Part shown: piece after piece, positions 1-64,000 of the stretch
How positions within the stretch are numbered: the stretch's first letter is position 1
Layout of the letters: the number at the start of each line of letters is the position of its first letter
Origin: Halomarina litorea
GTDB lineage: Archaea > Halobacteriota > Halobacteria > Halobacteriales > Haloarculaceae
Reading direction: 5' to 3'
NCBI RefSeq assembly: GCF_024227715.1
Contig: NZ_CP100448.1
Span: forward strand, 2,067,655-2,131,654
DNA length: 64,000 nt
Translations under genes and position numbers: made by a program
Notes under the pieces: model-generated
What the model was told of the DNA's origin: nothing
The model's database searches: none
The model's input: the letters and a program-made list of their open reading frames with translations, nothing else

Positions 1-195
1 GGCGCTGTCTATGGGTTCGTGGTCGGCGCTCTCCCCGCTGACCTCGTCCGGTCCCGACGGGGACGACCGCTCGGTGTGGATAGATATCTCTGTTCCGGGG
101 GTGAGAGCACATAACCCCTGCGTTCCCGAGAGCCGTGGCCACGACGGCGTCGATACCCGGCGTCGCGGGACCCGGTGCCGCCACCGTCATCGTGG
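1..195. other. Left-edge stretch, no gene called
   Basis: This stretch lies past the 3' end of the acyl-CoA synthetase gene. On the plus strand one frame is open from the left edge to a TAA at 112-114 (37 codons, first half hydrophobic), which could be the tail of a gene outside the window, but nothing in it is recognisable. An AT-rich patch at about 88-98 (gatagatatc) looks like a promoter element for a gene reading leftwards out of the window. Neither idea can be settled here. Confidence 0.2.
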
Positions 196-2184
196 TCAGT
201 CCGCCGTCGCCGACTGTTCTCGACCGTAGATGTCCGCCAGCTGGTCGTTGTACCGGTCGAGGATGTTCCGGCGTTTCTTCTTCATCGACGGGGTCATCAG
301 GTCGTTCTCGGCCGTCCACTCGTCGGGGACGAGCGCGAAGCGCTTGATGCGCTCTTCCTTCTCGAGGCCCTCGTTGACCTCCTCGACGACCGTCTCGACG
401 TACGCCCGCACCTGCTCGTGCTCGCAGATGGCGGCCCGTTCGGCGGGCAGGTCCACGTCGTACTTCTCGGCCCACTGGCGGACGGCCTCGAAGTTCGGCA
501 CGACGAGTGCGCCCACGAACTTCTCGCTGTCGCCGACGACCATCACCTGGTCCACCCGGTCGCTGGTGGCGAAGCGGTCCTCGATGGGACCGGGTGCGAT
601 GTTCTTGCCCGTGTCGAGGACGAGAATCTGCTTCAGGCGCTCGTGGAAGACGAGGTAGCCGTCGTCGGTCAGTTCGACGATGTCGCCGGTCCGGAAGTAG
701 CCGTCGTCGGTGAACGCCTCCTCGGTCGCGTCGGGGCGGTTCCAGTACCCACGCGTCACGTTCGAGCCGGAGACGAGCAGTTCGCCCACCTCGCCGCGCG
801 CCCGGCGCTTCTGGTCGTCGGTCAGCACACTCCCGTCGACGCGGACGTCGATGTCGACGAGGGGGACGCCAAGAGTCCCCGCACGGACGTCCTCGGGCGG
901 GTTGACGCTCACCACGGGGGCCGTCTCGGTCAGGCCGTACCCCTCGAGGATGGTCAGGCCCATCCCGTTGAACAGTTCCGCCAGTTCCTTCGAGAGACTG
1001 CCGCCCCCGCTGACGAAGAAGTCGATTTCGCCCCCCATCTTCTCGCGCACCCCCGAGAAGACGAGGCGGTCGGCGACGCGGTACTTGGCTTCGAGGGCGA
1101 GTCCGGGGTCGTCGGTCCGGTCGTACTCCCGGCCGACGTCGACGGCCCACTCGAAGATGCGCTGTTTCACGTCGGACTCGCTCGCCTGCTCGCGCATGGC
1201 GTCGTGGATGCGCTCGTACACCCGCGGGACGCTGGTGACGACGTTCGGCGAGAGCGTCTGGATGTCCTCCGCGACGGTGTCGGCGGACTCGGCGTACCCG
1301 ACGCAGGACCCGGAGGCGAACGGGAGGAAGTGGCCCGCCGTCCGCTCGAAGACGTGCGCCAGCGGGAGGAACGACATCGTGTTCGTGTGCGCGCCGAGCG
1401 TCGGGATATCGGCGGAGCGGTCCGGTCGCGGCCCCATCCGTTTCCGGTTCTGGTTGACGTTCGACCGGAGGTTGTGATGAGTGAGTTCGACGCCCTTGGG
1501 CTTGCCCGTCGTCCCCGAGGTGTAGATGAGACTCGCGAGGTCCCCGGGCGAGCGCTCGTCGAGCCACGACTCGTGGGCGGCGGGGTCGAACACCTCCCGA
1601 CCCCGTTCGTGGAGTTCCCCGAGGGTCAGGACGTCCTCGCGGTCGCCCGTGTCCGCCTCGTCCATCACGACGACAAAGGAGAGGTCGAGGTCGTCCTCGA
1701 CTTCGAGCACCCGGTCGAGCAACTCGGCGTTTTCCACCACCACGCCTGTCGCGCCCGGGTCCGAGAGGAGATACCTGACCTGCCGGGACGAGGACTCGGT
1801 GTACACTGTGGTGACGACCCCGCCGGCCTGCAGGAGGGCGAAGTCGGTCTGTGCCCACTCCATGCGCGTGCTGGCGAAGATACCTACCCGGTCGCCCGCC
1901 GTGAGGCCGAGGTCGCGAAAGCCCGCCGCGAGGTGGTGGACGACGTCGCGCATCTCGGCGTAGGTGAGCGTCGCGTACCCCCCGCGCGGGGCGGCGTCGA
2001 CGACACCCTCCGCGACCAGCGAGCGGTCGTACACGCCACCCTTATAGCGCTGGGCCGGGCGGGCGGCGTTCCGGTCGGCGCTCGCCTCGAACATCCGACC
2101 GAGCGTGTCGTCGCCGATGACCTCGTCGGTGTACTCCCGTTCGCGGTCGAGCCACGCCGCCCGAGGGGTAGGTGTCGGTGACAT
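196..2184 (-). CDS. Long-chain acyl-CoA synthetase (AMP-forming)
   Basis: This enzyme activates a fatty or related carboxylic acid with ATP and CoA through an acyl-adenylate, the entry step of beta-oxidation. The AMP-binding signature (YTSGTTGKPKG) lies near residue 225, followed by GYGLTETAPVV, YFRTGDI and a C-terminal GKNIAP segment with the adenylation lysine. At about 660 residues it has the length of FACS-type enzymes. An ATG ten codons upstream (2214) is possible, but an AT-rich element at about 2222-2231 is better placed for a leaderless start at 2184. Beta-oxidation genes lie 2-5 kb to the right, which fits lipid degradation. Substrate chain length cannot be read from the sequence. 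Confidence 0.9.
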   Translation of the reverse strand: MSPTPTPRAAWLDREREYTDEVIGDDTLGRMFEASADRNAARPAQRYKGGVYDRSLVAEGVVDAAPRGGYATLTYAEMRDVVHHLAAGFRDLGLTAGDRVGIFASTRMEWAQTDFALLQAGGVVTTVYTESSSRQVRYLLSDPGATGVVVENAELLDRVLEVEDDLDLSFVVVMDEADTGDREDVLTLGELHERGREVFDPAAHESWLDERSPGDLASLIYTSGTTGKPKGVELTHHNLRSNVNQNRKRMGPRPDRSADIPTLGAHTNTMSFLPLAHVFERTAGHFLPFASGSCVGYAESADTVAEDIQTLSPNVVTSVPRVYERIHDAMREQASESDVKQRIFEWAVDVGREYDRTDDPGLALEAKYRVADRLVFSGVREKMGGEIDFFVSGGGSLSKELAELFNGMGLTILEGYGLTETAPVVSVNPPEDVRAGTLGVPLVDIDVRVDGSVLTDDQKRRARGEVGELLVSGSNVTRGYWNRPDATEEAFTDDGYFRTGDIVELTDDGYLVFHERLKQILVLDTGKNIAPGPIEDRFATSDRVDQVMVVGDSEKFVGALVVPNFEAVRQWAEKYDVDLPAERAAICEHEQVRAYVETVVEEVNEGLEKEERIKRFALVPDEWTAENDLMTPSMKKKRRNILDRYNDQLADIYGREQSATAD

Positions 2185-2305
2185 CGTTGTTCGACCAACG
2201 ATAGTGACACTCATGAACGTTGTTGTATTACGGGTAAAGCGCGGAACTATCGTTTATTCGGGCAGTTCGCCGAGAAAGCGTGGGTGGGGATGCGGCGAGG
2301 CCGCG

Positions 2306-2785
2306 TCAGTCGATGTCGATGGAGGTGCCGGACTCCTCTACGTCTTCGACGGTGGGGAGGTGGACCTCGAGGACGCCGTTGCGGTACGAGGCCGTGATCT
2401 CGTCTTCGCGCACCTCGGCGGAAATGCCGATGGACTCGTGGACGTGGCGCGAACGCATGCTCATGCTGTCCTCGCCGGACTCGGACACCTCGTGGCGGGC
2501 GCTGATGAACAGGCGGCCGTCGTCGAAGCGGAGGTCGATCTCCTCCTTCTCGAAGCCCGGCATGTCCGCGAGGACGACGTAGCCCGACTCGTCGGTGTCG
2601 AGGCTGAGGTTCATGTCACTGTGCATACCCCGGCCGTGGAAGTCGTCGGCCCCACGCCCGAACTGGGGCATCTCGAAGTCACGGTCGCCCCAGTTGCCGA
2701 TGCCACCGAAGTTGCCCAGCATGGAGCGGCGCATCTGGTCGAACATGCGATCCATCTCGTCGAAGGGGTATCGTCGGTTTGCCAT
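2306..2785 (-). CDS. Hsp20/alpha-crystallin small heat shock protein
   Basis: This is an ATP-independent holdase chaperone of 159 residues. An N-terminal arm rich in Met, Arg, Phe and Gly (residues 1-50) precedes an alpha-crystallin domain (about 55-150) with the typical LADMPGFEKEEIDL start and the GVLEVHLP end motif. The C-terminal I-x-I/V tail motif is weak (SIDID). It is a single-gene unit with an AT-rich promoter-like stretch just upstream (2810-2825). It lies outside the gas vesicle cluster, so it is not GvpH. Family assignment is firm; client range is unknown. Confidence 0.93.
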   Translation of the reverse strand: MANRRYPFDEMDRMFDQMRRSMLGNFGGIGNWGDRDFEMPQFGRGADDFHGRGMHSDMNLSLDTDESGYVVLADMPGFEKEEIDLRFDDGRLFISARHEVSESGEDSMSMRSRHVHESIGISAEVREDEITASYRNGVLEVHLPTVEDVEESGTSIDID

Positions 2786-2940
2786 AGTACTCGACGTCCA
2801 GTATGGTCGGATTCGATAATAACGATTGCGCGACTGCTGATATCACAGCTCTCAGCGCCGCTACTGAACGACTAACTACAGGTGAACGTCACGCTGCTCG
2901 GCACGGCCGGGCCACTCGGCAGCCCCGGTCAGACGCGGTG

Positions 2941-3270
2941 TCAGTCCCCGTCGGGTGGCACGACGACGACCTCGCCCGTTCCCTCCACGGTCACGGTACA
3001 GTCACTGAGAGTGAACGTGACCGACCCCTCCACTCGCGGTGTCCCGTCCGCTTTCGGGCGGAACAGGGAGTCGAGTGCGTCCGGGTCGACGACATCGTAC
3101 AGTGGTTCGACGGCCGCGGGCGATTCTTCGAGGACCGCACACACCGTCTCGACGATGGTGATGCTGAGCGACCCCGGCGTCGTGAGGTCGTGCGTCGCAC
3201 AGTACGCATCGCCGCTGTCGGTCGTAACTGGTCTCGGCTGGACGTCATTCCGTGAATCGAGCGTGCTCAT
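2941..3270 (-). CDS. HalOD1 output domain protein
   Basis: This small protein of 109 residues matches the haloarchaeal HalOD1 output domain, found alone or at the end of signalling proteins. The hallmark is the central PLYDVVDPDALDSLF segment (about residues 56-70), followed by a beta-rich VTFTLSDCTVTVEGTGEV stretch. The N-terminal 30 residues look unstructured. A TATA-like catatatc at about 3306-3313 lies 35-45 bases upstream of the start. The family has no established biochemical role; a regulatory or sensory output function is inferred from its name-giving architecture. Confidence 0.8.
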   Translation of the reverse strand: MSTLDSRNDVQPRPVTTDSGDAYCATHDLTTPGSLSITIVETVCAVLEESPAAVEPLYDVVDPDALDSLFRPKADGTPRVEGSVTFTLSDCTVTVEGTGEVVVVPPDGD

Positions 3271-3436
3271 TCCCTCTGGCCTCTGCTAGACACTACGAGT
3301 ACAGATATATGAATGTTTGTCAGACTTGTAATTCAAATTAGTAGGGCGGTATCGGACGGAGCGCGGTTCGATGGCCCCGTCGCGACGGTTCGGGCCGGTC
3401 CCTCGCTCGGCGCCCCGTTGCCGGGGAGGAGGATGC

Positions 3437-3724
3437 TCACTCCCCGGGGAGGTCCCTCGCCTCGACCACGTCCACGGTCCGCGACGCGTCGGCACCGTTC
3501 CGTCCCCCTCGGCTCAGGTCGTCCTTCGAGCGAACCGCGCCCGAGTCGGCCCCCCTCCCTCGTGGGGGCCGGACGGCCGCCGCGCACCGCTCGACCGCCC
3601 GGTGGGCCCTGACGACGAGGACGAGCGCCCAGAGAACGAGTCTCGTCCCCACGAACACGCCCGCCGTGGCGATTCGCCGCGAGACCGACCTGTTCGTCAC
3701 CCGTCTGGCGCGCTCCTGGTCCAT
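3437..3724 (-). CDS. Small basic membrane protein, hypothetical
   Basis: This reading frame of 95 codons has the strong third-position GC bias of real genes here and starts 20-30 bases behind a very AT-rich TATA-like element, as a leaderless gene would. The product has an Arg-rich N-terminus, one likely membrane helix (about residues 21-39, VFVGTRLVLWALVLVV) and a polar, Arg/Asp-rich C-terminal half. I do not recognise the family. A longer overlapping frame begins at an ATG seven bases upstream (3731) but gives an Arg/Gly/Pro-rich product typical of a shadow frame, so I prefer this one. Confidence 0.5.
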   Translation of the reverse strand: MDQERARRVTNRSVSRRIATAGVFVGTRLVLWALVLVVRAHRAVERCAAAVRPPRGRGADSGAVRSKDDLSRGGRNGADASRTVDVVEARDLPGE

Positions 3725-3742
3725 ACGGCATTATTATCAGAG

Positions 3743-3757
3743 AAATATATAATATTT
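3743..3757 (-). promoter_or_regulatory. TATA-like promoter element
   Basis: The run aaatatataatattt stands out against the GC-rich background and sits about 20-33 bases before the ATG at 3724. That spacing suits an archaeal TATA box serving a leaderless transcript of the small membrane protein gene. Confidence 0.5.
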
Positions 3758-3977
3758 GGTGAATAGATCCGACGGGTCAGTGTGCGGAATTTTGCCATCG
3801 AGATGAAATATTCGGGCGGGAGATTCGCCTCTCGCACGCGGTCTCGGGACGCCGATCCCGTCGCTATCGGTGCGTCGCTCCCGCAACCGACGGGCTCCCG
3901 GACCACGGGCCCCTCGTCCAGTCGCTCCCTGGTTCAGAATCCCTCCCCTGCGCGCTTTTCTCACTCTGTTCGAAAAG

Positions 3978-4052
3978 TGCTCGGTACGGGATTTGAACCC
4001 GTGTCATCGGCTCGAAAGGCCGAAATGATTGGCCGGACTACACCAACCGAGC
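3978..4052 (-). tRNA. tRNA-Glu (anticodon TTC)
   Basis: The minus strand folds into a complete cloverleaf of 75 bases. The acceptor arms are GCTCGGT and ACCGAGC with discriminator A, the D-arm contains GTGTAGTCCGGCCAATC, the anticodon stem TCGGC/GCCGA encloses the loop CTTTCGA, and the T-arm is ACGGGTTCAAATCCCGT. The TTC anticodon assigns glutamate. There is no intron and CCA is not encoded. A CTTTTC tract directly after the 3' end (3972-3977) probably ends transcription. Confidence 0.97.
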
Positions 4053-4143
4053 TACATTCACAGTTCCGTCGCACCGGTTCATAAAGCCTGTCTTTCGCCG
4101 TCGGGAGGTCCGTACGATACCGTGGGACGGACCGAAAAATCCC

Positions 4144-6111
4144 CTACTTGCCCTCGAACTCGGCGTCCTCGCCGTTCATGAACGCCGTGATGCCGGTCAT
4201 CAGGTCGTCGGTGCCCATGAGGTGGCCGAACGCCTGCGCCTCGAGGTCGAGACCGGCCTCGGTGTCCTCCCAGCCGCGGAGCATCGCGCGCTTCGTCAGC
4301 CAGCGCGAGATGGGCGGCCCACCAGCGAGGTCGGCGGCCGCCTCGTGGACTCGCTCCTCGAACTCGTCGTTCGGGACCACTTCGTTGACGACGTTGTAGT
4401 CGTACATCGTGTCCGCGTCGAACCGGTCGGCGGTGAGGACGATCTCCTTCGCGCGGCTCATCCCGACGAGACGCTGGAGTCGCTGGGTGCCGCCCCACCC
4501 CGGCAGGAGGCCGAGGCTGTGCTCGGGCAGGCCGAGTTCGGAGCGCTCGCTCGCGAGGCGCAGGTCACAGCACATCGCGAGTTCGAACCCGCCGCCGAGC
4601 GCGAAGCCGTCGATGCCCGCGAGGACGGGCAGCGGCGACTCCTCCAGTTTGCCGAACGTCTCCTGACCCTTCTTCGAGAGCTTGATGGCTTCGAGGGGGT
4701 CGGCGCTCGCGGCGAATCCGCTCACGTCAGCGCCCGCGGAGAACGCCCGGTTGCCCTTCCCCGTGATGAGGATGGCGCGCACGTCGTCGTCCTCCTCGAA
4801 GTGGTCGATGGCCTCCGAGAGTTCGTCGAGCATCTCGGGGTTGACCGTGTTCATCCGCGCCTCGCGCGCGAGGACTATCTGCCCGACCATATCACCGGGG
4901 TACTCGAGTTCGATGGTCGAGAACTCCACGTCGGCGTCGTCGCCCTGCTCGTAGAACCCGCCCTCGCCGGCGCGCTCACGGAGGTAGTCCGACACCTCGT
5001 AGCGGACGGCGTCTTTCTCCTCGCGGAGGTCGTCGAGCGTCTCGACAAGGGATTCGAGGCCGTAGTCGTCGGCCATCTTCGCGGGACCGGTCGGGTAGCC
5101 GCCGCCGAGCATGACGGCCTCGTCGATGTCCTTCGCGGGCGCGACGTCGTTGCCCACGAGGTTGCCGACCTCGTTGGCCATCACGGCGAGGAGCCGGCGT
5201 TTGACGTCCTCGCGGGTCTGGTCAGGGGGCACGTCCGCGCCGTCACCGTCCTCGTAGTCGTAGAATCCCTTCCCGGTCTTCTTGCCGAAGCGCTCCTCCT
5301 CGACCGTGCGTTCGAGGAGCGGACACGGCGCGTACGCCTCGCCCAGTACCTCGTGCATGTACTCGAGGACGTGGTAGGTCACGTCGTTGCCGACCTGGTC
5401 GCCCAGTTCGAACGCGCCCATCGGGAGGCCGATGTCGTACTTCACGGTGGAGTCGACCTCCTCCATCGTCGCGTCGTCCTCCTCGACGATCCAGCACGCC
5501 TCGTTCATCAGGGGGACGAGGATGCGGTTGACGATGAAGCCGGGCGAGTCCTTGCGGACGCGCACCGGCGTCTTGCCGAACGACTCGGCGAGCTGTTCGG
5601 TGAGGTCGAGGGTCTCCTCGGCCGTGTGCGCGCCGGTGATGACCTCGACGAGTTGCATCCGAACGGGCGGGTTGAAGAAGTGCATCCCGCAGAACTGCTC
5701 GGGGCGCTCGGTGACCTCCGAGAGTTCCGTGATGGACAGCGAGGAGGTGTTGGTCGCGATGATGGCCTCCTCGGGCGCGTACTCCTGGACGTCGCCGTAG
5801 ACGTCCTTCTTGATGTCCATCTTCTCGGGCACCGCCTCGATGATGAAGTCGACGTCGGAGACGGCCTCGCTCATCTCCACGACGGGCGTGACGCGGTCGA
5901 GCGCGGCGTCGGCCTCCTCCTCGCTGAGCTGGTCGCTCTCGGCGAGTTTCCCGAGGCTCCACTCGATCTGTTCGTAGCCGTTCTGGACGAACTCCTCGTT
6001 GATGTCGCGCAGGTTCACCTCGTAGCCGGCCATGGCGGCCACCTCGGCGATGCCGTGGCCCATGTTCCCGGCGCCGAGGATGGCGATGGTCTGGATGTCG
6101 TCGAACTCCAT
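4144..6111 (-). CDS. Fused 3-hydroxyacyl-CoA dehydrogenase / enoyl-CoA hydratase
   Basis: This bifunctional beta-oxidation enzyme of 655 residues hydrates enoyl-CoA and oxidises 3-hydroxyacyl-CoA with NAD. The dehydrogenase is N-terminal: the Rossmann motif ILGAGNMGHGIAE is near residue 10, and two 3HCDH C-terminal domains follow at about 187-380. The crotonase domain fills about 395-655, with FALGGGFELAM (oxyanion hole and first Glu) and LPEHSLGLLPG (second Glu). The frame is open 69 codons further upstream, but the start at 6111 gives the family's N-terminus. It diverges from the acyl-CoA dehydrogenase at 6234, and the 122-base gap must hold both promoters. No thiolase lies nearby. Confidence 0.95.
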   Translation of the reverse strand: MEFDDIQTIAILGAGNMGHGIAEVAAMAGYEVNLRDINEEFVQNGYEQIEWSLGKLAESDQLSEEEADAALDRVTPVVEMSEAVSDVDFIIEAVPEKMDIKKDVYGDVQEYAPEEAIIATNTSSLSITELSEVTERPEQFCGMHFFNPPVRMQLVEVITGAHTAEETLDLTEQLAESFGKTPVRVRKDSPGFIVNRILVPLMNEACWIVEEDDATMEEVDSTVKYDIGLPMGAFELGDQVGNDVTYHVLEYMHEVLGEAYAPCPLLERTVEEERFGKKTGKGFYDYEDGDGADVPPDQTREDVKRRLLAVMANEVGNLVGNDVAPAKDIDEAVMLGGGYPTGPAKMADDYGLESLVETLDDLREEKDAVRYEVSDYLRERAGEGGFYEQGDDADVEFSTIELEYPGDMVGQIVLAREARMNTVNPEMLDELSEAIDHFEEDDDVRAILITGKGNRAFSAGADVSGFAASADPLEAIKLSKKGQETFGKLEESPLPVLAGIDGFALGGGFELAMCCDLRLASERSELGLPEHSLGLLPGWGGTQRLQRLVGMSRAKEIVLTADRFDADTMYDYNVVNEVVPNDEFEERVHEAAADLAGGPPISRWLTKRAMLRGWEDTEAGLDLEAQAFGHLMGTDDLMTGITAFMNGEDAEFEGK

Positions 6112-6233
6112 GCTAACGGGTGTAGGGTCTGTCGCCCCTGTGTTGAACGTTTCCACTCGTCTGTGCGACAACTCCTTACAGGTTGTAACGAGTCGGGAAA
6201 TCGTTATGTGGGAACGTCCGTGAGGGACTCGGT

Positions 6234-7388
6234 ATGGACTTCGAACTCTCGGCCGAGCAGAAACAGATACAGGAGGAGGTCCGCCGCTTCGCGGACAACG
6301 AGATTCGCCCCGTCGCACAGGAGTACGACGTCGACGAGAAGTTCCCCCACGAGGTCCTCGAGAAGGCCGCCGAGATGGGCCTGACCGGCGCGAACATCCC
6401 GATGGAGTACGGCGGTGCGGGCTACAGCGCCCTCGAGACCGCGCTCATCGTCGAGGAGATGTTCGCCGTCGACCCCGGCATCGCCCTCTCCATTACCGCC
6501 ACCACGTTCGGGAGCGACGCCCTCCTCGAGTACGGCACCGAAGAACAAAAAGCGCAGTTCCTCGAACCCGTCGCCACCGGCGAGGCCATCATGGGCGCGG
6601 CCATCTCCGAACCCGACACCGGCAGCGACGTCTCCTCCGTCTCCACCACCGCCGAGAAGGACGGCGACGAGTGGGTCATCAACGGCAACAAGATGTGGAT
6701 CACGAACGGCACCGTCGGCGACTTCTTCGTCGCCATGTGCAAGACGGACCCCGAGGCCGAGGGTCGCTACAACGGCTTCTCGCAGATCGTCGTCGAGTCC
6801 GACCGCGACGGCTTCAAGTCGGAGAAGATCACCGGCAAACTCGGCATCCGCGCCAGCGACACCGCCGAACTCGTCTTCGACGACCTGCGCGTCCCCGAGG
6901 AGAACCTCGTCGGCACGCGCGGCATGGGCTTCCTCCAGTTGATGAACTTCTTCGACATCACGCGCACGATGGTCGCCGCACAGGGCGTCGGCATCGCCAA
7001 GGGCGCCTGTGACCGCGCGCTCGACTACGCCAAGGAGCGCGAGCAGTTCGGCAAGCCCATCGGCGACTTCCAGGCCATCCAGCACAAACTCGCGGACATC
7101 CACACCCGCACCGAGGCCGCCCGTCAGCTCACCTACAAGAGCGCGTGGTCGGTCGACCACTCCGACGAGCAACTGACGACGCTCGCCTCGATGGCCAAGG
7201 AGTTCGCCTCCCGCGTGGCCGTCGACGCCGCCAACGAGGCCGTCCAGATCCACGGCGGGGCCGGCTTCGTCAACGACTTCGACGTCGAACGCCTCTACCG
7301 CGACGCCAAGATCACGCAGATATACGAGGGCACCACGGAGATTCAGAAGAACATCATCGCCCGCGAACTGCTCGGCAAGGGCTTCTAG
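6234..7388 (+). CDS. Acyl-CoA dehydrogenase
   Basis: This FAD enzyme makes the first double bond in beta-oxidation or branched-chain acyl-CoA breakdown. Its 384 residues show the standard three-domain layout: helical N-terminus, a middle beta domain with ISEPDTGSD and WITNG, and a C-terminal helical domain with REQFGKPI and QIHGGAGF. The IYEGTTEIQKN motif near residue 365 carries the expected catalytic glutamate. Divergent transcription from the fused hydratase/dehydrogenase suggests shared lipid regulation. Electron transfer flavoprotein genes, the usual partner, are not in the window. Acyl-chain preference cannot be told. Confidence 0.95.
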   Translation: MDFELSAEQKQIQEEVRRFADNEIRPVAQEYDVDEKFPHEVLEKAAEMGLTGANIPMEYGGAGYSALETALIVEEMFAVDPGIALSITATTFGSDALLEYGTEEQKAQFLEPVATGEAIMGAAISEPDTGSDVSSVSTTAEKDGDEWVINGNKMWITNGTVGDFFVAMCKTDPEAEGRYNGFSQIVVESDRDGFKSEKITGKLGIRASDTAELVFDDLRVPEENLVGTRGMGFLQLMNFFDITRTMVAAQGVGIAKGACDRALDYAKEREQFGKPIGDFQAIQHKLADIHTRTEAARQLTYKSAWSVDHSDEQLTTLASMAKEFASRVAVDAANEAVQIHGGAGFVNDFDVERLYRDAKITQIYEGTTEIQKNIIARELLGKGF

Positions 7389-7771
7389 AGCGCACCGTTT
7401 TACGCCCCGGGTGCGCTTCGCGCACCCCTCGGCGCAAAACCCTGCACGAAAAAGGCCGGTTCCTCGCGCTTCGCGCTCGGAACCGGGGAACCACGCTCGC
7501 TCACTGCGTTCGCTCGTGCGGACTGTCGTCCCCTGCTATTCGTGGGTTCGCTTCGTCGGCAGAGTCGCTGATTCTGCCGGTAGACGGAGAGCGCCGAGAC
7601 GTCGGCTACCCCCACGGACCGTTTCGAGCACCGACTGAGCACTTCGAACGAGAACTGCCGACGGGACGGCGAGAGCGTGGCTCGGTCGTCGCGACCAGCC
7701 GTCGACGCGACGGCGGCGATGCGTCTACGGACGACGGCGGTTTTTTGTCACTCCCCGCCGAGTGTCCCGGC
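7389..7771. other. Intergenic stretch with hairpins, no gene
   Basis: These 383 bases separate the acyl-CoA dehydrogenase from the EamA transporter. The first 100 bases hold two strong inverted repeats, described separately. The remaining 285 bases are open in the transporter's frame, but the translated segment is Arg-rich and lacks a membrane-protein character, so I do not extend the transporter into it. Nothing else is recognisable. Confidence 0.5.
7397..7486. repeat. Two adjacent hairpin-forming inverted repeats
   Basis: The first palindrome (7397-7440) has a perfect 8-bp inner stem GGGTGCGC/GCGCACCC around TTC and an outer arm GTTTTACGCC/GGCGCAAAAC with one mismatch. The second (7456-7486) pairs CCGGTTCC with GGAACCGG and has an inner CGCG/CGCG around CTT. 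Both lie within 100 bases of the acyl-CoA dehydrogenase stop codon. They may end transcription or protect the mRNA 3' end; they may also be a dispersed haloarchaeal palindromic repeat. Confidence 0.6.
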
Positions 7772-8677
7772 GTGGATTCGGGCCAGTACCGCGACCTCGC
7801 GTTGTTCCTCGCCCTTTCGGTGATGGGGGGTGGGGCGTTTCCCGCCGTCGAGGCTGCCCTCCCCTACGTGCCACCGCTGTTGATCGCCGCCGTCCGGTTC
7901 GACCTCGCCAGCGTGCTCATGCTGGGGTACGCGCTCACGACGACCGACAGGTGGCGTCCGTCGACCCGCGGTGACGTCCTCGCCATCGTGGGTGGGGGGA
8001 CCCTGTTCTTCCCGCTCGGACAGGGCGTCTGGTACGTCGGCCAGGAACTCACGACGAGCGTCCTCTCCGGACTGATGGCCGGTCTCATCCCGATTCTGAC
8101 CGCCGCCTGGGCGTGGGTGCTCGTCCCCGAAGAGCAGGTGTCGAAAGAGCGTCTCGCGGGACTCGGCATCGGGTTCGCGGGCGTGCTCCTCGTCCTGATT
8201 CCCGGGACCACCTCGCTGTTCAGCCCGGGCGTCGTCGGGAAGCTGATAATAGTCGCCTCAGCGGTCGGAACCGCGCTCGGGAGTGTCCTGATTCGGCGCG
8301 CCGAGAACGTCATCTCCGCGCCCGCGGTGACCGCGTGGTCGATGCTCCTCGGTGCCGGACTGATGCACGCGCTCAGTCCGGCCGTCGGCGAGTCGCTGGC
8401 GGACGTGACGGTGAACGCCACGGTAGTGCTCGCACTCGGGTACCTCTCGGTGATCTCGACTGCGCTCGCGTACGTCATCTACTTCGTCCTGATCGACCGG
8501 CGGTCCGCCGTGGAGACCAATCTGATTCACTACCTCTTTCCCGTCGTGGCGATCGGAGCGGGGTACGTGCTGTTCGGCGAGGCGCTCCCGTCGTCGGCGC
8601 TCGTGGGGTTCGCGTTCATCGCTGCGGGGTTCGGTGTTCTGAAACGACGGACGATCGTCGCCGAACTCGTCAGCTGA
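7772..8677 (+). CDS. EamA/DMT-family membrane transporter
   Basis: This is a drug/metabolite-type transporter of 301 residues with about ten membrane helices in two EamA halves. The second half begins near LIIVASAVGTALGSVLIRR, and the C-terminal half contains YLSVISTALAYVIYFVLI. The GTG at 7772 gives VDSGQYRDLALFLALSVMGG and a complete first helix; the next ATG (7823) would cut that helix in half. Substrates of this family range over amino acids, metabolites and drugs and cannot be predicted. No neighbour suggests a function. Confidence 0.85.
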   Translation: MDSGQYRDLALFLALSVMGGGAFPAVEAALPYVPPLLIAAVRFDLASVLMLGYALTTTDRWRPSTRGDVLAIVGGGTLFFPLGQGVWYVGQELTTSVLSGLMAGLIPILTAAWAWVLVPEEQVSKERLAGLGIGFAGVLLVLIPGTTSLFSPGVVGKLIIVASAVGTALGSVLIRRAENVISAPAVTAWSMLLGAGLMHALSPAVGESLADVTVNATVVLALGYLSVISTALAYVIYFVLIDRRSAVETNLIHYLFPVVAIGAGYVLFGEALPSSALVGFAFIAAGFGVLKRRTIVAELVS

Positions 8678-8718
8678 CGCCGCTCACGGCCTACAGCGCG
8701 GCACTCGCTGTGTAGTCC

Positions 8719-8988
8719 CCGGAACGCTTGGCACGCGTGTTTGAATGCCTCCGAGAACGTCGGAAACGGGAGGGTGGTGTCGATGACGTCGTCGACCGTC
8801 AGACCGTGTTTGACCGCCAACGTGGCCTCAGGAATCATGTCCGCAGCACGGGGCCCGACGATGTGGACGCCGACGAGTTCGTCCGTCTCGTGGTGCTTGA
8901 CGGCCTGCAGGAGGCCGCGCGTGTCCTCGATGGCCTTCGCCTTCGGAACGTCTTTCATCTGCACCGTTCGGCAGGTACACGTCCCGTG
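8719..8988 (-). pseudogene. Mercuric reductase (MerA) C-terminal fragment
   Basis: About 90 codons match the dimerisation domain of mercuric reductase-type pyridine nucleotide-disulfide oxidoreductases: CRTVQMKDVPKAKAIEDT, ETDELVGVHIVGPRAADM and PFPTFSEAFKHACQAFR follow in family order. Everything upstream is missing, including the FAD- and NAD-binding domains and the redox CxxxxC. The C-terminal vicinal cysteines expected just after AFR are also missing; the frame runs on into unrelated residues. The homology stops at about 8988, where a truncated ArsR-like gene on the opposite strand starts. This is a dead remnant of a mercury-resistance locus. Confidence 0.8.
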
Positions 8989-9222
8989 TTCGTCCTGAAC
9001 GTCACCGACCTCTGTGGACGAACCGACCTCTCGTACAACCTCGTCTCGCACCACTTGCAGTGTCTCAACAACTGTGCGCTCGCCGAGGTCGAACAGGAGG
9101 GACGAAAGCGGTTCTATCGGGTCTCCCAGCAACCGGGGCCTCGATTGGTCGAACTAGCGGACGAATGCATCAGAGGGGACCTCGACAGCGTGTTAGGATG
9201 TGAAATCGCCCGAGCGGAGTAG
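8989..9222 (+). pseudogene. ArsR-type winged-helix regulator, N-terminally truncated
   Basis: About 78 codons match the second half of an ArsR/SmtB metal-responsive repressor. DLSYNLVSHHLQCLN is the recognition helix region, LAEVEQEGRKRFYRVS is the wing, and a short C-terminal helix follows. The N-terminal helices are gone: translation upstream runs into sequence antisense to the merA fragment. A long frame starting at 8728 spans both, but its first 87 codons are only the complement of merA. Regulator and reductase stumps lie head to head, as expected if one deletion removed both 5' ends of a divergent pair. Confidence 0.7.
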
Positions 9223-9334
9223 CTCGGAGTCCGCACGGACAACCAACTAAAGCACCGATCGAGCAGGTTCCTGCGATACACGCGGCAAGGGTCGACGATA
9301 GACAGAGACCGCGGGTCTAACCGCCGGGTGTGAA

Positions 9335-9859
9335 CTACGCGTTCCGTTCAGTTGATACCCCTTCGTCGTAGTGGAAGTGAGGGATCTGGAACTCCCCGTT
9401 CTCGACGGTGACCTCCAGCGCTTCATTGCTGCCAGTTACTCGATTCCAGCCCGATACCGTGGTCGACGCCGTCTCTGTGCCACCGGAACGCTCGAGGGTG
9501 ACTTCGACTCGGTACTCGGTCTCCGCAGCGAGGTCGAACACAAGCTCGCTATGGCCCGCGGAGGTGGCAGTACAGGTGATGACTTCGCTGGGAGGACTCC
9601 CCGAGACGTCACTGATAGAGATCGCCACTGGATAAGTTCCCAATCCGGCGTTTCGGATGGTGAGATGCCACGGTAACTCTCGCTCGTCGTCGGCCTCACC
9701 TTGATACACGTACTCCCCACACGACCGTGTTTCAGTGCCGGAACTGGTCGTTGACGGGGTCGGTTCACTGCTCGAGCGGGCCACCAGTGAGTCGACACAG
9801 CCAGTCGTGCCTACCCCAACAGCGACCCCGAGCCAGCCCAGAACGCTCCGACGATGCAT
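9335..9859 (-). CDS. Tat-exported lipoprotein, hypothetical
   Basis: This secreted lipoprotein of 174 residues starts with the twin-arginine signal MHRRSVLGWLGVAVGVG and a lipobox ending in Cys near residue 21, so it is probably anchored on the outside of the membrane. A Ser/Thr-rich linker follows, then a beta-rich domain (about 50-160) that looks like an immunoglobulin-type fold (LPWHLTIRNAG, TEYRVEVTLERSG). The ATG at 9904 adds 15 residues before the signal and is less likely. The function is unknown. Confidence 0.75.
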   Translation of the reverse strand: MHRRSVLGWLGVAVGVGTTGCVDSLVARSSSEPTPSTTSSGTETRSCGEYVYQGEADDERELPWHLTIRNAGLGTYPVAISISDVSGSPPSEVITCTATSAGHSELVFDLAAETEYRVEVTLERSGGTETASTTVSGWNRVTGSNEALEVTVENGEFQIPHFHYDEGVSTERNA

Positions 9860-10232
9860 ACGAACTGGTAGCGTGCCGACACTAATACACTCCCGATGGT
9901 TCAATTGCTCACTTCATCCAACCGTCGAATGGCCTCCCGGTGATACCCCCGCGACACAGGTCTAGCAGCCACACCGGAAGCTACCGCCAACTACGCGCAC
10001 AGCAACGAAATTCCCGCCGGCCGGCGGAGCTCCCGACTCCGGCCGACTCCGGCCGACTCCCCGTCACGCTTTTCAGCACCCCCGCGCAACCCCGTGGCAT
10101 GCGCGACAGCACCGGTCGCCGTCGGTCGTTCGCAAATCGCCCACCCGTGGGTCCGTGCTGTCGCTGTTGAGCACTCTTCTCACCCTTACCACCCGCGCCG
10201 CCCGCAGACCACAGCGACACCGACCCAACGAA
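9860..10232. other. Intergenic stretch between lipoprotein and cysE
   Basis: These 373 bases hold the upstream regions of two divergent genes. A 14-bp perfect palindrome CCGCCGGCCGGCGG lies at 10014-10027. A short tandem array of ggccgactcc units (2.7 copies) lies at 10034-10060. No convincing reading frame is present: the frame open from 10155 into cysE adds only an Arg-rich leader. Confidence 0.5.
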
Positions 10233-10775
10233 ATGTTCGACCGACTCCGCGACGACGTCCGCACCGCACTCGACAGAGACCCCGCCGCCCGAAGCGCCGC
10301 CGAGGTGGTCCTCACCTACGCCGGCGTCCACGCCGTCTGGGCCTACCGACTCGCACACCGCCTCTGGACGGGCGGCCACCCGCTGGCCGCCCGCGTCCTC
10401 TCGCACCTCGCGCGAGGGGCCACCGGCGTCGAGATACACCCCGGCGCGACCATCGGCGACCGCCTGTTCATCGACCACGGGATGGGCGTCGTCGTCGGCG
10501 AGACGGCACACATCGGCGACGACGTGCACCTGTACCACGGCGTCACCCTCGGCGGGAACTCCCCGCACCCCGAAAAGCGCCACCCCACCCTCGAAGACGG
10601 CGTGGTCGTCGGGGCGAACGCGACGCTCATCGGCGACATCACCGTCGGCGAGGGGGCGCGCGTGGGGGCCGGCGCGGTGGTCGTCGAGGACGTCCCGCCC
10701 GGCCAGACGGTGGTCGGGTCGCCCGCCCGTCCCCTCTCCGCGGTCCGGCGGGACGCCGACCGGAAAGCACAGTAA
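10233..10775 (+). CDS. cysE: Serine O-acetyltransferase
   Basis: This enzyme transfers acetyl from acetyl-CoA to L-serine, making O-acetylserine for cysteine synthesis. The 180 residues comprise a short helical N-terminus (to about 65) and a left-handed beta-helix of hexapeptide repeats. The family motifs are [34 protein letters not shown] and YHGVTLGG, with the catalytic His in IDHGM. It is a short CysE; the long N-terminal extension of enterobacterial enzymes is absent. The ATG at 10233 gives the standard start MFDRLRDD. It is 30 bases from the DNA glycosylase gene, with which it may be co-transcribed. Confidence 0.9.
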
Positions 10776-10805
10776 CCACGTCCCCTCGCGCCCAACCGTC
10801 GGGTG

Positions 10806-11441
10806 ATGAGTGAGCCTGAGCCCGAGCGCGGGACCGACGCCGATGCGGCGAGTCGCTTCGCCGACGACCCGGTGATGGGCTGTCTGGAGGCGGAGTACGG
10901 CCCCGTCGACCTGCAGGAGGCGATGTACGACGACGAGTTCGAGCGAATCGTCGTGAGCGTCATCAATCAGTCCATCTCGACGGCGTCCGCGAACGCCGTC
11001 CGCGAACGGGTGTACGACGCACTGGACGACGACATCACCCCGGCGAACGTCCTCGCGACCGACGAGGCGGTCCTCGTGGACGCGGGCCTCGGCAAGCAGA
11101 AGACGGGTTACGTCAGGAACATCGCCGAGGCGTTCGAGGAGCGCTCGTACTCCCGCGACACCCTCGGAGACCACGACGACGAGGCGGTGGTCGACCTCCT
11201 GACGGAGATTCGCGGCGTCGGCGAGTGGACCGCCCGGATGTACCTCCTGTTCGCGCTGGGTCGCGAGGACGTCTTCCCGGTCGGTGACCTCGCGGTCCGA
11301 CGGGCCATCGAGGAACTCTACGGCGAGATGACGCGGGCGGAGATGGTCGAGTTCGCGGAACGCTGGGCCCCCTACCGCTCGTACGCCACCGTCCTCCTCT
11401 GGCGGTGGTACGAGGACGACGAGCGGGCACCGCTGGCCTGA
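10806..11441 (+). CDS. HhH-GPD DNA glycosylase (AlkA-like, 3-methyladenine type)
   Basis: This base-excision repair enzyme would remove alkylated bases such as 3-methyladenine. Its 211 residues include FERIVVSVINQSIS (substrate-pocket helix), the helix-hairpin-helix EIRGVGEWTARMYLLF near residue 140, and FPVGDLAVRRA with the catalytic Asp, the order typical of AlkA-type glycosylases. No iron-sulfur cluster cysteines of the EndoIII type are present. A GTG directly precedes the ATG at 10806; either would give nearly the same protein. Confidence 0.88.
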   Translation: MSEPEPERGTDADAASRFADDPVMGCLEAEYGPVDLQEAMYDDEFERIVVSVINQSISTASANAVRERVYDALDDDITPANVLATDEAVLVDAGLGKQKTGYVRNIAEAFEERSYSRDTLGDHDDEAVVDLLTEIRGVGEWTARMYLLFALGREDVFPVGDLAVRRAIEELYGEMTRAEMVEFAERWAPYRSYATVLLWRWYEDDERAPLA

Positions 11442-11536
11442 GGAGGGACGCCGACGCGGGGCGAGAAGTGAGTGGAGAGCAGAAAACGAGAGGGACACCG
11501 CGAGAGAAAACGGGGGAGACGAACCCGGCGGTACGA

Positions 11537-12901
11537 CTACTCCTCTTCTTCGAGGATTTCGTCGTCGTCGGGTTCCGGTGCGTCGCTGTCGACGCGGCGA
11601 CGTACGTCCACCTGGTAGTGCTGGAGGATGTCACGCCCGAGGAGGAGCGGGTAGTCCATGTGCGAGCGGTCCTCGACGCTCGCGGTGACGGTGTGCTGAC
11701 GGCCGCCGATACCGATGACGAGGTCGACGACGGGGCGGGCCTTCCCCCCTTTCATGCTCCCCGACTTCACGCGGGTCATGCTCTTGATGGGGCCGGCACC
11801 GATGTCCGCGGCGAGCGACGTGTCGATGCTCGTCCGGGTCGCGCCCGTGTCGGACTTGGCGAGCGTGGTCGCCGACCCGCTGGTCCCCGAGACGACGACC
11901 TCCTCGATGTAGCCGATGAGGGGCGTGTCCTCCCGGCTCGTGGCGGCCTGCCGGGGCTTGGCGGTGGGCGTCGAGTCGTCGAGCGTTGCCGCGAGTTCGT
12001 CCACGCGGTCGTCGTCGACGGTGCCGCCTGCCCGCTCGATGGCCATCTTCGCGATGTAGGGGGCGGGGCTGCGCCCGGTCGCCTTGTAGAGCCCCTTGAA
12101 CCCGGCCGTGGGGTTGACTTCGAGGACGTACCAGCCGTCGTTGCCCTCGATGAGGTCGACGCCGGCGTAGTCGAGGCCGATGACCTCGCTGGCGTACAGC
12201 GCCGTCTCCTTCGCCTCCTGTGGCATCTCGTCGGTCATGTCCTCGACGTCGCCGCCCAGTGCGACGTTGGTCCGCCACTCGCCCTCGGGGGCGAAGCGGT
12301 TCATCGCGCCGACGACCTCCTCGCCGACGACGTAGACGCGCAGGTCGCGGTGCCGGCCGGAGTCGCGGTCGATGAACTTCTGGAGGAACGCCTGCCGGTT
12401 ACCGACCTTCGGGTTGACGGGGTCGGTGAGGTCGACCTTCCACGTCCCGCCGCCGTGGGTGCCGATGGCCGTCTTGTAGACCCCCTCCTCGCCGAAGCGG
12501 CCCCGGCCCTGGTTGAGGCGCTCGTTCGAGAGCGCGAGCAGGGCGTCGGGCACCGCGATGTTCCAGTCGGCGAGCGTGACGGCCGTGGCGAACTTGTGAA
12601 TCGCCGTGAGGACCGCCCCGGGCTGGTTGAGCATGGGGCGCAGGCGGTTGAACGTGGTCGCCAGTCCGAGGCCCTCGGCGGGTTCCTCGGTGTTCGAGAG
12701 GAGCAGGCGGTTGGCGATGATGTCCACCTCCGGTTCGACCTGTACCTCTCCGTCCTCGATGGAGATGGCGGTGTTCTCCTGTCGCAGCCACTCACCACGG
12801 TGGCCGAGGTCCTCGACGGCGTTGAGGATGGCCTTCGTCTCCTTGCTGTTGTGCAGCGAGAGGACCCCGACCCGGACGTGTTCGTCGTCTCTGGCGGACA
12901 T
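11537..12901 (-). CDS. RimK-type ATP-grasp ligase fused to retropepsin-like (RimB/Zn-protease) domain
   Basis: This two-domain protein has 454 residues. Residues 1-285 form an ATP-grasp ligase of the RimK family, which adds amino acids such as glutamate to a carboxylate; DYAGVDLIEG and WYVLEVNPTAGFKGL are the metal- and ATP-binding end of the fold. After a 40-residue linker, residues 315-430 match the putative ATP-dependent zinc protease/RimB domain: IGYIEEVVVSG, AKSDTGATRTSID with the aspartic-protease-like DTGA, and PLLLGRDIL. The tail is acidic. It diverges from an AstE-like gene 120 bases away. In other organisms these three activities are separate neighbours; here ligase and protease are fused. 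The substrate is unknown. Confidence 0.85.
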   Translation of the reverse strand: MSARDDEHVRVGVLSLHNSKETKAILNAVEDLGHRGEWLRQENTAISIEDGEVQVEPEVDIIANRLLLSNTEEPAEGLGLATTFNRLRPMLNQPGAVLTAIHKFATAVTLADWNIAVPDALLALSNERLNQGRGRFGEEGVYKTAIGTHGGGTWKVDLTDPVNPKVGNRQAFLQKFIDRDSGRHRDLRVYVVGEEVVGAMNRFAPEGEWRTNVALGGDVEDMTDEMPQEAKETALYASEVIGLDYAGVDLIEGNDGWYVLEVNPTAGFKGLYKATGRSPAPYIAKMAIERAGGTVDDDRVDELAATLDDSTPTAKPRQAATSREDTPLIGYIEEVVVSGTSGSATTLAKSDTGATRTSIDTSLAADIGAGPIKSMTRVKSGSMKGGKARPVVDLVIGIGGRQHTVTASVEDRSHMDYPLLLGRDILQHYQVDVRRRVDSDAPEPDDDEILEEEE

Positions 12902-13021
12902 GGATGGAACACGGTGGGCGCGCGTGAAATGCGTGCCGGTACGGGACGACAGAATCCGCCCGATTCGGACATCTGGGACCGGGACGGCGTGATTTATACG
13001 TGCCCGCCGCCGTGACCCGAT

Positions 13022-14041
13022 ATGGCTGAGTCCGAGGCGTTCACGTACAACGGTGGGACGGTCGCGCCCGGCGAGACGCAGAACATCCGCTACAGCGTCA
13101 GCGAGACGTACCTCGGCGACCCCGTGCGCATTCCCGTCACCATCATCAACGGCGAACGTCCCGGCCCGACGGTGTTCCTGAGTGCGGCGGCCCACGGCGA
13201 CGAACTCAACGGCATCGAGGTGGTCCGCGAGGTGGCCTACGGCTGGGACCACTCCGAACTCGCGGGGACGCTCGTCTGCCTCCCCGTCCTCAACGTCCCG
13301 GCGTTCATCGCCCAGCAGCGCTACCTCCCCATCTACGACCGCGACCTGAACCGCTCGTTCCCCGGCAGCGACACCTCCACCGGCGCGAAGCGGATGGCCT
13401 ACCGTATCTTCCGCAATTTCATCGAACCCTGCGACTACGGGCTGGACTTCCACACCTCGACCCGCGGCCGGACCAACATGATTCACGTCCGTGGCGACAT
13501 GGACGACCCGGAGGTCGCCCGCCTCGCCAACGCCTTCGCCTCGAACGTCATCCTCTCCAGTTCTGGTCCCGACGGCACGCTTCGGCGGGAGGCGTCGCTC
13601 GCCGGGACGCCCACCATCACCATCGAGATGGGCGAGGCCCACCGCTTCCAGCGTGACCTCATCGACCGGGCGCTGGAGGGCGTCGTGAGCGTCCTCGCGG
13701 AGTTCGGGCTGAAACCCGCCGAGAAGGTCAGCTGGCCCGGCTGGCGGACCGTCATCGAGGACTCCGGCGAGAAGACGTGGCTCCGCGCCGACGTGGGCGG
13801 CCTCGTCGAGAACCACTACGGCCGGGGGGCGCTGGTCCACGAGGGCGACGCCATCTGCACCATCTCAGACCCGTTCCGCGACGAGTCCATCCCGGTCGAG
13901 GCGCCCTTCACCGGCCTGCTCGTCGGCCTGCTCGAGAACCCGCTGGTCTACCCCGGCAACCCCCTCTGTCACCTCGTGAAACTGGGCGATACGACCCTCC
14001 GGGCGCTCGAACAGGAACAGGGGACCATCGAGCGCCCGTGA
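13022..14041 (+). CDS. Succinylglutamate desuccinylase/aspartoacylase-family protein
   Basis: This zinc-dependent amide hydrolase has 339 residues in the M14-like AstE/AspA fold. SAAAHGDELNG holds the first His-x-x-Glu zinc ligands, DLNRSFPG the substrate Arg region, and LDFHTSTRGR the third ligand. ITIEMGEAHRF gives the catalytic Glu. A C-terminal biotinyl-like beta barrel (about 255-320) is typical of the family's COG3608 branch. It is divergent from the RimK/retropepsin fusion, and this pairing recurs in many genomes as I know it, implying one pathway that adds and removes an amino acid modification. The true substrate is unknown. Confidence 0.85.
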   Translation: MAESEAFTYNGGTVAPGETQNIRYSVSETYLGDPVRIPVTIINGERPGPTVFLSAAAHGDELNGIEVVREVAYGWDHSELAGTLVCLPVLNVPAFIAQQRYLPIYDRDLNRSFPGSDTSTGAKRMAYRIFRNFIEPCDYGLDFHTSTRGRTNMIHVRGDMDDPEVARLANAFASNVILSSSGPDGTLRREASLAGTPTITIEMGEAHRFQRDLIDRALEGVVSVLAEFGLKPAEKVSWPGWRTVIEDSGEKTWLRADVGGLVENHYGRGALVHEGDAICTISDPFRDESIPVEAPFTGLLVGLLENPLVYPGNPLCHLVKLGDTTLRALEQEQGTIERP

Positions 14042-14103
14042 GGTCGGCCGTCCGGGCCGAATTCCGGCGAAAACCGCCAGCAGGCGGGCGATGAGTTAGT
14101 AAC

Positions 14104-14110
14104 TACTATA
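14104..14110 (+). promoter_or_regulatory. Probable TATA box of the sdh operon
   Basis: The AT-rich sequence tactata interrupts GC-rich DNA and lies about 28-34 bases upstream of the sdhC ATG, the spacing expected for an archaeal TATA box and a nearly leaderless transcript. Confidence 0.5.
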
Positions 14111-14137
14111 CGGGGTCGCACCCTGTCACTCACGTAC

Positions 14138-14557
14138 ATGAGCCAGTCGTACGACAGGGGCCTCGTCGAGGACTTCGGCCGCTGGCGGGAGTTCTCCGCC
14201 GGCATGTGGGCGTGGGTGTTCCACAAGTTCACCGGGTGGGTCCTCATCGGCTACCTGTTTACACACATCGCGGTACTGAGTACGGCCATCCCGGCCGCGC
14301 AGGGCGGGGCGGCCGCCGGCGGAACGGACATCTACACGACGACGCTCGTCGGTCTCGAGGAGCTACTGGTCGTCCGCTTCCTCGAAGTCGGTCTCCTCGC
14401 CGTCGCCGTCTTCCACATCATGAACGGCATCCGCCTACTGTTCGTGGACCTCGGCGTCGGCCTCGACGCACAGGACAAGAGCTTCTACGCCTCGCTGGTG
14501 CTGACGGGCGCCATCGTGGTCGCGTCCATCCCGACGTTCCTCGCGGGGGCCATCTGA
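14138..14557 (+). CDS. sdhC: Succinate dehydrogenase cytochrome b subunit
   Basis: This is the first membrane anchor of complex II, 139 residues with three membrane helices (about 33-52, 75-98 and 112-135). The [16 protein letters not shown] segment carries conserved histidines that can bind heme b. With SdhD it fixes the catalytic pair SdhAB to the membrane and binds quinone. Its TGA stop overlaps the ATG of sdhD. The gene order C-D-B-A is the haloarchaeal one. Confidence 0.93.
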
Positions 14558-14928
14558 TGGCGGAGCACTACTCCTCGTTCGAGCGCAAGGGCACCGGGTG
14601 GCTCCTCCAGCGCCTGACCGCCGTGTTCCTCATCGGCGTGCTGGCGTTCCACTTCATGCTCCTGCACTTCGTCAACCACGCCGCCGAAATCACGTTCATG
14701 GGGACGCAGGCCCGCATGAGCCAGCCGGGGTACTTCGTGACGATGGTCGGCTTCCTCGTCGCGGGCACCTTCCACGGCGTCAACGGCGTCTACAACGCCC
14801 TCGTCAACCAGGGTCTGGAGGGCACCCAGCGCACCGTTCTCAAGTACACCTTCGTCCTCATCAGCCTCGCACTCGTCGCGCAGGGCATCCGCGTCGCGAT
14901 GGCGATGACGGGCACCACCATCGTCTAA
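14557..14928 (+). CDS. sdhD: Succinate dehydrogenase membrane anchor subunit
   Basis: This is the second membrane anchor of complex II, 123 residues with three helices (about 15-36, 55-75 and 92-115). HFMLLHFVNHAAEI at the end of helix 1 has several histidines near the likely heme/quinone site. It starts on the ATG overlapping the sdhC stop (TGATG) and its TAA overlaps the sdhB ATG (TAATG), so translation is coupled. It is weakly conserved between species, so the operon position is part of the evidence. Confidence 0.9.
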   Translation: MAEHYSSFERKGTGWLLQRLTAVFLIGVLAFHFMLLHFVNHAAEITFMGTQARMSQPGYFVTMVGFLVAGTFHGVNGVYNALVNQGLEGTQRTVLKYTFVLISLALVAQGIRVAMAMTGTTIV

Positions 14929-15812
14929 TGAGCACGCAAATCCAGAAGCAAGAGGAAGAACAGGCCGCAGACGAGGCGGACGCCGAAGCGCAGTCCGCCC
15001 AGCAGCAGCGTCGCATGGAGCGAAAGCGCGACCGCGCCGAGAGCACGGAGCGCCAGCGAGAGGAGAGCGCACCCCGCTTCGGCGGGCGGGAGACGCGCAC
15101 CCTCAAGGTGTTCCGCTACGACCCCGAGGTCGAGGGGAAGATGGAACCCCGCTTCGACGAGTTCACCGTCCCCTTCAGGCAGGGGATGACCGTCCTCGAC
15201 GCGCTGATGTACTCGCGGGACCACTACGACTCCAGTCTCACCTTCCGGCACTCCTGCCGGCAGGCCATCTGCGGGTCGGACGCGCTGTTCATCAACGGTC
15301 GACAGCGTCTCGGGTGCAAGACGCAGTTGAGCGACCTCGCGGACCCGGTCCGCATCGAACCGCTGCCCCACCAGGAGGTCGTCAAGGACCTCGTCGTGGA
15401 CATGCAGCACTTCTACGACCAGATGGACGCCGTCGAACCGTACTTCCAGAGCGAGGACGTCCCCGACGGCCTCGAAGAGCAGCGCCAGACCCGCGAGAAC
15501 CGCGAGAAGATCAAGATGTCCACGCGCTGTATCTGGTGTGGCGCGTGCATGTCCTCGTGTAACATCGCGGCGGGCAACAACGAGTACCTCGGCCCCGCGG
15601 CCATCAACAAGGCCTACCGCTTCGCGATGGACGACCGGGAGGAAGAGGAACTGAAACAGCACCGACTGGAGATCCTCGAACAGGAACAGGGCGTCTGGCG
15701 GTGTCAGACCCAGTTCTCCTGTACGGAGGTCTGTCCGAAGGACATCCCGCTGACCGAGCACATCCAGGAACTGAAACGCGAGGCCGTGAAGAACAACCTC
15801 AAGTTCTGGTAA
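14928..15812 (+). CDS. sdhB: Succinate dehydrogenase iron-sulfur subunit
   Basis: This electron-transfer subunit of complex II has 294 residues. An acidic/Gln-rich leader of about 50 residues, not found in bacterial SdhB, precedes the ferredoxin domain. The 2Fe-2S site is SCRQAICGSDALF plus LGCK: an aspartate takes the place of the third cysteine, as in E. coli SdhB. The C-terminal domain has CIWCGACMSSC and FSCTEVCPK for the 4Fe-4S and 3Fe-4S clusters. It lies 40 bases upstream of sdhA. Confidence 0.95.
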   Translation: MSTQIQKQEEEQAADEADAEAQSAQQQRRMERKRDRAESTERQREESAPRFGGRETRTLKVFRYDPEVEGKMEPRFDEFTVPFRQGMTVLDALMYSRDHYDSSLTFRHSCRQAICGSDALFINGRQRLGCKTQLSDLADPVRIEPLPHQEVVKDLVVDMQHFYDQMDAVEPYFQSEDVPDGLEEQRQTRENREKIKMSTRCIWCGACMSSCNIAAGNNEYLGPAAINKAYRFAMDDREEEELKQHRLEILEQEQGVWRCQTQFSCTEVCPKDIPLTEHIQELKREAVKNNLKFW

Positions 15813-15852
15813 CCCAGAGCACACACTAGCGAACCCCCACCAAGCAACTCAC

Positions 15853-17694
15853 ATGGCTATTCACGAACACGACGTCATCGTGGTCGGCGCGGGCGGCGCC
15901 GGCCTCCGAGCGGCGATCGCAGCACAGGAGGAGGGTGCCGACGTGGCACTCGTATCGAAGCTCCACCCGGTCAGGAGTCACACCGGCGCGGCCGAGGGGG
16001 GCATCAACGCCGCCCTCCGCGACGGCGACTCGTGGGAGGACCACGCCTACGACACGATGAAGGGGTCGGACTTCCTCGGCGACGCCCCCGCCATCGAGAC
16101 GCTCTGTCAGGACTCCCCCGAGGAGACGATGCAACTCGAACACTGGGGGATGGCGTTCTCCCGGGACGACGACGGGCGGGTGAGCCAGCGGCCGTTCGGC
16201 GGCCTCTCGTTCCCCCGGACGACGTACGCGGGCGCGGAGACGGGCCACCACCTGCTCCACACGATGTACGAGCAGGTCGTCAAGCGGGGCATCCGGGTGT
16301 ACGACGAGCACTACGTGATGAACCTCGCGGTCACCGACCACGACGACCCCGAGGATCGCGAGTGCTACGGCTGTGTCGCCTACGACATCAAGACCGGGCA
16401 GATCAACGGCTTCGTCGCCAACACCGGCGTCGTCATCGCCACTGGCGGTCCGGGGCAGATGTACGACCACACGACGAACGCCGTCGCCAACACCGGCGAC
16501 GGGGCGGCGATGGCCTACCGCGCGGGCGTCCCGCTGGAGGACATGGAATTCGTCCAGTTCCACCCCACCACCCTGCCCTCGACGGGCGTCCTCATCACCG
16601 AGGGGGTCCGCGGGGAGGGCGGCATCCTCTACAACTCGGAGGGCGAGCGCTTCATGTTCGAACGCGGCTACGCGAACAACGCCGGCGAACTCGCCTCGCG
16701 CGACGTCGTCGCCCGCGCCGAACTCACCGAGGTCAACGCGGGCCGCGGGTTCGAGGACGACTACGTCCTGCTGGACATGCGCCACCTCGGCGAGGAACGC
16801 ATCATCGACCGTCTAGAGAACATCGTCCACCTCTCGGAGGACTTCGAGGGCGTCGACCCGCTGAAGGAACCGATGCGGGTCAAGCCCGGCCAGCACTACG
16901 AGATGGGCGGCATCGAGACGGACGAGAACGGCGCGACGTGCATCGACGGCCTGTTCGCCGCCGGCGAGTGCGCCTGCGTCTCCGTCCACGGCGCGAACCG
17001 CCTCGGCGGGAACGCGCTGCCGGAACTCATCGTCTTCGGGGCGCGCGCCGGTCGCCACGCCGCCAAGCGCGAGCGCGCGGAGGCGAAGATCGAGACCGGC
17101 CCCTCGGCCAAGACCGAGGACGGCGTCGTCGAGTCGCCGGTCACGCTCGGCGAGGCCGGCATCGGTGACGAGGACGTCGCTGCGGACGGGGGCGCACTCC
17201 TCGACGCCCCCGCGGGGGAAGTGGTCGAACGTGCCGTCGAACGCGAGCGGGCGCGCGTCGAGACGCTCATGGAGCGCGACGGCGTCAACCACGCCGAGAT
17301 TCGCTCTGACCTCCAGCAGTCCATGACGGCGAACGTCAACGTCTTCCGGAACGAAGACGGCCTGAAGCAGGCGCTCCGCGACATCCGGCAGGCCCGCGAG
17401 CGCTACCAGAACGTCGCCGTCTCGGACCCCTCGCGGACGTTCAACACGGACCTCATCCACACCATCGAGACGCGTAACCTCATCGACCTCGCGGAGGCGC
17501 TGACGCTCGGCGCACTCGCGCGCAACGAGTTCCGCGGTGCCCACTGGCGCCAGGAGTTCCAGGAGCGTCTCGACGACGAGTGGCTCAAGCACACGATGGT
17601 CGCCTGGAACGGTGGTCGGCCCGAACTGTACTACACCGACACCATCCTGGAGGGCGAGAACAAGACGTACGAGCCGAAAGAGCGCTCGTACTGA
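15853..17694 (+). CDS. sdhA: Succinate dehydrogenase flavoprotein subunit
   Basis: This catalytic subunit oxidises succinate to fumarate, linking the citric acid cycle to quinone reduction. Its 613 residues open with the FAD-binding GAGGAGLRAAIAAQ. RSHTGAAEGG contains the histidine that carries covalent FAD in this family. FHPTTLPSTGVLITEGVRGE forms the active-site loop, and HGANRLGGNAL the second FAD region. The C-terminal helical domain (about 430-613) is complete. It is the last gene of sdhCDBA. Confidence 0.97.
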   Translation: MAIHEHDVIVVGAGGAGLRAAIAAQEEGADVALVSKLHPVRSHTGAAEGGINAALRDGDSWEDHAYDTMKGSDFLGDAPAIETLCQDSPEETMQLEHWGMAFSRDDDGRVSQRPFGGLSFPRTTYAGAETGHHLLHTMYEQVVKRGIRVYDEHYVMNLAVTDHDDPEDRECYGCVAYDIKTGQINGFVANTGVVIATGGPGQMYDHTTNAVANTGDGAAMAYRAGVPLEDMEFVQFHPTTLPSTGVLITEGVRGEGGILYNSEGERFMFERGYANNAGELASRDVVARAELTEVNAGRGFEDDYVLLDMRHLGEERIIDRLENIVHLSEDFEGVDPLKEPMRVKPGQHYEMGGIETDENGATCIDGLFAAGECACVSVHGANRLGGNALPELIVFGARAGRHAAKRERAEAKIETGPSAKTEDGVVESPVTLGEAGIGDEDVAADGGALLDAPAGEVVERAVERERARVETLMERDGVNHAEIRSDLQQSMTANVNVFRNEDGLKQALRDIRQARERYQNVAVSDPSRTFNTDLIHTIETRNLIDLAEALTLGALARNEFRGAHWRQEFQERLDDEWLKHTMVAWNGGRPELYYTDTILEGENKTYEPKERSY

Positions 17695-18037
17695 GGTCGG
17701 CCGGGGGCGTCCGGAGCGGGGACGCACTCCCCCGCCGACAGTCGGCTGTGCATGTGATGGTAGGTTATTTGTCCTTCGGTGGAGTACGGGGAACGCGGAA
17801 GGGTACTGCGTGGTAGAAGTCGTCCGCCGGATGGACGCGTGAACCGGCGGTCCCACAGGGCTTCGCGTGGACTTTCTCCCGCCCCTTCCCCCATGACCTC
17901 TCGGACGTGGTCCGCAAACTGTGGCCTGTGCGACCTGTCGGTAGGGTCGACCGACGAGTGATAAATCTTCCGCGAGTAGGGTTTCGTGACCGTCCCCGAG
18001 CCAGTAGGCATATCCCGACTGCCCGAGGAGGGCCGGT
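17695..18037. other. Intergenic stretch after sdhA
   Basis: These 343 bases lie between sdhA and the sugar nucleotidyltransferase. Open frames on both strands cover parts of it but give Arg/Pro/Ser-rich shadow products. A gataaatctt element at about 17960-17970 may be a promoter for the next gene. I saw no tRNA, and no convincing RNase P or SRP RNA fold. Confidence 0.4.
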
Positions 18038-19219
18038 ATGCAGGCTGTGATTCTCGCTGCCGGCGAGGGGACCCGGATGCGACCGCTCACACACTCGACG
18101 CCGAAGCCGATGCTCCCGGTGGCGGACCGGCCGCTGGTCGCGCACACCGCGGACGCCGCCGTCGAGGCGGGCGCCGACGAACTCGTCCTCGTCGTGGGAT
18201 ACGAGGCAGACGACGTGCGCGAGTACTTCGGCGAGGAGTACGCGGGCGTCCCCGTCCGCTTCGCCGTCCAGGAGGAGCAACTGGGAACGGGCCACGCCGT
18301 CGGCTGCGCGCGCGAGTACATCGACGGGGACTTCGCCGTCCTCTACGGCGACAACCTCTACGATGCGCCGAGCATCGCCGACCTCTTCGAGAGCGGCCCG
18401 AGCGTCGCCGCCTTCCGGGTCGAGAACCCGACGAACTACGGCGTGCTCACCCTCGACGGCGAGCGGGTGGTGGACATCGTCGAGAAACCCGACGACCCGC
18501 CGACGGAACTCGCGAACGCCGGGGCGTACGTCTTCCCCGAGGAGGCCCGCGACTGGCTGGACGTGCCCAAGAGCGAGCGCGGCGAACACGAGTTCACGGA
18601 CGTCCTCGCCAGGGTCATCGACGAGTACGAGGTACAGGCTGTCGAGGTCGACCGCTGGATGGACGTGGGCCGCCCGTGGGAACTGCTGGAGGCCAACGAG
18701 TGGAAACTCGGCGAGATGGAGCGTCGTATCGACGGCGAGGTTCGCGGCGACGCCGACCTGCGGGGCACTGTCGTCGTCGAGGAGGGCGCCGTCGTCGAGG
18801 CGGGGGTCACCGTCGAGGGCCCCGCCCTGATTCGCTCGGGCGCGGACGTCGGGCCGAACGCCTACGTCCGGGGGGCGACGCTCGTCGGCGAGGACTGCCA
18901 CGTCGGCCACGGCGTCGAACTGAAGAACTCCGTCCTGATGGCCGGCGCGAACACCCCGCACCTCTCGTACGTCGGCGACAGCCTCCTCGGACCCCGCGTG
19001 AACCTCGGTGCGGGCACGCAGGTCGCGAACCTCCGGCACGACGACGAGGACGTCCGACAGACTGTGAAGGGCGAACGCGTCTCGACCGGCCGCCGGAAGT
19101 ACGGCGTCGTCGCCGGCGACGACGCGAAGACGGGTATCAACACGTCGCTCGCCCCCGGCGTGGTCCTCTCGGCGGGCGCGATGACGACGCCCGGCGAGTC
19201 GGTCACGCGCGACCGATAG
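18038..19219 (+). CDS. Bifunctional sugar-1-phosphate nucleotidyl-/acetyltransferase (GlmU-like)
   Basis: This protein of 393 residues joins a nucleotidyltransferase domain (1-230) to a left-handed beta-helix acyltransferase domain (240-390). The N-terminal signature AAGEGTRMRPLTHSTPKPML and the LYGDNLYD metal site mark the NTP-transferase fold, and GARVGAG-type hexapeptides such as GPALIRSGADVGPNAYVRGA mark the second domain. In archaea such enzymes make UDP-GlcNAc or UDP-GalNAc from the sugar phosphate, precursors of glycans on surface proteins. Sugar specificity cannot be read. It is monocistronic. Confidence 0.88.
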   Translation: MQAVILAAGEGTRMRPLTHSTPKPMLPVADRPLVAHTADAAVEAGADELVLVVGYEADDVREYFGEEYAGVPVRFAVQEEQLGTGHAVGCAREYIDGDFAVLYGDNLYDAPSIADLFESGPSVAAFRVENPTNYGVLTLDGERVVDIVEKPDDPPTELANAGAYVFPEEARDWLDVPKSERGEHEFTDVLARVIDEYEVQAVEVDRWMDVGRPWELLEANEWKLGEMERRIDGEVRGDADLRGTVVVEEGAVVEAGVTVEGPALIRSGADVGPNAYVRGATLVGEDCHVGHGVELKNSVLMAGANTPHLSYVGDSLLGPRVNLGAGTQVANLRHDDEDVRQTVKGERVSTGRRKYGVVAGDDAKTGINTSLAPGVVLSAGAMTTPGESVTRDR

Positions 19220-19260
19220 TCCCCGGAAGACCCCTGGCGGACGGCACGTATGCTCGTGCC

Positions 19261-19416
19261 ATGACATGTCCCTTCGCGCGGCGGACCGTCCTCCGTCGCG
19301 CCGCCCTGACCCTCCCCCTGTTCGCCGGATGTTCGCTCCCGAACCGGGCCGACGGGACGGCGACACCCGCGAGTTACACCCACTTCGAAGCGACGCGGAC
19401 GACGGGGTCGACCTGA
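19261..19416 (+). CDS. Very short Tat lipoprotein
   Basis: This 51-codon frame encodes almost only an export signal: a twin-arginine RRTVLRRAALTLPLFAGC segment with lipobox (Cys near residue 24), then 27 polar Ala/Thr-rich residues and a TGA. It starts 41 bases after the nucleotidyltransferase stop and ends 10 bases before the convergent nuoCD stop. It may be a real mini-lipoprotein, or the surviving start of a larger lipoprotein gene whose remainder was lost when nuoCD came to lie here. No homologue is recognised. Confidence 0.5.
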   Translation: MTCPFARRTVLRRAALTLPLFAGCSLPNRADGTATPASYTHFEATRTTGST

Positions 19417-19426
19417 CCGTCCGGAC

Positions 19427-21079
19427 TCAGCGGTCCACGTCGCCCATGATGGGGTCCAGACTGCCGAGCGTCGCCACGAGGTCGGGGACGTACTCGCCTT
19501 CGGCCATCTCGGGGAGCGCCTGCAGGTTCGAGAACGACGGCCCGCGAATCTTGAAGCGGGCGGGTTTGTCGGTGCCGTCCGAGCGGATGTAGATGCCGAG
19601 TTCGCCCTTGGCGGCCTCGACGGCACGGTAGACTTCGGTGTCGGCCTCGGGCTTGAGCGTCCGCGGGACGTTCGACTGAATCTCCCTGTCGGACTCCGGC
19701 CAGTCCTCCAGCAGGTCGACGCACTGCTCGACGATTCGGGCGGACTGCTCCAGTTCGTGCATCCGGACGAGGACGCGGGCGTAGTTATCACAGCCATCCT
19801 CGGTGACGACGTCCCAGTCGAGTTCGGGGTAGTAGCCGTAGGGGTCGTCGCGGCGCAGGTCGTAGTCGACGCCCGATCCGCGGGCGACCGGTCCCGTCAC
19901 GCCGTAGTCCCTCGCTACTTCGGGGTCCAGACGGCCCGTGTCGACGGTCCTGAGCTGGAATATCTCGTTGGCGGTGAGCAGATCGTGGTACTCCTCGATT
20001 TTCGGGGGCAGACCGTCGAGGAAGTCCCGCGTCTCGTCGAAGAACTCCTCGCGGGGTTCGGGCAGGTCCCACGCGACCCCACCCAGCCTGAAGTAGTTGA
20101 ACATCAGGCGCTGGCCCGTCAGGTCCTCCAGCAAATCTTGGACGAGTTCGCGGTCCCGAATGGCGTACATGAACGTCGCGGTGAACTCGCCGATGACGTC
20201 GAGGGCGAACGTCCCCACGGCGAGGAGGTGTCCGAGCATCCGTGAGAGTTCCGCGCTCATCGTCCGGACGACCTGTGCGTACTCGGGCACCTCCAGCCCG
20301 GCGAGGTCCTCGGCGGCGCGCGCGTACGCCCACTCGTTGAGCAGTCCGGCACCCGACCAGTCCCAGCGGTCGGGGTACGGCATGATCTGGTGGCGGTAGG
20401 TCCCCTGCTGGCACATCTGCTCCTCACAGCGGTGGATGTAGCCGATGTCGGGGTCCACGTCCGCGACCATCTCGCCGTCGAGTACCACCTTCAGGTGGAG
20501 GACACCGTGCGTCGAGGGGTGGTGCGGCCCGACGTTGAGGAACATCGTGTCCGCGCCGTCGCGCCGATCGTCCTGTAGGGGGTTGGCGTGTTCGCGGAAG
20601 GTGACGACCTGCGACTGCTCGGCGTCGTAGTCGGCCCTGAGCGGGTGGCCCACCCACGTCTCGGGCAGGAGGATGCGCCGCGGGTCCGGGTGGCCGTCGT
20701 ACTCGATACCGAGGAGGTCGTAGGCCTCGCGTTCGTGCCACTCGGCGGACGAGAAGACGGGCGCGGCCGTCTCGCTGCGTGGGTCGTCGCGCGGGACGGG
20801 GACGACGACGCCTACCTCTTCCGTCGGGTCGGCGTACCGCCTGAGGTGGTAGACGCTCTCGAAGCGGTCGTCGTACTCCTGTGCCGTCACGCAGGCGAGG
20901 TGGTCGAAGTCGAGGTCGTCCCGGAGCGTCCGAAGGGTCGCCTGCACGTCGTCGGGTCGGACCACGACGGCGGGAGCGTTGCCGTGGACCTCCCATTCGA
21001 TGGCGAAGTCGGCGAGCGCAGTTCGAAGCGGGGAGGGTACGTCGGCGTCGCGGGAGACCACTGTTCCGTCGGAGCGCAT
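19427..21079 (-). CDS. nuoCD: NADH-quinone oxidoreductase subunit C/D fusion, orphan
   Basis: This is a fusion of complex I subunits C and D in 550 residues. The C part (1-170) contains WHEREAYDLLGIEYDGHPD. The D part starts with NVGPHHPSTHGVLH and continues with IGYIHRCEEQM, LTGQRLMFNYFRLGGVAWDL and the C-terminal DPIMGDVDR, where family members end. Both halves look intact. No other nuo gene is in the window, though haloarchaea normally encode NuoCD inside a complete nuo operon. It may be a displaced or second copy. It diverges from an HTH_10 regulator 96 bases away. The start at 21079 is preferred over 21121. Confidence 0.88.
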   Translation of the reverse strand: MRSDGTVVSRDADVPSPLRTALADFAIEWEVHGNAPAVVVRPDDVQATLRTLRDDLDFDHLACVTAQEYDDRFESVYHLRRYADPTEEVGVVVPVPRDDPRSETAAPVFSSAEWHEREAYDLLGIEYDGHPDPRRILLPETWVGHPLRADYDAEQSQVVTFREHANPLQDDRRDGADTMFLNVGPHHPSTHGVLHLKVVLDGEMVADVDPDIGYIHRCEEQMCQQGTYRHQIMPYPDRWDWSGAGLLNEWAYARAAEDLAGLEVPEYAQVVRTMSAELSRMLGHLLAVGTFALDVIGEFTATFMYAIRDRELVQDLLEDLTGQRLMFNYFRLGGVAWDLPEPREEFFDETRDFLDGLPPKIEEYHDLLTANEIFQLRTVDTGRLDPEVARDYGVTGPVARGSGVDYDLRRDDPYGYYPELDWDVVTEDGCDNYARVLVRMHELEQSARIVEQCVDLLEDWPESDREIQSNVPRTLKPEADTEVYRAVEAAKGELGIYIRSDGTDKPARFKIRGPSFSNLQALPEMAEGEYVPDLVATLGSLDPIMGDVDR

Positions 21080-21175
21080 GTGAGTGCTGGCCCCCCGACA
21101 CCGAGGAGCGTTCTGCCGCACCGACTAGCCCGTTTATCAAGGCTTAGTTGGAAGCGGTCCGACCGGGCGGGACGG

Positions 21176-21844
21176 ATGAAGTCGCTCCACTGTCGTCTCC
21201 GGTTCGCCGGCGGAAGCCTGCACCCGGTCCACCGGGCCATCGTGGACCGCGAGTCGCTGACGCGAGACTACCTCTGTCACTGGAACACGGCGGGCGACGG
21301 GCCCGACACGTTCGTTTACTTCGTCGAGGGCGACCGGTCGACCTTCGAGTCGGTCCTCGACGACACCGACCTCGTCGTCGACTACGATGTCGCCCCGATC
21401 GGGCCGGAACGGTTCTACACGTACGTCAGACAGGAGCATCGCCCCGTAGACGAGGACGTGTTCGGGGCCGTGACGCGGGCGGGGGCCGTCGTCGTCCCCC
21501 CGGTAACGTTCGAGGGCGACGGCTCGGCGTCCCTGACCGTCCTCGGCGACGCGACGGCGCTCCAGCGGGTGGTCGACTCGCTCCCCGAGGTGGTCGGCGT
21601 GGACGTCCGGCGCATCGGGCGGTACACCGGCGGTCCGGGCGCGTTCGACCCCGGCCTCACGGCACGTCAGCGGGAGGCCGTCGAGCGAGCGGTCGACGTG
21701 GGGTACTACGCGACGCCGCGGACGGGGTCGGTCGCAGACGTGGCCGAGGAACTCGACTGTGCCCCCGCGACGGCCGCCGAGCACCTCCGGAAGGCCGAGA
21801 CGGCGATCGTCGAGGCGCTGGTCGACTCCGCCCGGGGACCCTGA
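21176..21844 (+). CDS. HTH_10 (bacterio-opsin activator-type) regulator
   Basis: This DNA-binding regulator of 222 residues has an N-terminal sensor-like alpha/beta region (1-150) and a C-terminal HTH_10 domain, recognisable by LTARQREAVERAVDVGYYA and the helix-turn-helix SVADVAEELDCAPATAAEHL. Such proteins act as activators in haloarchaea; the best known member is Bat. A gtttatc element at 21132-21138 is about 40 bases upstream. The divergent neighbour is the orphan nuoCD, a plausible target, but that is inference. Confidence 0.85.
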   Translation: MKSLHCRLRFAGGSLHPVHRAIVDRESLTRDYLCHWNTAGDGPDTFVYFVEGDRSTFESVLDDTDLVVDYDVAPIGPERFYTYVRQEHRPVDEDVFGAVTRAGAVVVPPVTFEGDGSASLTVLGDATALQRVVDSLPEVVGVDVRRIGRYTGGPGAFDPGLTARQREAVERAVDVGYYATPRTGSVADVAEELDCAPATAAEHLRKAETAIVEALVDSARGP

Positions 21845-21991
21845 CCGGGGGGCGAGTCGGCCGAACTCCCGGCGTTCGGCAAAAAGCCGCGGCGACGCGG
21901 GGACTAAGTTACGGGGTACCCTTGGCTCGACAACGATGGACGTACGAGCCGAGCGACTGACGCATCGACTGGTGAGGGGGGTGACGGCGAG

Positions 21992-22174
21992 ATGGTCGAC
22001 CCGACGTCGGATCTGAACGAGGACGTCGACGAGGACGAGGCACCGCGCTGTGCGGTCTGTGGCGACCCGGTGGTGAGCGCGGACCACCGCGTGGTCACGT
22101 GGGTCGAGGAGGGGAGCGCTCGAACCGAGCACTTCTGCGATGCGACCTGCCGAGACGAGTGGGACGGACCCTGA
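21992..22174 (+). CDS. Small zinc-finger protein
   Basis: This acidic protein of 60 residues has two cysteine pairs: CAVCGDPV near residue 20, and HFCDATC near residue 47, with His residues between. The pattern resembles the very short Zn-ribbon/TRASH-like proteins that are abundant in haloarchaea. An AT-rich patch (aagttacgg) lies about 85 bases upstream. Function is unknown; metal binding is inferred from the Cys/His spacing. Confidence 0.75.
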   Translation: MVDPTSDLNEDVDEDEAPRCAVCGDPVVSADHRVVTWVEEGSARTEHFCDATCRDEWDGP

Positions 22175-22533
22175 CCGGTCGCTCCGTCGGGCGGACTACT
22201 CGTATCGTGTGGATGTCACGGGGACCGACGAGCGGTACAGCTATTATGGCGCTGGTCGTCGGATGGAGTGGCTTCCGAGGGAGCGACGTTTCGGGAGCCA
22301 GCACCGGCACGCGCCGGGAGTACCACCTGTGAACGGCCGTACCTGAACCCGGACCCCACGACCGGGTTCTACGTACGTTCCGACGTGCATCCGGTCCGTC
22401 CCCACGACGGGTTCTTCGGATGCACTCTCCCTCGACGAGCGACGGCGCCCGAAAGGGGGACGCTAACCGTCCGAAAGCAGTCGTCGCCCCTCCTCGCGGT
22501 GATATCGTCCGACCGGTTGGGCACCGAGTAACA
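22175..22533. other. Intergenic stretch, possible structured RNA
   Basis: These 359 bases contain no frame with convincing gene character. The striking content is a pair of stable hairpins at 22345-22425, listed separately. The rest shows no repeats or promoter that I can defend. Confidence 0.4.
22345..22425. repeat. Paired hairpins sharing a repeated loop sequence
   Basis: The first hairpin (22345-22369) pairs GAACCCGG with CCGGGTTC around a nine-base loop. The second (22385-22425) pairs GTGCATCCG with CGGATGCAC. Both carry nearly the same sequence, CCCCACGACCGGGTTCT in the first and CCCCACGACGGGTTCT in the second. The arrangement suggests a structured RNA element or a duplicated regulatory site, upstream of the small membrane protein at 22534. 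Confidence 0.45.
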
Positions 22534-22767
22534 ATGTCCTCAGAGGCCGTCCGTGTACCTGTGATGGACACGCCCATCGTCGTGCTCGTCCTCTCCGCCA
22601 TCCTGCTGGAGTTCGTCGGCTTCGTGGGAATCGCGAGCGGGCGGATGGGCGTATGGACCGCGGTGAGCCTCTGGACCGTCGCGCTCGGACTCCTCGTCAC
22701 GGCGCGACTGGTCGAACACCTCGCCGAGTCCGGTCCGCGGCGAGGACAGCCCGGTCGCGGCGTCTGA
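22534..22767 (+). CDS. Small two-helix membrane protein, hypothetical
   Basis: The product has 77 residues and two predicted membrane helices (about 12-32, IVVLVLSAILLEFVGFVG, and 38-58, WTAVSLWTVALGLLVTARLV), followed by a short basic tail. An internal ATG at 22564 gives a shorter form that keeps both helices. I do not recognise the family. The hairpin pair ends about 110 bases upstream. The gene ends 21 bases before the convergent ferritin-like gene. Confidence 0.6.
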   Translation: MSSEAVRVPVMDTPIVVLVLSAILLEFVGFVGIASGRMGVWTAVSLWTVALGLLVTARLVEHLAESGPRRGQPGRGV

Positions 22768-22788
22768 GAGGGGGACGCGGTCGCTCTC

Positions 22789-23499
22789 TCAGTTCTCGAT
22801 GAACTGGCTGGCGATGGCGAGTACCTGCTCCATGCTGCGAGCGGGGTCGAAGGCACCGCTCCACGGCGCTCGCTGGTTGAGGACGCCGAGGTAGGCGGCG
22901 TGGCGCGCCTCGACGCTGTGGATGGACAGCGCCGCCTTCAGAATCTCCTCGTTCTGAATCATCGGGGCCGCGCCCGCGTACGCGGAGACGCCGACGTTCT
23001 CGATGGTGTGTGCGAGGGCGACGAACTCCTCGGGCGTCTGGTACGGGAAGGTGAACTCCGGGATGTCCGCGGGGGTGCCACCGACCTTCTCGATGGTCGC
23101 CCGGAGCGCGTCGGCGTGTTCGCGCTCGTGCATCCCGATCTGTTCGAGGAACTGGTAGGTGCTGTGCTGGACGGAGAGGTCCTGGAAGACCTCGCCGCCG
23201 ACCGTCCCCTCGTTCTCGATGTCCTCCAGTTCGTCGAACGTCTCGAGGGCCTCCGCGTAGTAGTGGGCCTCAAGTTCCTCGAGCGTCAGCGCGTAGTTGA
23301 GGATGTCGACGTCGCTGACCTCGCCTGCGTGGTCCTCGGCGGCCGCCCCGCCACTGCCCGCGAACGAGAGGAGCGCCCCGCCGACGCCCAGTTTCGCCGC
23401 ACTCGACATGAAGCTCCGCCGGTCGGTCAGGAGGTCGCTCGCGTCGCCGACGATGTTCTGTACTAGTTCGTGGCCGGTTGGTCCGTTGGTGTCGTCCAT
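22789..23499 (-). CDS. Ferritin-like domain protein with Tat signal
   Basis: This protein of 236 residues has a twin-arginine motif, TDRRSFMSSAAKLGVGG, near residue 25, followed by an Ala/Gly stretch ending about residue 54, then a four-helix ferritin-like domain. Metal-ligand-type residues appear in LEELEAHYYAEAL, IGMHEREHADAL and SIHSVEARHAAYL. It is probably exported folded. Members are linked to stress or desiccation survival in other microbes, but the enzymatic role is unsettled. No lipobox is present, so it is likely released or cell-wall associated. Confidence 0.82.
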   Translation of the reverse strand: MDDTNGPTGHELVQNIVGDASDLLTDRRSFMSSAAKLGVGGALLSFAGSGGAAAEDHAGEVSDVDILNYALTLEELEAHYYAEALETFDELEDIENEGTVGGEVFQDLSVQHSTYQFLEQIGMHEREHADALRATIEKVGGTPADIPEFTFPYQTPEEFVALAHTIENVGVSAYAGAAPMIQNEEILKAALSIHSVEARHAAYLGVLNQRAPWSGAFDPARSMEQVLAIASQFIEN

Positions 23500-23634
23500 A
23501 GTGGGGGTGCGCCGATGCGCGTCTGTACAGTCGAATATCGACTAATAGAGCGTTTGCCGAACTCCCACCCAATTTCGTTCGTAAAAGGAGCGAATATACT
23601 CCCTAATTATTGAATGTTCTCGAAATGGGGTGTA

Positions 23635-23946
23635 TCAGTCCCACGTCGTCCACGTGAGAAAGAGGAGACCGCCGAACTCCATGGCCCGCAGGCCGAACAG
23701 GGTCAACTGGGCCGGGCGCGGGACGGCCTGCGGGTCGGAGACCCACGCGCTGAGGGTGGGTTCGAGGACGAACAGGTAGAAACCGACGGCGTTCTCCCCG
23801 AAGAGGAAGAGGGCGAACAGGGCGAGACCGAGCGTGTGCTTCGAGCGGAACCGGAGGTAGTTGCGCCCCCAGACGTAGCCGAGGGCGACGAGGAGCACCA
23901 GGTTCGCGGCGAGGAGCACTCGCATCAGGTCGATGAGCGCGCTCAT
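23635..23946 (-). CDS. Three-helix membrane protein linked to wHTH regulator
   Basis: The product has 103 residues and three membrane helices (about 8-26, 38-61 and 80-99), with a short polar loop containing a basic NYLRFRSKHT patch. It lies 67 bases downstream of the winged-helix gene on the same strand. I know such regulator-plus-small-membrane-protein pairs from haloarchaea, where the two are thought to work together, but no function is established. An AT-rich region of about 130 bases follows its stop. Confidence 0.7.
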   Translation of the reverse strand: MSALIDLMRVLLAANLVLLVALGYVWGRNYLRFRSKHTLGLALFALFLFGENAVGFYLFVLEPTLSAWVSDPQAVPRPAQLTLFGLRAMEFGGLLFLTWTTWD

Positions 23947-24013
23947 CGTTCGTCACGACTCCGTCCGTCTTGATACGCTGTTTCCCAAATCTCTCCCATG
24001 TCGGTTCCAGTTC

Positions 24014-24361
24014 TCATGTCTCGGGGTCCTCGCGTCCCCCGTCGGTACTGTCTGCACCCTCCGGGGGGGTTCGTTCTTCCGATTCGTCCGCGACTTCGCC
24101 GAAGATGGCCTCCACGACGTCCCAGTGGGCGCGCGCCTGACCGGACGGGACGTAGACGGCCCCGTAGTCGTCGCCGCTGGAGGTGACGACGCCGTTGTCG
24201 ACGAGGACGTCGAGGTGGTGGCGGACGGTCTTGTAGTCGAGGTCGAGGTCCTCTGCGAGCCTGTTGGCGTTGCGAGGGCGCTCGTCCAGCGTCCGGAGGA
24301 TGCGTACGCGGTTGGGACCACCCCGGGTGCCGGTGAGCACGTACCAGAGGACCGCCTCCAT
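24014..24361 (-). CDS. Winged-helix transcriptional regulator (ArsR-like)
   Basis: This regulator of 115 residues carries a winged helix: GGPNRVRILRTLDERP, then the recognition helix region AEDLDLDYKTVRHHLDVLVD and the wing VTSSGDDYGAVYVPS. The C-terminal 30 residues are acidic and disordered. There are no metal-binding cysteines, so it is not a metal sensor of the classical ArsR kind. It is followed by a small membrane protein and diverges from an HTH_10 regulator 298 bases away. Confidence 0.82.
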   Translation of the reverse strand: MEAVLWYVLTGTRGGPNRVRILRTLDERPRNANRLAEDLDLDYKTVRHHLDVLVDNGVVTSSGDDYGAVYVPSGQARAHWDVVEAIFGEVADESEERTPPEGADSTDGGREDPET

Positions 24362-24659
24362 TGACGGTGGCTGCGTGGCCCTCCCTCAAAGAGATTCGTC
24401 TTGTGGGATTCGGGAAACGGAAACCCTCCCGACGCCCGCGGGTCCAGTGGTGACGGACCGGTCGAGTACGGCCGGTGGCCAAGTGCAGTGTCACCGGAGC
24501 GGGTGCGGAACGCCGAATCGGACGCCGAGAGGCGTTCGACGCTTGGCATCCTTCCGCATTAAATTGGTGTTACTTCAGGCTGGGCACACGCGACGAATTG
24601 ACCGAGGGCGAGTCGGCGATGGGGTCAAGACTTTAGCGGCTCGCTCGCGCGTACCCGAT

Positions 24660-25325
24660 ATGGCAACCGTCGTGACCGGGACGGTACCGGCAGGGGAGTT
24701 CGCGCTGGAACGCACCCTCTCGTCCGTCCCCGACGTGGAGTTCGAGTGCGAGCGGGTAGTCGAGTCGGGCGGAGACATCGTGATGCCCCTCACCTGGGCG
24801 CGCGCGGACGACCCGGAGGCACTGGAGGCAGCACTCGCCGACGACCCGACCGTCGAGGAGGTGTCGCTCCTCGCCGAGTTCGAGGAGGAGCGCCTCTACC
24901 AGATGAACTGGGTCGACCGGGTCCAGCTCATCGTCCAGATGATAACTAACGCCCACGCGACGGTCCTCGAGGCGTACGGGAACGGCGAGGAGTGGACCCT
25001 CCGGGTGATGTACCCGAGCAGGGACGACCTCTCCGCGACCCACGAGTTCTGTGACGCCCACGGCGTCACGTTCGACGTCGAACGCATCCGCGAACTGGAG
25101 GGCGAACCCGCCGGACGCTACGGGCTGACCCGCGAGCAGTACGAGGCGCTCCGGACCGCCCACGAGGCCGGCTACTTCGCGGTCCCGCGCAAGACCAACC
25201 TCGACGACCTCGCCGACGACCTCGGTATCTCCCATCAGGCGCTCTCAGAACGCCTCCGTCGCGGCGAGGACGCCCTTCTGGAGGCGACCCTCCTCGTCGG
25301 GTCGACCCCCTGGCGGACCGACTGA
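24660..25325 (+). CDS. HTH_10 (bacterio-opsin activator-type) regulator
   Basis: This protein of 221 residues has the Bat-type architecture: an N-terminal half with a beta-rich domain (FALERTLSSVPDVEFECERV) and a C-terminal HTH_10 with LTREQYEALRTAHEAGYFAV and the helix-turn-helix DLADDLGISHQALSERLRRG. The ATG at 24660 gives the usual family start MATVVTGTVPAGEF; the longer frame upstream runs antisense to the divergent regulator. Target genes are not indicated by context. Confidence 0.85.
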   Translation: MATVVTGTVPAGEFALERTLSSVPDVEFECERVVESGGDIVMPLTWARADDPEALEAALADDPTVEEVSLLAEFEEERLYQMNWVDRVQLIVQMITNAHATVLEAYGNGEEWTLRVMYPSRDDLSATHEFCDAHGVTFDVERIRELEGEPAGRYGLTREQYEALRTAHEAGYFAVPRKTNLDDLADDLGISHQALSERLRRGEDALLEATLLVGSTPWRTD

Positions 25326-25453
25326 CCCGCTCGCCGTCACCCCCGACCTCCCCTCGGTCTCCTCCGCCGTCGCGAGTCCAACCCACGACGACCCCGACAC
25401 GTAACCGTCGACGGTTTCCCAACGGCTTTGTCGTACCCCTCCGTGGTTGCGCC

Positions 25454-26272
25454 ATGCGCCGACGTTCCGTGCTGGGTCTCGCCGGCGGTGCCGCGGCGAC
25501 CCTGACGGGGGGTGCGCTCGCAAGCACCCTCGGCGGGGAGTCCACCCCCGACGCCCCCGAGGCCCGTGCGCTCGTCGCCGGGAGTCTCCTCCGCGTCGCA
25601 CGGTCAGTCCCCGACGGCACCGTCGAGGCACACGGCAGTGCGGCGGTCAATCGACTCGTCCGCGAGGGTGCGCGCCGCCCCGACGCGGTGGCGCTCGCCG
25701 ACCCCGTCCTCTTCGAGGGGGTCTGTGACCAGGCGACGCTGTTCGCGACGAACGCCCTCGTCCTCGCCTACGACCCCGACGGTCCCCACGCCGACGCGAT
25801 TCGGACGGACTGGCGGGCCGTCGCGGACCCGGGGGTGCGCGTGGGCCGGACCGACCCCGAGAATGACCCCCTCGGCTACCGGACCGTGATGGCGATGGAC
25901 CTCGCCGGCCTGGGGGGTGCCCTCGACGGGTCGGTCGTCCTCCGCGAGGTGGACCTCGCGAGCGTCCTCGCCGGCGGGCGACTGGACGCCGCCTTCGTCT
26001 ACCGGAGCATGGCCGTCCAGCACGACCTGCCGTCCGTCCCCCTCCCGGCGGATATCGACTTCTCGGACCCGGACCGCGCGGAGGCGTACGCCGACGCGAG
26101 CTACGACCTTCCGGAGCGGACGGTCCGAGGTGCGCCCATCAGGTACGGCGTTGGTGTCCGCACCGACAGGGGGACGTCGTGGGCGCGCCGCCTCGCCACC
26201 GGGACGGACCGCCTCCGCGAGGCGGGGTTCACCGTCCCCGACGGCTACCCCCGGGACGTCCCGGTGGGGTAG
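25454..26272 (+). CDS. Extracellular solute-binding protein, WtpA/ModA-like
   Basis: This secreted binding protein of 272 residues has a Tat-type signal, MRRRSVLGLAGGAAATLTG. The mature part resembles tungstate/molybdate-binding proteins: AHGSAAVNRLVREG near the start, LFATNALVLAYDPD, then GRTDPENDPLGYRTVMAMDL, which corresponds to the oxyanion-binding segment of archaeal WtpA. It is shorter than typical WtpA (about 340), and no permease or ATPase gene lies beside it. Oxyanion binding is therefore likely but the transporter partner is elsewhere or absent. Confidence 0.75.
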   Translation: MRRRSVLGLAGGAAATLTGGALASTLGGESTPDAPEARALVAGSLLRVARSVPDGTVEAHGSAAVNRLVREGARRPDAVALADPVLFEGVCDQATLFATNALVLAYDPDGPHADAIRTDWRAVADPGVRVGRTDPENDPLGYRTVMAMDLAGLGGALDGSVVLREVDLASVLAGGRLDAAFVYRSMAVQHDLPSVPLPADIDFSDPDRAEAYADASYDLPERTVRGAPIRYGVGVRTDRGTSWARRLATGTDRLREAGFTVPDGYPRDVPVG

Positions 26273-26276
26273 CGCG

Positions 26277-26606
26277 TCACTCCACCTCGCGCCCGCCCCA
26301 GACGAGTTTGTCGGGGATGCGCACCGTCGTGTCGCGCTCGACGGTCAGCTGACAGGAGAGTCGGGGGTAGCCGAAGCGTGCGGCGAGGGTATCGTGCCAG
26401 TGGTCGGGCGCGCGCGGCGTCTCGACGCGGACGCCGCAGGTGGCACAGAGCCCCCGCCCGCCGCAGTTCAGGCGCTCCGTGAGCCGCGTGTACGGCGAGA
26501 GGCCGGCGTCGAGAAGCGTGCGGCGGAGGTTCGTCCCGACGGGAACCGAGCGGACCGTCACCCCGCCGTCGTGGTGGACGGTCAGCGTGACGGTGGGTTC
26601 GTCCAT
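26277..26606 (-). CDS. 2Fe-2S ferredoxin
   Basis: This plant-type ferredoxin of 109 residues has the cluster-binding cysteines in LNCGGRGLCATCGV (about 45-54) and LSCQL (about 86), the usual C-x5-C-x2-C plus distant C. Preceding beta strands (VTLTVHHDGGVTVRSVPVG) form the beta-grasp fold. It is short and lacks the helical insertion of the main haloarchaeal ferredoxin. The frame extends upstream, but the ATG at 26606 gives the proper beginning. It may serve the cytochrome P450 1.1 kb away, which is inference. Confidence 0.85.
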   Translation of the reverse strand: MDEPTVTLTVHHDGGVTVRSVPVGTNLRRTLLDAGLSPYTRLTERLNCGGRGLCATCGVRVETPRAPDHWHDTLAARFGYPRLSCQLTVERDTTVRIPDKLVWGGREVE

Positions 26607-26689
26607 GCCCGCCGTTGGGGCGGGCGGGCCAACCACTTCCCCTCTGCCCGAACCGGGGGAGTTTCCCCCGCTCCACTCCACGACCGACC

Positions 26690-27160
26690 ATGAGCGAGCG
26701 CGTGGTCCGCGTGGACACCGACGAGGCCCTGTCGGACGCACTGGCGGTCCGCCACGAGGTGTTCGTCGAGGGACAGGACGTGCCAGAGGACCTGGAGTAC
26801 GACGAGTGGGACGACGACGACCGGACGGTCCACTTCGTCGCGTACGCGGGGTCGGACGGCGGGACCGACGGGGCGCGCCCCGTCGGCGCGGCCCGCCTCC
26901 GCCCGTACCGCGAGGGCGTCGGGAAGGTCCAGCGGGTGGCCGTCCGCGAGGCCGTCCAGGGCGAGGGCTGGGGGCGACGACTGATGGACGAACTGGAGGC
27001 GGTCGCAGGGGCCGAGGGCTACGAGCGTCTGGAACTCGACGCCCAGACCCACGCCGTCGGGTTCTACGAGCGACTGGGCTACCACGTCACCAGCGAGGAG
27101 GAGTTCCTCGACGCCGGGATACCACACCTCGCGATGGCGAAGGCGCTCCGAAACTGCTGA
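26690..27160 (+). CDS. GNAT-family N-acetyltransferase
   Basis: This acetyl-CoA-dependent acyltransferase has 156 residues. The fold's acetyl-CoA loop is visible as VQRVAVREAVQGEGWGRRLM (motif A, Q/R-x-x-G-x-G/W type), preceded by GAARLRPY and followed by HAVGFYERLGY near the C-terminus. The N-terminal AVRHEVFVEGQDVPEDLEYD is typical of the ElaA/YjcF-like GNAT branch. The acceptor substrate is unknown. It diverges from the ferredoxin gene. Confidence 0.87.
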   Translation: MSERVVRVDTDEALSDALAVRHEVFVEGQDVPEDLEYDEWDDDDRTVHFVAYAGSDGGTDGARPVGAARLRPYREGVGKVQRVAVREAVQGEGWGRRLMDELEAVAGAEGYERLELDAQTHAVGFYERLGYHVTSEEEFLDAGIPHLAMAKALRNC

Positions 27161-27181
27161 AAACGGGGGCCGCGGTCGCCG

Positions 27182-27631
27182 TCAGTTCTCGGTGCGGATG
27201 CGGTACTCGTCGCGGGCGGCCTGCAGCGCCGAGGCGAAGATGGCGAGGTAGTCGACGACGTCGAGGTCCTCGAACCGGCCGGACGTCGCGGAGATGCCGC
27301 GGTTCTTCGACGTCTTGACCGACAGGCCGCTGTCGTCGCTGTCGTCCTCGTCGGTCGAGGTGGCGGTCGTCTCCTCCTCGTCCTCGTCCTGCGTCGAGAC
27401 GGTGTCGATGCCGCGTTCCTCCTCGTGGTCGGCATCGACGTCGGGGTGCTTGACGTCGCCGCGTGCTGGTGCCTCGGCCTCGGCCGAGGACCCGCTCCCG
27501 CGCTTCAGTTTCGCGAGCACGGCCAGCACGGCGAGTACCGCGACGAGGCCGACGACACGTTTGACCGTGCCGCCGCCGCTGGTTTCGATGTCCTCTATCT
27601 CCAGGTCGTCTGCCACGTCGCTTCCAGTCAT
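27182..27631 (-). CDS. Single-helix membrane protein, hypothetical
   Basis: This protein of 149 residues has one membrane helix near the N-terminus (about 25-42, RVVGLVAVLAVLAVLAKL), a long acidic, Glu/Asp/Thr-rich linker (45-110), and a C-terminal helix-forming segment (VVDYLAIFASALQAARDEYR). The layout suggests a membrane-tethered protein with a short interaction domain. No family is recognised. Confidence 0.65.
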   Translation of the reverse strand: MTGSDVADDLEIEDIETSGGGTVKRVVGLVAVLAVLAVLAKLKRGSGSSAEAEAPARGDVKHPDVDADHEEERGIDTVSTQDEDEEETTATSTDEDDSDDSGLSVKTSKNRGISATSGRFEDLDVVDYLAIFASALQAARDEYRIRTEN

Positions 27632-27739
27632 ACTCAGGTCACTCGGTTCACAAGGCGTCTATTTAGCTTCTTTGCAGGCAGAGACAGCTCACCCGCTGTG
27701 CGCCGCGAGCAGCGTCGAGCCGCCCGTTTCGGTGGGGGG

Positions 27740-29104
27740 CTATCGCTCGTGGAGGGTGACGCGCACGGGGTCCCGGGGGTGCATCGTGAGCGACGGACGC
27801 ATCCGGAGTTCCGGCGAGGAGACGAGTTCCATCGAGAACTGCCGGGCGACGGAACTCGTGATGACCTTCGCCTCGACCAGCGAGAGCTGTTTCCCGATAC
27901 AGTGGCGCGGCCCGGCCCCGAACGGGAAGTAGGCGTACCGGTGGCGGCCCTCGGAGCGCTCGGGGAGCCAGCGGTCCGGGTCGAACGTCTCCGGGTCCTC
28001 CCAGTACGTCGGGTCGCGGTGGACCACCCACTGCGGGAGCATCAGCAGGGAGTCCTTCGGGACGCGGTAGCCCCCCAGTCGAACGTCAGTGTTCGTCTGG
28101 CGGAACAGCGTGTACACCGGCGGGTAGAGCCGCATCGTCTCCTTCAGCACCCGCTCGGTGTACTTCAGGTCACGCAGGTCGCCCATCGTCACGGGGCGGT
28201 CGTCCACGGCTCCACCGGCCTCGTTCGGCCGGCGGCCCCCGCCGAGCACCTCGTCCACCTCCTCGTGCAGTCGGGCCTCCACCTCGGGGTGGGTAGCGAT
28301 CTGGTGCCACGCGTAAGTGAGCGTCAGCGCCGTCGTGTCGTGGCCTGCCAGCAGCATCGTCATCATCTCGTCGCGCAACTGCCGGTCGGTCTGGTCGCCC
28401 ATCGCCTGCGCCCGCAGCAGTATCGAGAGCAGGTCCGTCCCCTCTCGCTCGGTGCCGCGACGGCGCTCGATGAGGTCCGCGACGATGCCGTCGAGCGTCG
28501 CCAGTGCCGCCTCGTACTCGCGGTTCTCCGGGGTAGGCACCCACGGCGGCGTCAGGAACCGAACCACGTCGGGTTCGAACCGTTCCCCCAGCGGTTCGAG
28601 GCTGTCCTGTACGGCGTACACCGTCTCCTCGTCGATGTCCGTCCCGAACATCGCATTGACGATGATCTCGACCGTGAGCCGGGCCATCGGCAACTGGACG
28701 TCCAGCGTCTCCCCGTCGGACCACCCATCGAGCGTGGCCCGCGTCTTCTCGGCCATCATATCGGTGAGACCGCCGATACGTCCCATGGTGAACGCGGGCT
28801 GGGCGAGTTGGCGTTGCTCGGCCCAGAAGTCGCCCTCGCTCACGAGGAGTCCCTTCCCGAGCAGGGAGTCGACGGCGTCGTCCTGGAAGTCCGCCTTGCG
28901 GTACTTCTCCTCCTCCGTGACGAGGACGCGTTCGACGTCGTCGGGGTTCGACACCAGATAGGCGTCGACGGGGCCGAGTTGGAACCGCGCGAGGTCACCG
29001 TACGCCCGCCGAACCGCCGTCATAAATCGGAACGGGTTCCGAGCGTACTGGCGGGTGTTCCCCACGACCGGCAACCCGGACGGGCCGGGCGGCTCCGTGT
29101 ACAT
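27740..29104 (-). CDS. Cytochrome P450
   Basis: This heme monooxygenase of 454 residues has all P450 hallmarks: AGHDTTALTLTYAW (I-helix oxygen-activation motif), KETMRLYP (K-helix E-x-x-R), PETFDPDRWLP, and the heme loop FGAGPRHCIG with the proximal Cys near residue 398. It has no N-terminal membrane anchor and should be soluble. P450s are widespread in haloarchaea but substrates are unclear; terpenoid or lipid oxidation is one possibility. A 2Fe-2S ferredoxin gene lies nearby, but no dedicated reductase. Confidence 0.95.
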   Translation of the reverse strand: MYTEPPGPSGLPVVGNTRQYARNPFRFMTAVRRAYGDLARFQLGPVDAYLVSNPDDVERVLVTEEEKYRKADFQDDAVDSLLGKGLLVSEGDFWAEQRQLAQPAFTMGRIGGLTDMMAEKTRATLDGWSDGETLDVQLPMARLTVEIIVNAMFGTDIDEETVYAVQDSLEPLGERFEPDVVRFLTPPWVPTPENREYEAALATLDGIVADLIERRRGTEREGTDLLSILLRAQAMGDQTDRQLRDEMMTMLLAGHDTTALTLTYAWHQIATHPEVEARLHEEVDEVLGGGRRPNEAGGAVDDRPVTMGDLRDLKYTERVLKETMRLYPPVYTLFRQTNTDVRLGGYRVPKDSLLMLPQWVVHRDPTYWEDPETFDPDRWLPERSEGRHRYAYFPFGAGPRHCIGKQLSLVEAKVITSSVARQFSMELVSSPELRMRPSLTMHPRDPVRVTLHER

Positions 29105-29239
29105 ACACGAACCACGGGCCGACCGCGAATAAGGGTTGTTCGCGTCGACGTTCCGTCGTGTGGTTCGTGGGGCGACGGGCTCTCGTGAGACTGTTCTCCT
29201 TCAGGGCTTTTATCCGATGGCCGAGAGTCGAATCAAACG

Positions 29240-29875
29240 ATGGGACGACTCACGCGACGGAAGTTCACCGGTATCGTCGGAACAGCCGCGGCCGCCGCCC
29301 TCGCAGGGTGTTCCGACTCCTCGGACGGCTCCGAAGGTGGAGAGAACAACACGACCGGTGACGGCGGAACGACGGACGGAAACGAGACCACCGCGGGCAA
29401 CGGTACCGGAAACGAGTCGGGCAACGGCACCGGGAACGGAACTGGTACCGCCGACGGCGGGGTGAGTCTCCCCGAGAACGCCTCGGTCGCGTTCGTCGAA
29501 CCGGAGGACGGCGCGACGGTCACGAGTCCCGTGCAGGTCGAGATGCAGGCCGAGGGGTTCACCGTCGAACCCGCCGGCGAGGTGAACGAGAACGCCGGGC
29601 ACTTCCACGTCATGGTCGACGCCGAGGCCGTCCCACAGGGCGAGGTCATCCCGAACGACGAACAGCACATCCACTTCGGCGACGGGTCGACGACGGCCAG
29701 TCTGGAACTCGAACCCGGCGAACACACGCTGGTCCTCCAGCCCGGAAACGGCGCACACGAGGCCTACGACGTCACCGACGGGATCACCATCACCGTCGAG
29801 GAGGGGCAGAGCAACGGGACGGGGAACACCACCGGTACCGTCTCGGGCAACGGTTCCGCCAACGGATCGAACTGA
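29240..29875 (+). CDS. Tat lipoprotein with DUF4399-type domain
   Basis: This cell-surface lipoprotein of 211 residues has a signal [19 protein letters not shown] with lipobox Cys near residue 24. A Gly/Asn/Thr-rich linker (25-75) full of N-x-T sequons follows, then a compact beta domain (80-190) with [37 protein letters not shown] and [10 protein letters not shown]. The His-rich pattern matches DUF4399. The tail has more N-G-T/S sequons, so heavy N-glycosylation is likely. A cttttatcc element at about 29205-29213 may be its TATA box. Confidence 0.85.
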
Positions 29876-29934
29876 GTCGCGTCGCTCCGGGACTATCGAA
29901 CTGTCCGACTGAAAAATCGCCTCTTCTGACGCCG

Positions 29935-30804
29935 TTACAGCAGGTCTTCGACGTTGTCGGCGACCTCCTCGGGGGTGTCACCCACGGGGACGCCCGCGTC
30001 GTTGAGCGCCTCGATCTTCGACTCCGCAGTGCCCGTGCCGGACCCGCTGACGATGGCGCCCGCGTGGCCCATGCGCTTTCCGGGGGGTGCGGTGCGGCCC
30101 GCGATGAAGCCCGCGACGGGCGTGTCCATGTACTCGGCGATGTAGGCGGCGGCCTCCTCCTCGTCCTCGCCGCCGATTTCGCCGCACATGACGACCACCT
30201 CGGTCTCCTCGTCGTTCTCGAACAGTTCGAGGGCGTCGACGAAGTCCGTCCCGATGATGGGGTCGCCGCCGATGCCGACGGCGGTGGTCTGCCCGATACC
30301 GCGCTGGGTCAGGTTGTCGACGACCTGGTAGGTGAGGGTCCCCGACCGGGAGACGAGACCGACGTTGCCGTCCGAGAAGATGTTCCCGGGCAGGATGCCG
30401 AGTTTCGCCTCGCCGGGCGTGATGAGACCGGGGCAGTTCGGGCCGACGAGATGCGTGTCGGTCTCCGAGAGGCGCTTGTACACCTTCGCCATGTCCTGCT
30501 GGGGGACGCCCTCGGTGATGGCGACGACGAGGTCGAGGTTCGTGTCGAGGGCCTCGAACATCGCGTCCGCCGCGAACGCAGGCGGGACGAACACGACGGA
30601 GGCGTCTGCGTCCTCCTCGTGGACGGCCTCGTCGACGGTGTCGTAGACGGGGATGCCGTCGACCTCCTGCCCGCCCTTACCGGGCACCGCGCCGGCCACG
30701 ACGTTCGTGCCGTAGTCGACCATCTGCCCGGTGTGGAACTTGCCCTCGCCGCCGGTGATACCCTGTACGACCACGCGCGTCTCGTCGTCAACTAGAATGC
30801 TCAT
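29935..30804 (-). CDS. sucD: Succinyl-CoA ligase alpha subunit
   Basis: This subunit of succinyl-CoA synthetase has 289 residues. The CoA-binding Rossmann segment [15 protein letters not shown] lies at the N-terminus, and the phospho-accepting histidine is in [14 protein letters not shown] near residue 250. It works with SucC in the citric acid cycle, making ATP or GTP from succinyl-CoA. It starts on the base that begins the sucC stop (TAATG overlap on the minus strand), so the two are co-translated. Confidence 0.96.
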
Positions 30805-31946
30805 TAGTTCTCACCTCCCGCGAGTTCGACCGCACGCTGGACGGCCTCCTCGAGGGTCTTCTCGACCTCGATGCGCTCCGTGTTCAGAATCTCCATGCCC
30901 TCCTCGGCGTTCGTCCCCGCGAGGCGGACGACGACCGGCTTGGGAATCTCGTCGAAGCCGTCGAGCGCCTCGTTGATGCCCTTGGCCACCTCGTCGCCGC
31001 GGGTGATGCCGCCGAAGATGTTGAACACCACTGAATCGACGTTCTCGTCGGCGAACACCATGTCGAGTGCGTTCGCGACGCGTTCGGCCTTCGCGCCGCC
31101 GCCGATGTCGAGGAAGTTGGCGGGCTTCCCGCCGTAGTAGTCCACGAGGTCGAGCGTCGTCATGACGAGACCCGCGCCGTTGCCGATGATGCCGACGTTG
31201 CCCGAGAGGCGGACGTAGTCGAAGCCGTACTCGTTGGCCTTCGCCTCCAGGTCGTCCTCGGCGGCCTCGTCTTCCATCTCCGCGAGGTCCGAGTGCCGGA
31301 AGAGGGCGTCGTCGTCGATGTTCATCACGGCGTCCGCACAGACGACCTCGCGGTCGCTCGTGACCATCACGGGGTTGACCTCGATGTCCGTGGCGTCCTT
31401 CGACGCCCAGAGGTCGTACAGCGTCGTGAGGACGTTCGCCACGTCCATCGCGATGTCGCGCTCGACGCCGGCGTCGAAGACCGCCTTCCGTGCCTGATAG
31501 GGGTGCATCCCGAACGCGGGGTCGATGTGCTCGCGGGCGATGGCGTCGGGGTCCTCGGCGGCGACCTCCTCGATGTCCACGCCACCTTTCGTCGAGACCA
31601 TGGCCACGGGTTTGCCCTCGCCGCGGTCCATCGTCACGCCGACGTAGAGTTCGTTCGTGAAGTCGACGGCCTCCTCGACGAGGACGCTGTCGACGTGCAG
31701 GCCCTTCAGGTCCATCCCGAGGATGGCGTCGGCGGCCTCGCGGACCTCCTCCTCGTCGTCCGCGAGTTTGATACCGCCGGCCTTCCCGCGCCCGCCGACC
31801 TGTACCTGCGCCTTGACGGCGACGGGGTAGCCGATGCGCTCGGCGGCCTCGACGACCTCCTCGACGCTCTCGGCGAGTTCCGACTCGGGGACCGGGAGGC
31901 CCGCCTCGGCGAACACCCGCTTCGCCTGGTACTCGTGAAGCTTCAT
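30804..31946 (-). CDS. sucC: Succinyl-CoA ligase beta subunit
   Basis: This ATP-grasp subunit of succinyl-CoA synthetase has 380 residues. [20 protein letters not shown] opens it, [14 protein letters not shown] is the nucleotide-binding loop, DIEVNPVMV the metal site, and [13 protein letters not shown] and [15 protein letters not shown] the phosphohistidine-facing end. It heads the sucCD operon. Together with the sdh operon 13 kb away it supplies two consecutive citric acid cycle steps. Confidence 0.96.
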
Positions 31947-32039
31947 CGGGCGAACGGCGGAGCGGCGCGCGCATAAATCCCGCCGGTTCGGTCACGTGAG
32001 AACCTGTCGCGTGTGGAGGGTGAACTCGTTAGATTCCGT

Positions 32040-32324
32040 TCAAGCCGGTGACTCGCGGAACTCGCGGACGACGCCGACACTCCCCACGATGACACCCACC
32101 GCGACGAGGAGGGCCCCCCACATGGCGGGATGTGCGTAGCTGATGACGTTACAGCCGTTGGTGAACTGGATGCCCTCCGGGCCGACTCCCGTGAACGTCG
32201 GCGTGTGCGCCCCGGCGCAGTCGGGGAACGCTCCCGACGTGAGCGGGTCCGTGAGGGCGAACAGCACGGACGCCGCGAGCACTCCGACGCCGAACAGCAG
32301 CATCCCCCATCGTTTCAGTCCCAT
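32040..32324 (-). CDS. Two-helix membrane protein, hypothetical
   Basis: The product has 94 residues with membrane helices at about 6-25 (WGMLLFGVGVLAASVLFAL) and 66-86 (MWGALLVAVGVIVGSVGVV). The outside loop between them has two cysteines (PDCAGAH, NGCNVIS) that could form a disulfide. No family is recognised. It reads on the same strand as sucCD but is separated by about 90 bases upstream of it. Confidence 0.65.
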   Translation of the reverse strand: MGLKRWGMLLFGVGVLAASVLFALTDPLTSGAFPDCAGAHTPTFTGVGPEGIQFTNGCNVISYAHPAMWGALLVAVGVIVGSVGVVREFRESPA

Positions 32325-32363
32325 ACGCCACGCTCGCCCAGCGGGGACTTGAATCCCCTGCGA

Positions 32364-32576
32364 CTACGACTCGTCCACGTCGGCGTACAGCCGCGTCAAC
32401 GAGCACTCGGGGCAGACCCACGCCTCGACGTCGTACTTCTCCTTCATCCCGAGGCTTCCGAGCAGTCCACCCCGGGCCTCGTCGGAGACGAGTTTCGTCT
32501 TGAACCCGTCGTCGGTTCGAAGCTTCATCTCCTCCATCGTCACGCCGCAGTCCGGACAGCGGGGGTCCACGTCCAT
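32364..32576 (-). CDS. Small zinc-ribbon protein
   Basis: This protein of 70 residues has two Cys pairs: PRCPDCGV near the N-terminus and WVCPECSL near the C-terminus, a classical zinc ribbon, with a basic middle (DDGFKTKLVSDEARGG). The ATG at 32576 starts it; the much longer open frame upstream is antisense to the oxidoreductase. Such mini-ribbons are common in haloarchaea, with unknown roles. It diverges from the quinone reductase gene. Confidence 0.75.
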   Translation of the reverse strand: MDVDPRCPDCGVTMEEMKLRTDDGFKTKLVSDEARGGLLGSLGMKEKYDVEAWVCPECSLTRLYADVDES

Positions 32577-32660
32577 ATCGACGGGGTCGTCGCCGCCGGT
32601 GAAAACTCCACCCGTCGCCGTGACTGGCACCTTTTTGCGCCCGCCCGCCGACGCCCGAGT

Positions 32661-33617
32661 ATGCGAGCAGTCCGCTATCACGAACACGGCGGTCCCGAGG
32701 TACTGCAGGTCGACGACGTCGAGGCGCCCGACCCGGGACGCGGGGAGGTCCGCGTCTCGATCCGCGCGGCGGGCGTCAACCCCGTCGACACCTACTTCCG
32801 CGAGGGCGAGTACCCCGTCCCCGACCTCCCGTGGCAGGGCGGGTCGGACCTCGCGGGCGTCGTGAGCGCCGTCGGCGAGGGCGTCGAGGAGTTCTCGACG
32901 GGCGACCGCGTGTTCGGGACGGGCCTCGGGCGGACCGACCCCGGCACCTACGCCGAGGAAGTCGTCGCCCGGACGGACCGCCTCGCCGAACTCCCCGAGG
33001 AGGTGTCGTTCACGGAGGGGGCCGCGCTGGCACTCGTCGGCGTCACGGCGTGGCAGGCGTTCGTCCACCACGCGGGCCTCGAACCCGGCGAGACGTGTCT
33101 CGTCCAGTCGGGCAGCGGAGGTGTCGGCCACGTCGCCGTCCAGTTGGCCGACGCGATGGGCGCGCGCGTCGTCACGACGGCGAGCGAGAAGTACCACGGG
33201 CATCTGCGCGACCTGGGCGCGGACGTGACCCTCGACTACCACCGCGACGACCTGGAGGACGCCATCGGCGAGGCGGGTGCACCCGACGTGGTGCTGGAGA
33301 CCATCATGAACGAGTACTTCCCGATGGACGCGCGCGTGGCGGCGACGGGCGCGCGCATCGTCGGCATCGGCAACACCGCCGACGAGGCGCCCGTTCCGAT
33401 GAGCGGCAAGGGGAAGGACCTCCGCTTCCAGTTGATGACGATGTACAACACGCCCGACATCGGCGCGGTCTGCGACCGTCTCGCGTACCTCGCCGAGACG
33501 GGACAGGTCGTCCCGGAGATCGCGCGGACCTACCCCCTCGAAGACGCCGCCGAGGCACAGCGGGCGGTGCTGGAGGACAGTTTCCTCGGGAAACTCGTCC
33601 TCGAAGTCGAGCAGTAG
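32661..33617 (+). CDS. Quinone oxidoreductase-like MDR protein (NADPH-dependent)
   Basis: This zinc-free medium-chain dehydrogenase of 318 residues starts with the GroES-like domain (MRAVRYHEHGGPEVLQVDDV, AAGVNPVDTYFREGEYP). It then has the nucleotide-binding SGSGGVGHVAVQLADAMG near residue 155 and a complete C-terminal return to the first domain. No structural or catalytic zinc ligands are present, so it belongs to the quinone reductase branch that reduces quinones or enals. The ATG at 32661 gives the usual family start. An SDR gene follows 41 bases later. Confidence 0.9.
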   Translation: MRAVRYHEHGGPEVLQVDDVEAPDPGRGEVRVSIRAAGVNPVDTYFREGEYPVPDLPWQGGSDLAGVVSAVGEGVEEFSTGDRVFGTGLGRTDPGTYAEEVVARTDRLAELPEEVSFTEGAALALVGVTAWQAFVHHAGLEPGETCLVQSGSGGVGHVAVQLADAMGARVVTTASEKYHGHLRDLGADVTLDYHRDDLEDAIGEAGAPDVVLETIMNEYFPMDARVAATGARIVGIGNTADEAPVPMSGKGKDLRFQLMTMYNTPDIGAVCDRLAYLAETGQVVPEIARTYPLEDAAEAQRAVLEDSFLGKLVLEVEQ

Positions 33618-33658
33618 GGACACCTAGGGTTATCCCGCCGGCGTCCCACCTCGGTGAC

Positions 33659-34375
33659 ATGAGCGAGGTGGACTTCGACTTCGACGGGCGGGTTGTCGTG
33701 GTGACCGGCGCGAGCGGTGCCCTCGGGAGCGCCATCTGCGAGGCGTTCGCCGACGTGGGCGCGACGGTGGCCGCGACGGACGTGGTCGACCCCGACGACG
33801 AGGACGCGCCCCTTGACGCGGGGCGCGAGGGGATACAGTTCTATCAGGGCGACTTCACCGACGAGGACAGCGTCCGGGACACCGTCGAGGCGATCGCCGA
33901 CGACCACGGGCGGATCGACCACCTCTGTAACGTCGCGGGGTCGTGGCGCGGCGGCGACCCGGTCGAGGAGACTGACGTCGAGACGTTCGAGTTCCTCTTC
34001 GACGTGAACCTGAAGACGATGTTTCTCGCGTCGAAACACGCCCTCCCCCACGTACAGGAGACGGGCGGGACAATCGTCAGCGTCTCCGCTCGCTCCTCGC
34101 TGGAGGGCGGCGAGGGCGACGGCCCCTACCGGGCGTCGAAGGCCGGCGTCCGCCTGTTGACCGAGACCATCGCCGAGGAGAACAGGGGCGTGGTCCGGGC
34201 CAACGCTGTCATGCCGAGCGTCATCGACACGCCGGCCAACCGGGAGATGATGCCCGACGCCGACCACGAGAAGTGGGTCGACCCGGCGGACATCGCGCGG
34301 GTCGTCCTGTTCCTCAGTTCGGACGGCGCGACGCCCACGAGCGGTGCGGCGGTGCCGGTGTACGGCGAGGCCTGA
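33659..34375 (+). CDS. Short-chain dehydrogenase/reductase
   Basis: This SDR oxidoreductase has 238 residues. The cofactor motif VVVTGASGALGSAI is near residue 12, and an acidic Asp after the second strand (AATDVVD) favours NAD(H) over NADP. The catalytic motif is SARSS with YRASK, and NVAGSW replaces the common NNAG. It lies 41 bases after the quinone reductase-like gene and may share its transcript. The substrate is unknown. Confidence 0.9.
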   Translation: MSEVDFDFDGRVVVVTGASGALGSAICEAFADVGATVAATDVVDPDDEDAPLDAGREGIQFYQGDFTDEDSVRDTVEAIADDHGRIDHLCNVAGSWRGGDPVEETDVETFEFLFDVNLKTMFLASKHALPHVQETGGTIVSVSARSSLEGGEGDGPYRASKAGVRLLTETIAEENRGVVRANAVMPSVIDTPANREMMPDADHEKWVDPADIARVVLFLSSDGATPTSGAAVPVYGEA

Positions 34376-34390
34376 CTCCGGGGACCCGAC

Positions 34391-35392
34391 TCAGTCCACG
34401 GAGCGCTCCTCGGGCGGAACGAACGGTCCCACGCTGACGCTGTAGAGCGACACCGTCGCCACGCGGAGCATGTAGGAGACGAGCACCGTGATTGGGATGG
34501 AGACGACGCCCAGCCCGACCGACGTGACCCACGGTCGGAGCGCGGGGCCGACGTTCACCGCGGACTTGGTGTAGGTGAGCGTCAGGAAGACGAGCGTGAC
34601 GAACGCGAGGAGGCCGAAGTAGACGATCATCCGCGAGAGCTTCGCGAGGTCCTGCTGGATGGCGAGCGTCTTGAAGAACTGCCGGGTGACCGCGACGGCC
34701 TTCAGGAGTTCGTGGACGGCCTGCAGGTGGTCGGCGGCCGCCTCCGGGAGGTCCTCGGCGTACTCGTTTCGCAGCCGCTGGGTCGTGACGAGGTTGTCCG
34801 CGTAGCCCGGCCCGAGGAGCGTCGAGAGCACCTCCGTGGTGTCGTCGTTCTTCTCGCGCATGTCGCTCAGCCCATCGGCGTACTCGGCGATGACGTCGAG
34901 CGACTCCGAGAGGTCCTCGTTCGCGCCGTCGGTCGCCTCCCGGACCCGCTCGGTTCGGTCGCGGATGGTCTCGCCGATGAGCGCGAGGAACTCCGCCGGG
35001 TTGCTGGGACTGGCGGGCACGTCGGCCAGTCGCTCCACCTCGTCCCGGAAGTCGATGGTGCCCGACAGCCGGTCCGAGAGCTTGTCCGTCGAGCCGAACA
35101 CCCGCGAGAGGATGAGCTGGTTGATGGAGAGCGTCACCGTGAGGACCGTCAGGAGCCCCGAGGTGAGACCGCTCCCCGTCAGCGTCGGGAGGTTCGAACC
35201 GCTCCCGACGCCGACGTACCCCGTCACGACGAGTGCGTAGACGATACCCCCCACGAGCGCCGACAGTGCGAGACCGATGAGGAGGCGGTTGCCGTCGAGC
35301 AGGAGCCACTGCCGGGCACTGTCGATGGGACCGCCGGTGTCGCGGCCGACCGTCGACGAGGCACCGGTCCCCTCGAAGTCGCTCGTGTCCAT
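34391..35392 (-). CDS. Four-helix membrane protein, hypothetical
   Basis: This protein of 333 residues has membrane helices at about 34-54 and 72-95, a long helical, charged middle (110-235) with coiled-coil potential, and two more helices near 243-265 and 278-300. The C-terminal 30 residues are polar. Such an arrangement suggests a membrane-anchored scaffold or sensor. The frame opens 30 codons further upstream, but the ATG at 35392 gives a sensible acidic start. I do not recognise the family. Confidence 0.7.
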   Translation of the reverse strand: MDTSDFEGTGASSTVGRDTGGPIDSARQWLLLDGNRLLIGLALSALVGGIVYALVVTGYVGVGSGSNLPTLTGSGLTSGLLTVLTVTLSINQLILSRVFGSTDKLSDRLSGTIDFRDEVERLADVPASPSNPAEFLALIGETIRDRTERVREATDGANEDLSESLDVIAEYADGLSDMREKNDDTTEVLSTLLGPGYADNLVTTQRLRNEYAEDLPEAAADHLQAVHELLKAVAVTRQFFKTLAIQQDLAKLSRMIVYFGLLAFVTLVFLTLTYTKSAVNVGPALRPWVTSVGLGVVSIPITVLVSYMLRVATVSLYSVSVGPFVPPEERSVD

Positions 35393-35512
35393 TGCCGGAC
35401 CGACTCGGTCGAAGGGTAAAAAGGCGGACCCTGCCCCGGCGTGCCTATCCGTCGGTTCGCCGCCGACACGGTTCGTACACATTTTTCAACGACCCCCTCG
35501 TTGGCGGGTGAC

Positions 35513-36886
35513 ATGGCAGAACGAGAGACGTGGGCGACGCGCGCGGGGTTCATCCTCGCCGCCATCGGGAGCGCCGTCGGACTCGGCAACATCTGGCGGT
35601 TCCCCTTCCAGACGGCGGAGAACGGCGGGGCGGCGTTCCTCGTCGTCTATCTGGTCGCGGTGCTCCTCATCGGCATCCCGGCACTGCTCGCCGAGTTCGT
35701 CATCGGCCGCCGGGCGAACATCAACGCCATCGAGGCGTTCAGCAAGTTGAACCGACCGCAGTGGGCGTTCATCGGCGCGCTGGGCGTCGTCGGCAGTTTC
35801 TGGACGCTCTCGTACTACAGCGTCGTCGGCGGCTGGGTCATCCGATTCATCTACGCGACGGGGACGGGCGCGGCCTTCGCCGCCCCCGGCGAGTACTTTG
35901 GCACCGTCGCCTCGGGGACGGGAGCCGTCGCGCTCCACGCCCTGTTCATGCTCCTGACGATCGTCATCGTCGCCTTCGGCATCGAGCGCGGTATCGAACT
36001 CGCGACGCGCCTGATGGTACCGAGCATCGTCGTCCTCCTCGTCGGTCTCGCCGTCTACACCGTCACGCTCCCCGGGGCGGCCGGCGGTTACGACTTCTTC
36101 CTCACGCCGGACTTCGGGGCAATCGTCGCGAACGCGGGCACCGTCATCCCCGCGGCGACCGGACAGGCGCTGTTCTCGCTGTCCGTCGGGTTCAGCGTCA
36201 TGATAACGTACGCCTCCTACCTCGGGGCCGACGACAACCTCGGGGCGGACGGCCTCACCATCGCCGTCTCGAACGCGTTCGTCGGCGTCCTCGCGGGACT
36301 CGTCGTCCTTCCCCTCCTGTTCGTCGGCGGCATCGTCCCCGGCACGGAGTCGTTCCCCGCGGGCGGCGGCGCGGGCGCGGTGTTCATCGCGCTCCCGACG
36401 GCGCTCGCGGACCTCCCCGGTCCGCTCGGGCAGGTGGTGGGCGTCGTCTTCTTCGGCACCGTCCTCATCGCGGCGCTCTCCTCCTCGATTAGCCTGCTGG
36501 AGGCCGTCGTCTCCTACCTCGTGGACAACTACGAACTGCCGCGCGCCCCGACCGCACTCGGGCTGGGGAGCGTCATCTTCGTGCTGGGCATCCCCTCGGC
36601 GCTCAGCCTCGGGTGGCTCGACTGGTTCGACGGCATTGCCGTCACGTTGTTCCTCCCGTTCGCCGTCCTGCTGGTCGTCCTGTTCGTCGGCTGGGTCATG
36701 GGACAGGAGGCCGTCGACGAGATTCGACAGGGCACCGGCGGCGTCGGGTCGCTCCCCGTCGTCTGGTTGTGGGCGCTCCGGACGGTGGTGCTCCTCGGCA
36801 TCGTCGTCGTCGTCGCCCTGAACCTGAACGACCTCTTTCTCACGCCGAACTCCGGGTACTACATCGTCCCCGGACCGCTCCGCTGA
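35513..36886 (+). CDS. Neurotransmitter:sodium symporter-family transporter
   Basis: This sodium-coupled transporter of amino acids or related solutes has 457 residues and about eleven membrane helices. The first helix carries the family signature AIGSAVGLGNIWRFPFQ followed by ENGGAAF, which binds sodium and substrate in LeuT-type proteins. GQALFSLSVGFSVMITYASY is the unwound helix 6 region. The length matches prokaryotic members. The ATG at 35513 is 3 codons before the conserved TWATRAGF. Substrate identity is not predictable. Confidence 0.92.
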   Translation: MAERETWATRAGFILAAIGSAVGLGNIWRFPFQTAENGGAAFLVVYLVAVLLIGIPALLAEFVIGRRANINAIEAFSKLNRPQWAFIGALGVVGSFWTLSYYSVVGGWVIRFIYATGTGAAFAAPGEYFGTVASGTGAVALHALFMLLTIVIVAFGIERGIELATRLMVPSIVVLLVGLAVYTVTLPGAAGGYDFFLTPDFGAIVANAGTVIPAATGQALFSLSVGFSVMITYASYLGADDNLGADGLTIAVSNAFVGVLAGLVVLPLLFVGGIVPGTESFPAGGGAGAVFIALPTALADLPGPLGQVVGVVFFGTVLIAALSSSISLLEAVVSYLVDNYELPRAPTALGLGSVIFVLGIPSALSLGWLDWFDGIAVTLFLPFAVLLVVLFVGWVMGQEAVDEIRQGTGGVGSLPVVWLWALRTVVLLGIVVVVALNLNDLFLTPNSGYYIVPGPLR

Positions 36887-36967
36887 CGGTCCGCTGCTGT
36901 CGCGGGCCGCGGTTCCTCGATTGCGCCGAGCGTACCCGCTTTACACGACGAGTCCCTACGAGGGCCG

Positions 36968-37360
36968 ATGAGCGCCTCCGCCTACCGGCCCGGCTACTGC
37001 AACATCGGCCGGGCGGAACAGCGCAAGCGGTACCACTACGCGCTGGCCAGCTTCCTCGTCGCGGTCGTTTACGCCGCCAGCGTCCTCCTGACGTCGGTCC
37101 CCACCGAACTTCTCCTCGGGGCGTTCGCTCCCCTCGCCCTCGGCTGTGAGTTCTTCGTGCAGGCGCGCACATAGTTCTGCGTCCGGTTCGCGTTGCTCGG
37201 GCACTACGATTTCAGCGAGTCCGGCGGCGAGTCGGGCACCGTCGACGCCCCCGCCGACCGGGAGGCCGACACGCGCTACGCCCTCCGAATCACCGTCTTC
37301 TCCGTCGTCGCCGCCGCCGTCCTCACGGGGGCCATCTACCTCCTCGCGGGCGCGCTCTGA
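36968..37360 (+). pseudogene. Small membrane protein split by an in-frame TAG
   Basis: A frame starting at 36968 encodes 68 residues with two helices (FLVAVVYAASVLL and LLLGAFAPLALGCEFF) and stops at a TAG (37172-37174). The same frame continues at once for 61 codons with normal codon use (FCVRFALLGHYDFSESGG, then an acidic linker and a third helix, ITVFSVVAAAVLTGAIYLL) to a TGA at 37358-37360. The whole therefore looks like one gene of 130 codons interrupted by a single nonsense change, for example CAG to TAG. It could be a young pseudogene, a sequencing error, or a shortened but working protein. Confidence 0.65.
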
Positions 37361-37366
37361 GCCGCG

Positions 37367-37765
37367 TCACTCGCGGGACGCGTGCGGGTGGACCGACACC
37401 CGGCGCTCGCGCGGACCGTCGCACTCAACGAGGAGGACCGACTGCCACGTCCCGAGGTCCGGGCGGCCGTCGCTGACGGGTACCGTCACGTCGCGCCCGA
37501 GGAGCATCGAGCGCAGGTGGGCGTCCGCGTTCGAGTCCAGTTCGTCGTGGTCCCACTCGCCCTCGGGCGCGAGCCCGGAGACGAACCGCTCGATATCACC
37601 GACCAACCGCGATTCGGCCTCGTTGAGCGTGATTCCGGCGGTGGTGTGGCGGACGAAGACGGTGGCGAGGCCGTCGTACCCGTCCGGGAGGGTGGCGGCG
37701 ACGCGGTCGGTCACGTCCACGACCCGCACCCGACGGTCGGTGGAGACGGTGAACTCGGCGGTCAT
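37367..37765 (-). CDS. YjbQ/UPF0047 family protein
   Basis: This protein of 132 residues carries the full YjbQ signature: FVRHTTAGITLNEAES, WDHDELDSNADAHLRSMLLG, and GTWQSVLLVECDGPRERRV. The family forms a small beta-rich trimer, and some members have weak thiamine-phosphate synthase activity in vitro; the physiological role is open. The conserved histidines are all present. The ATG at 37765 is chosen because it gives the standard start MTAEFTV. It converges with the stop-interrupted membrane gene. Confidence 0.9.
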   Translation of the reverse strand: MTAEFTVSTDRRVRVVDVTDRVAATLPDGYDGLATVFVRHTTAGITLNEAESRLVGDIERFVSGLAPEGEWDHDELDSNADAHLRSMLLGRDVTVPVSDGRPDLGTWQSVLLVECDGPRERRVSVHPHASRE

Positions 37766-37796
37766 GTCGGACGGTAGCGACTCGGGGGACAAGCCC

Positions 37797-38507
37797 CTAT
37801 CGGACGCGCCAGTCGTCGTCGCCGGGGAGGAACCGCCCGAGGTCGACCTCGCGGTGGAAGTCCGTCGACTGGAGGTCGTGGAGCGCCCCGACCAGTCGGT
37901 CGTGGTCGCCCTCCTCCCACTCGCCCGGGTCGCGGATGGGGTAGACGAGGAAGCCGCTCCCGAGAATCTCGGTGCCGTGCAGAGCGGTCATGTCGAGGGG
38001 ACCGGTCGCATCGTCGGCGGTGTAGTTCGCGAGGACGTGGCGCGTCGCCCGTTCGCCCACGGGGAGGAGGACGTGGGCCGCGATGGCCCGGAGTTCGGCG
38101 TCGAAGAAGCGTTCCATCTCCACGTAGTCGCGTTCCTCGGGCGTCTCCCCGTCGTCTGGGACGCACATGTGCAGGTACGAGAGGAACGTCCGGTTCACCT
38201 CGGGGCGCGGCCCGGCCGAGGCGAGCAGTCCCCCCTCGACGAGCGCTCGCTGGAGACGTAGACCCGCCTCGTTCGTGAACGGCACGCGCAGGGCGGACTC
38301 GGGGGCCGAGTCGTCGTCGGAACGAGCAGTCGCCACGGTGGCGCTCCCCCCGTCGGGGCTGGTCCCCGTCGCGGCCCCGCCGTGGACGCCGGGGTGGTCG
38401 CCGACGACGTGGAACTCGGCGTTGGCGTCGCCGTAGCCGGGGACGAACGCCTCGCAGGAGGGGCGCATCCCGAACGGGTTGCTCGTGCGGTCGGTGACGT
38501 TCTCCAC
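37797..38507 (-). CDS. Uracil-DNA glycosylase superfamily protein
   Basis: This protein of 236 residues resembles the haloarchaeal UDG-fold family. The opening VTDRTSNPFGMRPSC is followed by FHVVGDHPGVHGG, which holds the fold's GDxPG-like uracil-pocket loop, and later LLPVGERATRHVL. The role would be removal of uracil or another damaged base from DNA. The start is a GTG at 38507 (VENVTDR); no ATG fits. A Ser/Ala-rich, low-complexity stretch (about 60-80) interrupts the N-terminal part. Confidence 0.75.
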   Translation of the reverse strand: MENVTDRTSNPFGMRPSCEAFVPGYGDANAEFHVVGDHPGVHGGAATGTSPDGGSATVATARSDDDSAPESALRVPFTNEAGLRLQRALVEGGLLASAGPRPEVNRTFLSYLHMCVPDDGETPEERDYVEMERFFDAELRAIAAHVLLPVGERATRHVLANYTADDATGPLDMTALHGTEILGSGFLVYPIRDPGEWEEGDHDRLVGALHDLQSTDFHREVDLGRFLPGDDDWRVR

Positions 38508-38569
38508 GCCGGTGTGTGGCGTGCGGGATAGAAAGCCGGTGTGGTTCGGCGGGGCGGCCCGACGACCAC

Positions 38570-39322
38570 TCAGTTCTGGTCGTCGGTTATCTCCTCGGCG
38601 CTCCGCTCGGAGGCGGGCCGGCCGTCGTCGGGCCCCTCGTCGTCGTCCTCGGCCCGTTCGCGGGCGAGTTCGTCCGGGACGGGTTCGGCCCCGGAGAGCG
38701 CGCGGCCGTCCGCGGTGTCCATCGCCCGGACCGCGTAGTGGGCCGCCGTCGGCGGGACGTACACCGTACACTCGACGTCACGCTGTTCGTCTGCCGCGAG
38801 GGCGCGCTGGTAGTGCTCGACGGTCCGGCAGACCGCACCGCCCTCGTCGTAGAACGAGAGGACGACGAGGGCGTCGGAGTCGTCCCCGCCGTTGACGAGC
38901 GTTCCCCTGAGGACCGCCGTCTCCCCCTGCTTGTCGGCCACGTCGATGGCCACGCCGTTGTGTTCGAGGCGGACCCGCGAGAGGGTCAGCGTCTCGCTGC
39001 CGGCCTCGCGGTTGGTGCGGTACTGCTGGATGCGGTTCTGGATACCCTGCGCGTACTGGTCGGCGGTGCTCCCCTCCTCGAGGGCCTCCCGGAGCGAGAG
39101 CACCGTGTTGTCGATGTCGTCGAGGACGCCCTCGCGGCTCTGCTGGTCGCCTCGCTCCTTGAGGCGGTCGAGTTGTTCCCGGAGCCGAGCGACGTGCTCG
39201 GACACGTCCACGCCCACGTCCGGGTCGTCTCCCCCACGGTCGTCGGTGTCTACCTCGCGTTCGATGTTGTCGATGGCGTCACCGAAGTCGACGAGTGGCG
39301 GCAGGTCGTGCTCTCGTGCCAT
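38570..39322 (-). CDS. Coiled-coil protein with C-terminal beta domain, hypothetical
   Basis: This acidic protein has 250 residues. Residues 40-115 are helical with coiled-coil potential ([34 protein letters not shown]). Residues 125-215 look like a beta sandwich ([42 protein letters not shown]), similar to FxLYD-type immunoglobulin-like domains. The C-terminal 35 residues are disordered and acidic. No signal peptide is present. It diverges from pccB. Confidence 0.65.
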
Positions 39323-39419
39323 GGGTCGCGGTACTCGCGACTGCCGGATAGGGCTTCGGCCTACCTCCGTCCGTTCCCGGTATCCTTTTGCAGAGGGTGT
39401 GAGAAACCCACGCCAACCA

Positions 39420-40970
<1,551 letters not shown>

Positions 40971-41064
40971 GGCGGGAGGCCGCCCGCGCCGTCCCCCGGG
41001 TCAGCGCGGCCGAAGCGCTGTCGCTACCGCACGACTCAAGTCCCGACTCCGCCAACCCCCGGGT

Positions 41065-41304
41065 ATGACCTCACTCCGCGTGCCTGCGGACGCAGACAGC
41101 GAGGAGGCCGCGGCCATCGCCGCCGCGGTACGCGCCCACCTCGCCGCCGAGGAACTGGCCGCCGCCGAGGGCGAGGAGGAGACGTGGGAGGGCCTCCGCT
41201 GGGCGTTCGCCGGGCGGGCGCGACTCGACGGCCCCCGCCAGCGTGTCCCACTCGGCGCGCCGACAGACGCGTGGTCCGCCGCGGGTCGCGCCGACCGCTT
41301 CTGA
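41065..41304 (+). CDS. pccX: Small acyl-CoA carboxylase subunit (PccX/epsilon-like)
   Basis: This protein of 79 residues resembles the small third subunit of haloarchaeal propionyl-CoA carboxylase, described in Haloferax mediterranei, and the actinobacterial AccE epsilon family. It starts [20 protein letters not shown], has a helical Ala/Glu-rich part, a Trp-containing middle ([14 protein letters not shown]) and ends [14 protein letters not shown]. Position right after pccB supports the call. It ends directly against the converging MOSC gene stop. Confidence 0.8.
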
Positions 41305-41781
41305 CTACTCGTCCGTCTCCACGGCGTCGCCGACAGCGATAGTTCCGGACTCGACGATTCGCGCCCGGAGGCCGCCGCGGTGGACCATCGCCTCCCGGAT
41401 TCCGCGTTTCTCCAGCGACCGTTCGAGGTACGAACACGGCTCGCAGCGTTCGACGCCCTCGCAGACCACCTCGCCCACTCGGAAGCGCCTGCCGACGAGG
41501 TGGTCGAGGGCGACGCCCGAGACGGTGACGTTGCGCCGATGCTCGCCCGGCGAGAGCGCGATGTCGTAGTCGCGTTCGACGCGCTCCAGCGTCTCGCGTT
41601 CGATGAGCGTGATGTCCCGAGGGATGTCGTTCGCGGACTGCGAGAACGTCCCTCGGTCCTCGAAGTAGCGGTCGCCGCGCAGGCCGCGGCCCGCGACGGC
41701 CTCGACCGAGGCCCGTTCCACCACCGGGGCACCCGATTCGGGGGCGACGTGGACGGCCGCTACGGTCCCGGAGTCAGTCAT
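41305..41781 (-). CDS. MOSC domain protein
   Basis: This protein of 158 residues has the MOSC fold found in molybdenum cofactor sulfurases and mARC-type enzymes. GRGLRGDRYFEDRGTFS near residue 30, LSPGEHRRNVTVSG near residue 75, and the conserved cysteine in CEGVERCEPCSYLE near residue 110 are visible. It probably binds the molybdenum cofactor or handles sulfur; the substrate is unknown. It sits on the opposite strand inside the pcc locus, stop to stop with pccX. Confidence 0.88.
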   Translation of the reverse strand: MTDSGTVAAVHVAPESGAPVVERASVEAVAGRGLRGDRYFEDRGTFSQSANDIPRDITLIERETLERVERDYDIALSPGEHRRNVTVSGVALDHLVGRRFRVGEVVCEGVERCEPCSYLERSLEKRGIREAMVHRGGLRARIVESGTIAVGDAVETDE

Positions 41782-41829
41782 GGCCGAGGATGGGCGAGGG
41801 AGGGGAAAACGGTGAGGGTCGCGGTCAGG

Positions 41830-42510
41830 TCAGACGATGGCCCAGTCGTCCACGATGACGCCGTCGACCCCCGCCTCGCGGAGTCGCTCGACGGTCCGCG
41901 GGTGTTTGACCGTCCACGTGTTCACCTCGAAGCCCCCGTCGTGCGCGCGGTCGATTCGCTCCGGGCGCTCCAGACAGAGGCGGTACTCCGGGTGGAGGTA
42001 CGAACAGCCGAGACGGCGGGCGCGCTCGATGGCCCGCGTCCAGTCGCGGCCGAACCGTCTGACCTCGCGGTGAAAGAGATACGCGAGGGGCAGGTCGCTC
42101 GCCTCGCCCACCTCGCGGAGGGCGTCGGGGTCGAACGAGGAGACGAGCACCTCGTTGGGGACGCCGTTGAGGGCGGCGAGGAGGTCGGCGGCCACGCCCG
42201 CGTGCTTGCACTCGACGTTGACGCCCACGTCCGGCGGGACCGCGGCCAGCAGGTCCGGGAGGAGGGGGATTCGCTCGTCGGAGCCCTCGACGTAGAGTCG
42301 CCGGAGGTGGTCGTACGACCGGTCCGCGACGCGCCCGCGGCCGTCGGTGAGTCGGCCGAGGCGTTCGTCGTGGAAGACGACGAGTTCGCCGGACCCACAG
42401 CGTCTGACGTCGACTTCGACCATGTCGACGTGGGGGGCGGCGAGTTCGACCGCCCGGACCGTGTTCTCCGGGGCGCGGGCCGCACAGCCCCGGTGAGCGA
42501 TACATCGCAT
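41830..42510 (-). CDS. Glycerophosphodiester phosphodiesterase
   Basis: This metal-dependent hydrolase of 226 residues splits glycerophosphodiesters to glycerol phosphate and an alcohol. The signature is at the N-terminus: [16 protein letters not shown] with the His-Arg and Glu-Asn pairs, and MVEVDVRR with the metal-binding Glu and Asp. [16 protein letters not shown] and NVECKHAG follow, then [12 protein letters not shown]. No signal peptide is present. It reads in the opposite direction to pccA and may take part in lipid turnover. Confidence 0.92.
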
Positions 42511-42587
42511 ACTCTCTCTCCGCCCGCCACCCACATGGCCGCTTCGGACCACGGGAGCGACACACGGGGGCCGAATCGAAGGTACTA

Positions 42588-42597
42588 GATTTATTGG
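42588..42597 (+). promoter_or_regulatory. Probable TATA box of pccA
   Basis: The run gatttattgg stands about 23-32 bases upstream of the ATG at 42620. It implies that pccA has its own promoter and a leaderless start, and supports 42620 over an upstream in-frame codon at 42602. Confidence 0.5.
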
Positions 42598-42619
42598 GCG
42601 AGTGCTGATAGACACGGGC

Positions 42620-44428
42620 ATGTTCGAGAAGGTACTCGTCGCCAACCGAGGTGAAATCGCGGTACGCGTCATGCGTGCCTGCGAAGAACTCGGGGTCGAC
42701 ACGGTCGCCATCTACAGCGAGGCCGACAAGAACGCCGGTCACGTCCGCTACGCCGACGAGGCGTACAACGTCGGTCCCGCGCGAGCGGCCGACTCGTACC
42801 TCGACCAGGAGGCTATCGTGGACGCCGCGAAGAAAGCCGGCGCGGACGCCGTCCACCCCGGCTACGGCTTCCTCGCCGAGAACGCAGAGTTCGCCGCACT
42901 CGTCGAAGAGACCGAGGGCGTCACGTGGGTCGGCCCCTCCAGCGACTCGATGGAGCAGATGGGCGAGAAGACGAAGGCACGGAAGGTCATGCAGGCCGCG
43001 GACGTCCCCATCGTCCCCGGCACCACCGATCCCGTCGAGGAGGTCGAGGAGGTCCACGCCTTCGGCGAGGAGTACGGCTACCCCATCGCCATCAAGGCCG
43101 AGGGCGGCGGCGGCGGCCGCGGGATGAAGGTCGTCCACGAACCCGACGAGGCCGAAGACCAGCTCACCTCCGCGAAGCGGGAGGGTGAGGCCTACTTCGA
43201 CAACGACTCCGTGTATCTGGAGCGCTACCTCGAAGCCCCACGCCACATCGAGGTGCAGGTCATCGCCGACCACCACGGCAACGTCCGCCACCTCGGCGAG
43301 CGCGACTGCTCGCTGCAGCGCCGCCACCAGAAGGTCATCGAGGAGGGCCCCTCGCCGGCCCTGGCCGAGGACCTCGCCGAGGAGATCCGCGAGTCCGCCC
43401 GACAGGGCGTCGCGGAGGCCGACTACTACAACGCGGGCACCGTCGAGTTCCTCGTCGAGGACGGGGAGTTCTTCTTCCTCGAGGTGAACACCCGCATTCA
43501 GGTCGAGCACACCGTCACCGAAGAGATAACGGGCATCGACATCGTGAAGTGGCAACTGCGCGTCGCCGCCGGCGAGGAACTGGGCTTCGCGCAGGACGAG
43601 GTCGAACTCGACGGCCACGCGATGGAGTTCCGCATCAACGCGGAGAACGCGGCCGACGACTTCGCGCCCGCCACCGGGAAGCTGAAGACGTACGACCCGC
43701 CGGGCGGCATCGGCGTCCGCATGGACGACGCCCTCCGACAGGGCGACACCATCGGCGGGGACTACGACTCGATGATCGCGAAGCTCGTCGTCTGGGGCGA
43801 GGACCGCGACACCTGCATCGCCCGGTCGAAGCGGGCGCTCGCCGAGTACGAGATAGAGGGCGTCACGACGATCATCCCGTTCCACCGCCTGATGCTCACC
43901 GACGAGGCGTTCGTCGCGGGCACGCACACGACGAACTACCTCGACAACGAACTCGACCGCACGCGCATCGAGGAGGCCCAGGAGAAGTGGGGGCCGAAGG
44001 CGACCGACGACGACGAGGACGACGAGGAAGTCACCGAACGCGAGTTCACCGTCGAGGTCAACGGCAAGCGCTTCGAGGTCTCGCTCGAAGAGCGCGGCGG
44101 CCCGACGCTCCCCGCAGGGGGCGGGGGCGGCGGCGGACAGAGTCGCGGCCGACGCCCCTCTTCGGGCGGGTCCGGGGGCGGCGGTGACGACGGTGGCTCG
44201 TCGGTCTCCGCAGAGGGCGAACAGGTCACCGCCGAGATGCAGGGGACCATCCTCTCGGTCGGCGTCAGCGAGGGCGACGAGGTCGAATCGGGCGACATCC
44301 TCTGCGTGCTGGAGGCCATGAAGATGGAGAACGACATCGTCGCCGAACACGGCGGCACGGTCACCGAAGTCGCCATCGAGGAGGGCCAGAGCGTCGACAT
44401 GGGCGACGTGCTGGTCGTCATCGACTGA
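42620..44428 (+). CDS. pccA: Biotin carboxylase / biotin carrier subunit of acyl-CoA carboxylase
   Basis: This alpha subunit of 602 residues carboxylates its own biotin with ATP and bicarbonate. The biotin carboxylase domain spans about 1-445 ([33 protein letters not shown] as ATP loop; [14 protein letters not shown] as active site). A Gly-rich linker (about 500-520) leads to a C-terminal carrier domain with the biotinylated lysine in LEAMKMEN. It works with PccB and PccX. The biotin ligase gene 0.5 kb downstream would charge it. Unlike in Haloferax, two opposite-strand genes separate it from pccB. Confidence 0.96.
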
Positions 44429-44496
44429 CTCCGGTCACTCACGTCCCGTTCGACGGGACCGCGCACGCTATATCGCCCCCGGACGTCGTCTCCGGT

Positions 44497-44808
44497 ATGA
44501 GCGCCGACGCCACCCCGACGGAGGAGGAACTCCGCGAGCGAGTCTCTCGATTCTTGATGCGCAACTTCCCGCAGATAGAGATGCACGGCGGGAGCCACTC
44601 CATCCTCGACCTCGACCCCGAGGCGGGGTCGGTCACCGTCGCCCTCGGCGGCGCCTGCTCGGGATGCGGCATCTCCCCGATGACGATTCAGGCGCTGAAG
44701 ACGAGGCTGGTGCAGGAGATTCCCGAGATTACGGAGGTGCACGCCGAGACGGGCGCGACCTTCGGCGAGACGCCCGCCGGGTTCGACCGCGACACCGTCC
44801 CCTTCTGA
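44497..44808 (+). CDS. NifU-like C-terminal domain protein
   Basis: This protein of 103 residues matches the NifU C-terminal (Nfu) domain, a scaffold or carrier for iron-sulfur clusters. The key motif is GGACSGCGISPMTIQALK near residue 55, with the C-x2-C pair that holds a 4Fe-4S cluster between two subunits. The N-terminal 30 residues form a charged helix. It lies between pccA and birA, and it may deliver clusters to any apo-protein, with no specific target indicated. Confidence 0.9.
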   Translation: MSADATPTEEELRERVSRFLMRNFPQIEMHGGSHSILDLDPEAGSVTVALGGACSGCGISPMTIQALKTRLVQEIPEITEVHAETGATFGETPAGFDRDTVPF

Positions 44809-44893
44809 GCGCCGCGTTCGTCTCGCTTCGCCCCCGCGAGCGACGGCCCCGCCGGACGGACAGCCTCAAGCCCGGACGCCCGGTACCCCCGAT

Positions 44894-45883
44894 ATGAACG
44901 AGACGCGCCTGCGGGTACTGGAGGCACTCGCCGACGGCCCCGTCTCGGGGCCGACGCTCGCCGACTCGCACGACATCTCCCGGAACGCGGTCTGGAAGCA
45001 CGTCGAGGCCCTCCGCGAGGCCGGGTTCGGCGTCGAGAGCGAGACCGAGGGGTACTCCCTGACGACGGTGCCCGAGTCGGGAGCGCTCGCGCTGTCGTTC
45101 GGACTGGACGCCCCCTTCGAGGTAGCGCACCACGAGACGCTGGACTCGACGAACCGCCGTGCCCGCGAACTCGCGGAGGCGGGCGCGAGCGACGTGGTCG
45201 TCGTCGCGGACCGCCAGACCGGCGGACGGGGGCGACTGGACCGCGAGTGGGAGTCGCCGCCCGGCGGCGTCTACCTGAGTCTCGTCTGTCGGCCGGACCT
45301 GCCACTCGCGGACGCCCCGCTCTACACTCTCGCGGCGGCCGTCGCCACCACGCAAGCGGCCCGCGAGGCGGGCGTCGACGCGCACATCAAGTGGCCGAAC
45401 GACGTCGTCGTCCCACGCGGGATGACTGCCAGTCGGACGGAGTCCGACGACGTCGTCGTCCCACGTGATGGACCGGACTACGACAAACTCGCGGGCATCC
45501 TCACGGAGATGCGCGGCGAGGCCGACCGCGTCGGGTGGGTCGTCGTCGGCATCGGCGTCAACGCCGACGCCGGGAGCGATGACCTCCCGGCGGGCGCGAC
45601 CAGCCTTCGCGTCGAGACGGGCGAGCGGGTGGACCGGCGGGTGTTCACCCAGCGACTGCTCGAATCCTTCGACGGACTCCGGGGCGACCCGGACGCGATT
45701 CTCGACGCGTGGCGCGAGCACGCCCTCACGCTCGGCCAGCGGGTGCGCGTGGAGACGCCCGGCGGAGAGGTCGTGGGAGAGGCGAGGGACGTCGAACGGC
45801 CCGGGACGCTCGTGGTCCGCACCGCAGACGGCGACGTGCGGGTGACGGCGGGCGACTGCGAACACCTCCGCCCCGTCGAGTAG
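44894..45883 (+). CDS. birA: Biotin--protein ligase with HTH domain
   Basis: This bifunctional protein of 329 residues ligates biotin to carrier proteins such as PccA and probably represses transcription. An N-terminal winged HTH (1-60; SGPTLADSHDISRNAVWKHV) precedes the catalytic domain with ADRQTGGRGRLDREW (biotinyl-AMP loop) and HIKWPNDVVVP. A C-terminal SH3-like domain (about 275-329) is present. Between IKWPND and KLAGILTEM lies an extra 16-residue segment bounded by an 18-bp direct repeat, which looks like a recent in-frame duplication or insertion. Confidence 0.93.
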   Translation: MNETRLRVLEALADGPVSGPTLADSHDISRNAVWKHVEALREAGFGVESETEGYSLTTVPESGALALSFGLDAPFEVAHHETLDSTNRRARELAEAGASDVVVVADRQTGGRGRLDREWESPPGGVYLSLVCRPDLPLADAPLYTLAAAVATTQAAREAGVDAHIKWPNDVVVPRGMTASRTESDDVVVPRDGPDYDKLAGILTEMRGEADRVGWVVVGIGVNADAGSDDLPAGATSLRVETGERVDRRVFTQRLLESFDGLRGDPDAILDAWREHALTLGQRVRVETPGGEVVGEARDVERPGTLVVRTADGDVRVTAGDCEHLRPVE

Positions 45884-45892
45884 TGGCCGGGG

Positions 45893-46924
45893 TCAGTCGG
45901 CCGATTCGAGGGCGACATCCTTCACGTCGCTCACGCCCGCGCGTCGGACGACGGCGCGGACGACGTCCTGTGCGCCCGCGAGGTTGTCCGAGTCGCCGTC
46001 GAGGACGAGGAGTTTCGCGTCGCGGCCCTCTTCTATCAGGCCGCAGTTCAGTCCCGCGACGTCCGCGCCCGCGCGGGTCGCCATCCCGAGGACCTCCCTC
46101 GCTGTGACGTCGTACAGTTTCGCCGTGAACTCCATCTCGCGGAACATCGACGGCGAGTTGAGCATCACGTTGTCCGTCCCGAGGGCCACGTCCGTGTGGT
46201 CGAGGAGGTCCTCGACGGGCGGGAGGCCCACGTCCGTGACGAGGTTCGACCGGGGGCAGACCGCCGCCGGGATTTCCATCTCCGCGATGCGGTCGAGGTG
46301 GTCCGCGTCGGCGTGGACGAGGTGGACGAGGAAGTCCGGGTCGAGGTCCAGCGCGGGGCCGATGTCGCTGTCGTCCACCTCGCCGGCGTGGATGCCGAAC
46401 AGTTTGCCCGCCTCGCGGGTCTCCTCGCGTTCGGCGTCGAAGGTGGCGTCGTTCGCCCCGCTGGCACCGAAGCCGTCGCTCGCGTGCATCGCCTCGACCG
46501 TCTCCCGACCGAGGACGACCGGGTCGATTGCGAGTCCGTCGGCGGCTCGTTCGATGTGGCGAACGCCGTCGACGCCGCCCTCGCGGAACTCGATGCACGC
46601 GGCGGTGCCGCCCGCCTGCATGAACGACAGCGAGCGTCGCATCCCCTCGATCAGTTCGTCGGGGTCGGCCGCGCGCAGGAGGCGGTGTTTCAGACCGTCC
46701 GGCGGCGCGACGAGTTCTTCGAGCGAGAGGCCGCCGCCGGCCTCTTTGGCGATGGAGTCGCCGATGTGGGTGTGGGCGTTGACGAACGCGGGGCAGACGA
46801 TATCGGTCGAGTCGGTCGTGGTCTCCTCGACGTCGGCGATACGCCCGTCTTCGACGACGACGCGCCCCTCGACGGGGTCGAAGTCGGGGCCGCGCAGGAC
46901 GGTCCCCTCGACGTGCGTGGGCAT
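45893..46924 (-). CDS. Amidohydrolase-family protein (cytosine deaminase/atrazine chlorohydrolase-like)
   Basis: This metal-dependent hydrolase has 343 residues. The N-terminal beta composite domain precedes VNAHTHIGDS, with the first two metal-ligand histidines. GIHAGEVDD and LVHADADHLDRI give the next ligands, and LGTDNVMLNSPSMFREME the catalytic Asp near residue 245. The family deaminates or dechlorinates nucleobase-like compounds; the substrate cannot be specified. It converges with birA (9 bases between stops). Confidence 0.85.
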   Translation of the reverse strand: MPTHVEGTVLRGPDFDPVEGRVVVEDGRIADVEETTTDSTDIVCPAFVNAHTHIGDSIAKEAGGGLSLEELVAPPDGLKHRLLRAADPDELIEGMRRSLSFMQAGGTAACIEFREGGVDGVRHIERAADGLAIDPVVLGRETVEAMHASDGFGASGANDATFDAEREETREAGKLFGIHAGEVDDSDIGPALDLDPDFLVHLVHADADHLDRIAEMEIPAAVCPRSNLVTDVGLPPVEDLLDHTDVALGTDNVMLNSPSMFREMEFTAKLYDVTAREVLGMATRAGADVAGLNCGLIEEGRDAKLLVLDGDSDNLAGAQDVVRAVVRRAGVSDVKDVALESAD

Positions 46925-46948
46925 AGTCGAGAGGCGGACGGGGAGGGC

Positions 46949-48175
46949 TTAGTTCCCGGCGAACTCGTCCAGCGTGGCTGGCCGCCCCACGCGGATGTCG
47001 CTGACGAGGGCGTCGAGGTCCAGTCCGAGGACGCGTTCGACGGCGTGGCCGACCGCCTGCATCTCCCCGGCGGGGGCGTAGACGCCGAAGCGCCACTGGT
47101 CTTCTTGCACCCGCAGGACGGCCTGCACGAGCGTCGACTGGTTCTCCAGTTTGCGGATGTCGCCGTTGACGACGACGCGACTGGTGGATTCGGGGATGGA
47201 GGGCTTGCCCGGCACGTCGAGGACGACCGCCTCGGGGTCGACGCCCGCCGCCTCGGCGATGTCCTCCTCGAAGCGGCGTATCTTCTGCGAGTCGGCCATC
47301 AGCAAGTCGTCGTCGACGGCGTCCAGTTCCGCCCAGACCGCCCGTTTGTAGAGGTTCCTCGTGTCCAGCCGTTCGGCGTACTCCGCGGTCGCCTCACACT
47401 GGCGGAGCGCGACGGTCAGGTCCCGGTCGTCCATCCGGCGGAGGGCCCCGGCGTCGGTCGCGCCCGCCCGCAGGAGTCGCTGCGCGCCCCGGCGGAGCAT
47501 CGCCTTCGAGATGCGGGCGACGTGGTGGTTGTAGACGGTCGGGTTCATCAGCGCACGCGCGAGGAGGAGCGACTCGGCGGTCTGGATGTTCCCCTCCGCG
47601 AGGACGAGTTCGTCGTCGACGAACTGGAGTTCGCGCACGAGTCGCCCGTGGTCGATGGTGCCGTAGGGAACGCCCGTGTGGTGGGCGTCGCGCACGAGGT
47701 AGTCCATCCGGTCGACGTCGAGTTCGCCCGACACCAGTTGTCCGTAGCGCCCGTCGCCGCGCACGAGGTCCGCCACTCGTTCGGGGTCGAGGTCGTGGGC
47801 TTCGAGGATGGCCGCCACCTCCCCCTCCCCCAGCAGGTCGTGAATCTCGTCGTGGTAGCGCCCGGTGTGGCGGTAGATGAGGTCCTCCAGGTTGTGCGAG
47901 TAGGGACCGTGGCCGGTGTCGTGGAGGAGCGCCGCCGCCCGGATACGCTCGGCGTTGCGCCCGTCGATGCCGAGGTGCCCGAGCGCCTGATTGGCGAGGT
48001 GGTACACCCCGAGGGAGTGCTCGAAGCGGGTGTGGTTCGCGGAGGGATAGACGAAGGAGACGGTCCCGAGTTGCCGGATGCGCCGGAGTCGCTGGACCAT
48101 CGGCGTGTCGAGGAGGGCCTCCGCGACGCCCTCCACCTCGATGTGGTCGTGGACGCTGTCCTTGACGGAGTTCAT
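46949..48175 (-). CDS. HD-domain phosphohydrolase (dNTPase-like)
   Basis: This protein of 408 residues belongs to the SAMHD1/dGTPase-like HD branch. TRFEHSLGVYHLANQAL has the first His, AALLHDTGHGPYSHNLE the HD pair with further His near residue 70, and DRMDYLVRDAHHTGV the last metal Asp. HD enzymes of this type remove triphosphate from dNTPs or hydrolyse other nucleotides. The C-terminal 100 residues are less conserved. It shares orientation with the amidohydrolase 24 bases downstream and could be in one operon. Confidence 0.9.
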   Translation of the reverse strand: MNSVKDSVHDHIEVEGVAEALLDTPMVQRLRRIRQLGTVSFVYPSANHTRFEHSLGVYHLANQALGHLGIDGRNAERIRAAALLHDTGHGPYSHNLEDLIYRHTGRYHDEIHDLLGEGEVAAILEAHDLDPERVADLVRGDGRYGQLVSGELDVDRMDYLVRDAHHTGVPYGTIDHGRLVRELQFVDDELVLAEGNIQTAESLLLARALMNPTVYNHHVARISKAMLRRGAQRLLRAGATDAGALRRMDDRDLTVALRQCEATAEYAERLDTRNLYKRAVWAELDAVDDDLLMADSQKIRRFEEDIAEAAGVDPEAVVLDVPGKPSIPESTSRVVVNGDIRKLENQSTLVQAVLRVQEDQWRFGVYAPAGEMQAVGHAVERVLGLDLDALVSDIRVGRPATLDEFAGN

Positions 48176-48237
48176 ACGTCGGGTTCGGCGCGTTCGGATA
48201 AAAGGGTCAGCACTCGCGGGCCGCGTGGCGGGCGCTA

Positions 48238-49875
48238 TCAGAGGATTCCGCCGTCGTCGGAGTCGTCGTCCTCGCCCGAGGAGTTCGTCACCGACCCGAC
48301 AGTGTCGTCCACCGTCTCCGACGCGCCGTCGACTACGGTCTCCACCGTGTCACCCGCGTCGGGGGTCGGCGTGGCAGTCGGTGTGGCTGTCGGCGTTGCG
48401 GTTGGCGTCGCGGTCGGTGTCGCCGTAGCCGTCGGAGTCGCAGTTTGTGTGGCTGTGGCCGTCGGGGTCGGCTCCGGGGTCGCCGTCTCGGTCTGCTCGT
48501 CGGTCGATTCGTCGCCCGTGACCGTCTCGACCGTCGAACTGGTCGCGTCCGTGACGTCGCCGGTCGCGTTCGTCACGTCGTCGGTCGTCTCCGAGACGGT
48601 CTCCGTGGTAGCCCCCGTCGACTCCTCTATCGTGTCGGTCGCCCCGTCGGTCGTGTTCTCGACGGTGTCGGTCGTCCCGTCGACGGCCTCCGACGTGTCG
48701 TTGGTCACCTCGTCGGTCGTCTCCGAGACGGTCTCCGTGGTGTCGTCGACCGCCTCCGTCGTCTCGTTCACCGTCTCGTCGGCCGCGTCGGTCGTGTCGT
48801 CGACCGTCTCGTCGACGGTGTCCGTCGCCCCGTCGGTGGTGTTCGTCACCGTGTTCGCCGCCTCGTCGACCGTGTCCGTGGTGTCGTTCACCGTGTCGTC
48901 GACGGTCCCGGTGGTGTCGTTGACGAGGTCCGCCGTCTCGTCGGGGGCGCTCGTCGGGTCCTCGGTGGTGTTCTCGACGGCGTCGGTCGTGTCGTCGACG
49001 GTGTCTCCCACCGTGTCGGTGGTGTCGTTCACCGTGTCGCGCACGGTGTCTGTGGTGTCGTTGACCGTATCACCAACCGTGTCCGTCGTGTCGTTCACCG
49101 CGTCCCCGACGGTCCCGGTGGTGTCGTTGACCGCGTCCCCGACGGTCCCGGTGGTGTCGTTCACCGTATCGCGCACGGTGTCAGTGGTGTTGTCGACGAG
49201 GTCCGTCGTGTCGTTGACTGTCCCGTTGACGAGGTCCGTCGTGTCGTTCACCACGTCACCCACGTCGCCGGTGACGTTCTCGACCGGCGCGGTCACCTCG
49301 TCGATGGGGTCGGCGGTGCCGTTCTCGGCAGCGGGGGCGAGCAACTGCTCGACGATGATGCGCGGCACCTGGTCGGGCGGGATGACGAGCGTGATGGAGT
49401 CGGCCGTCGCCTCCTCGAAGGCGAGGTCGATGCCCCCGCCGCGGATGGACCCCGTGGAGATGGTGGCGTCCTCGATGCGGAGGCGGACGCGGTCGGGACC
49501 GGCCGACTCCACGCAGAGCGTCGAGGACTCGATGCGCTCGGCGGCGATGGAGAACGTCCCCTCGGTCGTGACGGGTTTGGACTGCTCGGCGGCGGCCCGG
49601 ATGAACAGGTTCGACGCCTCCTGCCGGTAGGCGTCCATCTCCACGTCACTGAGTGGAACCGCGGGGAAACAGCCGAACGCCTCCCGGAGGTCGAGCACCG
49701 ACTCGTTCCCCGATCCCTCGTCCGTCCCGTTGTCCGACCCGTCGTTCGCCGCGCCGTCCGGCGGTACCTCCTGAGCTGTCGGCGCGGGCTGGGGCTGTGC
49801 CGCCGCCGGGACGGACGCGACGAGCAACACCCCGACGACCACGACGACACCGATGGCGGTGATGTGGGAACTCAC
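48238..49875 (-). CDS. Secreted protein with 11-residue N-glycosylation-rich repeats
   Basis: This protein of 545 residues begins with a Sec signal peptide (about 1-27, VVVVVGVLLVASVPAAAQ). A folded N-terminal domain (about 60-185) follows, with two cysteines (70 and 121). Then comes a long repeat region (about 198-450) built on an 11-residue unit like VNDTTDTVGDT, with N-x-T sequons in most units. A Pro/Thr/Ala tract (466-505, TPTATP units) and an acidic tail ending DDGGIL close it. No PGF-CTERM anchor is seen. The 11-mer spacing recalls LEA-type or stalk helices, but the composition is Thr/Val/Asp. I infer an extended, heavily glycosylated surface or secreted protein. Confidence 0.75.
   Translation of the reverse strand: MSSHITAIGVVVVVGVLLVASVPAAAQPQPAPTAQEVPPDGAANDGSDNGTDEGSGNESVLDLREAFGCFPAVPLSDVEMDAYRQEASNLFIRAAAEQSKPVTTEGTFSIAAERIESSTLCVESAGPDRVRLRIEDATISTGSIRGGGIDLAFEEATADSITLVIPPDQVPRIIVEQLLAPAAENGTADPIDEVTAPVENVTGDVGDVVNDTTDLVNGTVNDTTDLVDNTTDTVRDTVNDTTGTVGDAVNDTTGTVGDAVNDTTDTVGDTVNDTTDTVRDTVNDTTDTVGDTVDDTTDAVENTTEDPTSAPDETADLVNDTTGTVDDTVNDTTDTVDEAANTVTNTTDGATDTVDETVDDTTDAADETVNETTEAVDDTTETVSETTDEVTNDTSEAVDGTTDTVENTTDGATDTIEESTGATTETVSETTDDVTNATGDVTDATSSTVETVTGDESTDEQTETATPEPTPTATATQTATPTATATPTATPTATPTATPTATPTPDAGDTVETVVDGASETVDDTVGSVTNSSGEDDDSDDGGIL
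48361..48480 (-). repeat. TPTATP low-complexity coding repeat
   Basis: Residues 466-505 of the secreted repeat protein are encoded by a run of short Thr-Pro-Thr-Ala units. In DNA it appears on the plus strand as imperfect ggtgtggctgtcggcgttgc-like copies. It probably forms a stiff, O-glycosylated stalk between the 11-mer region and the tail, and it is prone to slippage. Confidence 0.7.
48526..49284 (-). repeat. 33-bp tandem coding repeat
   Basis: This tract encodes residues 198-450 of the secreted protein as tandem 11-codon units. Copies in the 5' half (about 49000-49250) are close in sequence, with gtgtcgttcaccgtgtc recurring every 33 bases. Copies further 3' diverge and change spacing, pointing to older duplications there and recent homogenisation near the N-terminal side. 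Confidence 0.75.
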
Positions 49876-50010
49876 GGCTCTCTATCCATGACACCACGTG
49901 ACGGTGCATGGCGATTGCGTGAGGTATGACCGGGTATTTATATCCGTCACTGACGACCCCGAAGGATTAGCCACCACAGTGATACCGCGAACCGACAGAA
50001 TTGTGATAGC

Positions 50011-50664
50011 ATGCGGTATGTCACGATTTCCATCAGGCCCGAGAAGGGCGGTATCCACCCCGTCGGTACGCTCATCGCCCAGCACGACGGGGTCGTCCGT
50101 GAGAAACTCCTCCACGTCGACGCCCTCTTCAACGGCAACGGCGTGCTGTTCTACCGTCTCCGGGGCGACGTCGGGCCCCTCTGCGAGGAACTCGCCGACC
50201 ACCCGGACGTCATCGCCCACGACGTCATCGACACGCACGAGGGGGCCACGGACCTCTACATCTACGTTCGCCCGGGGTCGCCCGCCGGGACGCTGATGTA
50301 CGTCGCCCAGAAGTACGCCCTCATCATCGACACCCCGCTCGAGTACACCGACGACGGCCGACTGCTCGTCACCGTCGCGGGGACGCAGGCCAACCTCCGG
50401 CAGGCCTACGAGGAGTTCCCCGACAGCGTCGACGTCTCCATCGAGCAGGCGGGCGACTACGCGCCCGGCGAGGACAAACTGCTCTCCGCGCTCACCGACC
50501 GACAGCGGGAGGTCCTCCAGACGGCGGTCGACATGGGCTACTACACCATCCCGCGCGAGGCGACGCACAACGACATCGCCGCACAGCTCGGCGTCGCGTC
50601 GAGCACCATCGACGAGCACCTCAGAAAAGCGGAATCGCGTCTGTTCACCGGACTGCTCGGCTGA
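50011..50664 (+). CDS. HTH_10 (bacterio-opsin activator-type) regulator
   Basis: This regulator of 217 residues has an N-terminal half with alternating strands and helices (RYVTISIRPEKGGIHPVG, FYRLRGDVGPLCEELADH) and a C-terminal HTH_10 with LTDRQREVLQTAVDMGYYTI and NDIAAQLGVASSTIDEHLRK. It diverges from the repeat protein gene, and the 135-base gap holds an AT-rich gtatttatatcc at 49932-49943 that could serve either side. Its N-terminal half is better conserved in type than those of the two other HTH_10 genes in the window. Confidence 0.87.
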   Translation: MRYVTISIRPEKGGIHPVGTLIAQHDGVVREKLLHVDALFNGNGVLFYRLRGDVGPLCEELADHPDVIAHDVIDTHEGATDLYIYVRPGSPAGTLMYVAQKYALIIDTPLEYTDDGRLLVTVAGTQANLRQAYEEFPDSVDVSIEQAGDYAPGEDKLLSALTDRQREVLQTAVDMGYYTIPREATHNDIAAQLGVASSTIDEHLRKAESRLFTGLLG

Positions 50665-50679
50665 CGGGGAGGCGTCGGC

Positions 50680-51147
50680 TCAGTCGTCCGCCGCCGCTCC
50701 GTCGTTCGTCGTCGCGCTCCCGTCCGTCGCAGTCGCGCCCGCCGATTCCTCTCGCGGTGGTTCCCACGCGACGCAGAGCGACCCGCCGAGGATGCCGACG
50801 AGCGTCCCGACGACGAAGCCGCCCAGCGCCCCGAAGATGGAGATGATGGCGACCAGTATCCCCGCCGCGCCGAAGAAGCCCGCGAACTGTGGCTGGTAGA
50901 GGGCGAACACCCCCGACAGCACCACGAACACGGCGAAGATGAGGCCGACGAACGCGAAGTCCGTCGGCACCAGCGCGAACTTCAACGCGAGGTCGAGCGG
51001 GATGATGGCGATGATCAGTCCCGAGAGGACGAGCAGCGAACCCCCCCAGAACGGCCGCTGGCGCTTCCACGCCCCGAACCGCGAGCGGTAGTTCGAGACG
51101 GACTGGACGGCCCGGTTGTCGCCGATGGTGTCGGAGATGGTACTCAT
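50680..51147 (-). CDS. DUF6114-type membrane protein
   Basis: This membrane protein of 155 residues has four helices between about 33 and 125, opening with RQRPFWGGSLLVLSGLIIAI, a pattern typical of DUF6114. The tail of 30 residues is Ala/Thr/Asp-rich. It starts one base after the stop of the DUF6230 gene, and the pair is known to occur together in actinobacteria and haloarchaea. The function is unknown; a complex in the cell envelope is a reasonable guess. Confidence 0.8.
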   Translation of the reverse strand: MSTISDTIGDNRAVQSVSNYRSRFGAWKRQRPFWGGSLLVLSGLIIAIIPLDLALKFALVPTDFAFVGLIFAVFVVLSGVFALYQPQFAGFFGAAGILVAIISIFGALGGFVVGTLVGILGGSLCVAWEPPREESAGATATDGSATTNDGAAADD

Positions 51148-51148
51148 G

Positions 51149-51766
51149 TCAGGACCCGTTGGATGCGGCGCAGGCCGCCTGCGGGAAGTCGGCGCGCTGT
51201 TCGGGGTTGACCGTGGTGGTGACCTCGGTTCCCGGCAGCGTGATGGACTGGACGAACTGGCTCTGTGCCTTGATCTTCGCGTCGGCGATGACGACGCTCG
51301 GCGAGGTGATACTCAGGGCGTCCTGCACGCTCGCGCTGGGCGCGCCAGCCTCGATTCGCTGGCCGTTCTTGAAGGTGAGGTCCGCGCCGATGTACGTCGC
51401 CTTCTGGGTCAGGCCGGTGAACTCGGCCTTCTGGTCGGACTTCACCGACAGCCGGATGGTGTCACCACCCCCGGGCATCCCCTCCGGGATGGTGACGTCC
51501 TTGTAGAGGTGCAGACCCTTGATGTAGCCCGACTCGATCTGTGCGACCGTCGCCGGGTAGGCCGCACAGTCGCTGTTGTTCTCTATCGTCGCGTACTGGG
51601 TGAACCCCTGTCCCTGCAACTCGTCGAAGGTCACGGTGAACCCGCCGACGCCGGCCGTCGGGACGGCCACCGCCACTCCACCGAGGGCGATGGAGGCACC
51701 GACGCCGACCAGTAGCACGTTCGCCGCGAGGAACACGACCGCGAACCGCTTCTTGTCCAGTGGCAT
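51149..51766 (-). CDS. DUF6230-type secreted/membrane protein
   Basis: This protein of 205 residues has an N-terminal membrane segment (about 9-33, VVFLAANVLLVGVGASIAL) and a mainly beta exported domain. It includes GFTVTFDELQGQGFTQYATI, CAAYPATVAQIESGYIKGLHLYKDV and TYIGADLTFKNGQRIEAG. Two cysteines (about 72 and near the C-terminus) might form a disulfide. DUF6230 is usually followed by DUF6114, as here. The role is not known. Confidence 0.8.
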   Translation of the reverse strand: MPLDKKRFAVVFLAANVLLVGVGASIALGGVAVAVPTAGVGGFTVTFDELQGQGFTQYATIENNSDCAAYPATVAQIESGYIKGLHLYKDVTIPEGMPGGGDTIRLSVKSDQKAEFTGLTQKATYIGADLTFKNGQRIEAGAPSASVQDALSITSPSVVIADAKIKAQSQFVQSITLPGTEVTTTVNPEQRADFPQAACAASNGS

Positions 51767-51821
51767 GGTCTACCGTGAATGATTCCCCAGAGCACGGTAA
51801 CGCTTCACGGGGCTATTCCCG

Positions 51822-51859
51822 GTGGTTTAAGTTGTCGCCCACACAACTAAATTAACCAC
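51822..51859. promoter_or_regulatory. Long imperfect palindrome upstream of DUF6230
   Basis: Arms gtggtttaagttgt (51822-51835) and acaactaaattaaccac (51843-51859) pair over 13-14 positions with a short bulge around a seven-base loop. On the minus strand it lies just after the stop of the gene at 51886-52197 and about 55-95 bases before the DUF6230 start. It could be a terminator for the former or an operator for the latter. Confidence 0.5.
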
Positions 51860-51885
51860 ACAGTCATGTATTCAGAATAGTTCAG

Positions 51886-52197
51886 TTACGACGACGTCAG
51901 CCCCCACTCCTCGTCGGTCAGTCGTTCGCTGTGGACGGTCTCGCCGTCACCGAGGACCGACACGTCGAACGCCCCGTCGACTCGCTGGGTCTGGAGTTGC
52001 ATCGTCGTCACGTCCGCCTGGAAGGTGTGTTCGCGTTCCGAGGGCGCGTCGCCCTCGCGGTCCACGGTCAGGCCGTGGTCCTCGTAGGGGATGCGGGCAG
52101 ACTCCGCGAGCGTCCCCTCCTCGTTGTACACGTCGGCGGTGATGTCCTCGCCCGTCTCCGTCTCCGCGACGACCAGTCGGTAGGTTCGCAGTGCCAT
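51886..52197 (-). CDS. Small acidic protein, hypothetical
   Basis: This protein of 103 residues begins MALRTYRLVVAETETGED and consists of alternating strands (TADVYNEEGTLAESARIPYE, HTFQADVTTMQLQTQRVDG, DVSVLGDGETVHSERL). It looks like a small cytoplasmic beta protein. The frame extends 15 codons upstream of 52197 into basic residues and is not used. No family is recognised. It diverges from cofD. Confidence 0.65.
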   Translation of the reverse strand: MALRTYRLVVAETETGEDITADVYNEEGTLAESARIPYEDHGLTVDREGDAPSEREHTFQADVTTMQLQTQRVDGAFDVSVLGDGETVHSERLTDEEWGLTSS

Positions 52198-52286
52198 GCA
52201 CGCCGGGACTCGCGTCCGACGGGTAGTTCTGTGGCCTGCCACGGCCGACAGTCAGATACAAACCCACCACGACGAAATCACCTCCA

Positions 52287-53282
52287 ATGACGACGTTCCT
52301 CGCCGGAGGGACGGGGACACCGAAACTGCTCGCGGGGGCGAGCGAGGTGTTCCCGCCCACCGGGACGACGGTGGTGGGCAACACGGGCGACGACGTGGAA
52401 CTGGGAGGGCACCTCGTTTCGCCGGATCTCGATACGATCCTGTTCATGGACGGCGGCGTCCTCGACCGGGAGACGTGGTGGGGCATCGCCGACGACGGGG
52501 GCACGACCCACGAGGAACTCCGCCGCCTCGCCGAGGAGGTCGGACTCGGCGTCGGCCCGCGCTACCTGCCGGAGGACGCACAGACCGCGGGCCGCGACAT
52601 CGCCCGCTGGCGGCGCTTCTCCGGCGTCGGCGAGTTCATGTACATCGGCGACCGCGACCGGGCGGTCCACATCACCCGGACGAGCCTCGTAGACGAGGGA
52701 CACACGCTGACCGAGGCCACCCGGACGCTCGCCGACGCCTTCGGCCTCGACCGCGACCTCCTGCCGATGAGCGACGACCCCGTCGCCACCATCGTCCACA
52801 CCCCCGAGGGGCCCATGCACTTCCAGGAGTGGTGGGTCGCCCGCGGCGGCGAACCCGCAGTCGAGGACGTGGAGTTCCGGGGCGCGGACGACGCCACCCC
52901 CACGGAGGCCGTCCTCGCTTCCCTCGCGGACCCCGTCGTCGTCGGTCCCTCGAACCCCGTGACGAGCATCGGGCCGATGACCGCCATGGACGAGTTCCGG
53001 GCCGCCCTCGACGACACCGCAGTCGTCGCCGTCTCGCCGTTCGTGGGCGACCGGGTGTTCTCGGGACCCGCCGCGAAACTCATGGAGGCGACCGGTCACG
53101 AGGCGTCGACGGCGGGCGTCGCCGAGGCGTACCCCTTCGCCGACGCCTTCGTCCTCGACGAGGACGATCCGACCGACCTCGACCGACCCATCGTCCGCAC
53201 CGACACCGCCCTCGACAACGGCGAGGACTCCGAACGCGTGGCGCGGGCCGTCGCGGGCGCACTGGAGGTCGTCGCGCGATGA
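52287..53282 (+). CDS. cofD: 2-phospho-L-lactate transferase (F420 biosynthesis)
   Basis: This enzyme joins the lactyl-2-phospho or related unit to the deazaflavin Fo, making F420-0. The 331 residues start [17 protein letters not shown], the nucleotide-binding loop of the CofD family, followed by [19 protein letters not shown] and [18 protein letters not shown] near residue 215 is also characteristic. It leads a tightly packed operon: its TGA overlaps the ATG of the next gene. A start ATG at 52287 lies 90 bases from the divergent gene. Confidence 0.95.
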
Positions 53283-54067
53283 GCGGGGTCGATTTCTCGC
53301 CGCGCGTCGCCCTCGCCAGTCTCTCGGGCGCCGCGGACGCCGCGTGGGCGCGCGCCGCGAGCGAGTACGCGGGGTGTGCGTTCCTCGGCGGCCTCTCCCT
53401 CGACGGTCCGACCCGCGAGGCCGCACGCGCACTCGTCGCCCGCGACCGCGACGAGTTCCTCCCCGAGGACCCCGTCGCGTTCGTCGACGCGCAACTGACC
53501 GCGGCCGACGACCTCCCGATGACCCTCGGGGTGAACGTCCGCACGACGACGCTCGCGCCACTCCGCGACGTCGCCCGTGTCTGTGACGACCACGACGCCC
53601 TCCTCGAGGTGAACGCCCACTGCCGACAGGACGAGATGTGCGCGGCGGGCGCGGGCGAGACCCTCCTCCGGGACACAGACCAACTCTGCGAACAGGTCGC
53701 CGCCGCCAGCGAGGCGGGCGCGACGGTGAGCGTGAAGGTCCGCGCCGAAGTCGAGGGCGTCGACCTCCCCGCCCTCGCCCGGCGACTGGACGACGCGGGC
53801 GCGAGCGTCCTCCACGTGGACGCGATGGACTCGGAGTGGACAGTCAGTGACATCGTGGAGGCGTTCGACGGGTTCGTCGTCGCCAACAACGGCGTCCGCG
53901 ACCGCGCGACCGTCCGGGAGTACCTCGCCCACGGCGCGGACGCGGTGAGCGTCGGGCGGCCGAGCGACGACCCGCGCGTCCTCTCGCGCGTGCGAGAGGC
54001 GGCCGACGACTGGTTCGCGGAGCGCGCCGACGGGGAGAACGAAGGGGGGCCGAGGGCGACCCGATGA
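53279..54067 (+). CDS. Dihydrouridine synthase-like TIM-barrel protein
   Basis: This protein of 262 residues looks like a flavin TIM barrel of the dihydroorotate dehydrogenase/tRNA-dihydrouridine synthase type. [37 protein letters not shown] (with the conserved Cys), VSVKVRAEV, and [18 protein letters not shown] followed by [10 protein letters not shown] with the phosphate-binding loops are seen. It is shorter than true Dus proteins and lacks their C-terminal RNA-binding helices. Overlapping ATGA junctions on both sides place it in the cofD operon, which suggests cofactor metabolism rather than tRNA modification. Confidence 0.7.
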
Positions 54068-54903
54068 GTCGCCGGAGCCACGCCCAGCACGCGGAACTCG
54101 CCCTCCTGCTGGAGGTGACGGGGACGCCGAAACCTGGCAACGTGGACCGCCAGCGCGACCACGACGACCTGCGCTTCGAGCACTTCGTGGCCGGCGCGGT
54201 GGGGAGCGCCCCCGGCCTGCGCCTCGCGGCGGGGAACGCCTCCCTCGGCCTCGCCTTCGAGCGCGGGGTGTTCGGCATGGCGGACCAGACCGCCGGCAAC
54301 ACGCAGTTCGGCGCATTACTGCTGCTGGTCCCCCTCGTCCGGGCGGCGAGTCGCGGGTCGCTCGACCGAGAGGGCGTCGAACGGGTCGTCGAGTCCACCA
54401 CCGTCGCCGACGCCTGCGAGTTCTACCGCGCCTTCGAGCACGTCGACGTGGCCGTGAGCGACCCGCCCGGAGACCTCGCCGCCCTCGACGTGCGACGCGG
54501 GAGCGAGGCGATTCCGGCACTCCGGGGGCGCGGCCTGACCCTCTCGGACCTCATGGCCGAGAGCCGCGAGGTGGACGGCGTCGCCGAGGAGTGGGCGGCG
54601 GGCTTTCCCCGGACGTTCGAGGCCGCGGAGTGGATTCTCGACGACGAGAGACCCGTCCCGGACCGGGCCGCGCGAGCGTTCCTCCGACTGCTGGCCGACC
54701 GGCCGGACACGTTCGTCGAGAAACAGCGCGACGCGGCGACGGCCCGCGAGGCGACCGAACGGGCACGGGCAGCGCTCGCGGGGGAGACGGACCCCGAGGA
54801 ACTGGCCGAGGCGTTCGTCGCCGAGGGCGTCAACCCCGGCACGACGGCTGATCTGATCGCGGCGGCCCTCTACGTCGCCCTCGAACGGGGGCTGGCGGTA
54901 TGA
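54064..54903 (+). CDS. Triphosphoribosyl-dephospho-CoA synthase-like (CitG family)
   Basis: This protein of 279 residues matches the CitG/MdcB family. ELALLLEVTGTPKPGNVDRQ carries the hallmark PKPGNVDR, FEHFVAGAVGSAP follows, and NTQFGALLLLVPL gives the second conserved block. In bacteria CitG makes the prosthetic-group precursor of citrate lyase, but no citrate or malonate lyase genes are present here. Archaeal homologues cluster with coenzyme genes. Overlap with both neighbours implies a single polycistronic message with cofD. The real substrate is unknown. Confidence 0.8.
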   Translation: MSRRSHAQHAELALLLEVTGTPKPGNVDRQRDHDDLRFEHFVAGAVGSAPGLRLAAGNASLGLAFERGVFGMADQTAGNTQFGALLLLVPLVRAASRGSLDREGVERVVESTTVADACEFYRAFEHVDVAVSDPPGDLAALDVRRGSEAIPALRGRGLTLSDLMAESREVDGVAEEWAAGFPRTFEAAEWILDDERPVPDRAARAFLRLLADRPDTFVEKQRDAATAREATERARAALAGETDPEELAEAFVAEGVNPGTTADLIAAALYVALERGLAV

Positions 54904-55499
54904 CCGACGGCGAGTCGAACGCGCTCGCGGGGTGGCCCGTCGCGTTCGAGGGGGTCGTCGAGTCCGTCGTGACGACGCTCGGCCCGAACGGGCGCTGGAA
55001 CGTCGCCGCCCTCGGCTTGCACGCACCCGACGCTGACGGTCCCGCCACGGCGCGCACGTGGGGGCGCACCCGGACGTGGCGCAACTTCCGCGACCGCGGC
55101 GAGGGCTACGTCCAGTTCACGCGCGACCCGGTCGACTTCGTAGAGGCCGCGTGTTCGGTCCGCGAGGCGGACGACCCGGTGCTCCCGAGTGCCGACGCGT
55201 GGGCGCACGTCACCGTCGACTCCGTCGACTCGGGCGAGGACGGCGGGACGACGTGGGAGGAGTGGGCGCTCTCGCCGGTCGAATCGGGCATCGAGCGACG
55301 GGTCGTCCCCGTGACGAACCGGGCGCACGGGGCGGTGGTGGAAGCGACCGTCGCGGCCTCACGGCTCGACGTACCGAGGTACGACAGCGAAGAACTCCGC
55401 GAGCGCATCCGCTTTTTCGGGGAGGTCGTCGAACGGTGCGGCGGCGCGCGCCACCGCGCCGCGTGGGAGCGCTTCGAGGAACTGGTCGACTGGCGCTAG
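54900..55499 (+). CDS. DUF447-type putative flavin-binding protein
   Basis: This protein of 199 residues belongs to the DUF447 family, a split-barrel FMN-binding-like fold. WPVAFEGVVESVVTTLGPNG, WNVAALGLH, TWGRTRTWRNFRDRGEGYVQ and the C-terminal VERCGGARHRAAWERFEEL are conserved-looking blocks. Relatives in methylotrophs lie in tetrahydromethanopterin clusters, so a role in pterin or F420-type cofactor synthesis is plausible. It is last in the cofD operon, and its TAG overlaps the gvpO stop on the other strand. Confidence 0.8.
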   Translation: MTDGESNALAGWPVAFEGVVESVVTTLGPNGRWNVAALGLHAPDADGPATARTWGRTRTWRNFRDRGEGYVQFTRDPVDFVEAACSVREADDPVLPSADAWAHVTVDSVDSGEDGGTTWEEWALSPVESGIERRVVPVTNRAHGAVVEATVAASRLDVPRYDSEELRERIRFFGEVVERCGGARHRAAWERFEELVDWR

Positions 55500-56038
55500 A
55501 CGGCCTCGACGTCGGTGTCGGCCCGCCGGTAGCGGTCCAGTCGCCCGTAGCGCTGGAAGTTCCCCCCGTCGTCGAGGTACACCTCGTATCGCCCGAGGAT
55601 GTCCTCGGTGTCGGGGACCGCCGAGCGCTCGACCACCTCGACGACGGCCCGCCAGCCGTCGTCGCCGTCGGCCCCGATGGCCACGACGGCGTCGAGGGGG
55701 TGGCCGATGAGCGCCGTCGCGTTGGCGCGGACGGTGTCACGTATCTCGATGAGGCCGACGTCGCCGTCCGCGTCGCCGGACTCGTCGGTATCGGACTCGT
55801 CGGTATCGGACTCGTCGGTGTCCTCGTTCATGTCCTCACTCTCGCGCTCCTCGTCCGTGGAGCTATCGGTCCCGTCGGCGCCACCGGACTCGCTCGACTC
55901 CTCCGACCCGTCGGACTCGTCGTCGACGGTCGGGTCGTCCTCGTCGTGCTGGTGGCAGAGACCGTTCTCGCGGGCGGGACGGGAGCACCGCTCGCCGCCC
56001 TCCGTGAGCGCCCGACACTGCTCCGTGTCGTCGGCCAT
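55496..56038 (-). CDS. gvpO: Gas vesicle protein GvpO
   Basis: This protein of 180 residues is required for gas vesicle formation in Halobacterium. The conserved GvpO domain is C-terminal (about 100-175: ALIGHPLDAVVAIGADG, ILGRYEVYLDDGGNFQRY). The N-terminal 30 residues are unusual: CRALTEGGERCSRPARENGL followed by CHQH, a small Cys/His zinc-binding pattern. Between them lies an acidic linker with three DTDES units. It lies 23 bases after gvpA and should share its transcript. Confidence 0.92.
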   Translation of the reverse strand: MADDTEQCRALTEGGERCSRPARENGLCHQHDEDDPTVDDESDGSEESSESGGADGTDSSTDEERESEDMNEDTDESDTDESDTDESGDADGDVGLIEIRDTVRANATALIGHPLDAVVAIGADGDDGWRAVVEVVERSAVPDTEDILGRYEVYLDDGGNFQRYGRLDRYRRADTDVEAV

Positions 56039-56061
56039 CGCTCAGGCCGCCCGCGGTCGGC

Positions 56062-56355
56062 TCATTGTGCCGAGTGTTCGATTTCGGCCGCCCGCGGCGG
56101 GATGGCCTGCGTGCCAGTCTCGAGGTCCTGGAGGTCCTCCAGTTCCCCGGACTGGCTCGCTTGCTCGACCTTCGCGATCTGTTCCGCGTAGTGGATGAAC
56201 GTGTCGACCGACGCCGCCACGATACGGGCCTCCACGGTCAGAATCTCGATGCCGACCACCGAGACGCGGGCCCAGATGTCGATGACGATGCCTTTGTCGA
56301 GGATGCGGTCGAGTACCTCCGCCAGACTCGCCGTCCCCGGTGTCTGCTGTACCAT
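56062..56355 (-). CDS. gvpA: Gas vesicle structural protein GvpA
   Basis: This is the main wall protein of the gas vesicle, 97 residues. The highly conserved body is present: [40 protein letters not shown] and [16 protein letters not shown]. The C-terminal tail of about 28 residues (after KVEQA; ends AAEIEHSAQ) is longer than the 8-12 residues usual in haloarchaeal GvpA. GvpA self-assembles into ribs; its tail faces outward. It is transcribed with gvpO, divergently from gvpF. The frame continues 57 codons upstream but without family similarity. Confidence 0.96.
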
Positions 56356-56524
56356 CACTGTCCGAGTGACGGAGAACCGGGATGGTAGTTCTGCCTGCAC
56401 AGTACGATTAGTCGCGGACGAGTACAGTTCTCTGGGGTGTCTATTTCCTCGCCCGCTTTCATCTGCGGGCCGGGGGTTTTTATCCGCGAACGGAGAAGGC
56501 TTCCGCGATACACCCCAGCCCACC
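56356..56524. promoter_or_regulatory. Divergent gas vesicle promoter region
   Basis: This gap of 169 bases separates gvpA from gvpF. On the plus strand tttttatcc at 56477-56485 is a good TATA box about 42 bases before gvpF. On the minus strand ctaatcg (complement of 56404-56411) is a weaker candidate for gvpA. A perfect GCCCGC/GCGGGC inverted repeat (56451-56470) lies between the two and may bind a regulator. No gvpD or gvpE is found nearby, so control must differ from that in Halobacterium. Confidence 0.55.
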
Positions 56525-57154
56525 ATGAGCGATTCACATCTCTACACGTACGGGGTGGTCGAGGACGACGACCCCCTCGACCTCTCCGTCGACGGCGTCG
56601 AGGGGGCCGACCGTGTCTACACGGTCAGCCACGGCCCGCTGGCGGCAGTCGTCACCGACATCGGGACGATGGACCCCGAACGGACCGACGAGAACGCCCG
56701 CGCGCACGACGACGTGTTGCAGGCCGTTCTGGAGACCGGGCGGACCATCGTGCCGATGCGCTTTGGGATGACGTTCAAGAACGGGCGGGCGCTGAAGTCC
56801 GTCCTCCGCGGGGGTCGTCGGGCGTTCACGAAGTCGCTCCGCGAGATAGACGGGGCCGTCGAGATGGGCGTCAAACTCGTCGCCGACGAGGGCGCTTCCC
56901 TCGACCGCGAGGCCGTCGTCGCGGACGTCGCCGACCGCCTGCGCGCGGTCAGCGACGAGGAGTCCGAGAACGACCTCTTCAGCGACCGCCTCGTGTTCAA
57001 CCGGTCGTACCTCGTCGACCGCGCCGACCGCGAGGCGTTCGACGACGCCGTCAGCGCCATCGACGACGACTATGGCGAGGACCTCACGGTACAGTACACG
57101 GGACCGTGGGCACCGTACAACTTCGTCGACATCGAAATCGGGGCCAAGCGCTGA
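56525..57154 (+). CDS. gvpF: Gas vesicle protein GvpF
   Basis: This GvpL/F-domain protein of 209 residues is a minor protein needed for vesicle assembly. The N-terminal [13 protein letters not shown] and [17 protein letters not shown] are family-typical, as are [13 protein letters not shown] and the C-terminal [15 protein letters not shown]. GvpF is thought to help nucleate GvpA assembly. It opens the plus-strand operon, and its stop overlaps gvpG by one base (TGATG). Confidence 0.95.
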
Positions 57155-57405
57155 TGTTCATCGTTGACGACCTCCTGCTCAAACCGCTCGTCACGGTGCT
57201 CAACGTCATCCACTCGATGGCCATCGAGGAGATGTACGACACGGGCGCCATCCGGGACGAGATGAAGGAGAACCGCCTGCTGTACGAACTCGGCGAGTAC
57301 TCCGAGGAGGAGTACGAACGGCGGCGGGCGGAACTGGAGGCGCAACTCGACGTGGCCGAGCGCGCCCGCGAGCAACTCAGCGGCCGGGTGGAGGTGAAGC
57401 GATGA
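57154..57405 (+). CDS. gvpG: Gas vesicle protein GvpG
   Basis: This helical protein of 83 residues matches GvpG: FIVDDLLLKPLVTVLNVIHS at the N-terminus, a central YELGEYSEEEYERRRAELEA, and a charged end. GvpG is among the eight proteins essential for vesicle formation in Halobacterium and contacts GvpF and other minor components. Start and stop overlap its neighbours. Confidence 0.93.
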   Translation: MFIVDDLLLKPLVTVLNVIHSMAIEEMYDTGAIRDEMKENRLLYELGEYSEEEYERRRAELEAQLDVAERAREQLSGRVEVKR

Positions 57406-58304
57406 GCGACGATCCCGACGCGTCCGAGGCTGGCGACGGCGGAACGCAAGACGAGGGGACACAGGACATCGCGACGCTCGTCGAGCGCGCCGAGGGCGAC
57501 GTCCTCACCTTCCTCCGGGCGCTCGTCCTCGACGAATCGGTCGAGGAGGCCGAGACGGCGCTGGAGGACCTCCGGCAGGTCGCACTCGAGGCCGAGGAAC
57601 TGCTGGAGACGGTGAACCTCTCGGAGTTACCGGAGGCCATCAACGTCGAGGAACTACCCGACATCGTCGACGTGGAGTCGATCCCCGACGCCGTCGCCAG
57701 CGGCGACCCCACCGACGCCATCGAGTCGCGCGAACTGCTGGACGTCGTCGAACTCGGGAAGTTGTGGTCGACCGTCGACGTCCGGGAGTTCTGGCGCAAC
57801 AAAGACGAGTTCGAGACCGCCCTCGAGGAGGCGCTCGGCGAGGACATCGACGACGACGAGAGCCGCCTCTCGCGACTCCAGTCCGCCTTCGACGACGCGA
57901 TGGACGGCGCGGGCGAGGGGATGATGGACGGGGACGACGACGGTGACTTCGCGAGCATCCCCGACGACACCAACACGGAGGCCTTCCAGGCGGCCATCCA
58001 GTCGGGGCTTCGGGACGCCGTCGACGAGTTTCGGAAGGGCCTGCTGGAAACCCACGACCGCCTGAAGACGCTCCGCGAGGAGAACCAGGAGCGAACCGGA
58101 CGGGCGACCCAGCCCGATTCGCGGAACCCGACGGCGTACTCGACGCTCGCCTCGGCGTCGTCCGGCCCGAGCGTCGGTCGCGGGACGCGCTACTCGACGG
58201 TGCCCCGCGAGACGAAGTACTCCACCGCGCCGAACCGCAAGCGCATCTACGGCGACCGGTTCGAGGACGCCGACGCCCGCGAGGGGGGTGACGACGATGA
58301 GTGA
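57402..58304 (+). CDS. Gas vesicle cluster protein of unknown function (gene X)
   Basis: This acidic protein of 300 residues lies between gvpG and gvpJ, where gvpH and gvpI normally sit, but resembles neither: it has no Hsp20 domain and is not small and basic. Residues 25-70 are helical. Residues 71-98 are a short repeat of ten-residue units (VNLSELPEAI, NVEELPDIV, DVESIPDAV). Residues 105-170 are helical and acidic, and 190-232 form a further amphipathic helix. The C-terminal 60 residues switch to a basic, Ser/Tyr-rich tail with three YST triplets (AYSTLA, RYSTVP, KYSTAP). It overlaps gvpG by 4 bases and gvpJ by 8 and must be co-translated with them. I do not recognise the family. Confidence 0.9.
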   Translation: MSDDPDASEAGDGGTQDEGTQDIATLVERAEGDVLTFLRALVLDESVEEAETALEDLRQVALEAEELLETVNLSELPEAINVEELPDIVDVESIPDAVASGDPTDAIESRELLDVVELGKLWSTVDVREFWRNKDEFETALEEALGEDIDDDESRLSRLQSAFDDAMDGAGEGMMDGDDDGDFASIPDDTNTEAFQAAIQSGLRDAVDEFRKGLLETHDRLKTLREENQERTGRATQPDSRNPTAYSTLASASSGPSVGRGTRYSTVPRETKYSTAPNRKRIYGDRFEDADAREGGDDDE

Positions 58305-58863
58305 CGACGAGCCGAACCGCCCGACGCGGACGGCGGGGCCGACCCGCGAGGGCGACAGTCTGGCGGACGTCGTCGAGATGCTCCTCGACAAGGGCATCGT
58401 CATCAACGCCGACATCGCGGTGACCGTCGGCGAGACGGAACTGCTCGGCATCCACATTCGGGCGGCGCTGGCCTCCTTCGAGACGGCCGCGAAGTACGGC
58501 CTGCAGTTCCCCGACGGGACGGACATGCGCCGCGTCGAGGAGGCCTCGGGACGCTCCCAGATGCACTCCAAGGGCGGGTCGCCCATCTCGGTGCGCAGTC
58601 CGGGGACGACCGGTATCTCGCCCGCGCCGCGCGGCGGGGAGCGTCCCGGCGACGAAGACGACGGTAGCGACGAAGACGACGAGGAGACGGGGGCCTCCGA
58701 CGGTGGCGAGTCTTCGTCGCCGGAGGAGAAGGGAGAGGAGACGACCCCGAACGACGGCGAGGCAACAGAGGACCCGGACGCTGACGACGAGCGGGAGGCA
58801 CCGTCCGACGACGAGGGGGGCGAGCAGGAAGCCGAGAGCGAAAGCGGGGGCGAGGACGCGTGA
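58297..58863 (+). CDS. gvpJ: Gas vesicle protein GvpJ
   Basis: This GvpA-like minor wall protein has 188 residues. The conserved GvpJ domain is N-terminal (about 20-75): SLADVVEMLLDKGIVINADI, ETELLGIHIRAALASFETA, KYGLQFP. After residue 110 comes a very long acidic, disordered tail of about 75 residues (Glu/Asp/Ser/Gly), much longer than in Halobacterium GvpJ (about 114 residues total). The ATG at 58297 is preferred to a GTG at 58288. The stop overlaps the gvpK start. Confidence 0.92.
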   Translation: MSDDEPNRPTRTAGPTREGDSLADVVEMLLDKGIVINADIAVTVGETELLGIHIRAALASFETAAKYGLQFPDGTDMRRVEEASGRSQMHSKGGSPISVRSPGTTGISPAPRGGERPGDEDDGSDEDDEETGASDGGESSSPEEKGEETTPNDGEATEDPDADDEREAPSDDEGGEQEAESESGGEDA

Positions 58864-59216
58864 CCCATATCGACATCGACGGGGAGGACGCCGCCGACGG
58901 CCTCGTCGCCCTCGTGGTCGCCGTCGTGGAACTCCTCGTAGAGGCGATGGAGCGCGAGGCCCTCCGGCGGATGGAGTCCGGCGACCTGACCGACGAGGAG
59001 GTGGAGCGACTGGGCCAGCAGTTCGCCGCCCTCGAAGCCGAGGTAGAGCGCATGAAGGACGACCACGACGTGGGCGACCACGTCGCTGGCATCCGGGACG
59101 ACCTCGACGGCCTCGTCCGCGACGTGGTGAGCGGCCTCGAGACTCCCTTCGGTCGCCCGCCGGCCTCGGAGGCGGCACGCGAGCGCCCGGACGGGGAGGT
59201 GAGCCGTCGTGAGTGA
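58860..59216 (+). CDS. gvpK: Gas vesicle protein GvpK
   Basis: This helical protein of 118 residues is essential for vesicles in Halobacterium. The family pattern is clear: GLVALVVAVVELLVEAMERE, ALRRMESGDLTDEEVERLGQ and a C-terminal helix-rich half. The start is a GTG within GTGA, overlapping the gvpJ stop. Confidence 0.93.
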   Translation: MTHIDIDGEDAADGLVALVVAVVELLVEAMEREALRRMESGDLTDEEVERLGQQFAALEAEVERMKDDHDVGDHVAGIRDDLDGLVRDVVSGLETPFGRPPASEAARERPDGEVSRRE

Positions 59217-60036
59217 CACCGAGTCGGAGTCCGCCCCCGACATCGAGGCCGGTCGATACCTCTACTGCGTCGTCTCGCTCGACGAGGAGGAGGACCCGTC
59301 GGCGTTCGACGCCGAGGGCGTCGATTCCGTGGCCGTCCGCGTCGTCGCGTTCGCGGGTCTCGGAGCGGTGGTCCACGACACGGACGCGCTGTACGACTCC
59401 GAGGACCCCCAGCAGGTCCAGTCGTGGCTGCTCGACCACCAGTCGGTCGTGGACGCCGCCGGCGAGCGGTTCGGGACGCCGCTCCCCGTCCGGTTCGACA
59501 CGGTCCTGCGCGGCGGCGACGAGGGCGTCCGGTCGTGGCTGGAAGACCACCGCGACACCCTCGAACGCCACCTGGGCCGTTTCGCCGGGTGCTGGGAGTA
59601 CCGCATCGAGGTGCTCGTGGATCCGGAGACGCTCCGGGCGGGCCTCGCCGAGGACGACGAGCAGTTGCGCGAACTCGCCGAGAAGCGCGAACGCGTCGGC
59701 GAGGGCACGGCGTTCATGGTCGACAAGCAGTACGAGAACCGACTACGCGAGGTCAAACGGACGGCCCGCGAGGCGCGGACCTCGTCGCTCGAGTCGCGCC
59801 TCACGGACCTCGCCGACGAGGTCGAGCGCCTCGGCTCCCGGACGACGGCGCTCGGCGTCGAACGCGAGGACCGGGAGACGCAGGCCCGCCTGACGGTCCT
59901 CGCCCCCGAATCGAACGAGGCGGCCATCGGCGAGGTCCTCGACGACGTGGCGGCCGAGACGGGCGTCGAGGTCCGCTTCACCGGCCCGTGGCCGCCGTAC
60001 TCCTTCGCCCCCTCCTTCGACGATGGAACCGAGTAG
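59209..60036 (+). CDS. gvpL: Gas vesicle protein GvpL
   Basis: This second GvpL/F-domain protein has 275 residues. GRYLYCVVSLDEEEDPS at the N-terminus, LPVRFDTVLRGGDEGVRSWL in the middle, and the C-terminal FTGPWPPYSFAP mark the family. A helical insert with charged residues lies at about 145-210. GvpL is known to bind many other minor Gvp proteins in Halobacterium and may organise the assembly complex. Start GTG at 59209 overlaps gvpK; its 3' end overlaps gvpM by 14 bases. Confidence 0.94.
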   Translation: MSDTESESAPDIEAGRYLYCVVSLDEEEDPSAFDAEGVDSVAVRVVAFAGLGAVVHDTDALYDSEDPQQVQSWLLDHQSVVDAAGERFGTPLPVRFDTVLRGGDEGVRSWLEDHRDTLERHLGRFAGCWEYRIEVLVDPETLRAGLAEDDEQLRELAEKRERVGEGTAFMVDKQYENRLREVKRTAREARTSSLESRLTDLADEVERLGSRTTALGVEREDRETQARLTVLAPESNEAAIGEVLDDVAAETGVEVRFTGPWPPYSFAPSFDDGTE

Positions 60037-60334
60037 AACCGAGCAGGACGCCGTCGTGGACCTCCTCGACGTGATTCTGGAGGAGGGCGTCCTCCTTCAG
60101 GCGGACGTCGTCATCAGCGTGGCGGACATCCCGCTCGTGGGCCTGCAACTCAGGGCGGCGCTGGCCGGCCTGGAGACGATGACGGACTACGGGCTCATGA
60201 CCGACTGGGACGCCGCCCAGCGTCGACTGGCCCGCGAACGCGAGGAGTCCCCCTCCGCATCGTCGGTGGCGACGGGGGAGTTCGCGGCCGAGGAGTCGGA
60301 ACTCGACGACGGGGCTGACGGCGACTCCCGCTGA
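60023..60334 (+). CDS. gvpM: Gas vesicle protein GvpM
   Basis: This GvpA/J-like minor protein of 103 residues has the conserved core AVVDLLDVILEEGVLLQADV, VADIPLVGLQLRAALAGLET, followed by MTDYGLMTDWD. The C-terminal 30 residues are acidic. GvpM is essential in Halobacterium and aggregates alone, being kept soluble by other Gvp proteins. It closes the operon, 26 bases from the convergent CHRD gene. Confidence 0.93.
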   Translation: MEPSRTEQDAVVDLLDVILEEGVLLQADVVISVADIPLVGLQLRAALAGLETMTDYGLMTDWDAAQRRLAREREESPSASSVATGEFAAEESELDDGADGDSR

Positions 60335-60360
60335 CCGGGAGTCGCCCCGACCGGGACGTC

Positions 60361-61077
60361 TCACTCGCCGTCGTCAGAACTGCCGTCGCCGGAGTCGGGC
60401 ACGCCACCGACACTCTCCCCGTCCTCCTCGATTTCGAGTTCGGTCTCCAGTTCGAAGTCGAGGAGCCCGCTCGTCCCGGTGACGGTGACCTCCTCTTCGA
60501 ACTCGACCTCGACGGTGTCGACGGGTCGCACCTGCTCGCGAATCTCGCCGCCGGGGGTGGCCGCCGTGTGGACGTTGACGTACGCGTTGCCCGAACGCAT
60601 CTCCTCGAGGAGCGAGTCGAGCGAGTCCGCGTCCGCCAGCGGGCCGACGAGGTCGTCGGCCGACAGCGTCCCACTCGCGAGGAGGCCGTTCGACGTCACC
60701 CCCTGGTCGAGGGCGCCGACGAACCGGCCGTCCTCGTCCTCGCGGCCGAACAGAAACAGGACGACGGATCCGTTCTCGTCCGGCCCGCCGACGTGGATGT
60801 GCGCCTGCGTCACCCGCTCCGTGTTCCGGGCGTACAGGAAGTACTGGAGTTCGTCCCCGTCGGGGGAGACGGCGACGACGGCCGCCCCGTCACCGGGGGA
60901 GTCGACCGGCGGAACCTCGTTCGCACCGAGGAGCCGTCCGCTGCTGAACAGCGCTCCCACCTCCGTCCGGGAGTCCTCGTCCGCGCTCACGAGGCCCCCG
61001 AGCGCCCCGACGGCTGCGACACCGACACCGAGTTTGAGTACGTCACGCCGGTTTGGTATTGTCTGATACACTCGCAC
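60361..61077 (-). CDS. CHRD-domain protein with Tat signal
   Basis: This exported protein of 238 residues starts with a twin-arginine signal (IPNRRDVLKLGVGVAAVGAL), predicted to be cut near residue 32. A CHRD domain (about 45-185) follows: GANEVPPVDSPGDGAAVVAV, VTQAHIHVGGPDENGSVVLF and GNAYVNVHTAATPGGEIREQ, the strands typical of the fold. The tail is acidic. CHRD domains occur in secreted bacterial, archaeal and animal proteins with no general function agreed. It is convergent with gvpM and has no evident tie to gas vesicles. Confidence 0.87.
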   Translation of the reverse strand: MRVYQTIPNRRDVLKLGVGVAAVGALGGLVSADEDSRTEVGALFSSGRLLGANEVPPVDSPGDGAAVVAVSPDGDELQYFLYARNTERVTQAHIHVGGPDENGSVVLFLFGREDEDGRFVGALDQGVTSNGLLASGTLSADDLVGPLADADSLDSLLEEMRSGNAYVNVHTAATPGGEIREQVRPVDTVEVEFEEEVTVTGTSGLLDFELETELEIEEDGESVGGVPDSGDGSSDDGE

Positions 61078-61266
61078 GGACGAGCTTATGTTCGACTGCT
61101 ATCACGATAACCGTCCGCGTCCCGCTACCGTCCGACCGCGCGGACGCTCACGGTCCGTCGACGCTCCCGGACGACCCGTCGCGCCACCACCCTCCCGAGA
61201 CGGCCTCGTGGCCGGATTCCGTCGAGGAAACGAATCCTTTTAGCCGCGCCGTCCTGACCAACCCGT

Positions 61267-61455
61267 ATGGCCATCAAACCCGCGTACGTCAAGAAGACGG
61301 CGACGGTCCTACTCGAGAAGTACGACAAGGCGTTCAACTCGGACTTCGAGCGCAACAAGGACATCGTCACCCAACTGACCAACATCGAGTCGAAGGGGGT
61401 CCGCAACCGCGTCGCCGGCTACATCACCCGGAAGAAGGGCGGCACGGCCCAGTAA
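61267..61455 (+). CDS. rps17e: 30S ribosomal protein S17e
   Basis: This is the archaeal/eukaryotic small-subunit protein S17e, 62 residues, the normal length. MAIKPAYVKKTATVLLEKY and FNSDFERNKDIVTQLTNI are diagnostic, followed by SKGVRNRVAGYITR. A cttttagcc element at about 61236-61244 is a likely TATA box about 25 bases upstream of the ATG. It is monocistronic, well separated from other genes. Confidence 0.97.
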   Translation: MAIKPAYVKKTATVLLEKYDKAFNSDFERNKDIVTQLTNIESKGVRNRVAGYITRKKGGTAQ

Positions 61456-61562
61456 GACACGCTTCTCGCATCGCATTCGACGCCGACCAGTGACCACGCC
61501 GGCCAGTGGCGACGCCGCCCCTCGGGAATCTGTCGCCCCCTTCCGAACCCTTTTGGAGCCTG

Positions 61563-61580
61563 ACTGACTAACCAGTCAGT
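61563..61580. promoter_or_regulatory. Operator palindrome of the tetR-MATE operon
   Basis: ACTGACT and AGTCAGT form a perfect 7-bp inverted repeat around AACC. The palindrome ends two bases before the regulator's GTG start, so bound protein would cover the transcription start of a leaderless mRNA. The arrangement is that of an autoregulatory TetR operator. Confidence 0.7.
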
Positions 61581-61581
61581 A

Positions 61582-62178
61582 GTGACCGAGGCCGACGACC
61601 GCATCATGTCTGCGACGTACTGCGCCCTCTGCAAGCACGGCTACGCGGACCTGACGATGCACGACATCGCCGTCGAGTACGAACAGAGCAAGGGGAACCT
61701 CCACTACCACTACGACACGAAGCGGGACCTCCTGCTCGGCTTCCTCGACCACCTCGTCGAGCGGTTCCGCGGGCGACTGCCCGACGAGGACGCCCCGCCG
61801 GAGGAACGGCTGGAGGGCTTCCTCGACGCGACGCTCTCGCCGTCCGACGGGGGGAGCCACCGCGAGTTCCGCACCGCCCTCCTCGAACTGAAGGCGCAGG
61901 CCCCCTACGACGAGGCGTTCCGTGACCGGTTGGCGGCGCTCGACGCGCTCCTCCGGGAGACGCTGCGCGACATCGTCGAGGACGGCATCGAGTCCGGCGT
62001 CTTCGCCGAGGACGCCGACCCCTGTGCGCTGACCGACCTCACGGCGACGGTCATCGACGGGGCGCACGTCCGCGCCGTCACGTTCGGGGAGTCGCCCGCG
62101 GCGGCCCGCGAACTCCTCGCCACGCGCTTCGAGACGCACCTGTTCCGTGAGGCGGCCGAGCCGTGGGTGGCCGGATGA
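61582..62178 (+). CDS. TetR-family transcriptional regulator
   Basis: This repressor of 198 residues has an N-terminal HTH (about 5-50): RIMSATYCALCKHGYADLTM, then HDIAVEYEQSKGNLHYHYDT with the TetR recognition helix and the YHYxxK signature. The C-terminal ligand domain resembles the BetI-like TetR_C group. The GTG at 61582 starts it; an ATG at 61606 would cut the first helix. It overlaps the MATE gene (ATGA), so it probably represses this efflux pump until a drug or metabolite binds. Confidence 0.9.
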   Translation: MTEADDRIMSATYCALCKHGYADLTMHDIAVEYEQSKGNLHYHYDTKRDLLLGFLDHLVERFRGRLPDEDAPPEERLEGFLDATLSPSDGGSHREFRTALLELKAQAPYDEAFRDRLAALDALLRETLRDIVEDGIESGVFAEDADPCALTDLTATVIDGAHVRAVTFGESPAAARELLATRFETHLFREAAEPWVAG

Positions 62179-63620
62179 GCATCCGCGGTCGGCTCTCGGG
62201 GCTGTTCTCCGTCGTCTTCAAGGGACGCGACGAGTTCGACCTCACCTCCGGCGGCATCGGCAAGCCGCTGTTCTATCTCTCCTTGCCCATCGTCATCACG
62301 AACCTCCTCCAGACGGCGTACAACCTCGCGGACACGTTCTGGCTCGGGCAGTACTCCACGGAGGCGCTCGCGGCCATCAGCTTCGCCTTCCCGATGGTGT
62401 TCCTGCTCATCTCGCTCGGCATCGGCCTCTCGACGGCGGGGAGCATCCTCGTCGCACAGAACACGGGTGCGGGTGACGACGAGGCCGCGGAGTACGCCGC
62501 CTCCCAGACGGTGACGTTCTCGTTGCTCGTCTCCGTCGCCCTCGGCGTCGTCGGCTACTTCGGCGTCGGCCCGTTGCTGGCTGTCCTCGGCGCCTCAGCC
62601 GATGTCCTCCCCCTCGCCACCGAGTACATGCAGGTCATCTCGCTCGGCCTGCCGTTCATGTTCGGGTTCTTCATCTTCATCTCGCTGATGCGCGGGTACG
62701 GCGACACCGTGACGCCGATGCTCGTCATGTTCGGCACCGTCGTCTTCAACATCGTGCTGGACCCGTTCCTCATCTTCGGGTGGGGACCGTTCCCCGCACT
62801 CGGCGTCGAGGGGGCCGCAGTCGCCACCGTCGTCTCGCGGGGACTGGCGATGGTCGTCGGCATGGCCATCATGTTCGCGGGGACGCGGGGCGTCGAGATC
62901 CACCTCGCGGACATGCGCCCGGACCCCGTCTACCTCGGGAAGATAGTGAAACTGGGCGTGCCGGCCTCCATCGAGGGGACCGGACGGGCCGTCTCTGTCA
63001 ACGCCCTCCTCCTCATCGTCGGCCTGTTCCCGACGACGGTGGTGGCCGCCTTCGGCATCGGCATCCGCGTCTTCTCGGTCATCTTCATGCCCGCCATCGC
63101 CGTCGCCCGCGGGGTGGAGACGATGGCCGGCCAGAACATCGGCGCGGGCGAGGAGGACCGCGCCGCCGCGACGAGTCGCTTCGCCGCCAAGACGATGTTC
63201 GTCGTCCTCGGCGCGGCCGGCGTCGTGACGTGGGTGTTCGCGCCGGCCGTCGTCGGCGTGTTCACGCCCGACCCCGAGGTGGTCGAGGTGGGCGCGACGT
63301 TCCTGCGCTACGTCGCCCCCTCCTTCGCGTTCATCGGCGTGATGCGCTCGTACACCGGCGGGTTCCGCGGGGCGGGCAAGACGCTCACCGCCGCCGTCAT
63401 CGCCGTCGGGATGCTCGGCGTCGTCCGTCTCCCGGTCGCGTGGTTCGCCTCGCAGGACGTCGGTCTCGGCCTCGGGTCGTCGGGCATCTGGCTCTCGTTT
63501 CTCGTCTCGAACGTCCTCGGGGCGATACTGGCCTACGCGTGGTACCAGCGCGGGACGTGGCGCGGCGCGGACGTCGCCCGCGGACCGAAGGAGACGTACA
63601 CCGCGACCGACGACGACTGA
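62175..63620 (+). CDS. MATE-family efflux transporter
   Basis: This multidrug/oligosaccharide-lipid/polysaccharide antiporter of 481 residues has twelve membrane helices in two MatE halves. LFYLSLPIVITNLLQTAYNL with DTFWLGQYSTEALAAISFAF starts the first half, and LGVPASIEGTGRAVSVNALL the second. It should export cationic or aromatic compounds in exchange for sodium or protons. The ATG at 62175 overlaps the tetR stop, and the palindrome upstream of tetR would control both. Confidence 0.93.
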   Translation: MSIRGRLSGLFSVVFKGRDEFDLTSGGIGKPLFYLSLPIVITNLLQTAYNLADTFWLGQYSTEALAAISFAFPMVFLLISLGIGLSTAGSILVAQNTGAGDDEAAEYAASQTVTFSLLVSVALGVVGYFGVGPLLAVLGASADVLPLATEYMQVISLGLPFMFGFFIFISLMRGYGDTVTPMLVMFGTVVFNIVLDPFLIFGWGPFPALGVEGAAVATVVSRGLAMVVGMAIMFAGTRGVEIHLADMRPDPVYLGKIVKLGVPASIEGTGRAVSVNALLLIVGLFPTTVVAAFGIGIRVFSVIFMPAIAVARGVETMAGQNIGAGEEDRAAATSRFAAKTMFVVLGAAGVVTWVFAPAVVGVFTPDPEVVEVGATFLRYVAPSFAFIGVMRSYTGGFRGAGKTLTAAVIAVGMLGVVRLPVAWFASQDVGLGLGSSGIWLSFLVSNVLGAILAYAWYQRGTWRGADVARGPKETYTATDDD

Positions 63621-63707
63621 GTCCGGGACGGCGACCTCGTCGGCCGACGGCGGGCCGACGTTGCGCGTATCACAACCGTTTTGCGTGTCTCACCCCCACG
63701 CAGGGCA

Positions 63708-64000
63708 ATGGCTGTCAGAGTCGGCGTCCTCGGCGCGACCGGTGCCGTAGGCCAGCGCCTCATCCAACTGCTCGACCCGCACCCCGACTTCGACCTCGCG
63801 TGCGTCACCGCGAGTGACGAGAGCGCGGGGAAGTCGTATCGGGAGGCCGCGAAGTGGCGAATCGAGATGGCCATCCCCGACGACGTGGCGGAGATGACCG
63901 TCCGGCGAACCGACGCCGACGACATCCCCGACGACGTGGACCTGTTGTTCTCCTCGCTGCCCTCCTCGGTCGGCGAGGCCGTCGAACCCGGCCTCTGCGA
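63708..64000 (+). CDS. asd: Aspartate-semialdehyde dehydrogenase, 5' part
   Basis: The first 97 residues of this enzyme run off the right edge of the window. It reduces aspartyl phosphate to aspartate semialdehyde for Thr, Met, Lys synthesis. VGVLGATGAVGQRLIQLL is the NADP-binding loop, ASDESAGKSYREAAKW the substrate-helix region, and LLFSSLPSSVGEAVEPGL lies just ahead of the missing catalytic Cys. An attg-poor, ccgttttgc promoter-like patch lies about 30 bases upstream. The archaeal subtype is indicated by the start. Confidence 0.92.
   Translation, partial: MAVRVGVLGATGAVGQRLIQLLDPHPDFDLACVTASDESAGKSYREAAKWRIEMAIPDDVAEMTVRRTDADDIPDDVDLLFSSLPSSVGEAVEPGLC

Follow-up and report, generated by a model that had tools for sequence, protein, structure and literature searches.

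The gene between gvpG and gvpJ in a Halomarina litorea gas vesicle cluster is very probably gvpI in a long, two-domain form

The window, a stretch of 64,000 nucleotides of Halomarina litorea DNA, carries a gas vesicle gene cluster with the layout gvpA-gvpO / gvpF-G-X-J-K-L-M. The minus strand encodes gvpO (55496..56038; PF05800) and gvpA (56062..56355; PF00741, halo_gas_GvpA), and the plus strand encodes gvpF (56525..57154; PF06386), gvpG (57154..57405; PF05120, NF045779), gene X, gvpJ (58297..58863; NF046090), gvpK (58860..59216; PF05121), gvpL (59209..60036; NF045778), and gvpM (60023..60334; NF046091). Gene X, read here as a long form of gvpI by homology and by its slot before gvpJ, spans 57402..58304 on the plus strand, starts with ATG, and encodes 300 amino acids. 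It overlaps gvpG by 4 bp (ATGA, the gvpG stop being at 57403-57405) and gvpJ by 8 bp, assuming a gvpJ start at the ATG at 58297; the location and both overlaps given in an earlier note on this DNA are borne out, and the gene is a genuine member of the operon. That note had placed the gene in a gvpH-gvpI slot. It does occupy the gvpI place, directly 5' of gvpJ in the gvpF-M operon, but gvpH is missing from the cluster and the gene itself is best read as gvpI. Neither gvpN nor gvpC was detected in the cluster, and because gvpA and gvpF are divergent neighbors there is no space between them for gvpD and gvpE. The reading frame of the long gvpI, together with its repeats, is kept in more than 100 genomes, far beyond chance.

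The encoded protein begins with an acidic helical domain (residues 20-150; 57459..57851, plus strand), which is conserved in the family, predicted by AlphaFold, and missing in short GvpI proteins. Within it lie three ten-residue repeats of the [ND]xxxLPxAxD type (residues 71-98; 57612..57695, plus strand), NLSELPEAI, NVEELPDIV, and DVESIPDAV, which are visible both in the sequence and in the family consensus DLseLPDAVD.sELPeAID.eeiPdAIa; the consensus of the N-terminal domain as a whole reads LLeTiDLseLPDAVD.sELPeAID.eeiPdAIaeGDPgdAVD...LrELWdAvDVRelW. Most relatives contain one to three copies of the motif [ILVWP]PxA[VIL], against 0.05 in shuffled sequences. A variable acidic linker follows (residues 151-190; 57852..57971, plus strand), recognized from its length and charge in relatives (17-91 aa, net charge -5 to -36). 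After the linker comes a helix of 40 residues in the AlphaFold model, then a basic tail; the GvpI-homologous region covers residues 193-296 (57978..58289, plus strand) and consists of the helix at 192-232 and the tail. The tail proper (residues 240-287; 58119..58262, plus strand) carries the boxes SRNPTAYST, STVP, YSTAP, and RIYG.RF, with columns that are almost invariant in the family and common to short GvpI. The acidic body, the repeats, and a basic tail with three YST copies had all been described in the earlier note and are all present, with charges of -31 for residues 20-150 and +7 (pI 10.9) for residues 233-287.

Structure prediction of the protein alone, which had been proposed as a check, gave a helical N-terminal domain at pLDDT 79, with two long helices followed by short ones every ~10 residues; the domain modeled by itself reached a pTM of 0.47, and at this moderate model confidence the prediction suggests its fold. 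From the model came no match in the PDB at E < 0.001, either for the full protein or for the N-terminal domain (Foldseek), nor did the domain match viral models, and no Pfam family scored above cut-off against it. The profile of the domain did pick out 9e5c_0q, a 1238-residue chain (E 1.6e-20), which was rejected as a composition artefact of low-complexity TETVEATEVAEA repeats under heavy bias correction.

The identity of the gene rests mainly on comparison with the short GvpI proteins, among them that of Halobacterium salinarum (WP_010904102.1), which likewise occupy the slot before gvpJ. A profile of 54 relatives including the window protein, aligned to a profile of 10 short GvpIs (hhalign), matched with 99.1% probability (E 4e-19), in an alignment that runs from residue 193 to residue 296 of the window protein and over columns 17-121 of the 141 in the template, or nearly all of GvpI. 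On these sequence grounds the C-terminal third of the product is shown to be homologous to the entire Halobacterium GvpI. A hidden Markov model built from short GvpIs alone and run against the whole genome of the window found the long gvpI as its sole match (E 2.8e-15), and the earliest pointer to gvpI had come from a tblastn search of plasmids, at an insignificant score. Both forms share a helix and a tail with NPxAxSTxP, STVP, and RLYG/RIYG boxes and align end to end over this region; the motifs of the window protein and of Halobacterium GvpI follow in the same order (NPTAYST/NPAAHST, STVP/STVP, RIYG/RLYG). The short proteins differ in being basic, 113-147 aa long, and devoid of the ~190-residue acidic N-terminal part. 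GvpI is a basic protein with a pI of ~10.8; the tail of the long form has a pI of 10.9, but the whole long protein is acidic because of its N-terminal domain. Its helix is neutral to acidic (median charge -3), unlike the strongly basic helix of the short form. The best explanation, held with high confidence, is that 57402-58304 is gvpI in a long, two-domain haloarchaeal form.

The two forms were surveyed in 295 Halobacteria genomes, of which 122 were counted as gvp-positive by a convincing gvpG. In 112 of the 122 the window protein matched strongly, and the weak matches in the remaining 10 are short GvpIs. The other 173 genomes gave no strong match, two of them having chance-level ones, and none of the clusters examined contained both forms. 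In a wider sample of the phylum matches were confined to the window's own order, and a search of genome contigs with the single protein matched Halomarina rubra only. On a tree of GvpF and GvpL every short-form cluster falls on one side of a single branch (support 97). The short, laboratory-studied GvpI is therefore one clade, co-occurring with gvpC, and the minority form in the sample. N-terminal extensions are not new: distant gvpI homologs with extensions of more than 200 residues, Nmag_0338 of Natrialba magadii and Htur_2370 of Haloterrigena turkmenica, were noted in gvp clusters in 2012, and that report describes an extra gene in these clusters that is missing from Hbt. salinarum, as well as a Natrialba magadii cluster without gvpC, gvpD, and gvpE (PMC3403918). 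The long gvpI is a further case of this kind. Within open-licence full text, no earlier mention was found of its breadth, the strict alternation of the two forms, the gvpC association, or the paralogs described below.

The earlier note had presented the gene as an unrecognized component sharing nothing visible with GvpH, GvpI, GvpC, or GvpN. Searches of the whole protein against Pfam, NCBIfam, and PDB sequences indeed gave nothing meaningful, with no Pfam or NCBIfam match above cut-off, and copies in relatives are labeled hypothetical, as a new non-GvpI gas vesicle component might be. Authentic Halobacterium GvpI, however, matches nothing in Pfam or NCBIfam either, which is probably the reason for the hypothetical label. 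The GvpC, GvpN, and GvpO profiles reached only 0.1-0.4% against the family in hhalign, so that the statement holds for GvpC and GvpN, and it holds for GvpH (0.3%), but the tail motifs are held in common with GvpI. A profile match to GvpI, which that note had named as something that would refute its reading, was obtained over the whole length of GvpI, long GvpI has been in print since 2012 (PMC3403918), and the long form alternates strictly with short GvpI; a new component is thereby refuted and retains almost no probability. If gvpH and gvpI had been fused, or both replaced by one gene, this would account for the missing gvpH and for a gvpG followed directly by the long gvpI. Cluster gene content scored with trimmed profiles shows gvpH missing beside the gene in 12 long-form clusters, the window's included, through about four changes on the tree, and strong mutual binding of GvpH and GvpI has been reported (PMC7688916). 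GvpH, an Hsp20-like accessory protein (PF05455) of the neighboring slot, nevertheless has no profile similarity to long GvpI, and no PF05455 or Hsp20-like domain was matched by Pfam in the window protein. Most long-form clusters combine the same N-terminal domain with a separate gvpH. The Natrialbaceae clusters L038 and L039, related to those of Natrialba magadii and Haloterrigena turkmenica, also have gvpH and differ in this from the window cluster. Moreover, the window genome has a GvpH-family gene elsewhere (G000:C1:1578391-1578714, which is L127:1498-1998 on the minus strand; PF05455, 42 bits), ~550 kb from the gvp cluster and possibly a displaced gvpH. One more such genome (G289) holds its own GvpH-family gene (41 bits), while the other gvpH-less genomes give weak Hsp20-level matches or none, the same as gvp-negative genomes. 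The fusion was rejected on these grounds and is very improbable. In Halocatena marina (L037:4988-6642) a gvpH-like gene and a long gvpI lie at the outer edge of the cluster, after gvpO and not before gvpJ.

Replacement of GvpC, also raised in the earlier note, would give the long GvpI a place outside the GvpA ribs, its acidic N-terminal repeat domain stiffening or shaping the vesicle wherever the cluster is without gvpC. GvpC, the haloarchaeal shell strengthener, is acidic and repetitive like the long form, and the two have complementary distributions in the sample: gvpC is present in all nine short-form clusters whose gvpA side could be seen, and no long-form cluster has it. A search of the window genome with one Halobacterium GvpC, run without a positive control, found no GvpC-like match, and short GvpI binds GvpC in split-GFP assays (PMC9501494). 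The distribution thus stands in favor of the proposal, but since the short form is one clade and the tree has a single split, the association (Fisher test) is not independent evidence and may reflect one historical event. The family also has no sequence similarity to GvpC (0.4% across 5 columns), and its repeats, of ten residues with proline, are unlike those of GvpC. GvpC repeats are helical and longer than 10 residues. Substitution for GvpC is for these reasons considered unlikely. Equally doubtful is a broader scheme in which two-domain GvpI would be the ordinary haloarchaeal protein and the short form a truncated derivative, the LPxAxD domain would take over the shell-shaping role of GvpC in gvpC-less clusters, and the design would have been copied outside gvp clusters for other assemblies.

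The identification as long gvpI allows a function to be proposed. Deletion of gvpI results in extremely long vesicles (PMC4390858), and in the H. walsbyi work GvpI is stated to be needed for ending GvpA incorporation (PMC5496347). The short form is a very basic protein with GvpH, GvpL, GvpF, and GvpC as binding partners (PMC7688916, PMC9501494), and the pull-downs have basic GvpI binding acidic Gvp proteins and multimerizing GvpJ, GvpK, and GvpM (PMC7688916). Limitation of length is assigned to the long form because its tail is homologous to short GvpI; the function is in this way transferred wholly from the short form, and what the N-terminal domain does is likewise an inference. The long GvpI is likely a GvpI-type adaptor limiting vesicle elongation, with a putative N-terminal interaction domain in addition. 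As with short GvpI, it would be an accessory factor made together with GvpF-GvpM; its basic ST-box tail would dock on acidic partners (GvpL, GvpF, GvpJ/K/M, and GvpH if present), and the docked protein may restrict growth in length. The acidic N-terminal domain would probably offer a second protein-protein interaction surface, tethering or spacing partners. Binding of acidic Gvp proteins by the basic tail, as the earlier note had it, is plausible in light of pull-downs carried out on the short form (PMC7688916), but charge-based binding may differ in the long form because of the altered charge of its helix. Also counting against this reading, several species with gvpC-less clusters, for example Natrialba magadii, are listed in a review as having gvp genes and no visible vesicles (PMC4390858).

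These results give a name to a gene annotated as hypothetical in many haloarchaeal gas vesicle clusters, and they mark the laboratory-studied GvpI as a minority, single-clade form. What the extra domain does can now be put to the test, a question that matters for how gas vesicle length is controlled, itself poorly understood.

Full-length relatives of the long form also occur outside gvp clusters, a further point against the gvpI reading, which shows that the two-domain architecture can exist apart from the gvp operon. A paralog clade of 12 includes, in several genomes of family f7, copies adjoining pdxS and a GHMP kinase gene. Stand-alone full-length paralogs (L086-L092 and L099; also L084, L085, L093, and L096-L098) were seen only in gvp-positive genomes of the sample, several of them downstream of pdxS and facing the GHMP kinase gene. 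At L094 no gvp genes were found in the stretch besides a lone gvpA (7224-7481, plus strand), and from this gvpA an orphan long-GvpI paralog (5998-6786, minus strand) diverges. More distant relatives at L130, L131, L133, and L134 (~position 6000) retain the N-terminal domain along with two ST boxes but lack RIYG; a Pfam scan of L130 and L131 gave no significant match, and all four adjoin acidic and glycine-rich genes that recur as a set.
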